Assembly: GCA_016196295.1 (NCBI GenBank)
Contig: JACPYA010000022.1
Span: forward strand, 1 to 33,864
DNA length: 33,864 nucleotides
Reading direction: 5' to 3'
Source of the DNA: Candidatus Peregrinibacteria bacterium
GTDB taxonomy: Bacteria > Patescibacteriota > Gracilibacteria > Peribacterales > Peribacteraceae
This document shows positions 1 to 33,864 of the stretch, in pieces. A model generated the notes under the pieces. That model saw only the letters and a program-made list of their open reading frames with translations, did not search any database and had not been told where the DNA came from. Both the position numbers and the translations under genes were made by a program. Within the stretch, counting starts at the first letter, position 1. The number at the start of each line of letters is the position of its first letter.

Positions 1-68
1 ACCTGGTCTCGTCGGCTTAGAACCTTAGCGTATCCCGTTTGGATGGATTCGCCCATGTAAAGAGTGTA

Positions 69-3000
69 TCACTCTTCCACCATGATTTTCACTTCATCCT
101 CCTGCGAGTTGCCGTTTGAGTCTGTGGCTACCGCTCGAATCGTATGCGGGCCCGGAGACGTGACAAGCGGATACCGGAGTTCGAAGGGTTCCTTCGGCTT
201 CGTCGTGAGGAGGATGTCATCCAGGAAGAACTGCACGTGCTTGATGCCTCCCACGTCATCGGCCTCCGCAATGATGGTGATTTCTTCTCCCTTCCGCAGG
301 GTGTAACCCTGCGTTGGCGATATCAGGTCGATACGGGGACCACTCTCATCTTTCCCGAACATGAATGTCACTTCGTCCGTCGCTTGATTGAAGTACTCAT
401 CGACGAGCGTTACCTTCAGCCGATGCGTTCCTTCTTCCTTGATGGAGCGGGGGATACGGATGAAGCCTCGGAAAGGCGCTTCCACCCAACGATCGACGAC
501 TTTGCCGTCTACTTCGAAGATGACTTCCTCGATGCCGGAGCCGACGTCCCACCCGATCTCCGGTTGGAATGACGGGTAGCTCACCGTGTCGCCGGCGTTG
601 GGATACTCGATCGAGACCTCCGGCTTTTCGAGTCGTCCCGGCGTCAGCGCGAGCGTGCATTCCTCCGTGGGGGCGACGGGGAGCGGCAGGACCGAACCGC
701 TGTGGTCGGGTGCGGCGTTCCACTTCACCATCTCTTTCGCCGCCCATTCATTCACGCCCTGCTGCCACAGCGGCCAGCGATCGGCCGCGATGCTGCGCGG
801 CAACCAGAAGCTCGCCGTTTCCTGCGCTTCGATGGGGCACTCGCCGGAAGCGAGGAGCCCCGTCACTTTATCGACGGTCAGCTGCACGCAGGCAGGGTCA
901 CTGTCCTTCGGCGCGCGCTCCGCGAGGAAGATGTCCGCGCGGCGAAGATCCACCGGCGTGCATTCGGTGGGGAGTTCGCCCGAGAGGAGCGACACCTGCG
1001 GATGCACGATGCCTTCCGGCACCGGGAATTCCGTCCGCACATTTTCCATCTTCTTGTGAGCGCTGACCATGAAGTCCTTCCAGATCGGCGCCGCGACCGT
1101 GAGGCCGTCTGCTTTTTCGTAGAGCGAGGTGCTGTCGGCATTGCCCACCCATACGCCCGCGACGAGCATCGGCGTGTAGCCGATGGTCCAGACGTTGTCC
1201 GGCTTCCGGAGCTCGCAGACGCCGTCTTTCTCATTTCGCTCCAGACATTTGTTGCTCGTGCCGGTCTTCGCAGCCGTCTGGAAGCCGGGGACGGAGAGAA
1301 CTTGCTTCCAAAATTCCTGCGGCCTTGCATTCACGTCACTCAAGATGGATGTGAGCTCGTAGGCGATGCGCGGGTCCAGCACTTCTTCCTCTTGCTGCGT
1401 TTCTGTCTTCTCGTCCGTGAAGAGGAGCGCGCCGTTTCTATTCTTGATTTTCTTGATCGCGAGGACCGGCTTCACCTTGCCGCCGCTTGCGAGCGTGCCA
1501 TAGCCCTGCACCATCTCCAGGAGCGGCGTCTCGCCGGCGCCCAGTGCAAGCGGCCAGCCGTAGTCAAATGTTCCGCGTTCTTGGATCAGCTCCTGCTTCC
1601 TGCGGATCGGCGTCGGCGCTCCCATGCGAGCCGTGAGATCCAAAATCGGGTCTTCTCCTCCCGCGAGGAAGAATGCTTTGATGGCGGGGATGTTCCTGGA
1701 GGCACCCAGGGCTTTGCGAATATTCACGATGCCCCAGAATGTTCCGTCGTAATTCTGCGGCTCATCTTCGCCGAACTTCGTCGGCACGTCATGGACGATA
1801 GTCGCGGGCCCGTAGCCCTCTGTGAAGGCCGTCGCGTACACGAAGGGCTTGAAGCTGCTGCCCGGGGCGCGCGGAGCCTGGGCCATATCTACTTTTCCGC
1901 CGTGGTCTTCGTCGCTGTAGTCGGCATTGCCGATGTACGCGCGGATTTCCCGCGTTTTCGGGTCCAGCGCCACGAGCGCGATGTTGTTCGCGCCGAAGCG
2001 GTTCAGCATGTCCTCCTTGTGGAAATTCACGGCCTTCTCCGCCGCTTGCTGAATCTCCCAGTCGAGCGTCGTCTCGATCGTGAGGCCGCCGCGCTCGAGG
2101 ATCCCTTCCTCCGCGGTCTCGCTGTACATGGTCTCCACTTGCTCGCGCACCCAGAGGACGAAGTGCGGCGCGCGGATGTTTTCGCGCGCGGGTTGGAACG
2201 TGACGGTCTCGAGTTCCTGGAGAGCCTTCAGACGATCTTCCTCTTGTATCAACCCTTGGTCCTGCATGTTGCGAAGCACCTGGTCCGATCGTCCTCCGAC
2301 GTAGACCATGGTGCTGCCGGTTCCGACGTGATTGCCAAGGAGCCCGATGGTGACTTGGTCCTCCGGAATGTCGTCTGCGGTTTCAATATCGCCGCTCACG
2401 ATATCCTCCAGGACGGTCGCATCGACGGTCGTGCGGACGTGGTTCCCGTACGGGCTCAAGTAGGTCGGCCGCTGCGGGAGCGCCGCAAGCACCACCGATT
2501 GCGCGAGCGTGAGATCTTTCGCCGGGATGCCAAAGTACTTCTTGCTCGCTTGCTCGACTCCGTACGCGTTCTGTCCAAAAGGAATCCAATTCAAGTAAAG
2601 CTCCAGGATTTGGTCCTTGGTATAGGCCGTCTCCAACTTGCAGCCGAGGATCAGTTCCTTCAACTTGCGATTGAGCAGGTTGCTCTGCTTCAGGTTCAGC
2701 GCGTTGCGCGCGAGCTGGCGGGTGAGCGTCGAGGCGCCTCCGCTCTGGCCGAACCGGAAGAATACGCGGCCGATGGCGCGCCAGTCGATGCACCCGCGAT
2801 CGTAGAATCGTTCATCTTCGATCGCGATGATCGCTTGTTTCATGTGTTCGGGGATCAGTTCTCCGGGGATCAGCGTGCGGTCCTCCTCCGCGAAGAGACG
2901 GTAGAGCTCCACGCCGTTTCGATCCGTAATGACAGAGCTCTGGGATGGAGCGGAGACGAGGTTTTTTGGATCGCTGATGTCCGGGAGGGTGAACCAAATG

Positions 3001-3290
3001 AACGCGAGATAGAGGATACCGGCGCCAAAGACCGCTCCTGCAAGCCTCAAGATCAGTCCTTTCGCGCCTACTCTTTCATAGAGATTGCGGCCCCAGGCAA
3101 CCAGCACCGCCGCTCTCCCCGCAGGGTTACGCGTGTTCAAGCGCAGACGGACGAGGAGGCCTCCGGAAGATTTCTTCGCAAACCACGTTTTGGGATTCCA
3201 CGCGCGTGAAATCTTTTTTGGTTCCTCGCGCGGAAATGCGCGAGCACGCACATCGGAAAGCGTCCGGATACGGAAACCGTGGTGAGTCAC
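69..3290 (-). CDS. Class A penicillin-binding protein (GT51 transglycosylase + transpeptidase, PBP1A/1C-like) with C-terminal Ig-like repeats
   Basis: 1073-aa ORF with TM segment, GT51 motifs (EDERFYDRGCIDW, GGASTLTRQLARN), transpeptidase SSFKP and KTGTSN motifs, and two C-terminal Ig-like repeats (VSIEYPNAGDTV..., PRIDLISPTQGY...). GTG start likely. Confidence 0.92.
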   Translation of the reverse strand: MTHHGFRIRTLSDVRARAFPREEPKKISRAWNPKTWFAKKSSGGLLVRLRLNTRNPAGRAAVLVAWGRNLYERVGAKGLILRLAGAVFGAGILYLAFIWFTLPDISDPKNLVSAPSQSSVITDRNGVELYRLFAEEDRTLIPGELIPEHMKQAIIAIEDERFYDRGCIDWRAIGRVFFRFGQSGGASTLTRQLARNALNLKQSNLLNRKLKELILGCKLETAYTKDQILELYLNWIPFGQNAYGVEQASKKYFGIPAKDLTLAQSVVLAALPQRPTYLSPYGNHVRTTVDATVLEDIVSGDIETADDIPEDQVTIGLLGNHVGTGSTMVYVGGRSDQVLRNMQDQGLIQEEDRLKALQELETVTFQPARENIRAPHFVLWVREQVETMYSETAEEGILERGGLTIETTLDWEIQQAAEKAVNFHKEDMLNRFGANNIALVALDPKTREIRAYIGNADYSDEDHGGKVDMAQAPRAPGSSFKPFVYATAFTEGYGPATIVHDVPTKFGEDEPQNYDGTFWGIVNIRKALGASRNIPAIKAFFLAGGEDPILDLTARMGAPTPIRRKQELIQERGTFDYGWPLALGAGETPLLEMVQGYGTLASGGKVKPVLAIKKIKNRNGALLFTDEKTETQQEEEVLDPRIAYELTSILSDVNARPQEFWKQVLSVPGFQTAAKTGTSNKCLERNEKDGVCELRKPDNVWTIGYTPMLVAGVWVGNADSTSLYEKADGLTVAAPIWKDFMVSAHKKMENVRTEFPVPEGIVHPQVSLLSGELPTECTPVDLRRADIFLAERAPKDSDPACVQLTVDKVTGLLASGECPIEAQETASFWLPRSIAADRWPLWQQGVNEWAAKEMVKWNAAPDHSGSVLPLPVAPTEECTLALTPGRLEKPEVSIEYPNAGDTVSYPSFQPEIGWDVGSGIEEVIFEVDGKVVDRWVEAPFRGFIRIPRSIKEEGTHRLKVTLVDEYFNQATDEVTFMFGKDESGPRIDLISPTQGYTLRKGEEITIIAEADDVGGIKHVQFFLDDILLTTKPKEPFELRYPLVTSPGPHTIRAVATDSNGNSQEDEVKIMVEE

Positions 3291-3448
3291 AGGAGTGAAA
3301 AGTCTAGGTCTCCTCTATAGAGGGAGCAATAGTGAAAGCCTGCGGATTGCGGCCATGGAAAGCGCCAAAATCACGCTCCTTCGATTGTGCTGCATCCAAG
3401 CCGCGTTCAGCCGTTTCCCGAACCATTTTTTCATGCTATAATAATGTG

Positions 3449-3787
3449 ATGACCTTGAAGCGACTGTCACGGCTCCTGTGCACCCTGGGAGGGGTGCTGA
3501 CGCCGGCAACGGCATTCGCTCTGCAAAACCGATCGCTCACGGTCGATCTGGGCGCGAATGTGAAGTTTTCGACAGTCTTTGGGAATGCGGTCTCCGCTCT
3601 CGCGGGGCTGGCCGGCACCTTCTGCGGCGTGCTCTTTCTGATCGGCGCTTTCCTGATGGTGATCTCCCGCGGCAAGGACGATCAGTTGCAAAAAGGCAAG
3701 GATCTTATGATCCAGTCTCTGATCGGTTTGGCCGTGGTCCTGGGGGCGTACGCCATCATCCGCACACTTTTCGCGGTTCTTTATTGA
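3449..3787 (+). CDS. Small two-TM membrane protein, TrbC/VirB2 pilin-like
   Basis: Start refined from ORF 3332: MTLKRLSRLLCTLGG...ALQNRS signal peptide plus two hydrophobic helices; TATAAT 6 nt upstream of the ATG. Family call is by architecture only. Confidence 0.6.
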   Translation: MTLKRLSRLLCTLGGVLTPATAFALQNRSLTVDLGANVKFSTVFGNAVSALAGLAGTFCGVLFLIGAFLMVISRGKDDQLQKGKDLMIQSLIGLAVVLGAYAIIRTLFAVLY

Positions 3788-3834
3788 AGTCGTGGAAAAA
3801 GACGTCATACTTCGTTAGAATCTATGATTCCTCT

Positions 3835-4458
3835 ATGTTGAGCGACCCACCTCTCTCCGACGTCCTCGAACGCCTCGAACGGGCGGAGCAGCTCAAGCTG
3901 AACGGTGCACATCAGGAAGCCCTCGTCATTTTGGAGGAGCTCCTCTTGGAAGACCCCGAGAATGTCTCGGCCTTGGAGGAGATCGCGGACAACGAACTGA
4001 GTCTCGGCCGTTTTGATCGTGCGGAGACCGCGGCGCGCCGAGCGATCTTGCTCGATGCGGAGAGTTACACCGGTCACTACATCCTCGGGTTCCTCCACTC
4101 GCGCGGCGAAGACTGGACATCCGCCAGCACGTCACTGCGCAAGGCAAATGCCCTCAAGCCCAACAACGCGGAGATCCTCCGCTGCCTCGGCTGGGCGCTC
4201 TTCAGCGGCGGACAGCGCGCGCAGGGGATCGTGACGCTGGAACGAGCGCTCAACCTGGATGCAGAGAGCACGCTCGTCCTCTGTGATCTGGGCGTTGCTT
4301 ACTTGCAGGCGCAGAACTTTCCGAAGGCGAAGACGCTCTTCCTCCACGCACTCAACCTCGAGCCCAATAACCAGCGCGCGCAGGAATGTCTGCAGGCGGT
4401 CGAACGACTCGCCAAATTGGCGCAGGATATCAAACCGAGGGAAAAAGCACGTAAATAG
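3835..4458 (+). CDS. TPR-repeat protein
   Basis: Refined start MLSDPPLSDVLERL; consecutive TPR-type helices (ALVILEELLLEDPENVSALEEIADNELSLGRFDRAE..., LRKANALKPNNAEILRCLGWALF...). Confidence 0.8.
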   Translation: MLSDPPLSDVLERLERAEQLKLNGAHQEALVILEELLLEDPENVSALEEIADNELSLGRFDRAETAARRAILLDAESYTGHYILGFLHSRGEDWTSASTSLRKANALKPNNAEILRCLGWALFSGGQRAQGIVTLERALNLDAESTLVLCDLGVAYLQAQNFPKAKTLFLHALNLEPNNQRAQECLQAVERLAKLAQDIKPREKARK

Positions 4459-4528
4459 AATATGAGAGATTAGTGATTAGAATATTAGGTCACTGGCGCT
4501 CGTGCCGGGTTTCTTTATACTGAACTCC

Positions 4529-5485
4529 ATGGACAGTCTCACTCTCCTCCGCCATGATCGGTCGCGACCGACGTGGCTCCGGAGCCTGCGGGCAGGATGG
4601 AGACAGTGGCGGCAGGGGATGACGGCGGTGTCCGTCGCGTCCCTGACGGGGAGCCTGCTGCTCATTCAGTTGATTCTCGTTTTAATTTTGTCGGTGCTGT
4701 GGGTGGAGCAAACACTTCTCGGCAAGAGCGTGATCCGCTTGGAACTCCTTGCGAGCGCTTCCGCGCAAGACGTGCAGGAGCTCTTCAGCGAACTCTCCCA
4801 TCGTCCTTTCATCGCCGATGCGTCGCTCGTGACGGCGGAACAAGCGTTTGAACAGGAGCGCGCACGCAGCAGCGCGCTCACGCAGTTCGTCGAAGCGTAT
4901 GAACTGCAAAATCCCTTTTCCGATCGTATCGACGTCCTTCTTGCGACCCCTTCTTCTCGCGATGCGCTCTACGCATTCCTCCGCTCGGACAGGTGGAAGA
5001 CGGTGCTGAACCCCGCGTTTCTCACGGGTCTCTCGCAGGAAGGGGAACAAGCAGGTCGGTCGCTGCAACTCGCGTGGATCGCGCGCTTCGTGTCCGCGGG
5101 ATTTCTCGTGGTCTCGTGTATGGCTCTCCTCTTCCTGTTGCTCGACATGATGAAGAGGCGCCTCGCGCTGCGACGCAACGAAGTCGTCGTCTCGGAACTC
5201 GCCGGAGGAAGCCCGCATTCAGTGGCCGTTCCCTTCGCCGTGGAACTCACGATCATGCTCCTCCTCGCCCTGGTCCTCAGCATCCTTATGCTTTCCGCGC
5301 TCACCTCTGCCGCCACGTTCCTCCTTGCAGACAGCGCCTCCACCATGGGGCAACTCCTCGGGACGCTGCGGGAGTCCCTGCCGAGTCTCTTGCTGCTTGA
5401 ATTCATGTTCGCACCTCTTATTGGATTGCTGGTTTCTTTGTCGGCACTGAGGTTGCACCGTGCAAACACACGATCCACCTTTTAA
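4529..5485 (+). CDS. ftsX: FtsX-like ABC transporter permease / cell division protein
   Basis: N-terminal TM, extracellular domain and C-terminal multi-TM region typical of FtsX. Start refined to MDSLTLL, preceded by TATACT. Confidence 0.6.
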   Translation: MDSLTLLRHDRSRPTWLRSLRAGWRQWRQGMTAVSVASLTGSLLLIQLILVLILSVLWVEQTLLGKSVIRLELLASASAQDVQELFSELSHRPFIADASLVTAEQAFEQERARSSALTQFVEAYELQNPFSDRIDVLLATPSSRDALYAFLRSDRWKTVLNPAFLTGLSQEGEQAGRSLQLAWIARFVSAGFLVVSCMALLFLLLDMMKRRLALRRNEVVVSELAGGSPHSVAVPFAVELTIMLLLALVLSILMLSALTSAATFLLADSASTMGQLLGTLRESLPSLLLLEFMFAPLIGLLVSLSALRLHRANTRSTF

Positions 5486-5488
5486 GAA

Positions 5489-5580
5489 TTGTTACATAGC
5501 TACATTGTCATATTGTTACAGTAATTTCGTCAGCGTTTGCTGCTGGCTTTGCTAGCAATGTAACAATGTGACCATGTAAC
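5489..5580. repeat. Imperfect palindrome GTTACAT...ATGTAAC between ftsX and recO
   Basis: TTGTTACATAGCTACATTGTCA ... CAATGTGACCATGTAAC. Confidence 0.6.
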
Positions 5581-5588
5581 TTATTCCT

Positions 5589-6218
5589 ATGCATCCGTTC
5601 CTCTTGGAAGCAGTGATCCTCAAGGTGATGGACATCGGAGAGGCCGATCGTTTTTGCATTCTCCTCACGCGCGAGCGCGGGCGGATGGCCGTCCGGGCGA
5701 AAGCCGTGCGAAAGCTCCAGAGCAGGATGGGCGGCACGCTCCTGCCTCTTCGGCATGTGCGGGTGCATGCGAAAGAATGGTCGGGAGGATTCCTCGTGAC
5801 GTCTGCCGTGCCCGTCTCCGAATCGCATGCACGCGATCTAGGCTCTTTCAGTCAGGCAGAGCAGGGGATGGAGCTCCTCCTGGGGCTTCTGGAAGATGGC
5901 GAGCCGCTGCCGGAGGTCTTCGACCTCACCGTGGAGCTCTTGGCCCATCGCGCTGTGGATCGAGTAGTCATGCTTGGATTCATCCTTCGACTGCTGCACT
6001 TGCTTGGGTTTCTGCCAGAAAGCAGTAATGATCATTTATTTTCCGGGCTGTCGGATGCGGAGCGCACATTTGTCGATCACTGCCGTGCGGGGATGACACT
6101 TTCGGCTTTATCCCTCGATCGGCCGGATCTCCTGGAGCGCACGGCGAAGATTCTCCTGGCGGATCAGTTGCGTAGTCCGTTGAAAGTGCCGGGGGTGGCG
6201 GCCGCAATTATTCGATAA
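5589..6218 (+). CDS. recO: DNA repair protein RecO
   Basis: N-terminal OB-fold motif (EAVILKVMDIGEADRFCILLTRERGRMAVRAKAVRK) and helical C-terminus of RecO. Confidence 0.8.
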   Translation: MHPFLLEAVILKVMDIGEADRFCILLTRERGRMAVRAKAVRKLQSRMGGTLLPLRHVRVHAKEWSGGFLVTSAVPVSESHARDLGSFSQAEQGMELLLGLLEDGEPLPEVFDLTVELLAHRAVDRVVMLGFILRLLHLLGFLPESSNDHLFSGLSDAERTFVDHCRAGMTLSALSLDRPDLLERTAKILLADQLRSPLKVPGVAAAIIR

Positions 6219-6294
6219 ATCAGAGCGGGGTTACTACCCCGCGGATTATTTGAATTTTTAAAATAATCCGCAGGCAGGTATGCCTGCTCTGATT
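6218..6294. repeat. Cloverleaf-type nested palindrome
   Basis: Outer stem AATCAGAG/CTCTGATT enclosing CGGGG-CCCCG, CGGATTATTT-AAATAATCCG and CAGGCA-TGCCTG hairpins with no unpaired bases between stems. Confidence 0.8.
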
Positions 6295-6331
6295 ATCGGA
6301 ATGTGAGTACAGCACTGCAGGTCCTCATCAG

Positions 6332-7624
6332 CTACGTTGAAGGCAATTCCACCCTCCGAGTGCGGCGTCGGGGATTGTCGTCCGGGATTTCCTCGAGCGG
6401 CGGCTCCGGGGCGATGCCTGTTTGGAAGAGGAGGCCGCGCGCTTCGTAGGCTGAGAAGATCCGTTCCTCCGTCATCTCACCCTCGGGCGGCTTTACCGTG
6501 CGGAACCAGAGCGCTTTCACGCCGGGGTGTTGATCGCTCGCTTTGCGACGTTCGCCCGGCGGGATCTCCGTCGTGAACTCTTCGCGGTCGGGAGGCGGCT
6601 CCCGGAAATCCCAGAGGTATGGCCCCATGACCTCCGTCTGACGCGCGTCCTTCGTTCCATAGTAGATGAAGTACGCCTTGTTTCCGGTGACATGCGTTTG
6701 AATGAGGAGCGCGCTCGGCCCGTCATTCGCGAACTTCATGTCGGTATGCGGCGGATAGATGGTCGCGTCCGTGCCCTGGGGACCATAGTAGGAGACCGCG
6801 AAGCTGTGATTACGACGGTTCACGATGGGAAACCCGTGCTCCCAGATGCCGCGGTAAGCCGTGGTGCTCACCTGGCAGAGACCGCCGCCGTACTCCGGCA
6901 GCGTGTGCTCGCCCATGATGACGAGCTCTTTCCAGTAGCCCGTGGTTCCATCGACTTTGCCGAGGATTTTGTTGAAGGAAAATGTCTCGCCCTGCGGGAT
7001 CACCGCTCCATTGAACTTGCTCATGCCGACGCCGATGTTGTGGCGGCGAGGCAGCGGCGAGCCGGAAAAATCGGACTCGCCCACCGTCACGACCTCTTTG
7101 ATGCCGAGTGCGGAGAGTTCGCGGTCTTCCACGATGATCGTAGGTTGGATCTCTTCGATCGGGATCTCGATGTCCGTCACGCCCGCTTCGCTCCCCGCGA
7201 TCACAAGATCCACGAGGTCCTCCATGTCCACCGACCGTCCGAGCATCCCGACGCCGTCGAAGATGATCGTGCCGCTTCCGGATCTCTTGATCGTGACGCT
7301 CCCTGCATCCCGGTGGAGCGGCTTGCCTATGACTTTTTGCAATGTTTCAGCGATTGCCCTGCGATTCCATCCTTGCAGTTGCGATCGAACGATCCCGGGT
7401 GGCAGTGGCGGGACCGTGTCGCCATCCACGCGCAGCGCTGCCGCCGGCTTCACGGGGCGACCGTTGTAGCTCCACGTTTCGGCGAGCTCTCTCCATGCGG
7501 GATAGTGGTCCGCGTCGATCGTGAAGATGTGGTGGTCGAGACGGAGAGTCAGGGGTTGGTATGCAGCGTCCGCTTTCGTTGGAAAGAGTCCGAGGAGCCC
7601 GAGAAGTCCGATGATTGGGAACAT
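6332..7624 (-). CDS. VanW family protein (secreted)
   Basis: Conserved VanW core FNKILGKVDGTTGYWKELVIMGEHTLPEYGGGLCQVSTTAYRGIWEHGFPIVNRRNHSFAVSYYGPQGTDATIY. Start refined to MFPIIGLLGLLGLF (signal peptide); upstream ORF extension is repeat-derived. Confidence 0.88.
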   Translation of the reverse strand: MFPIIGLLGLLGLFPTKADAAYQPLTLRLDHHIFTIDADHYPAWRELAETWSYNGRPVKPAAALRVDGDTVPPLPPGIVRSQLQGWNRRAIAETLQKVIGKPLHRDAGSVTIKRSGSGTIIFDGVGMLGRSVDMEDLVDLVIAGSEAGVTDIEIPIEEIQPTIIVEDRELSALGIKEVVTVGESDFSGSPLPRRHNIGVGMSKFNGAVIPQGETFSFNKILGKVDGTTGYWKELVIMGEHTLPEYGGGLCQVSTTAYRGIWEHGFPIVNRRNHSFAVSYYGPQGTDATIYPPHTDMKFANDGPSALLIQTHVTGNKAYFIYYGTKDARQTEVMGPYLWDFREPPPDREEFTTEIPPGERRKASDQHPGVKALWFRTVKPPEGEMTEERIFSAYEARGLLFQTGIAPEPPLEEIPDDNPRRRTRRVELPST

Positions 7625-7655
7625 GCCGCGAATCACGGCAACATCATAGGCAAAA

Positions 7656-7765
7656 ATTCGAAGAACCAAATCCGAAATTCGAAACAAATTCGAAGCACAA
7701 ATGTTTTACTATGCACAAATGTTTTACTATTGTTTCGGATTTCGAAATTCGAATTTCGTGCTTTT
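7656..7765. repeat. AT-rich FRIS-type imperfect palindrome with 18-bp tandem duplication
   Basis: AAATCCGAAATTCGAAACAAATTCGAAGCAC ... ATTGTTTCGGATTTCGAAATTCGAATTTCGTGCTT; GCACAAATGTTTTACTAT twice (7695-7712, 7713-7730). Confidence 0.75.
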
Positions 7766-8341
7766 CCCTGGCGGTTCGTAATGCGGGCTGGGATGCTCAT
7801 CGAGGGCTTTATTCACCAGCCGGTCCGCCCGGTGATTATCTTCCCGCGGAATGTGCTTGAAAACGATGTCCGGGAACTCCATCGCGAGTGCTTGGATCTG
7901 TTTGAAGAGAGGCTCAAGTGTGGCCATCTTCACCCGGTACTCTCCCGACAGCTGCTTTACGATCAGCTCCGAGTCCAGGTGACAGATAAGGCGGTTTGGC
8001 ATGTAGCGCTTCGCGATCTTCAGCCCCTCGATGAGCGCCCTGTACTCCGCGACGTTGTTCGTCTCGATGCCGATGCGCTCGTAGTGCTCTCGGATCACTT
8101 TCCCTTGGATGGGATCCTCCAAGATCGCCGCGATGGCCGCTTGACCGGGGTTGCCGCGCGAGCCTCCGTCCGTGAAGAGATGGAGCGTGCCTCCGATCGA
8201 CTCCGGGAGATCCTCCTCCTCGGCCCCCGTCGCCTGCTTAAGCGCTTGTGCGATCGCTTCCTCGACGAATGCGGAGCGCTCGTTTGGGTCGGGGAAGAAC
8301 TCCTTCAATTTTTTTTCGATCGAAGAGGGGAGACGGATCAT
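7727..8341 (-). CDS. RNase HI-family protein with short N-terminal helical extension
   Basis: LFTDGGSRGNPGQAAIAAIL ... NNVAEYRALIEGLKIA ... LDSELIVKQLSG ... HIPREDNHRADRLVNKALDEH. Start refined to MIRLPSS, with TACACT 6 nt upstream. Last ~12 aa and stop are encoded by a repeat. Confidence 0.88.
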   Translation of the reverse strand: MIRLPSSIEKKLKEFFPDPNERSAFVEEAIAQALKQATGAEEEDLPESIGGTLHLFTDGGSRGNPGQAAIAAILEDPIQGKVIREHYERIGIETNNVAEYRALIEGLKIAKRYMPNRLICHLDSELIVKQLSGEYRVKMATLEPLFKQIQALAMEFPDIVFKHIPREDNHRADRLVNKALDEHPSPHYEPPGKSTKFEFRNPKQ

Positions 8342-8345
8342 GGAT

Positions 8346-9449
8346 TCAGTGTACATCCGCAGGCCGCGGTTCTTCGAGGGCATCGATCAGGCGCTTTCCC
8401 GAGCTTCTTCCATCAAGCCATTTGATGGTCTTATCTGCGATACTTCCGACCTGATGTAAATGCGGAAGGGATAAAACGCTGCAGTGAGCAGGCGTTTCTT
8501 CGGGGTAGACCGTATCGAAGTCGCGATAGAGAACATGGAATATGTGCGAAAGAATGCGGGAATTGTCATGCTGCAGCATCTCCTGAAGTTTCCTTACTTT
8601 ACTTTCTTCCAGTCTCAATTTTTTCTTCAGCATGTCCACCGATGTGCAGGCGTCAAAAAAATAAAATTGTTCGCCTGCGGCCCCCGCAACCATCACGGCA
8701 TCAAATTCTCGCTTGTTCGACCGTCGCGACTCCGTATTGCGGTCATACAATTCGCAATTATGCGGACTGGAGAAATGTAAGCCGTAGTCGGTATTCACTG
8801 CGATCTTGCTTCCGGGTTGCTCTGTCAGCAACATCAATTCTTTTCCTTGGTCGGCTTGATTCGCATAGTGCAAAAAATGTCTCAAATACATTTGCAACAG
8901 CAGTTCCGCAGCCTGGCCCATGACGATTGATCGAAATTCTTCAGAAGACAGAGGGTGTCTCTTGAGAGCAGATTCTTTTGTCACGTGCATCCGAATGGCT
9001 TTTCGGTATTCCGTATCGTCATAATCCTCTTCTCTTAGCATGCCCGTGATGTCTTCCATCGATCTTCTTCCTTCGCAATAACGAGAGAAATACTGCCCAA
9101 ATAACTCCGGTACTTCGAGAGTATGCGGATTCATGGAAAGCTCGACTCCATATCTTTGTTCGGATCGAATAGCAGCCACGTGCATGTTGGGCATTTGTTG
9201 CAAATATTCGATGAGTGTCGTCTGCAAGTTTGTTTCAGGATGTTCTTCGTGAAAACGCACCACCTCTTCTTGATCTTCTTCTCTCCCTATCAATAACGTC
9301 ATGGGCCTCAATTTTTCACTGACTTGTTGCACCGCTTGTTGCAATGCAAAGCTTTCTCGCCATGTGTCCAATTTCCCCTTCGTACCGTCCAAAGCGGATC
9401 TTTGGCGAGGTTGAAGGGGGATACTGAGCGGGGCTCGGCGTGGATCCAT
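8346..9449 (-). CDS. Hypothetical protein
   Basis: Long ORF without recognised motif; start refined to MDPRRAPLSIPL to avoid overlapping the neighbouring gene. Confidence 0.6.
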   Translation of the reverse strand: MDPRRAPLSIPLQPRQRSALDGTKGKLDTWRESFALQQAVQQVSEKLRPMTLLIGREEDQEEVVRFHEEHPETNLQTTLIEYLQQMPNMHVAAIRSEQRYGVELSMNPHTLEVPELFGQYFSRYCEGRRSMEDITGMLREEDYDDTEYRKAIRMHVTKESALKRHPLSSEEFRSIVMGQAAELLLQMYLRHFLHYANQADQGKELMLLTEQPGSKIAVNTDYGLHFSSPHNCELYDRNTESRRSNKREFDAVMVAGAAGEQFYFFDACTSVDMLKKKLRLEESKVRKLQEMLQHDNSRILSHIFHVLYRDFDTVYPEETPAHCSVLSLPHLHQVGSIADKTIKWLDGRSSGKRLIDALEEPRPADVH

Positions 9450-9468
9450 AATTAAAAACGTACCATAT

Positions 9469-10086
9469 TCAAGGACAATCGCAATTCCCGCCGCAGGCGC
9501 AACCGGAAGCCGTGTCCCCCGGCAGATCCAGCTTGAACCGTCCGTCTCGAAAATCGATGGTAGCGCCGCCAATGCGCCCGAGCGTCACGGCAGACGCAAA
9601 GATCCGTACAGTCGGGACCTCCGGATGCGAGAATTCGCGTTCGTCATCCGCTCTACTTTTCTTGAATTCCATGCAGAAACTCCCGTGTTCGTCTGCGATG
9701 ACTTGCAGCCCCTCTTCCATCCGCCCTTCACTTTCCATGACATTCATGAGCGCCTCGGCCGCGACTTTGGTGAGTGTCAGCGTGTCTGGTCTCTGCGGTC
9801 GCTCTTGAAGAAGCGTGTTGAGATCATCGACGAGCTCGTCGATCTCCGCATCCTCGAAGCCATGCGTGCGACATCCATCTTCCAGGTTTTCCAACGTGTT
9901 CGCGCTGCAGTGAAAACAGTGGAGGCCATACTCGGCGAGCACCGGTTCCGCCTCCGGCAGGAACCCCAAGATGGTGCTCACGGTCATTGTTTTCGTAATA
10001 ACGGGCGCGGGAACCTGCCTGTCGGCAGGCAGAGAATTCCCGCGCTTTGCGGCTTCGGCCACTCGCTTTTTGGACGTCGTCGTCAT
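9469..10086 (-). CDS. DUF1858 domain fused to HesB/IscA-like (A-type Fe-S carrier) domain
   Basis: N-terminal DUF1858-like MTVSTILGFLPEAEPVLAEYGLHCFHCSANTLENLEDGCRTHGF; C-terminal IscA-like LTLTKVAAEALMNVMESEGR...GGATIDFRDGRFKLDLPGDTASGCACGGNCDCP. Confidence 0.75.
   Translation of the reverse strand: MTTTSKKRVAEAAKRGNSLPADRQVPAPVITKTMTVSTILGFLPEAEPVLAEYGLHCFHCSANTLENLEDGCRTHGFEDAEIDELVDDLNTLLQERPQRPDTLTLTKVAAEALMNVMESEGRMEEGLQVIADEHGSFCMEFKKSRADDEREFSHPEVPTVRIFASAVTLGRIGGATIDFRDGRFKLDLPGDTASGCACGGNCDCP
10005..10045. repeat. Palindromic element inside DUF1858-IscA CDS
   Basis: GCGCGGGAA-CCTGCCTG-TCGG-CAGGCAG-AGAA-TTCCCGCGC. Confidence 0.75.
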
Positions 10087-10093
10087 ATCATGA

Positions 10094-11407
10094 TTGTACA
10101 GCCTTATCGGCTTGTCAGCTTCTTTTTACCTTCTGTTTTTTGTGCCTCGAATTCTGCGCATCTTCACGGTTTTGAGCCTTCCAATCCTGACACTTCTCCT
10201 GGGGTGGCAGCTGGGCGGGACGTACGAGCGCAAGCAATTGGAGGACGCCACGCAGACGCTGAACGAAATCTACTCGGGGGAATCGGGCAGCGCCACCGTC
10301 ATCAGCGATCCCGAAGAAGAGGTGGATATCTCCCTCCTCTGGGGAGTGTGGCGGCTTCTGCTGAAGCACTATATCGCTCCGGATGAACTCCAGACGACGC
10401 CGCTGCTCTTTGGCGCAGTCGAGGGAATGGTTCGCGCGGTGGGAGACCCGTACACCGTCTTCATGACGCCGTCACAGAACGTCGATTTCCGCCAGGCGCT
10501 CGAGGGAAAACTCCAAGGCATCGGCGCGGAGCTCACGTTCAAAGACGGGCTCATCGTCGTCGTGAATCCTCTGAAAGGATCGCCGGCCGCCGCAGCGGGC
10601 ATCCTGCCGGAGGACATCATCACCGAGGTCGATGGCACGGACATCGCGGGAGAAAATCTCAATCAAGTGGTGCAGAGGATCCGCGGCAAAAAGGGAACGA
10701 CGGTACGGATCAAAGTTGTGCGAGAAGGCAGTTTCGACCCGATTGAATTTTCCATCGTGCGAGCGGACATCAATATTCCGAGCGTGGAGTCGGAGCTCAA
10801 GAAAACGGGCAGCGGCACCGTCGGGTACATCGCGCTCAATCAATTTGGAGACAGCAGCGTGGATGAAGTGAAAGAAGCACTCGTCAGCTTTGAAAAGGAA
10901 TCGATCGAGGGCGTCATCCTCGATCTCCGTTTCAACGGCGGCGGATACCTGGAGGGCGCCGTGGAGCTCGCATCGCTCTTCCTCCGCCAGGGGAAAGTGG
11001 TCTCCGTCGAGCGCCGCGACGGCGAGCCCGAACATCACTACGTCTACGGCCGGCCGACGCACCCGGATGTTCCGCTCGTGGTGATGATCAACCAAGGATC
11101 TGCGAGTGCGTCGGAGATCGTCGCGGGAGCGCTCCAAGACCACAAGCGCGCGACGATCATCGGCATGACGAGCTTCGGGAAGGGGACCGTGCAGGAAGTG
11201 ATCGATCTGCCGGGAGGTTCCAGTTTGCGCGTCACGACGGCTCGCTGGCTGACGCCGAGCGGCAAAAATCTCGGCAAAGAAGGCGTCCACCCGGACATCG
11301 TCGTCGATCGCACGACGGCGGATTACGAAAACGAGCGCGACCCGCAACTCCAAGCGGCGCTGGAGTGGCTGCTCGATAAGCAAGATGTCACGAAGGGGCG
11401 GCGCTGA
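10094..11407 (+). CDS. ctpA: S41 family C-terminal processing peptidase (PDZ + tail-specific protease)
   Basis: PDZ segment (LQGIGAELTFKDGLIVVVNPLKGSPAAAAGILPEDIITEVDG), catalytic NQGSASASEIVAGALQD and SFGKGTVQ motifs. Confidence 0.92.
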   Translation: MYSLIGLSASFYLLFFVPRILRIFTVLSLPILTLLLGWQLGGTYERKQLEDATQTLNEIYSGESGSATVISDPEEEVDISLLWGVWRLLLKHYIAPDELQTTPLLFGAVEGMVRAVGDPYTVFMTPSQNVDFRQALEGKLQGIGAELTFKDGLIVVVNPLKGSPAAAAGILPEDIITEVDGTDIAGENLNQVVQRIRGKKGTTVRIKVVREGSFDPIEFSIVRADINIPSVESELKKTGSGTVGYIALNQFGDSSVDEVKEALVSFEKESIEGVILDLRFNGGGYLEGAVELASLFLRQGKVVSVERRDGEPEHHYVYGRPTHPDVPLVVMINQGSASASEIVAGALQDHKRATIIGMTSFGKGTVQEVIDLPGGSSLRVTTARWLTPSGKNLGKEGVHPDIVVDRTTADYENERDPQLQAALEWLLDKQDVTKGRR

Positions 11408-11425
11408 AGATTTCCCGTTCCATCT

Positions 11426-11791
11426 ATGGCTACAGTCGATCGCATTCGCGCATGGATAGCAATCGGTGACCTAGAAGCCTCCTTCGAACACATGGTGTCC
11501 GTTCTCGCGGGTACTGCTTTCACCCGTGATCGATTACGCAATTGTTTTGAAGATTTTGCGATACTGTATGACCTGTCGCTCGGTCGGGAATTGGGGGAGG
11601 ATCCGACACTTGAGCAGTTTGAACAAGGATGGCGGATATTTTGCAAAAATCGTACAAGGCTCATGGAGGTTTGTATGAAGTTGGAACACGATAAAACGTT
11701 ATCTCCGGAAAAAATTCGAGATGATTTCGAGCGCAAACTTCTCAATAGAAAATGGCAAAGAACAGATGACTCTCCTGCAGAAGATCAGTAG
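11426..11791 (+). CDS. Hypothetical protein
   Basis: 121-aa ORF between ctpA and ndk, 3' end overlapping convergent ndk by 7 bp. Confidence 0.5.
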   Translation: MATVDRIRAWIAIGDLEASFEHMVSVLAGTAFTRDRLRNCFEDFAILYDLSLGRELGEDPTLEQFEQGWRIFCKNRTRLMEVCMKLEHDKTLSPEKIRDDFERKLLNRKWQRTDDSPAEDQ

Positions 11792-12207
11792 CTGAAGAGC
11801 TCGTTCTCTTTAAAGAATCTCTTCACTTCTTTCTCCGCAGTCTCCGGACTATCCGATGCATGGGCAACGTTCACCATTTGATCGACCCCAAACTCGGCAC
11901 GGAGGGTTCCGGGTGCCGCTTTGCGACTGTCTGTCACTCCCAACATGTCACGCACCTTCGCGACGACATCTTTTCCCTCCAACACCAGTGCGATGATCGG
12001 GACGGAGCCCATGAATTCCTCCACTTCCGGGTAAAACGGCTTATCCGCGATGTGCGCGTAGTGATCTTTGAGAACTTCTTTGCTGAGGCGAATCATCTTG
12101 CAACCGCGGATGGTGAAACCCGCGTCTTCGAAACGCGAAATCACTTTGCCGCAGAAGCGTTTCTGCACGGCGTCGGGTTTGAGAAGAATGAGGGTCTGCT
12201 GCTTCAT
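11785..12207 (-). CDS. ndk: Nucleoside diphosphate kinase
   Basis: LILLKPDAVQKR and active-site NVAHASDSPETAEKE. Confidence 0.95.
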   Translation of the reverse strand: MKQQTLILLKPDAVQKRFCGKVISRFEDAGFTIRGCKMIRLSKEVLKDHYAHIADKPFYPEVEEFMGSVPIIALVLEGKDVVAKVRDMLGVTDSRKAAPGTLRAEFGVDQMVNVAHASDSPETAEKEVKRFFKENELFSY

Positions 12208-12258
12208 GGGTAGAGGTATGTTAGGGAAGGTTTACTAAAAAACAAGACCCGTAGAGAG

Positions 12259-12362
12259 AAATCCGAAATTCGAAGCACGAAATCCGAAACAAATGCTAAG
12301 CACGAATTCTTAAATATTTAAATTCGGCATTATTCGGATTTCGAATTTAGTGCTTCGTGCTT
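12259..12362. repeat. Second copy of FRIS-type imperfect palindrome
   Basis: AAATCCGAAATTCGAAGCACGAAATCCGAAACAAATGC ... TATTCGGATTTCGAATTTAGTGCTTCGTGCTT. Confidence 0.75.
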
Positions 12363-12385
12363 ATCAATTCGCTGATAACTGCCGC

Positions 12386-12901
12386 TTACTTGCCCTGATT
12401 CAAAACGGGATCCGCGCTGCTCGGCGCTCTCATCTTGTCGCGGATCTCGTTTTGCAGTCGGTCAAGGCACTGGCGCCGCGCATTTCCGGGTTTGGTCTCC
12501 GTCATGCAGGCGAGGCGACCGAGACGGAGTTCATTGAGGAAGTCCCGGCGGCGCGTGTTGTGGTCGTCGGTCGATTGCAATTGTCGGTAGGTTCTCCTTG
12601 TCGTTTCGATGCGACGCTTGTTGTCCGTCGCTCGCTCCCGCTGCAGGCGGTTGCGCAGCCGCGCTTTGCCTAAATCCATCTTGTCATAAAGCGCCTCTGC
12701 ACCTGTGGGGTTGTGGGCAGCCTGTGCTTTTAAACGCGCAAGTTGCCGCGCTTCGCAGCGAGGTTTGTCCGCGGCCGTGCCGCACGAGCGATAGAGCTGC
12801 CTCTTTTGGTCCGCTGAGAGATTTTCATACGAGACGGCGAACGCAAAAGCCGGCGTTCCGAGGAGGAGCGAGGTTAAGAAAAAAGAGATGAAATTTTTCA
12901 T
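12386..12901 (-). CDS. Hypothetical secreted protein, Arg-rich
   Basis: Signal peptide MKNFISFFLTSLLLGTPAFAFA then a charged helical body. Confidence 0.6.
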   Translation of the reverse strand: MKNFISFFLTSLLLGTPAFAFAVSYENLSADQKRQLYRSCGTAADKPRCEARQLARLKAQAAHNPTGAEALYDKMDLGKARLRNRLQRERATDNKRRIETTRRTYRQLQSTDDHNTRRRDFLNELRLGRLACMTETKPGNARRQCLDRLQNEIRDKMRAPSSADPVLNQGK

Positions 12902-12960
12902 AGTGGAGCGATGCTGCCTGAGCGATCTTCTTAATGCACGGAATTTTCTCCACTTTCTTT

Positions 12961-13081
12961 AAGAACCGAAGAAACAAGCAACAAAGAAATGCTTCAAATT
13001 GCAAAAACACAATGATGGAAACAAAAGATTATTGAAAATTGTGATTCGGTTCTTTCTTTGTCTTTTGTTTCTTCGGTACTT
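12961..13081. repeat. 121-bp element with 17-bp terminal inverted repeats
   Basis: AAGAACCGAAGAAACAA (12961-12977) / TTGTTTCTTCGGTACTT (13065-13081), one mismatch; right end abuts the M16 peptidase stop codon. Confidence 0.7.
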
Positions 13082-14344
13082 CTAGGATCGAATCAGTTGC
13101 TCAAGCTTCTTCTCATTATCTTCCTTTCCGATTACTACAAGGCGCAGCTCATCCTGCACGAGGAGATCCTTCGAAAGTGCGTTTACTTGGTCCTCCGTGA
13201 CTTTATCGATTTCGGCGAAATACTGCGTGATGTCGCGCACGAAGGGGTAGAGCAGCTGTTGCTTGCCATAGAAGTGGGCGACGTCTTCGCTGTCTTCGAA
13301 CGACAACTTGATCTTGCCCTTCAGGAAATCCTTCGCACGCTTCAGTTCCTCCGCAGTGATCCCGTCTTTCGCACAGAGAAGGTACTCCGTTTTGATCGCT
13401 TCGATCGCTTCATGCAGCCTGGTCTGATCCACCCCCGCGCGCGTGGAGATGGAGCCCGCATCCATGTAGTTGTCGATATCCGTCGAGATGTAGTAGCAGA
13501 GGCCGCGAGCCTCGCGGATGCGCAAAAACATGCGCGAGCTCATGTTGCCGCCGAGGATGATGGCGAGCAGCTTGACCGCAAAATGATCGGGGTCGAGAGA
13601 GCGCAGACCCGGCACCCCCAGCACGAGGTGTGCTTGCTCGGTGTTCTTCGTTCGGAGGAATACCGATTGCTTGCCGTAGGACTCGAATGGCTTATATGAG
13701 GCTCCCTTTTTTCCCGAGAGCGCCGCGAAGTATGTTTCCGCGAGCGCGAGAGCTTCCTTCCTCTGAATATTTCCTGCAAACGCGAGCACCGTGTTGTCCG
13801 GTCCGTAAAGCGCGTCTTTGTGCTTCTGAAAATCTTTCTGCTTCACGGACATGATCACTTTTTCCTTCCCGATCGTATCCCAGCCCAGCGGATGATCGCC
13901 GAAGATCAACTCCTCGAAGTCCCACCCCGCGCGGTACATCGGCGTGTCCTGGTACATTCGCTCCTCCTCCATGATGACGCCGCGTTCCTTCTCGATCTCG
14001 TTATCCGGGAACGTCGCGTGCAGGAGCATGTCACTGAGCACGTCACATGCGAGCTCCGCGTGATCCGATGCCGTCTTCACGTAGTAGCCTGCGTACTCTT
14101 TGCCCGTGAAGGCATTGAAGTCTCCTCCCACGCCGTCGATGGCCGCGCTCACTTCCTTGGTGTCGCGGTACTTCTTCCCTCCTTTGAAGAACATGTGCTC
14201 CAGGAAATGGCTGATCCCGCGCTCGGAGTCCTTTTCGTAGCGCGATCCCGCGCCTGCAAAGACCATCACCGTTACCGCCGCCGTCCCTTCGATGGGGGCG
14301 GTCATGACGGGCAAGCCGGACGCGAGACGATCGAGGGAATACAT
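13082..14344 (-). CDS. M16 family zinc peptidase (processing peptidase-like)
   Basis: HFLEHMFFKGG (HxxEH) and downstream Glu region; two M16 domains. TATACT 7 nt upstream of the ATG. Confidence 0.93.
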   Translation of the reverse strand: MYSLDRLASGLPVMTAPIEGTAAVTVMVFAGAGSRYEKDSERGISHFLEHMFFKGGKKYRDTKEVSAAIDGVGGDFNAFTGKEYAGYYVKTASDHAELACDVLSDMLLHATFPDNEIEKERGVIMEEERMYQDTPMYRAGWDFEELIFGDHPLGWDTIGKEKVIMSVKQKDFQKHKDALYGPDNTVLAFAGNIQRKEALALAETYFAALSGKKGASYKPFESYGKQSVFLRTKNTEQAHLVLGVPGLRSLDPDHFAVKLLAIILGGNMSSRMFLRIREARGLCYYISTDIDNYMDAGSISTRAGVDQTRLHEAIEAIKTEYLLCAKDGITAEELKRAKDFLKGKIKLSFEDSEDVAHFYGKQQLLYPFVRDITQYFAEIDKVTEDQVNALSKDLLVQDELRLVVIGKEDNEKKLEQLIRS

Positions 14345-14390
14345 GGAGGTGAGTATAGGGCTTGGGCTAGGGTTAGGGCTAGGGAACGGA

Positions 14391-14468
14391 TCGTTTATTC
14401 GTTGGTTCGTTTATCGTTTTTCGTTCATACTCATCGTTTTCCAACGAGAAACGAAAAACGAGTAAACC
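14391..14468. repeat. Imperfect palindrome rich in CGTTTTTCGTT
   Basis: GTTTATCGTTTTTCGTT versus AACGAAAAACGAGTAAAC plus TCGTTGG/CCAACGA. Confidence 0.6.
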
Positions 14469-14555
14469 AGAAACAGATCTCTGACTAACGCCGGATATCC
14501 CTTGCCGTCGATCTATCCTGTCGCTACCCTTGCTCGCACCCGCTTCTCCTTTGCA

Positions 14556-14696
14556 ATGCTCAACAAGTTAAAGTGGCGCCGACGGCTTCGCAAGCACGGG
14601 TTTCGCACCCGCAGCAAGACACGAGACGGACGCAAAGTCCTGAATCGCCGCCGTGCGCAGGGCCGCAAGAGGCTGACGGTGCAGAAGAAAGGTTGA
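14556..14696 (+). CDS. rpmH: 50S ribosomal protein L34
   Basis: [34 protein letters not shown] matches the L34 core; ATG start chosen over upstream TTG. Confidence 0.93.
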
Positions 14697-14732
14697 TCCG
14701 CCCATACGACGAGCTTCGGTGCAGTTTCTTTC

Positions 14733-14840
14733 GCCCTTCGACTCACAGGAGAAGGGTGCCCTGAGCGAGTCGCGAAGCCACGAGTCGAAGGGCATTTAGC
14801 GCTCAGGGCAAAAGCGCTCGGCAAGCCTCGCTGCTTTTGC
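14733..14840. repeat. Interleaved inverted repeats (pseudoknot-capable)
   Basis: A GCCCTTCGACTC 14733-14744, B GCCCTGAGCG 14758-14767, A' GAGTCGAAGGGC 14782-14793, B' CGCTCAGGGC 14800-14809; further stem GCAAAAGC/GCTTTTGC 14808-14840. Confidence 0.75.
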
Positions 14841-14866
14841 GGTGCTCTCCGAGTACAATGATCCCC

Positions 14867-15151
14867 GTGAGCAAGTTTCTCCATCAGCTCGCGGCGGTGC
14901 TCTTCTATCTCGTAGGCGCCTCGTTCTTCGCCGCGTACATTTTCCTGCGCAATGACATCGGCCCGCAGTGGGCTGCGTGGTGGATGCAAGTCGCGGATAT
15001 TCCGTTCATCGCGGTCTCCATCGTCTACGGAGGACTCAGTTTGTACTTGAGCGTCTCCGGGAGCGGATCGAAATTGCTGCCGTGGCTGATTGGGGTGCCG
15101 CTTGCGGTGGTATTTGTCGTGCTGGTGATTTTTAATTTTTGGCTCGTTTGA
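14867..15151 (+). CDS. Small multi-TM membrane protein
   Basis: Three hydrophobic helices. GTG start (or ATG 14858) suggested by TACAAT at 14854-14859. Confidence 0.6.
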   Translation: MSKFLHQLAAVLFYLVGASFFAAYIFLRNDIGPQWAAWWMQVADIPFIAVSIVYGGLSLYLSVSGSGSKLLPWLIGVPLAVVFVVLVIFNFWLV

Positions 15152-15225
15152 TCGTTTGTTTGTAGAGACGTGCCAATGGCACGTCTCGAGACGCGCGAAT
15201 CGCGCGTCTCTACAAACGATCAAAC
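15146..15225. repeat. Twin-hairpin palindromic element between convergent genes
   Basis: GAGACGTGCC-AAT-GGCACGTCTC (15165-15187) directly followed by GAGACGCGCG-AAT-CGCGCGTCTC (15188-15210), within outer arms GTTTGATCGTTTG(TTTG)TA / TACAAACGATCAAAC. Confidence 0.85.
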
Positions 15226-15756
15226 CTCAATTTCCGGGGCTCCTGCGGAGCGGTTTGCTTCGCGCGCGACGACGAAGAGGTAGTCACTCAAGCGATTGAG
15301 ATAGATCTGCACCTGGAGGTTCGTCGGTTCTTTCTCACCAAGTTCGACCACCCAGCGCTCCGCACGGCGGCAGACGGTGCGTGCTTGATGGAGCAGCGCG
15401 CCGAGCCTGGAACCGGAGGGAAGGATGAAGCGCTGGAGCACCGGCAATGTCTGCTCGAGACGGTTGATCCAGGATTCCACTTCCAAGACGTGGGTGCTTT
15501 CCACGCGCGCGATCTTCGCCGCGCTCTCGAGCGGCGTCGCAAGGTCCGCTCCCACGAGAAAGAGGAGCCGCTGTGTCTTCAAGAGCTGATCCTTCACCGT
15601 GTCCGGCACATTCGGCTCCGCCAAGATGACGCCCAGGCAAGCGTTGAGTTCATCCACTGTTCCGTACGCATGCAAGCGCGGCGATGCCTTTGACACTCGC
15701 TGGCCCCCGAAGAGACCTGTTTTTCCTTTGTCACCGGTGCGCGTCACGATACTCAT
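15220..15756 (-). CDS. ATP:cob(I)alamin adenosyltransferase, PduO type
   Basis: TRTGDKGKTGLFGGQRVSKASPRLHAYGTVDELNACLG ... ARTVCRRAERWVVEL ... YLNRLSDYLFVVAREAN. Confidence 0.93.
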   Translation of the reverse strand: MSIVTRTGDKGKTGLFGGQRVSKASPRLHAYGTVDELNACLGVILAEPNVPDTVKDQLLKTQRLLFLVGADLATPLESAAKIARVESTHVLEVESWINRLEQTLPVLQRFILPSGSRLGALLHQARTVCRRAERWVVELGEKEPTNLQVQIYLNRLSDYLFVVAREANRSAGAPEIEV

Positions 15757-15967
15757 GAGCGTCCCATTGTAGCAGAGGGTTTCCGAAGAGGCGATCTCGC
15801 TTGAATGAGCGCTGCAGTCCTGCGATGCGGCGGTCTACCGCGGTCGCGATTGTACAGCGATAGATATCGAGTCCATTTTTCTGTTCGGGGATGGTTTCGC
15901 CGGAAGAGAGACACTCTCTCAGTTCAATGTTCTCCAGCTCTTCTCTGTAGATTTCTTTGAATGACAT
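15731..15967 (-). CDS. Small hypothetical protein
   Basis: 78-aa ORF overlapping the start of the adenosyltransferase gene; no recognised family. Confidence 0.4.
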   Translation of the reverse strand: MSFKEIYREELENIELRECLSSGETIPEQKNGLDIYRCTIATAVDRRIAGLQRSFKRDRLFGNPLLQWDAHEYRDAHR

Positions 15968-16016
15968 GTGTGTACGGTGAGGCAGAGAGTCCCGAGCGTC
16001 AAATTTTTGGGGCCTC

Positions 16017-18455
16017 TTATGCTGCAGCCCCGAGCGATTTGAGAAGTCCGGTATGAATCTTTTGCACCGCTTCTTCTTTCAGGGTGCGATCTTTCGCTCG
16101 GTATGTGAGGCGCAGTGTCAAATTGTATTGACCCTCTGCGAGAGGCTTACCGCCATACAGGTCCGCGATCTCGACGGACTCCAGGAGTTCGTGCTTGCCG
16201 CGGATCTTCCCGAGGATATCCGCCGTGCGGTTCTTTGGCTGCATGGTCAGCGTGATGTCATAGGAGATCGCGGGGAATTCCGGAACGGGCTTCACAATGG
16301 TTGGCTGCGGCGTGAGTGTGAAGAGATCGGTCACATTGAGGAGCACAATCGCGGCTCTGTGCGGGAGGCCGCACCGCTGTCGAATAGCAGGGCTGAGTTC
16401 GCACAGGACGCCCACTTCTTTTCCCTGCACGGTCAGCTTCGCCGTGCGACCGCTGTGCGCGAAGTTCGGCACAGAAGAGGGGAGAGCGATCTCCAGCCGG
16501 TAGCCGGCTGCGGCGAGGGCATAGGTCATGTGGGCCTTGGCGCGCAGGAACGGATCTCTCTTGATTCCTTCCTGCCTTCGCCAGGCGAAGAGCAGCCCGA
16601 GCTCCAGGTATTCATCCGTGACGCTCCGAAAGACTTTCGACACCGTGAATGTGCGCAAGCGTTCCTCCACGTGAAGGATACTTTTCTCCGCGTGTTCCAG
16701 GAGGCCGGGGAGCACGCTCGGCTGCATGAGGCTCAGCTCCTCGCCGATCGGGTTCCCCACCTTCACGGCTTTTCCAGGATCCAATCCTGCTTTTTGCAGC
16801 AGCGCCGGACCCACGAGCGACAGCGGGACCAGCTCGTTGTAGCGTTCTTCCTTCAATGCATCGCGGATGCGAAGCAGCCGGGTGTCTCGCGCGGGCGGGT
16901 CGATGCGCGCTTCGGGAAGCACGGGGGCAATCTCGTTAAAGCCGATCACGCGGCCGATCTCCTCCACGAGGTCATGCTCGCCGCGGATGTCCCCAAGCCG
17001 CCAGAGCGGCGGGGTTACGACGAAGTTTTGGGTTTTTGGTTTTTGGTTTTTGGTTTTCACTCCGAAGCCGAAATCTTTCAAAATGGTTTCAACTTTCTTT
17101 GTTGGAACATCCACGCCAAGCATGCGATTGATCTTTTCATCCGAAATAGTAATCGGTTTCGCCTTTCCATTCGTGCCGACTTCTTCTTTTTTGGAAACGA
17201 TGCGTGCGCCGGGGACGTGGGCCAAAAATAATTCGACTGCACGGTAAAAACCCTGTTCCGTCGTGATATGCGGCACCCCCTTTTCATACACCGTCGCGGC
17301 ATCGGTGCGATGCCCCGTTGCGATCACCGTTTTACGGATGGAAACGGGATCCAACGACGCGCTATGAAGATAGATCCGTCTCGTGGTTTCTTTCGTGGAG
17401 CTGCGAAGGCCTCCCATGATGCCGAGGAGATCGAAGATGCCGAGATCGTCGCTGAGAACCAATGCGCCTTCCGGGAGCTCGCGCTCTTTTTCATCAAGAG
17501 TCACAATCTTCTCTCCTTTCTTGGATGTTCGCATGCGCACCGTTCCTTTGATGTCATCAACATCGAAACTGTGGAGCGGTACGCCCACTTCGCTTGCAAC
17601 GAAGTTCGTGATGTCGATGGGCAAGTTAATGGATCTCCAGCCGACTGCCTCGATGCGTTTGCGCATCCACTCGGGAGTAGCCCCCAGTCCATCGATTTCG
17701 ATCATGCAGGCACAGTATCGCGGCATCAGCTCTGGTGAATCGATAACAAACTTGAACGGAATTTTGTCCTTTCCAAATTTCAAGCTTTTCGCTTCCGGCC
17801 CGCGGATCCCCGCCTGCCGGTCGGGCAGGGAAGATCCGCGCTGGCTCCATTTCGCAATCCCGATAGCGACACACTCGCGCGCAAAGCCGATGTGCGAGAA
17901 CAGATCCGCTCGATGCGTGATGGCGTGGTTGTCGATGTGGAGGACCGTGTCATGCATCCCAAATACTGATCGCAGACTTTTTCCGACGTGCGCTTCCATG
18001 TTCTCCCCAAGGTCTACGATGGGGCGCTCGCCTTGATCCTTGCGAGCGGGATAGAGGTGTTCGATGCCCAGTTCTTCCCCCGCGCAGATCATTCCTTCAC
18101 TCTCCTCGCCGCGGATCTTCACTTTCTCGAGCGTCGTCAGTTCCTCTCCGTGCCACTTCACGCGTGCACCCGTGTGCGCGAACGCAACGTTCATCCCTTC
18201 ATGAAGGTTCGTCCCTCCGCAGACGACTTTCTTCGTCCCTCGATCAGTTTTCACTTCACACAGGAAGAGCTTGTCCGCATTCGGATGCTTCGCGATGGAA
18301 AATACTTTGCCGACGCAGGTGTGCTCCAAGAGCGCCCCCTGTTTCTCCATCGCATCCACCTCTGCGGCACCCGCGGTGATCCTCCGTGCGATCTCTTCGG
18401 GATCCTTCACGGTGAACGTCACAAAGTCGGAAAGCCAATCGAGAGAAATCTTCAT
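16017..18455 (-). CDS. pheT: Phenylalanyl-tRNA synthetase beta subunit
   Basis: MKISLDWLSDFVTF, tRNA-binding EMAP domain (GKVFSIAKHPNADKLFLCEVKTD), B3/4, B5 and C-terminal ferredoxin-fold anticodon-binding domain. ORF track start (18698) is too far upstream. Confidence 0.93.
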   Translation of the reverse strand: MKISLDWLSDFVTFTVKDPEEIARRITAGAAEVDAMEKQGALLEHTCVGKVFSIAKHPNADKLFLCEVKTDRGTKKVVCGGTNLHEGMNVAFAHTGARVKWHGEELTTLEKVKIRGEESEGMICAGEELGIEHLYPARKDQGERPIVDLGENMEAHVGKSLRSVFGMHDTVLHIDNHAITHRADLFSHIGFARECVAIGIAKWSQRGSSLPDRQAGIRGPEAKSLKFGKDKIPFKFVIDSPELMPRYCACMIEIDGLGATPEWMRKRIEAVGWRSINLPIDITNFVASEVGVPLHSFDVDDIKGTVRMRTSKKGEKIVTLDEKERELPEGALVLSDDLGIFDLLGIMGGLRSSTKETTRRIYLHSASLDPVSIRKTVIATGHRTDAATVYEKGVPHITTEQGFYRAVELFLAHVPGARIVSKKEEVGTNGKAKPITISDEKINRMLGVDVPTKKVETILKDFGFGVKTKNQKPKTQNFVVTPPLWRLGDIRGEHDLVEEIGRVIGFNEIAPVLPEARIDPPARDTRLLRIRDALKEERYNELVPLSLVGPALLQKAGLDPGKAVKVGNPIGEELSLMQPSVLPGLLEHAEKSILHVEERLRTFTVSKVFRSVTDEYLELGLLFAWRRQEGIKRDPFLRAKAHMTYALAAAGYRLEIALPSSVPNFAHSGRTAKLTVQGKEVGVLCELSPAIRQRCGLPHRAAIVLLNVTDLFTLTPQPTIVKPVPEFPAISYDITLTMQPKNRTADILGKIRGKHELLESVEIADLYGGKPLAEGQYNLTLRLTYRAKDRTLKEEAVQKIHTGLLKSLGAAA
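17026..17058. repeat. Heptanucleotide (GTTTTTG)n tandem repeat inside pheT
   Basis: ttttgggtttttggtttttggtttttggttttc; encodes KTKNQKPKTQN on the minus strand. Confidence 0.85.
17801..17840. repeat. Palindromic element inside pheT CDS
   Basis: CGCGGATC-CCCG-CCTGCC-GGTCG-GGCAGG-GAA-GATCCGCG. Confidence 0.75.
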
Positions 18456-18501
18456 GGGAGAAGTATGTACGAAGAGTGCCTTGTAATAAAGACCAGACAG
18501 C

Positions 18502-18525
18502 AGCTGCCGATTGCAATCGGCAGCT
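18502..18525. repeat. 24-bp perfect palindrome upstream of pheT
   Basis: AGCTGCCGATTGCAATCGGCAGCT. Confidence 0.85.
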
Positions 18526-18650
18526 CCGGGATTTTGATCGTGCAAACGTCTCAATAGAGCGGCGTCTGATGCAAGTCCCCTTTCTTGCAGAAGAGGGGAG
18601 CCCGGGAGTACCGTTCCCTCCAACATTTTCATTTCTTCCCGCTCTTCCCC

Positions 18651-18899
18651 ATGTTCAAGAAGAAATCTCCCCATGTTGGCGCGTGCATGGCACTCCATGT
18701 CGTGGTTTCAGTTCTCCTCTTCGTCGCGGCCGTCGCGGCGATCCTCGGCGTCTACAAGGCGCACGTGCTCAGCACCGGACTCGCGTTCGGTACCACGAGC
18801 GGGTCGCTGGCGCTCGTCGCTCTCGCCATCGTCCTCCATACGTGGATGAAGCAGACGATCGCGTGCGTCACGAAGTGCGAGGCATGCGGCATTAAATAA
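18651..18899 (+). CDS. Small two-TM membrane protein
   Basis: MFKKKSPHVGACMALHVVVSVLLFVAAVAAILGVYKAH...; ends TAA at the left edge of a TIR element. Confidence 0.55.
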   Translation: MFKKKSPHVGACMALHVVVSVLLFVAAVAAILGVYKAHVLSTGLAFGTTSGSLALVALAIVLHTWMKQTIACVTKCEACGIK

Positions 18900-19073
18900 T
18901 ACGGCTACGCGATGAAAATACAGGCATGTTCTTTCTCCACGACTTATATATCGGCGTAGCGATACTTGTCCGGCGAAGTCCCGTCCCGCACATGCGGGAG
19001 GACGAAGCCGGATCGCTACGCCGCTATTGTGATGATCAAGTACGATCTTCACCGTTGCATTCGCGAAGCCGTA
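18900..19073. mobile_element. MITE-like TIR element, copy 1
   Basis: Ends TACGGCTACGCGA.../...TCGCGAAGCCGTA (one mismatch); flanked by TAA (18897-18899) and TAA (19074-19076); internal ~80-bp palindromic core 18945-19026. Confidence 0.75.
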
Positions 19074-19095
19074 TAAGGAACGATCATTCGAAGGG

Positions 19096-19125
19096 CCGGA
19101 CTCGCAGGAGCTCCGGTCTTTTTTT
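19096..19125 (+). terminator. Rho-independent terminator
   Basis: CCGGA...TCCGG stem followed by a T run. Confidence 0.65.
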
Positions 19126-20390
19126 CAACCGCGCTTTTTCCGGCGCAACCACGTCCAGAGTTTGCTGTATCCCACTCCCGCGAGCACCGCATAGCAGAAG
19201 AACCATCCCATGTGATAGCGCGGTACCGCTTGGATGGCTGCCGAGAGAGCGGTGGTGTAGAGAATGATGGCGATGAAGAGGAGGTACTCGCGTTTCCAGA
19301 CCGACCGGAGAGACGTTATGCAGCCGATCAAGAGCAACATCCATACGGCGGCTTCGAGCAGGTTATACAGGAGGCCCCACCCGTTCACGAATGGAAAATG
19401 CAACTCCAGCGCATAGAACAGGGACTGCCAGAGGTAATTTGGCAGGTGTTGGAGGATCGTTGCCTTGCTTTCCCGAAGAATCCGCTCCTCCACCGCAGGA
19501 CCGCCATCCGCACTGTGGATGTCTACATCGCAGTACGGCGACGCTTGGGTCCGGACGCGCGAGATGTATTCCACCCAGAGGCACAGCAGAGGATCCTGAA
19601 GGCGAAATGTTTTTGCCTGGTTCGCACGGCGAAGCAGCGTCGTGGCCGTTCGGTTGGACCCGATAATCGTGAGCTCGCCTGTGTACAGACTGTTCCGATA
19701 CGCCCAGAGCGAGACGGCCATGACGGGCAGCAGGATCACGGGGATCAGCATCCGGCGCGGGATCAGACGAGTTGCCAGTATCACGACAACGAGGACTGCC
19801 GGGAGGAAGAGGTAGGGGATGAACGTGAGGATGAGGCCAGAGAGCAGTAGCCCCAGTACGATCGATTTCCACCATGTCGGGCGCGCATGCATGGAGAGCA
19901 TCAGTCCTGCGAAGAAGAGACCGAGGGTCAGCGTGATGCTTTCGCGGTACGCGCTGAAAAGGATGTGAAAGATGGAGGGCATGAGCAGGAGGAAGCCCGT
20001 CGTAACGACGGACGCTCCGCGCGGAGCAGCTTGCCGGAGTTCTCGAATGAAGAACAGAGTCGCGAGCACGTGCAGGAGCATCTGCACGACGAAGATCGCG
20101 AGGCGGTTCTCCATCCCGAAGGCGCGGTAGATGATACTCAGGAAAAAACTCTGGCCCGGTTCGCGCTCCATGGTAGCCGTCACGCCATCGATCGAGTAGA
20201 AATTCTCCTGCGCGAGGTGGATGGCCGCGGCGTTATAATAGGATGCGTCGTCGCCAAAGGTCTCGCTCATGGGGATGGCCAGGCGACTGCCGAGGAGTGC
20301 CGCCCAGATCACGACAAAGGCGCCGCAAAGAACCATCAGCCATCGTTGCTCAAGAGGAGTGAAGGGACGGAGGGAGTTCCAATGCTTCAT
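19125..20390 (-). CDS. GT-C fold / ArnT-PMT-like membrane glycosyltransferase
   Basis: Many TM helices; N-terminal FGDDASYYNAAAIHLAQENFYS and REPGQSFFLSIIYRAFG typical of GT39/GT83-like proteins. Confidence 0.65.
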   Translation of the reverse strand: MKHWNSLRPFTPLEQRWLMVLCGAFVVIWAALLGSRLAIPMSETFGDDASYYNAAAIHLAQENFYSIDGVTATMEREPGQSFFLSIIYRAFGMENRLAIFVVQMLLHVLATLFFIRELRQAAPRGASVVTTGFLLLMPSIFHILFSAYRESITLTLGLFFAGLMLSMHARPTWWKSIVLGLLLSGLILTFIPYLFLPAVLVVVILATRLIPRRMLIPVILLPVMAVSLWAYRNSLYTGELTIIGSNRTATTLLRRANQAKTFRLQDPLLCLWVEYISRVRTQASPYCDVDIHSADGGPAVEERILRESKATILQHLPNYLWQSLFYALELHFPFVNGWGLLYNLLEAAVWMLLLIGCITSLRSVWKREYLLFIAIILYTTALSAAIQAVPRYHMGWFFCYAVLAGVGYSKLWTWLRRKKRG

Positions 20391-20446
20391 ACGGTTGATT
20401 GATAAATGGGGGGGGATCCTGAATACTTCGCTCACTTTAGCACTCT

Positions 20447-21376
20447 ATGAACATTTTCATTACCGGAGGTGCGGGTTTCATCGGTTCACACCTCACGCGT
20501 GCGCTCGTGAAGGGCGGCCATGCGGTGACGGTGCTCACGCGGAAGGAGTCCGATCTTTCTCGGATCGCGGACATCCAGAAGAAGGTCACGTTGGTCGTCT
20601 GCGACATCGCAGATCGCGAGGCTTTGGTGAAGATCGTCGAGCACGCAAAACCGAAGGGCATTTTCCACCTCGCGGCCTCCAACATTCAGGCGGGCAAGAC
20701 GGATGCCGTGGAGCAGCTGATGAGAAGCAACGTCCACGGGACGCAGAATCTGCTCGATGCGACGAACGATCTTCCCTACAAATTTTTCATGCAGACCGGG
20801 AGCTACTTGGAGTACGGCAAGCGATCGGACATCATCAAGGAGACGGACCGTGCAGAGCCTATGGAGATCTATGCGAAGACGAAGCTGGAAGCGACCCTTG
20901 CGACGCAGGCCCACGGCCGAACGCACAAGAAACCCACGGTTGTTTTCCGCATCTTCTCCCCGTACGGACCGAACATGCAGCAGGGCAGGCTCGTGCGCGA
21001 AGTGATTACGCGCGCATTGCGGGGGGATCCCATACGCCTCACGAAGCCGGAGATCGCCCGCGACTTCATCGAAGTCGGTGATATCGTGGCGCTCCTCTTG
21101 GCCGCAATGGAGAAAGCAAAAGATGTTGGCGGGGAAATCTTCAACCTTGGCAGTGGCAAGAGCACCTCGCTCGGTTCGTTCGTCGATCTCGTCCTCACAA
21201 AGACGGGCTCGAAGAGCGCTGTCGAGTGGGATGCCTTCCCTCCCGTGTTGTATGATACCGCGCACAGTCAGGCGGATATGCAAAAGACATTCTCGCATTT
21301 TGCTTGGCGACCCAAGACATCCCTGGAAGCAGGAGTGACGCGGATGATCGATTGGATTTCTTCTCTCCCCTCATGA
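20447..21376 (+). CDS. NAD-dependent nucleotide-sugar epimerase/dehydratase (extended SDR)
   Basis: ITGGAGFIGSHLTRALVKGGH Rossmann motif and YAKTK active-site motif. Confidence 0.9.
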   Translation: MNIFITGGAGFIGSHLTRALVKGGHAVTVLTRKESDLSRIADIQKKVTLVVCDIADREALVKIVEHAKPKGIFHLAASNIQAGKTDAVEQLMRSNVHGTQNLLDATNDLPYKFFMQTGSYLEYGKRSDIIKETDRAEPMEIYAKTKLEATLATQAHGRTHKKPTVVFRIFSPYGPNMQQGRLVREVITRALRGDPIRLTKPEIARDFIEVGDIVALLLAAMEKAKDVGGEIFNLGSGKSTSLGSFVDLVLTKTGSKSAVEWDAFPPVLYDTAHSQADMQKTFSHFAWRPKTSLEAGVTRMIDWISSLPS

Positions 21377-21555
21377 TACGGCTACGCGACACTGGCAGTT
21401 CCGTGGGTTGTAGTGGAACATTCGAGATAGCGGCGAAGCGATCCGGCTTCGTCCTCCCGCATGTGCGGGACGGGACTTCGCCGGACAGGTATCGCTACGC
21501 CGATATATGTATATTGAGAGCGAATAATTGTTACCTCTTTTTTTACGAAGCCGTA
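21377..21555. mobile_element. MITE-like TIR element, copy 2 (core inverted)
   Basis: Ends TACGGCTACG.../...CGAAGCCGTA; flanked by TGA (21374-21376) and TGA (21556-21558). Core 21427-21508 is nearly identical to the reverse complement of the copy 1 core. Confidence 0.75.
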
Positions 21556-22790
21556 TGACTCCCAAGAAAAATGCACTGCGAGTCGCGTATGCAGAGACCA
21601 TCTACGGCAAAGAAGAAGTGAAGGCCGTGATGGACGTGCTGAAAAATCCGCACCACATCGTCGCGGGACCGCAGGTGAAGGAATTTGAGAAGAAAGTCGC
21701 CGCCCTCTTCGGCAAGAAGCACGGCGTGATGGTGAACTCCGGCTCGTCTGCGAACTTGATCGGCCTCAGCGTGCTCGATCTCCCCAAGGGATCGGAGGTG
21801 ATCACCCCTGCGCTGACCTTCTCGACGACGCTCGCGCCTATCCTCCAGACAGGGCTGACACCGATATTTGTCGATGTGGAGCTTGGCACGTATCTCGTGA
21901 ACCCAAAGACCGTCGAGTCGCTCATCACCTCTCGCACGAGCGCACTCATGATCCCGTCGCTCCTCGGAAACATTCCCGACTTGAAGGCGCTGCGGCAGTT
22001 GGCAGACAAACATTCTCTGCGGCTCTTCGAAGATTCCTGTGACACGCTCGGCTCCCGCTTCGACGGAAAGCCGACCGGAACATTTTCAGATGTCAGCACC
22101 ACGAGTTTCTACGCCTCGCATATCATCACGGCGGCCGGCGGGGGAGGGATGGCGTGCTTCAATGATCCCGTGCTCGCGGAACGCGCGCTCGTGATGAGCT
22201 ACTGGGGAAGGCGATCGACCCTCTTCGGCGCGTACGAGAAATCGGAGGAGATCCAGAAGCGTTTCGCGGGGTTGCTGCAAGGAGAAGCCTACGATGCGAA
22301 GTTCATCTTCAGTGAAGTGGGCTACAACTTCCAGCCGACGGAGCTGATGGGAGCGTTCGGCCTTGCTCAATTGAAACGATTAAAGAACGTTGCCGCCAGA
22401 CGTAAGAAAAATTTCAAAGCGCTCCTCGCGTTTTTCAAGAACTATGAAGATGTGTTTGTTCTGCCGAAGGCTCATCCGGATGCCGATCCAAATTGGCTGG
22501 CTTTCCCGTTGATGCTTAAGGAGAGTGCACCGTTCGATCGCCTCGCACTGGCGCGTTACCTGGAAGAACGAAACATCCAGACGCGCCCCATCTTCACGGG
22601 CAACGTCCTCCGCCAACCGGCCTTTGCGTATCTGGGGAAAGACCGCGTCGCGCGCTTCCCGGCAACGGATACCATCATGCGGCGCGGACTGCTCATCGGC
22701 TGTCACCATGGCCTGACGGACCGGCATCTGCAGTACCTGCAGGACACCTTCGCGGAATTTTTGGGCAAGCGGGAAGTTACGAAGACATGA
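21555..22790 (+). CDS. DegT/DnrJ/EryC1-fold PLP protein, RfbH/ColD-like sugar 3-dehydrase
   Basis: Start refined to MTPKKNALRV. SFYASHIITAAGGGG has His at the usual Schiff-base Lys position (codon 22119-22121, residue 189), plus LLGNIPDL, EDSCDTLGSRFDGKPTGTFSD and DPNWLAFPL as in RfbH/ColD. Confidence 0.85.
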   Translation: MTPKKNALRVAYAETIYGKEEVKAVMDVLKNPHHIVAGPQVKEFEKKVAALFGKKHGVMVNSGSSANLIGLSVLDLPKGSEVITPALTFSTTLAPILQTGLTPIFVDVELGTYLVNPKTVESLITSRTSALMIPSLLGNIPDLKALRQLADKHSLRLFEDSCDTLGSRFDGKPTGTFSDVSTTSFYASHIITAAGGGGMACFNDPVLAERALVMSYWGRRSTLFGAYEKSEEIQKRFAGLLQGEAYDAKFIFSEVGYNFQPTELMGAFGLAQLKRLKNVAARRKKNFKALLAFFKNYEDVFVLPKAHPDADPNWLAFPLMLKESAPFDRLALARYLEERNIQTRPIFTGNVLRQPAFAYLGKDRVARFPATDTIMRRGLLIGCHHGLTDRHLQYLQDTFAEFLGKREVTKT

Positions 22791-23552
22791 CTATCTACTT
22801 CTCTCAAAAAGCCATCTTGGGAAGTAGCCAAATAGCAAAATAAACAGAAAACCTGATCCAATTACAATGAATCCAAACTTTAATATGAATAGGGTGATTT
22901 CTATAATTTTATTCCAACCAAGGTTTAAATTTGATTTGTCTACAAAGAATAAAAAGAACACTAATAGACCAAATGGAATAACTAGCAAAGCAACTAGTGC
23001 GTCCCATACGTCAAAGATTCTTTGCATGAATGCTCTTCCGGTATAAACCAAATGTTGGTTCATTACTGCTCCGTTCTTGATCCTCGCTTCGCCCGAAATT
23101 AATGATGCGTCTTTAAGATTGTTTGTAATTACTTTTACACTAAAGGATTCTCCTTTGTTAATTAGAGGCACATTGATAGTAACATTCGATTCTCCTACCA
23201 AAATATCTATTTTCATATTAATTGGATCCTTCTCAATAATTTTTGAATCTAAAATTTTTGCAGTACCAAAACGAATTACAAGAGGCGACAAAAAATCCTC
23301 TTTTGAAATCGCTTTTGAGTTGTTCGAAATTGTGACTTCTGTGATATCCAATTTGTGAATTGGGCCTTTTCCCCAATGAACAGTCAGCATGTCTTTAACT
23401 TGCTTTTTTGATTCACTTTCGAGATCAATCAAATTTAGACTTACAGCATTTACGTTCAATCTCAATTTTTGACTTTGTCGCCAATAAATCCAGAACATCC
23501 CTAATATACTGAATAGTCCTACGACCCAACCCAAGACTGGATTAAAATCCAT
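22791..23552 (-). CDS. Hypothetical membrane protein (AT-rich)
   Basis: N-terminal TM anchor (GWVVGLFSILGMFWIYW), soluble domain, two C-terminal TMs; strongly AT-rich against flanks. Confidence 0.65.
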   Translation of the reverse strand: MDFNPVLGWVVGLFSILGMFWIYWRQSQKLRLNVNAVSLNLIDLESESKKQVKDMLTVHWGKGPIHKLDITEVTISNNSKAISKEDFLSPLVIRFGTAKILDSKIIEKDPINMKIDILVGESNVTINVPLINKGESFSVKVITNNLKDASLISGEARIKNGAVMNQHLVYTGRAFMQRIFDVWDALVALLVIPFGLLVFFLFFVDKSNLNLGWNKIIEITLFILKFGFIVIGSGFLFILLFGYFPRWLFERSR

Positions 23553-23638
23553 AATTGTATTGATTTTAGCATTGGGGGCAGATGTGTCTATTGCGTGTAC
23601 ACCGCTTTGCACTGAGAAAGGACGCTCGCTATCCTGAA

Positions 23639-24697
23639 ATGCCTTCCATGTCTCAGAAGACCATTCTCATCACGGGCGGCTGCGGCTTCATCGGTTCGCA
23701 GTGCGTGCGCCAGTTCTACCGCACGCATCCGGAATACGTCATCGTGAACTTGGATCTGCTGACGTATGCGGGGAACCTGGAAAATCTGAAGCTCGTGGAA
23801 GAGCAGGAAAGGGCGCTCCCCTCGGATCAGAAACGCTACATCTTCGTGAAGGGCAGCATCACCGACGAGGCACTGCTGCATACACTCTGCAAGCAGTACG
23901 ACTTTCGCATGATCATCAACTTCGCGGCGGAGACGCACGTCGATCGCAGCATCATCAGCATGAACGACTTCATCAGCACGAACATCGGCGGCGCGCGTTC
24001 GCTGATGGAGGCGGTCCGGGCGAATAAAGTCGATCGCTTCATCCACATTTCCACCGATGAGGTGTACGGATCGATCGCATACGGGACGGCATCGGAGCAA
24101 ACACCTCTCCATCCATCGAATCCATATTCATCGTCCAAGGCTGCGGCTGACTTGATCGTGCAATCATTCGTCACGACCCATAACGTCCCGGCCATCATCA
24201 TTCGCGGGTCCAACAACTACGGGACGTACCAGTATCCGGAGAAATTGATTCCTCTCGCGATCACGAACGTCATCGAGAAGCACAAAATTCCCGTGCATGG
24301 CGCGGGCGTGCATATCCGCAGCTGGCTGCATGTTGCGGACTTCTGCGATGCCATCGACCTCATCGCGCATCATGGCGCTGTCGGCAGTATCTACAATGTG
24401 TCTGCGGAGGAGCGGTCGAACATGTATGTGCTCCAACTTATCTGTGACAGCCTGGGCGTGAACCTGGAGGAGTACAAAGAACACGTGAGCGACAGACCCG
24501 GAGCCGACACCCGCTACGCGCCGGACTCCACGAAGCTCCGAGAAGAACTCGGATGGGTTCCGAAGAGGTCGCTCCAGAAGAATATGAAGGAGATCGTCGA
24601 TTGGTACATGAAAAACGAAGCGTGGTGGCGCGCCATCAAGACGAAGAAGGAATTCCAAGATCACTACCTGAAGCAGTCGAAAGGACAGTGGTATTAG
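23639..24697 (+). CDS. rfbB: dTDP-glucose 4,6-dehydratase-like
   Basis: ILITGGCGFIGSQCVRQF, FAAETHVDRSI, HISTDEVYG, NPYSSSKAAADLI, RGSNNYGTYQYPEKLIPL. Confidence 0.93.
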   Translation: MPSMSQKTILITGGCGFIGSQCVRQFYRTHPEYVIVNLDLLTYAGNLENLKLVEEQERALPSDQKRYIFVKGSITDEALLHTLCKQYDFRMIINFAAETHVDRSIISMNDFISTNIGGARSLMEAVRANKVDRFIHISTDEVYGSIAYGTASEQTPLHPSNPYSSSKAAADLIVQSFVTTHNVPAIIIRGSNNYGTYQYPEKLIPLAITNVIEKHKIPVHGAGVHIRSWLHVADFCDAIDLIAHHGAVGSIYNVSAEERSNMYVLQLICDSLGVNLEEYKEHVSDRPGADTRYAPDSTKLREELGWVPKRSLQKNMKEIVDWYMKNEAWWRAIKTKKEFQDHYLKQSKGQWY

Positions 24698-24737
24698 GGC
24701 TAGGGTTTGGGTTAGGGCTAGGATACGTTGGAATCTC

Positions 24738-25295
24738 ATGACAATTACAGAGTCTTCTCTTCCCGGCCTCTACATCTGCCAGCCGAAAGTGGTGGGAGAT
24801 GCGCGGGGATTTTTCCAGGAAGTCTTTCGCTTCGATGAGATGGAGAAGGCGGGGCTCGCACTTCCCACGTTTGTGCAGATGAACCACAGCCGATCTGCCG
24901 CCGGTGTCGTGCGTGGGCTCCATTTTCAATACGACAAGCCGCTGGGGAAACTCATCCGTGTTCCGCGCGGGAAGGCTCACATGGTGGCAGTCGATATCCG
25001 GAAAAAATCAAAGACCCTCGGAAAACACCTCATCATCGAAGTGAGCGAGGAAAACTGCACGGTCCTCTACGTGCCGCCGGGGTTCGCGACGGGGTTCTGC
25101 GTCAGCGAGGGAAGTGCGGATGTCGAGTACCTCTACACCGCGCTCTATAACCCTGTGGGGGAGAGCAATATCCTCTGGAACGATCCCGCGATCGGCATCC
25201 ACTGGCCGGTCGCAAACCCCACGCTCTCCGAGCGCGACAAGAAGGCCGGAACATTGGCAGACTGGCTTGCGCGACCGGAGGCGAATACCTTTTAA
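24738..25295 (+). CDS. rfbC: dTDP-4-dehydrorhamnose 3,5-epimerase
   Basis: DARGFFQEVF, GVVRGLHFQYDKPLGKLIRVPRG, YVPPGFATGFCV, WNDPAIGIHWP. Confidence 0.93.
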   Translation: MTITESSLPGLYICQPKVVGDARGFFQEVFRFDEMEKAGLALPTFVQMNHSRSAAGVVRGLHFQYDKPLGKLIRVPRGKAHMVAVDIRKKSKTLGKHLIIEVSEENCTVLYVPPGFATGFCVSEGSADVEYLYTALYNPVGESNILWNDPAIGIHWPVANPTLSERDKKAGTLADWLARPEANTF

Positions 25296-25296
25296 T

Positions 25297-25345
25297 CGCG
25301 GGCAAGTATGCCCTTGAACGCGGGCAAGTATGCCCGCGCTTTTTA
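25297..25345 (+). terminator. Rho-independent terminator downstream of rfbC with duplicated unit
   Basis: CGCGGGCA-AGTA-TGCCCGCG followed by CTTTTT; preceded by CGCGGGCAAGTATGCCC. Confidence 0.75.
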
Positions 25346-25393
25346 GATGAGGTTTACTCGCGGCCTGCAGCACTATCTGCTTTAATCCTTGCG

Positions 25394-26188
25394 ATGCTGA
25401 ATGGAAAGCACATCACTGCCGTCGTGCCCGCGTTTAATACCGAGCGCACCATCGAACGGACGCTCGCGGCGATCGATCGCACCGTGGTCGATCTGATCCT
25501 CGTCGTGAATGACGGCAGCCGAGACCGAACGGTGGAGATCGCAGAGCGCCTGGGCGCACGCGTCGTCACGCACGAGAAGAACAAAGGGTACGGAGCGGCG
25601 CAGAAGACGGGCTACGCGACGGCTCTTCAGGCGGGCGCGGACGTCGTCGTGATGGTGCACTCGGATTTTCAGTACGATCCCACATTGAACGCAACGGTCG
25701 TCGCCCCCATCGTCCGCGGAGAGGCAGATGCCTGCTTCGGCTCTCGCATGCATTCCAAGCGCTCGGCACTCCAGGGCGGGATGCCGCTCTGGCGATTCGT
25801 CGCGAATATTGCGCTCACCTTCATCGAGGACTGTGTGCTAAGGCTGCACCTGAGCGAGTATCACACCGGATACCGCGCCTACAGCCGTCGGACACTGGAA
25901 CGTATCCCCATGCACCTCAACTCCAATAACTACGTCTTCGACACGGAGATGATCGCGCAATTGCGGGCCGGCAATTGCCGCGTTGCCGAAGTGCCCATTC
26001 CCACGCGCTATCTGGAAGACTCCTGCTCACCGACCTTTCGCCAAAGCGTACGGTACGGCTTCAATACCCTGCACGTGCTCTGGAAGTACCTGATGCATCG
26101 CTTCCGTTTGCATCCATCTGCACAGTTTGAAGTAGGCAGCGGACCGGGATTGCAGGCTGTTCTCACGACGAAGACAGTGTCCTCCTAG
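25394..26188 (+). CDS. Family 2 glycosyltransferase (dolichyl-phosphate sugar synthase-like)
   Basis: TAVVPAFNTERTIERTLAAI ... LVVNDGSRDRTVEIAERLGARVVTHEKNKGYGAAQKTGYATAL ... MVHSDFQYDP. Confidence 0.92.
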   Translation: MLNGKHITAVVPAFNTERTIERTLAAIDRTVVDLILVVNDGSRDRTVEIAERLGARVVTHEKNKGYGAAQKTGYATALQAGADVVVMVHSDFQYDPTLNATVVAPIVRGEADACFGSRMHSKRSALQGGMPLWRFVANIALTFIEDCVLRLHLSEYHTGYRAYSRRTLERIPMHLNSNNYVFDTEMIAQLRAGNCRVAEVPIPTRYLEDSCSPTFRQSVRYGFNTLHVLWKYLMHRFRLHPSAQFEVGSGPGLQAVLTTKTVSS

Positions 26189-26238
26189 TTAAGGATAGGC
26201 GGCCACAGTGCCACTCGCCTTGCTCGGGTACGTGGCTC

Positions 26239-26322
26239 GCCATAAACCAGCCGGCCCATATAATAGGAGCAACGAAGAAAAAATTCGTTGTTCTTCGACA
26301 TACTGCTGGCTTGGTTTATGGC
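26239..26322. repeat. Long nested inverted repeat at left edge of accessory island
   Basis: GCCATAAACCAGCC ... GGCTTGGTTTATGGC (one-base bulge) enclosing CAACGAA-GAAAAAA-TTCGTTG and TATAAT. Confidence 0.7.
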
Positions 26323-26632
26323 GGAGAGGGAGAGTCCAGAACCGACCTATGCGGAAGTTTATGGGGCCCTTTCAAGGGGTCGAAACTGATGGGCTGAGGA
26401 GGGTGGGTCGGAGGCTAGTTCCGGGGAACTTCGGAAGGTTTTGAGGGATGGTGAATTGGACAGAATTGGACAGTACTTTGAGGGGGTAAACCGAACAACC
26501 CGAACAGTACTGGGAGGAGCCTGAATGGCACAAACGGAACACTACTTTGAGTGGGCTGAATGTTACAAATATTGCATGATCGTCCATGAATGGCTTGGTA
26601 TTGTTTTGGGACACCGCTACTATTTTCAACCA

Positions 26633-27217
26633 ATGGAAATCCCAGCCCAGAAACAGCAACCAATCACCTACGTTTTCGTTGACGCGGCCAACATCATTTA
26701 TCGAGACAGCGAGCCCAATCCCTGGAAGATCGATCTGAAGATGCTCATCAAATATCTCAAGGAACGTTTTGGCGCGTCGAAGGTCCTCTATTTTGGAGGT
26801 CTCGACGATCGGAACAGAACGCAGATTCATATTTATAGAAAACTGGAAGAGTGGGGCTATGAATTGCACCTTAATCCCGTGAAGCGATTCGTGAACGAGC
26901 GAGGCGAGTGGTACCTGAAGGCGGATGTCGATGCGCGAATGGCTTTCAAGGCGATGCATTGTCAGGACGAATACGACCGAGCCGTCTTCATGACGGGAGA
27001 CGGTGACTTTTTCTGGCTTCTCGAACATCTTGTTCAAAAAAAAGCGAAGGTTTGGCTCCTCGCAAGCCCGAAAAAGACTGCCAAAGAACTCAAGAAGCTC
27101 TTCGGCGCGAATTTCGCAAATCTTGATAACCTCCGGTCTCTTCTGGAATACCGACAGATACTAAAAGAGACGGACTCTACGAACGACTCCGTCTCAGGTG
27201 TTACAAGACCAGTGTAG
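26633..27217 (+). CDS. NYN domain (LabA/DUF88-like, PIN-fold) putative nuclease
   Basis: YVFVDAANIIY ... LKADVDARMAFKAM ... YDRAVFMTGDGDFFWLLEHLVQKKAKVWLLA: conserved acidic residues of NYN. Start uncertain (26525 also possible). Confidence 0.85.
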   Translation: MEIPAQKQQPITYVFVDAANIIYRDSEPNPWKIDLKMLIKYLKERFGASKVLYFGGLDDRNRTQIHIYRKLEEWGYELHLNPVKRFVNERGEWYLKADVDARMAFKAMHCQDEYDRAVFMTGDGDFFWLLEHLVQKKAKVWLLASPKKTAKELKKLFGANFANLDNLRSLLEYRQILKETDSTNDSVSGVTRPV

Positions 27218-27267
27218 CAGAAACACGGGGTACGTCAAAAGGAATTTCTGCTAAAATCCGCTCCAGA

Positions 27268-27948
27268 ATGGATATTCACGATTCCATAGATCCGAAGGCC
27301 TTCTCTTCATTCGAGGAGTATCAAAACGCTCTGAAGCTCCACGATGAATTTGTAGAGCGAAGCGCAGCCGCAAGCGAGGTCATGCGATCGGCTGAAACCC
27401 CAGAGGAGGAGCGACGCGGCATGGAAGCGCTTGGATTTACATACCATGAGGATGCTTCATGCGGTCGAACATGGTGCGAGGAACGCAAGGAATGCCTGTG
27501 GTGCTCTGTGCTCTCGTGGCAGGAAGAATGCAACGACCACTTCTTTGCAGGACTGCTCGCCGATGCCGATCTTCTGATGCCTAAAGAAATACAGGGGCGG
27601 TGTCTCAGCGGGGAAGGATGTGAGGCGCTGCTTCCGTCATGGCATCAAGAAGGATCGAGTCAGCGCAAAGCAATTCTCTGGTTCCTGGATATGATGGATG
27701 CCCTGATCTTTGGATCATCACGCACTGTTCCTTTTGACGATTTTCACCTCCTCCACCCCGAAATGGATGAATGGGTGCGCGATGCATACTTCATGGCTCT
27801 GCATTATGGTCGCGGAAGACTTTGGCCTGATGCCAGGCTGGGCAAGCAACGCATCAAAAATGCACTCATGCATGCCGATCTGCCTGATCCGAAACGAGCA
27901 ACTGTGCTCATCGCTTCCTTTCGCACGCTCTGTGATTCCAATCACTGA
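27268..27948 (+). CDS. Hypothetical protein with Cys cluster
   Basis: 226-aa ORF; CGRTWCEERKECLWC (Cx4Cx5Cx2C) metal-binding-like motif; extended -10 TGCTAAAAT upstream. Confidence 0.65.
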   Translation: MDIHDSIDPKAFSSFEEYQNALKLHDEFVERSAAASEVMRSAETPEEERRGMEALGFTYHEDASCGRTWCEERKECLWCSVLSWQEECNDHFFAGLLADADLLMPKEIQGRCLSGEGCEALLPSWHQEGSSQRKAILWFLDMMDALIFGSSRTVPFDDFHLLHPEMDEWVRDAYFMALHYGRGRLWPDARLGKQRIKNALMHADLPDPKRATVLIASFRTLCDSNH

Positions 27949-27960
27949 TTGCACTTTTCT

Positions 27961-29754
27961 ATGGCAACACTTTCCTCTTTTGACCGGGAACTGAACGAGA
28001 CCATCGTGAAGCGCGGAAGGGATTATTTCCGCAAAGGATATGTGAAGGACCTAGAAGAAATTGAGGATGGCATTTGGCGAGCATTAGTGGAAGGATCGGA
28101 AGTCTATGACACAACCATAACGATTATCTCCGGTGGAATTAGCAAGCACCGCTGCAGTTGCCCTTATGATCTAGGGCAGTACTGCAAACATGAAGTCGCC
28201 GTTTTATACGCTATCCGTGAGCGAATCGGCGGTGATGCGGATGAAGAACACCGGCAGCCGATTGCAGGGAAACCTCCAAAAAAGCGCAGGACAGTTCGCG
28301 ATCAGATGGAAGAGGCAATCAGTACCCTCGGTGAACAGGAACTTCGGCATCTCGTTATCGAGCATGCAATTGAGGATCAGACATTGCGAAGGAAAGTCCT
28401 TCATGCCGCGCCTCAAAGTGACAATGTGCGACCTTCAGAGAAAAAAAAGGAATATATCGATATCGTACGAGCGTGCATGGAGGACAACAGTGATCGTCAT
28501 GGATTCATCGGTTGGCATGAGGCGGAAGCGGCAAGTGAAGCAGCCAATGAACTTTGCGCGACGGCTGAACAGTATCTTGATACCGGACATTACGCAGAAG
28601 CCCTTCCTATTGGCCAAGCATTATTGGAAGCTATCTATCCAGATCTCGGTTCCATGGACGACAGCGACGGGGAATTCGGGGGTTGCGTAGAGGAAGGATG
28701 GAATATATTGCGAACCGTCGCGGATAAATCGCCGCCAATGAGTGGTCTTGGTCAGCAGATTTTCGATTACTGTCTCAAGCAAGCGGGAAAGGAGGAGTAT
28801 CAAGGATGGTCTGCCGACGACGACTTTCTTGCGATTGCAGGGTCGCTCGCACACGACGAAACAAAAAAGAACCGTCTCTTTGAATGTATTGATCGCGTGC
28901 TGCTGAATTTCAAAATTTCAGGAGATGACAACGAGAATGCTGGCCGCACTTCCGATTGGTGGCGCGAAGGCCGAGCGGAAGCCGCGGCACGGATCAAGTT
29001 AGGCGTACTCCGTGCTCTCGGCAAGGATGAGGAGGCAGATGTTTTGATCGCATCCTCCCTGCACTATCCCGACATTCGCAAACTGCATCTCCAAGAGTTA
29101 TTTTCCCGAAAACAATTCGAGCAAGTGAAGGCCGTGGCGAAGGATGGTATTGCCATCGCAGAGAGGCAAGGACATCCAGGTACGGTGCACCAATTTGAGG
29201 AATGGCTCCTGAAGATTGCTGAAGCAGAAGGAGACTTGCAGACTCAGCGATTATTTCTACGAAAGTTCTTCCTCGATCATCGGCACGATTCATCTGACTA
29301 CAAAAGGCTGAAGAAGACCTATGCGGATGATACTGATGGATGGCGAGAGGAGTACACAAAGTTGGCAGCCGCACTCAAGAAGCAGTGTGCCATCCAGTCC
29401 CTCCTGCAGATCTACAGCACTGAGGAACAATGGGATAATTTTCTCGCATGCATTCGGGATGAGTGCCGCAAAGAACGCGATTGGCCCAATCACGGCAACA
29501 TCGGCTTTCTGGAGAATTACGAGAAGGTTTTGCGGGAGCGCTTTCCAGACGAGCTCATCGCTCTGTATGCGAATGCCATTCCTGCGGAACTCACTGGAGA
29601 CGCCACCGGGCGTGGGCATTATCAGGAAATTTGCCGCGCACTTCGGCGTCTACGGAAGTGGGGTGCGGAAGAGATCGTCGAGAAGATCAAAATGGACCTT
29701 TGTAAGAAGTATAGCAACCGAAGAGCGCTCTTGGACGAGTTGAGCAAGGTGTAG
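27961..29754 (+). CDS. SWIM zinc-finger protein with long helical repeat C-terminus
   Basis: CSCPYDLGQYCKH (CxCx7CxH) SWIM motif near the N-terminus; remainder helical/TPR-like. Confidence 0.85.
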   Translation: MATLSSFDRELNETIVKRGRDYFRKGYVKDLEEIEDGIWRALVEGSEVYDTTITIISGGISKHRCSCPYDLGQYCKHEVAVLYAIRERIGGDADEEHRQPIAGKPPKKRRTVRDQMEEAISTLGEQELRHLVIEHAIEDQTLRRKVLHAAPQSDNVRPSEKKKEYIDIVRACMEDNSDRHGFIGWHEAEAASEAANELCATAEQYLDTGHYAEALPIGQALLEAIYPDLGSMDDSDGEFGGCVEEGWNILRTVADKSPPMSGLGQQIFDYCLKQAGKEEYQGWSADDDFLAIAGSLAHDETKKNRLFECIDRVLLNFKISGDDNENAGRTSDWWREGRAEAAARIKLGVLRALGKDEEADVLIASSLHYPDIRKLHLQELFSRKQFEQVKAVAKDGIAIAERQGHPGTVHQFEEWLLKIAEAEGDLQTQRLFLRKFFLDHRHDSSDYKRLKKTYADDTDGWREEYTKLAAALKKQCAIQSLLQIYSTEEQWDNFLACIRDECRKERDWPNHGNIGFLENYEKVLRERFPDELIALYANAIPAELTGDATGRGHYQEICRALRRLRKWGAEEIVEKIKMDLCKKYSNRRALLDELSKV

Positions 29755-29843
29755 CAGGAGATCCGACTGTGGCATGGATTTCCCTGGCCTTCTTGAGCGT
29801 GTAGCGGCATTGCTTGATGTGTCTATTCTTACCCCCTTTCCCT

Positions 29844-31163
29844 ATGAACCCTTCGGCAATATTGGAAGAGTGAGCGCAGAAAATAGGCGTCGAGACCGAA
29901 CAAATCCGCTACTGCCTCTACGCCCGAAAATCTTCCGAAGATGACGAGCGGCAGGCACTCAGTATCGACTCCCAAATCAAGGAGATGCTGGTGGTCGCAA
30001 AGCGCGACGGACTGGAAATCGTGGAGATCCGGCGCGAGAGTCACTCGGCAAAGGATTCCGGCCAGCGTCCTGTCTTCAGCCAGCTTATCACAGACATCAG
30101 GAGTGGTATGTTCACAGGGATCGTGACATGGGCACCGGATCGGTTGAGTCGAAACGCTGGTGATCTTGGTTCTCTCGTAGATCTCATGGACCAAGGAGTT
30201 TTGGAGGAAATCCGAACAACAGGACAGAAATTCACAAACTCCCCGAACGAGAAATTTCTTCTCATGATCCTCTGTTCACAGGCAAAGCTGGAGAACGACA
30301 ATCGGGGAATCAACGTGAAACGAGGCCTAAAGAACAAGTGTGAACTTGGAGTCCGTCCAGGCGTCGCTCCGCTCGGTTACTTGAACGAGCGGAGCTTGGA
30401 TCGCAACAAAGGCAGAATCATCATCGACCCCATCCGCGCCCCGACGATCAAGCAGCTCTTCCGCTTCGTTGCAGAGCGAGGTGTCAGCGGCAGGACGCTC
30501 CTGAAATGGCTGAATACAGAAGCGAACTTCAAGACAAGAGGCAACAAGAGAATCACGCTTTCGGGTGTGTACCGGATTCTCGGGAACCCCTTCTACTATG
30601 GTATGTTCGAGTATCCGAAAGGCGGCGACAATTGGTACAAAGGCACCCATGAGCCGATCATCACGAAGGAACTCTTCGAGGAGGTACGGGCGATGCTCGC
30701 TGTTGCCCCTCGGTCACGGTACGGATCAAAGGAATTCGCCTTCACGAAGATGCTTCGCTGCGGCAATTGCGGAAATGGCATTTCCGCTGAAGAGAAATTC
30801 AAACAGTTGCGTGATGGGGCAGTGCGGAAGTATGTTTATTACCATTGCTCGCGGTTTGATCAGACGTGCAAACAACCGTATGTTCGCGAGGATGAATTGC
30901 TGGTACAGTTTCTTGACATCATCGATAAGGTCGATCTCGATAAGACAGGCATGCGGAAAAAATTGGAAACGGAGGTTGAACGGATGAACAAATTCACAGC
31001 AGATGTGCTTGGCATCCAAAATGAGGTCAAGATTCCTAAAATGGATGTGCGGGGATATGCAAAGTACGTCCTGAAGAACGGGAAGCCCGAGGAGAAGAGG
31101 GAAATCCTTGGATGTCTGAAAAGTATGCTCAAGCTGGCGGATGGAAAAATCAGTCTCGACTAA
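29844..31163 (+). CDS. Serine recombinase (resolvase + recombinase + Zn beta-ribbon), 5' end interrupted by in-frame TGA
   Basis: In-frame reading MNPSAILEE[TGA]AQKIGVETEQIRYCLYARKSSEDDERQALSIDSQIKEM...APDRLSRNAGD...; Zn ribbon CGNCGNGI...YYHCSRFDQTC. ORF track starts at an internal Met (29985), which omits the catalytic Ser. Confidence 0.85.
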
Positions 31164-31178
31164 ATCCCCACCTGAAAC

Positions 31179-31475
31179 TCAATTTCTCTCAGTGATTGTC
31201 CTCCAAGCGATGGACGTCATCCTTTCCCGAGCCGAAATCATTATCGTAACGCATTTCCGGATGGCTTCCAGTGTCTTGTATGGATCCTGAGCTTGGGCAG
31301 CAGCTCTCAATTCAGTTTCCCAATGGATCATGTCCGCTCCCAGCTGGTGATCCTCAGACACGGCAGCCTTCAAAAACTTGAGTGCGGTCTCTTGATTGAG
31401 ATGGGCCGATAACTCATGATATTTGACTGTCAGCCTCTGTAGTTCTTCGAGTTGGTCGTCTGGGAGGAGTTCCAT
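31179..31475 (-). CDS. Hypothetical protein
   Basis: 98-aa helical ORF, part of a minus-strand run downstream of the XRE gene. Confidence 0.5.
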   Translation of the reverse strand: MELLPDDQLEELQRLTVKYHELSAHLNQETALKFLKAAVSEDHQLGADMIHWETELRAAAQAQDPYKTLEAIRKCVTIMISARERMTSIAWRTITERN

Positions 31476-31491
31476 AGTAAAGAGGGATTTT

Positions 31492-31707
31492 TCAAGAAAT
31501 CAGTTTCCTAATATCATCTCGAATTAAGTGCAACTCACTGAAAATTTCTTCTTCACTCATTGCTGGTCCGATATCCATTGCCATCAACCGTCCAGCGATC
31601 TGCCATAGTCGACTACTTTTCTGAAGGTCGTCTCCATATTTGTCTTGTGCCTCCTTCATCAGAAGCATAATGCCGTTCATCTCTGATCTGTTCATGGTGG
31701 TGCTCAT
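31492..31707 (-). CDS. Hypothetical protein
   Basis: 71-aa ORF in the same run. Confidence 0.5.
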   Translation of the reverse strand: MSTTMNRSEMNGIMLLMKEAQDKYGDDLQKSSRLWQIAGRLMAMDIGPAMSEEEIFSELHLIRDDIRKLIS

Positions 31708-31722
31708 AGCATTGGAGGTTGC

Positions 31723-32166
31723 TTATTCAAGAAGGAGATCGGCGATCTTTTCACTGTGCGCTTTAATAACCTGTGCCAACACTTTAGCAAGTTTTGCATC
31801 AATCGCTTCCATGATTTTCGTATCCTTTCCCGCAGCGGCGCTGATGACGCGCAGGAGTTTAAGAACATTCGGAGGTAGTTCTGCGCTGTCGCACTGCAAC
31901 AGTGTTTTCGCGGCAGCCCTCGTCTTAAGTATCCGGGCACTTGTAGGACTCCCGACCGCCTCTGCTTCTAGGATTGCCACACTGCTTTCGCTCGGGACAC
32001 TCACCCCTCTTTCGTAATTGCTGAATGTCCGCTGACTGACTTCGAGCAAAGCAGCAGCCTCTGTTTGTGAATATCCAAGGGTAGCTCTTGCAGCTCGTAA
32101 TCTTCTGCAATACTCATTTTCAGAGCCTTCAATGTTTTGCTCGGGTCGATTCACATATGAAATCAT
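31723..32166 (-). CDS. XRE-family HTH regulator
   Basis: RRLRAARATLGYSQTEAAALLEVSQRTFSNYERGVSVPSESSVAILE. Confidence 0.88.
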   Translation of the reverse strand: MISYVNRPEQNIEGSENEYCRRLRAARATLGYSQTEAAALLEVSQRTFSNYERGVSVPSESSVAILEAEAVGSPTSARILKTRAAAKTLLQCDSAELPPNVLKLLRVISAAAGKDTKIMEAIDAKLAKVLAQVIKAHSEKIADLLLE

Positions 32167-32245
32167 AATCTATTTCATAAATATGTCAATAGCACAGGTG
32201 GCGGCGCTAATTCCTCCCAATCGTGAACTCAAGCCAGTGTTCATC

Positions 32246-32635
32246 TCAACTCTCAAAATTCTTGGGGATCGAGGGATCGAAACAGACAAATTCAACCTCA
32301 TTTCCTTCGGGATCATTGATATACAGGCTACGCCACTGTACCCAGTTATGCTGAGACACTCGGACGGAGAGGCCCAGATTCTCCAATCGCTGCTTTTCTG
32401 ATTCGTAATCGCGAAGATCAATCGAAAACGCGATGTGATCTAATGCACCCTTTTCTTCAACATCTACCTCTCGTCTCTTAAAGAGTGCCAAAATACTTGT
32501 GTGCCCCTTTAACCCATCTGCAATTTTGAAAAACGCCATATGCGGCTCTCTCCGCATGAGAGTGAGTTGTACCGCTGTTTGATAAAACTCCGTCATGGCT
32601 TCCAGATCCTTCACGCTCAGAGCAACTTCACCCAA
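32246..32635 (-). CDS. VOC/glyoxalase-like protein
   Basis: GEVALSVKDLEAMTEFYQTAV ... LDHIAFSID ... SLYINDPEGNEVEFVCFD. Start codon uncertain (TTG). Confidence 0.82.
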   Translation of the reverse strand: MGEVALSVKDLEAMTEFYQTAVQLTLMRREPHMAFFKIADGLKGHTSILALFKRREVDVEEKGALDHIAFSIDLRDYESEKQRLENLGLSVRVSQHNWVQWRSLYINDPEGNEVEFVCFDPSIPKNFES

Positions 32636-32697
32636 GTGTTTTTCGGCGGGAGCAGGTAATGATTCTGGCTTCTGGCTTCATAGATAAAGAGAGGAAA

Positions 32698-33723
32698 TTA
32701 CTCAATGCGACGCAGCCGCTCCTGCCAGGGTAGAGGTAGGGCATTTACAATTCTATCAATGTCCACAGTACCTTGCTCGTCCCTGCAATGGTTCTTGAAC
32801 CAAGCATACAGGTTGGAGTTGTTTCTTTCGATGAACGTGATTGTCCAAGAGTCTGGATTGACGTCCTCGAGCAGGTCGCCCAGTTCATCGATAGCATCAT
32901 CGAAATCTCGGTAAATAATCTCATGCCCTTTGCGACTGATGACCATGGTCGCTTGGTAAAGCGGTCCCATTTCTTCCGCAATCTTCGTCCAGTTCGGGCG
33001 ATTATCTTTGCGATGATCGATATCTGGGCGTCGCCCCTTCCGCCGAAATTCGGGGAGGCTTATAAGAAACATATACAGCCGCTTGTCTTGCCCTTCTAAA
33101 TCTGCAGCAGGGTGCCAATGGTCTTTCTCGGCAACAGCAGAATCGGCCAGCTCACGAGCACGGGACAGAGCTGTTCTCTTGGTAAAATTCTCACGATGCG
33201 CTTGGAAAATGAACTGGCACGGATAGACCTGGTTCACACGTTCCGTGATGATCGCCCAATCGATAGTTCCGTCCTGAGCTCTCACATTGGAGAACCAGTT
33301 CTTGAATGACTCTCTGCCCAATCTACGGAACGTGTTCACGTTCCATTGCTGTAGCCCATGAGAGCGAAGCATGTCTACCAATTCCGCAATTTTTTCAGGA
33401 TGCAGTTCCAACGCAATCCTTCCCCTGAGCACATGGCAGATGCCATCGATGAATTCTGCACTCTCTGGGTGCTCTTGTTTGTCACAGCCTTTATCGAAGT
33501 GAGCACTGAGCAGATGTGCCCATGAATTGATGCTCGCGATCTGCCGGACTCCATTCAGGGTTGCAGCCATCCGAGCAACAATGCGTACGACGACTTCTAG
33601 CTTCTGTTCTGTCTCTGGAACCACCCGATTCACCGCTTCTCTCAGAAGTGATAGTACCTGCTCCGTGGGTAGAGGAGTCTCGCTTCTTGCCTTAAAACCG
33701 CCAGCAGGGAGCACGTCAACCAT
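32698..33723 (-). CDS. Hypothetical protein with repeated W-rich modules
   Basis: 341-aa ORF; TATAAT 6 nt upstream of the ATG; internal similarity between FKNWFSNVRAQDGTIDWAIITERV and YAWFKNHCRDEQGTVDIDRIVNAL. Confidence 0.65.
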   Translation of the reverse strand: MVDVLPAGGFKARSETPLPTEQVLSLLREAVNRVVPETEQKLEVVVRIVARMAATLNGVRQIASINSWAHLLSAHFDKGCDKQEHPESAEFIDGICHVLRGRIALELHPEKIAELVDMLRSHGLQQWNVNTFRRLGRESFKNWFSNVRAQDGTIDWAIITERVNQVYPCQFIFQAHRENFTKRTALSRARELADSAVAEKDHWHPAADLEGQDKRLYMFLISLPEFRRKGRRPDIDHRKDNRPNWTKIAEEMGPLYQATMVISRKGHEIIYRDFDDAIDELGDLLEDVNPDSWTITFIERNNSNLYAWFKNHCRDEQGTVDIDRIVNALPLPWQERLRRIE

Positions 33724-33864
33724 ATTGACATTATAACATGATTTATGGTATTTTCCAGCCTCTGTATGGGTCCACCCATAATTGCACTCTTCCTGGGTCG
33801 AGGACCACTGTAGCAGAAATTGGAGGGGCGATTGCAGGTTCAGTGCGAAATGCGGTCGTTCGGT

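Follow-up and report, generated by a model that had tools for sequence, protein, structure and literature searches.

A probable family of palindromic MITEs in Peribacteria-type genomes with a TGA target and an excess of copies on stop codons

How can a mobile element persist in a very small genome when two of its copies sit directly on the stop codons of genes? This question is raised by a contig (JACPYA010000022.1) of Candidatus Peregrinibacteria bacterium (GCA_016196295.1; GTDB lineage Bacteria; Patescibacteriota; Gracilibacteria; Peribacterales; Peribacteraceae), a tiny-genome CPR bacterium, of which we analyzed positions 1–33,864 of the forward strand (the window, 33,864 nucleotides). A sequence-only reading had located two copies of an element with terminal inverted repeats (TIRs) at 18900–19073 and 21377–21555, and these coordinates are right. 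Both copies begin with TACGGCTACGCGA and end with CGAAGCCGTA, are palindromic and non-autonomous and encode no protein, and they are flanked by identical trinucleotides, TAA/TAA at copy 1 and TGA/TGA at copy 2. The features of the region are as follows; where no other basis is given, they were read from the sequence.

18651..18899, + strand: small ORF, 82 aa, membrane-like, called by codon usage; its stop codon TAA doubles as the left duplication of copy 1
18897..18899, no strand: left-hand TAA of the copy 1 target duplication
18900..19073, no strand: copy 1 of the element (long form, 174 bp)
18900..18912, + strand: left TIR of copy 1, TACGGCTACGCGA
18948..19027, no strand: central palindrome of copy 1 (arms 18948–18963 and 19012–19027) with an extra hairpin mid-way
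19061..19073, − strand: right TIR of copy 1
19074..19076, no strand: right-hand TAA of the copy 1 target duplication
20447..21376, + strand: NAD-dependent epimerase gene (PF01370, E = 2.7e-45); its stop codon TGA doubles as the left duplication of copy 2
21374..21376, no strand: left-hand TGA of the copy 2 target duplication, the stop codon of the gene
21377..21555, no strand: copy 2 of the element (long form, 179 bp), with a core oriented oppositely to that of copy 1
21427..21508, − strand: core of copy 2; its reverse complement matches the copy 1 core at 98% identity
21556..21558, no strand: right-hand TGA of the copy 2 target duplication, which A21555 extends to ATGA, where the next gene starts
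21555..22790, + strand: DegT/DnrJ/EryC1 aminotransferase gene (PF01041, E = 3e-87); its ATG at 21555 consists of the last base of the element and the TG of the duplication

That the left duplication is at the same time the stop codon of the upstream gene holds for copy 2 behind the epimerase gene and is less certain for copy 1, because the ORF in front of it has no match in Pfam or NCBIfam and was called coding by one of two codon-usage models, the earlier and less well trained one having made no call. The central 82 bp of one copy are 98% complementary to those of the other, so that the cores must be oppositely oriented. The use of the right TGA of copy 2 and the final A of the element as ATGA start of the aminotransferase gene had been missed before, and it suggests that the empty site of copy 2 was an ATGA stop/start overlap. 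A duplication of 4 bp (ATAA, ATGA) had also been considered; it is exactly 3 bp long, as positions beyond the triplet are essentially unconserved across 48 copies, and the apparent fourth base is simply the A with which the element ends.

Searching the window with the TIR motif TACGGCTWCG gave 15 matches at ≤1 mismatch compared to 2.9 expected. There are about 25 copies in the host genome, and the family is also present in about a dozen other Peribacteria-type genomes in a compact form of about 125 bp, its presence being patchy among relatives. All copies fall between 87 and 179 bp, within the size range of MITEs, and have no transposase gene inside; a form of 158–179 bp with a second hairpin within the centre is additionally found in the host. 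The TIRs have TACGGCTNCGCGA ends and extend to an imperfect inverted repeat of up to 30 bp in the less decayed copies, and of the 52 minimum-energy folds predicted, 42 contain a TIR stem (mean z = −4.6). The copies have arms of constant length (39–42 bp) which seem unrelated among the host copies and are hardly conserved overall. An origin as captured spacers was considered for them; against this, two copies in genome G022 share their arm sequence, the copies in G045 have similar arms and the pooled arms show weak positional signals, which points to diverged arms of one foldback. Left and right arms showed no significant symmetry when every copy was included (P = 0.36), so that the less decayed copies are the basis for the foldback origin. 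The two G022 copies are 88% identical and are located at different sites of one genome, therefore indicating recent mobility. Damaged or partial copies (L011, L031, L052, L059, L140) occur as well, and one copy (L078) is an in-frame insertion within a gene. No Rfam family matched in the window at gathering thresholds, and a single match to a viral contig, GC-rich and without the structure of the element, was judged to be chance and a phage origin was dismissed.

The duplication recurs throughout the family: flanking triplets are identical in 48 of 52 curated copies, with 38 TGA/TCA, six TAA/TTA, two TGG, one CAA and one CTT, so that 44 of the 48 are of the TNA type, and the variant triplets (TAA, TTA, TGG, CAA, CTT) also match on both flanks. 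TAG was never found among these 48 copies, although 20% of the stop codons in the genome sample are TAG. Of the 36 TGA/TCA copies that were classified (pooled over genomes), 11 lie between genes. The stop codon as the recognised object is thus ruled out, with TAG unused and intergenic TGA used; the recognised target is the DNA triplet TGA (TCA on the other strand, more loosely TNA). Some of the intergenic copies are found in divergent promoter regions and therefore insertion between genes is tolerated. At orthologous loci of family-level relatives (these are not sister-strain alleles) we found element-free ATGA junctions for pyrB/pyrC, atpF/atpH and an HTTM-like gene, which support such a junction as the probable empty site.

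Taken together, we regard the family as palindromic MITEs, a kind of non-autonomous DNA transposon, in CPR genomes of the Peribacteria type, with a TGA-targeted 3-bp duplication and a stop-codon excess, with a probability of roughly 0.7. The basic unit would be a foldback of about 125 bp made of two inverted halves of about 62 bp joined at a central palindrome. A putative transposase supplied in trans may recognise the TACGGCTNCGCGA ends and make cuts staggered by 3 bp at TGA, or weakly at TNA, so that the target triplet would be duplicated; this model is suggested by the pairing of the flanking triplets and by the orthologous sites without element. Insertion on a stop codon leaves the upstream gene unaltered, and on an ATGA overlap the terminal A and the duplicated TGA rebuild the downstream start with both frames kept, as is seen in the sequence of the copies.

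From the proposed stop-codon specificity the placement remains, as it is far above chance, even if the triplet and not the stop codon as such is recognised. Using gene calls from a custom codon-usage script, 10 of 17 TGA/TCA insertions in the host are on a gene stop compared to 5.8% of the gene-sparing TGA/TCA sites (P = 5e-9), and the excess persists when this background is reduced fourfold by counting just one in four intergenic sites (P = 2e-4). Four of the 17 are on ATGA stop/start overlaps, where 0.5% would be expected (P = 2e-6). Pooled over genomes 21 of the 36 classified copies are on gene stops, and stop-codon placement is about tenfold above expectation for about 50 copies in related genomes. 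Thus, there is statistically an excess on stop codons beyond TGA preference and avoidance of gene interiors.

Whether this excess arises at the insertion step or by later selection we consider to be about evenly balanced. It is quite conceivable, at somewhat less than even odds, that insertion occurs at TGA genome-wide with no targeting of gene ends and that genic copies are lost and intergenic ones deleted or disfavoured, while copies between touching genes persist as only exact excision removes them. Selection does act, since no gene-breaking copy was seen in the host although 10,653 of its ~13,400 TGA/TCA sites are genic, and the damaged copies show that erosion occurs; furthermore, within the gap that was hit, copies on the stop exceed expectation just mildly (18 compared to 13.9, P = 0.008). 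On the other hand, intergenic copies would have to be lost more than ten times faster than stop copies, promoter regions are occupied, and ATGA overlaps in operons are not obviously harmless sites. With the profile score as a proxy for decay, copies at stops and elsewhere did not differ (P = 0.75), which speaks against simple survivorship. More tentatively, the transposition machinery itself might locate gene boundaries, preferring TGA stops and ATGA overlaps via a translation- or transcription-linked cue, with ends (terminal A, 3-bp stagger) that fit ATGA and spare both overlapping genes. It is unlikely that the element instead serves the host and is kept by selection for an RNA structure that it forms when transcribed along with the genes on either side, either for mRNA stability or with the TIR stem keeping stop and start close for translational coupling. 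The frequent TIR stem and the copies found within essential operons would fit to this; however, inverted repeats of transposons fold by nature, the arms are hardly conserved, and patchy presence and element-free orthologous junctions show the element to be dispensable.

As for the mover, no autonomous partner with the same ends was found in the carrier assemblies, which are incomplete drafts, and the IS5-type transposases PF01609 (DDE_Tnp_1) and PF13586 (DDE_Tnp_1_2) were absent from all carriers searched, where a partner could sit in unassembled sequence. Matches to rve were rejected since no TIR was nearby. A REP-like or TIR repeat mobilised on single-stranded DNA by a Y1 transposase (RAYT or TIRYT) appears very improbable, even though the host has nine Y1 matches, the most in its family, a RAYT-like gene is near an element copy on contig C76, and RAYT relatives with TIR flanks have been described (PMC3733652). 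The repeats next to the RAYTs inspected in G000, G008 and G022 are mostly their own, of CCGCGGG type, and not the element, with a copy near one inspected gene, and RAYT was therefore rejected as the mover; moreover, G006 carries copies without any Y1 match. The variant triplets match on both sides, whereas to our knowledge no staggered-cut duplications are known for Y1 enzymes.

The family resembles bacterial MITEs (MITEAba12, PMC6382973; reviewed in PMC10969869), which are also short, gene-less and dispersed, have TIRs and a target duplication and are presumably moved in trans. MITEAba12 shows 9-bp duplications, a near-constant length and highly conserved copies (PMC6382973), in contrast to the 3-bp duplication, the strong TGA preference, the strongly diverged arms and the copies on stop codons described here. 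Stop codons are unmentioned in the text of the 2024 review (PMC10969869), and in open PMC papers we found neither MITEs of Peribacteria or Patescibacteria nor stop-codon-targeting MITEs. REP/BIME sequences with their RAYTs and TIRtrons are likewise palindromic and close to gene ends, with REPs of 20–40 bp supplying the stop from their own end (PMC3733652). Here, the repeat mostly does not flank the RAYT genes inspected, and unlike in REP/RAYT systems the host triplet is duplicated and TGA but never TAG is used. A 3-bp TNA-type target duplication is known from the IS1031 and ISL2 groups of the IS5 family and from eukaryotic PIF/Harbinger elements, and the likeness of the Peribacteria element to them is in this duplication type. 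Rickettsia palindromic elements are compatible with intact genes and are typically inside ORFs; both families spare genes, as seen for the in-frame copy, and the one described here is located at gene boundaries. Harmless insertion downstream of genes is known for group IIC introns and for Tn7 at attTn7, which use long specific sites or terminators, whereas the Peribacteria element needs just a triplet and the stop codon itself is duplicated.

Transposons with safe targets are few and have dedicated targeting parts, as Tn7 beside glmS and group IIC introns behind terminators. A 125-bp element persisting in very compact genomes on stop codons, with ends rebuilding ATGA, would be a minimal route to safe targeting, and if its machinery does find gene boundaries, it would be a short transposon with the stop codon itself as its safe target. 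This also raises the question how essential pairs such as pyrB/pyrC, atpF/atpH and rplN/rplX tolerate 125–180 bp of structured DNA between a formerly overlapping stop and start. For CPR bacteria, whose mobile elements have been little described, the element would furthermore be a marker of genome change.

Both copies in the window agree with the sequence-only reading, which had described inverted-repeat elements lying exactly on stop codons with the stop triplet repeated on the far side. They have in common the 13-bp ends TACGGCTNCGCGA and, in the centre, a palindrome based on CGGCGNAGCG, and their 82-bp centres are 98% identical in opposite orientation:

18900-19073, copy 1 (174 bp), flanked by TAA/TAA
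18964-19011, inner hairpin of copy 1 (GTCCCGTCCCGCACATGCGGGAGGAC type)
21377-21555, copy 2 (179 bp), flanked by TGA/TGA
21443-21490, inner hairpin of copy 2 (GTCCCGTCCCGCACATGCGGGAGGAC type)

Each half-element is composed of the 13-bp TIR, an arm of 39-42 bp and then CGGCGNAGCG. Both halves are joined directly in the compact form (125-134 bp), and the long form (158-179 bp), found in the host and in MM_PC_MetaG.mb.158, has an extra hairpin in the centre. As the GTCCCGTCCCGCACATGCGGGAGGAC-type hairpin is also present alone at many sites of the host genome, it appears to be a repeat in its own right that is nested within the element. The arms of the host copies seem unrelated to each other, two copies in the family member G022 are 88% identical and the arms in another one, G045, resemble one another. 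Pooled arms show a weak bias by position, towards A close to the TIR and towards T mid-arm, and symmetry between left and right arms was not significant across all copies. We interpret the pattern as that of an old foldback family with conserved ends and centre and drifting arms. TIRs and cores contain the conserved heptamers GCGNAGC/GCTNCGC, in which N is the sole freely varying base and all four bases are found; as a single strand, d(GCGNAGC) folds into mini-hairpins of unusual stability.

Among 52 curated copies, a set excluding a few with unclear ends (e.g. loci L121 and L124), 48 have identical flanking triplets, namely TGA/TCA (38), TAA/TTA (6), TGG (2), CAA (1) and CTT (1), and positions beyond the triplet hold at most 0.15 bit. 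TAG/CTA was not found among the curated copies. The variant triplets agree on both flanks, as is characteristic of a staggered cut. The four TNA triplets correspond exactly to TAA and TGA, both stop codons, and to their complements, so that any TNA insertion resembles a stop codon on one strand and the stop status in real genes must be tested separately.

For this, genes were called with our own script based on codon usage, for which 432 kb of host sequence served as the training set; it was also applied to the other genomes, with start codons being inferred. The 432 kb offer 145 stops, 15 ATGA stop/start overlaps, 113 start-only and 2,501 intergenic sites as gene-sparing TGA/TCA targets, and the 17 insertions in the host that duplicated TGA/TCA occupy 6, 4, 2 and 5 of them, respectively. 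Thus 10 of 17 lie on stops compared to 5.8% expected (P = 5e-9; 2e-6 with intergenic sites halved, 2e-4 with them quartered), and the ATGA overlaps alone are in excess as well (P = 2e-6). Called stops hold 21 of 36 insertions when all genomes are pooled. Within the gap that was hit, enrichment at the stop is only mild (18 observed, 13.9 expected, P = 0.008), because an overlap offers just one place to insert; the signal lies mainly in the fact that insertions occur in tight junctions at all.

Examples of such junctions are:

epimerase/DegT, window copy 2 (Pfam)
pyrB/pyrC, host genome G000 (PyrB by Pfam, pyrC by reading the protein sequence)
HTTM-like gene, G000 and family member G008 (label from reading the protein sequence; its sole Pfam match is a C-terminal DCC1-like domain)
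atpF/atpH, family member G020 (names from reading protein sequences)
rplN/rplX, family member G006 (names from reading protein sequences)
antitoxin/toxin-like operon pair, G045 (reading of protein sequences)

Element-free ATGA sites were found in relatives for three loci, compared at family level by gene order and protein ends and not by near-identical DNA: the HTTM-like junction (G013, G006, G014, G001), pyrB/pyrC (G006, G013) and atpF/atpH (G013, G012, G003). The filled sites in G000 and G020 yield the ATGA arrangement of the relatives once their flanks are joined. A copy inside a FemAB-like gene (L078:522-653, JAHISE010000134.1; identical site in L271) adds 132 bp plus the 3-bp duplication, i.e. 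45 codons, and the frame is open throughout, resembling the Rickettsia palindromic element.

All genomes used are drafts, and the host is a 1.13 Mb MAG of 84 contigs (85.7% complete; the window is C64) with many more copies besides the two in the window. A half-element profile matched 47 halves in G000, 17 in G008, 9 in G006, 6 in G022 and fewer elsewhere, with no match in most family members. In 85,462 species genomes scanned with a sequence pattern, a search that gives no kinship information on its carriers, half-elements were found in several genomes labelled Peribacteria/Peregrinibacteria (JAGVCI01 WC_7, VMEW01 Greene0416_19, SICN01 Baikal-deep-G206, MFXW01 RIFCSPHIGHO2_02_FULL_53_20, CALRCM01 MaH-04nov19-177, JAUSKD01, JAUSFD01) and in JAHISE01 (Patescibacteria MM_PC_MetaG.mb.158). 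Some carriers appear in both sets, as we judged G008 to be WC_7 and G022 to be Greene0416_19. Those matches inspected outside this group showed no element structure, as chance would give. The patchy presence and the different sites between genomes indicate that the element is mobile. Only the HTTM-like junction is occupied in two genomes; there the ATGA is filled in two genera (G000:C63, L152; G008:C119, L127) with arms that are not alike, reflecting either common ancestry and decay or two independent insertions.

Concerning the mover, no IS5-type transposases (PF01609, PF13586) were detected in the carriers searched and no TIR lies near rve hits. The host has many Y1 transposases (9 hits), and several of their genes are REP-associated (RAYT) with own flanking CCGCGGG-type repeats (G000 C37, C19, C66, C57, C76; L165, L179, L252-L254, L153). 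We rejected the RAYTs as mover, as the inspected genes are mostly bordered by these repeats of their own. An autonomous partner may reside within the missing 14% of the MAG, may have been lost or may come from another family. At G000:C79:50712-50737 (L048) the contig stops 26 bp into a copy, with TTA preceding the TIR; a longer, autonomous copy may have gone unassembled here.

The lack of copies in gene interiors is accounted for by purifying selection, which does not readily explain why stops are preferred over intergenic TGA, because promoter regions are also occupied and copies at stops show no excess of decay over other copies. Active targeting of stops may account for the preference. With its TIRs paired in 42 of 52 predicted folds, the element could conceivably have a role as RNA, but inverted repeats tend to fold in any case.

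Follow-up and report, generated by a model that had tools for sequence, protein, structure and literature searches.

We found that a 179-bp mobile element occupies the TGA of a former ATGA stop–start overlap in a Candidatus Peregrinibacteria genome, where it is flanked by a 3-bp TGA duplication and leaves the genes on both sides intact. The element very probably belongs to a new, non-autonomous MITE-like family that can land silently in ATGA overlaps by virtue of its T...A ends and T[G/C]A target. The whole stretch of DNA analysed (the window, 33,864 nucleotides) corresponds to contig C64 in a draft genome of 1.13 Mb, referred to below as the window genome.

At the window junction the element (copy 2, positions 21377–21555, forward strand) lies between an NAD-dependent epimerase/dehydratase gene (20447–21376, forward strand; PF01370, 2.7e-45) and an RfbH-like DegT/DnrJ/EryC1 aminotransferase gene (21555–22790, forward strand; PF01041, 3e-87). 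It reads TACGGCTACGCGA...TACGAAGCCGTA, with imperfect terminal inverted repeats (TIRs) at 21377–21390 (left, forward strand) and 21542–21555 (right, reverse strand) around a palindromic core (21427–21508, forward strand). The left TGA duplicate (21374–21376, forward strand) is the unchanged stop codon of the epimerase open reading frame, and the aminotransferase ATG (21555–21557) consists of the final A of the right TIR and the TG of the right TGA duplicate (21556–21558, forward strand). Removing the element and one TGA from the junction gives CCCCTCATGACTCCC, a 4-nt ATGA overlap; a longer version of the junction restored in this way in silico reads CTCATGACTCCC. Copy 2 also carries an alternative TTG start at 21528 in the aminotransferase frame, but ATG 21555 is taken as the start because the resulting MTPKK agrees with the MTPTRKEL start of the paralogue in the same genome. 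The gap from the epimerase stop to the aminotransferase start is now 178 nt, and copy 2 has a predicted folding energy of −70.8 kcal/mol (z = −2.8), with an outer stem that closes between UGA and AUG. These results confirm the initial annotation of the junction, which had described an insertion into a stop–start overlap that broke neither gene, a start codon assembled from the last TIR base and the duplicated TG, and a structured spacer of about 180 bp.

The initial annotation had further taken the ATGA overlap to be the ancestral state, which is supported by related gene pairs and by empty sites at three sister junctions. A second, paralogous epimerase–RfbH pair in the window genome (contig C66) reads GCATGACGCCG, a 4-nt ATGA overlap, and the aminotransferases of both loci begin MTP. 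The epimerase–RfbH pair of genome G073 also has an ATGA overlap, and the pairs of G084 and G015 overlap by ~26 nt. The epimerase and RfbH proteins of relatives are only ~26–37% identical to those of the window. Comparison of this junction among relatives thus yielded the ATGA in G073 but no exact orthologous empty site, the pairs compared being distant or paralogous; they support an ancestral ATGA and fall short of proving the exact empty site of the window.

As read from the sequences, the type of event proposed for the window is directly visible at three other overlaps that carry the element, each of which is empty in relatives. The pyrB–pyrC pair has an ATGA overlap in ~11 genomes of the family, and among the loci read only the window genome carries the element there. 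At atpF–atpH, more than 20 genomes have an overlap, either ATGA or GTGA, and only G020 carries the element. A membrane-protein gene pair overlaps by 4 nt in more than 20 of 29 loci; here both the window genome and G008 carry the element. In a maximum-likelihood tree the nearest relatives of these two genomes differ and are empty (G030 for one; G031/G061/G062/G063 for the other). This ATGA was therefore hit twice independently, and a shared ancestral insertion at the junction was rejected on the tree. The empty sites could also reflect precise excision in the relatives, a less simple explanation.

We collected 67 copies of 87–203 bp by sequence rather than by position, using blast, a pattern search and a sequence-only covariance model; 26 are from the window genome and 41 were sampled from other genera of the family. 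Matches were present in 31 of 74 family genomes, some of them to the core only. In a class-wide sample of 145 genomes, strict filters returned matches only in members of the host's family, and the element family is so far known solely from that bacterial family. Most copies consist of a 14-bp TIR, an arm, the palindromic core, a second arm and a second TIR, with variable arms of ~36 nt (usually 34–37). The TIR consensus is TACGGCTTCGCGAT, in which positions 1, 3–7, 10 and 11 are conserved at more than 90% (123 half-elements) and position 8 is often mismatched between the two TIRs of a copy; the inner palindrome is ATATCGGCGTAGCGAT with its complement. Mean identity between halves is 75% for the TIR and 81% for the core, and the arms are near random except in a few recent pairs. 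The nearly matching variable arms of these recent pairs show that it is the whole element that is copied. The copies most similar to one another are in genomes G080 and G022.

Across the family, TIR and core are kept far more than the arms. Copy 1 in the window (174 bp, 18900–19073, reverse strand), which has TAA duplicates at 18897–18899 and 19074–19076, has a core 98% identical to that of copy 2 across 82 nt and arms that cannot be aligned with it. A recent burst from a single master copy was rejected on the divergence of the arms, although a few recent pairs exist. Two inverted copies, L006 (G000:C79:16430) and L007 (G000:C79:12683), have swapped flanking triplets, TTA/TCC and TCC/TTA, as expected if the intervening 3.7 kb had inverted through recombination. 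Long copies in the window genome have a REP-like hairpin at their centre. REP-like, solitary versions of this core hairpin (CTTCGTCCTCCCGCATGTGCGGGACGGGACTTCGG and variants) that have no TIRs lie at L012, L015, L016, L019, L020, L021, L024, L025 and L028. L019 holds a TAGGGC run similar to telomere-like TAGGG-type repeats, two of which lie in the window at 14356–14388 and 24695–24727 and are 85% alike; further repeats of the CGAAATCCGAAATTCGAA type, inverted and direct, are found at 7659–7769 and 12250–12365.

An exact duplication of 3 bp, in the main TGA or TCA, flanks most of the 67 copies. Among the 56 copies with matching flanks, ~90% or more have a TNA target, again chiefly TGA or TCA, which defines the target as T[G/C]A (TSA) with no wider consensus. 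The element ends in T...A in 61 of 67 copies. Because the same ends are found in 50 of the 56 copies outside overlaps, the terminal A does not derive from selection for start codons; it characterises the element in general.

Stop–start overlaps of 4 nt are the exact location of eleven copies, five in the window genome (L001 at the window junction, L011, L146, L149 and L153) and six in relatives (L211, L240, L241, L246, L247 and L253). Two of these insertions, L153 and L240, went into a GTGA overlap and so converted the start from GTG to ATG. We compared these counts with usable sites, defined as TGA or TCA outside coding sequence. Overlaps account for 5 of 26 copies against 9 of 961 usable sites in the window genome (Fisher p = 1.4e-5) and for 6 of 41 copies against 16 of 1,414 sites in the relatives (Fisher p = 1.8e-5). 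Stop codons of any kind were duplicated by 30 of 67 copies, compared with ~6% of usable TSA sites (12/26 versus 62/961 in the window genome and 18/41 versus 78/1,414 in the relatives; all p < 2e-5). The excess over usable sites is ~13–20-fold for overlaps and ~7–8-fold for stop codons, values that are approximate as the background was built on genes predicted with a simple, home-made hexamer gene finder (~83% coding in the window).

These features account for how an insertion can be silent. The element inserts into T[G/C]A and duplicates the target 3 bp. When the TGA that it hits belongs to an ATGA or GTGA overlap, the left copy of that TGA remains the upstream stop codon, and the final A of the element with the right TG provides an ATG for the downstream gene, keeping both proteins intact. 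Copies would then persist at stop codons and stop–start overlaps because insertion there costs almost no coding sequence, and we infer that this low cost, rather than active targeting, underlies their persistence. A DDE-type transposase would be the probable mover. The spacer of ~86–178 nt would weaken any translational coupling, and loss of coupling across the insert is likely. The element acts like a MITE and has the defining features tested (TIRs, a fixed 3-bp duplication, short length, multiple copies and empty sites in relatives), apart from an identified parent. No PF01609 match was present in the window genome, the DDE genes of relatives were without matching repeats, and a parent transposase with matching ends was not found at PF01609 and PF01797 loci. 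Rfam covariance models gave no match over the element at E ≤ 1.

The excess at stops could be read more strongly, as transposition machinery that favours stop codons or stop–start overlaps beyond mere survival there. The stop-codon count and the double hit on a single ATGA would fit such targeting, but the target consensus is only TSA and selection against insertion into promoters or terminators could give an equal excess; we consider targeting possible, though doubtful. Stop codons are enriched even relative to intergenic sites, an excess that pure harmlessness may not explain. A family specialised for overlaps goes further and is improbable: here the machinery would recognise overlaps, the T...A ends and TSA target would rebuild the codons, and the UGA–AUG stem would bridge or tune coupling where there is no Shine–Dalgarno signal. 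Such a signal was not found before predicted starts in 11 sampled stretches (199 kb) of the window genome (13/157 compared with 22/157 in the control), so coupling may matter in this genome, and the predicted outer stem closing between UGA and AUG may bridge it. We hold it equally improbable that the element is a maintained regulatory RNA, its hairpin keeping stop and start adjacent and so preserving reinitiation, or acting as an RNA-processing site. The exact closure of the stem between UGA and AUG, the much greater likeness of TIR and core than of arms, strong folds in several copies (z −4 to −11) and starts that, without a Shine–Dalgarno signal, could depend on neighbouring termination are all consistent with this role. 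However, the predicted fold of the atpF–atpH copy of G020 is no stronger than those of shuffled sequences (z −0.6), the TIR pair is often mismatched at position 8 and many copies lie elsewhere than between same-strand genes.

Two other modes of mobility were weighed against the 3-bp TSA duplication. The lone core hairpins and nine Y1_Tnp hits in the window genome would suit a REP/BIME-type repeat mobilised by a REP-associated Y1 transposase, which is very unlikely in view of the TIRs and 3-bp duplication of the elements and of the short copies in relatives, in which the REP-like hairpin is missing; REP hairpins, if involved, may only have invaded the core. An IS630/Tc1-mariner-type insertion with TA duplication (TA/CGGCT...AGCCG/TA) would imply the original site ATGATATGACT, in which the 4-nt overlap is absent. 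The ends of many copies do read TA...TA, and TA duplications are common in many bacterial MITEs (PMC2229807). Yet most copies have a 3-bp direct repeat outside the TA (including CAA, CTT and TGG), CA or TG often stands in place of the TA, and the empty sites in relatives are ATGA rather than ATGATATGA, which contradicts TA duplication and makes this origin extremely unlikely.

The preferred reading, a MITE-like element with silent landing sites, can be set beside known systems. Some elements of the IS5/PIF-Harbinger group duplicate a 3-bp TNA. The family described here shares the duplication length and the TNA-like target, but no IS5-type DDE transposase was found on these ends (PF01609 and relatives' DDE loci), and we do not claim membership of that group. 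Like the bacterial MITEs Correia/NEMIS, RUP, ERIC and MITEAba12 (PMC10969869), the element is shorter than ~200 bp and gene-less, with TIRs, a target duplication, multiple copies and strong hairpins. Its own features are the 3-bp TSA duplication, the palindromic core between hypervariable arms and repeated seamless insertion into stop–start overlaps, and no parent was found for it at the transposase loci searched. The Chunjie MITE of Geobacter uraniireducens (178–235 bp; PMC10969869) is described there, citing Chen et al. 2008, as inserted in an operon whose structure is undisturbed; as cited, its insertion resembles ours in being neutral to the operon. REP/BIME repeats with RAYT transposases (PMC2817692, PMC3733652) likewise have a hairpin core, and Y1 transposases are present here, but the element has TIRs and a target duplication and REP/BIME repeats have neither. 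Rickettsia palindromic elements (PMC10969869) are also palindromic, ~150 bp and tolerated by genes, but often lie in frame inside genes, whereas the elements here lie at gene borders. A TIGR array has alternating 8–12-nt repeats and ~9-nt spacers in tandem units with a tas gene (PMC12045711); a CRISPR- or TIGR-like array was rejected on the single units, ~36-nt arms and flanking duplication. The words 'stop codon' and 'start codon' occur nowhere in the text of the prokaryotic MITE review (PMC10969869), and literature searches that paired MITEs with Patescibacteria, Peribacteria or ATGA coupling gave nothing relevant.

A mobile element can thus enter compact operons without coding cost, through a simple match of its terminal base and target site to the commonest type of gene overlap. 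Junctions of this kind can be misread by annotation pipelines that extend starts or overlook the inserts. Where the same two genes occur both with an insert and without one, atpF–atpH and pyrB–pyrC included, they form natural experiments on translational coupling.
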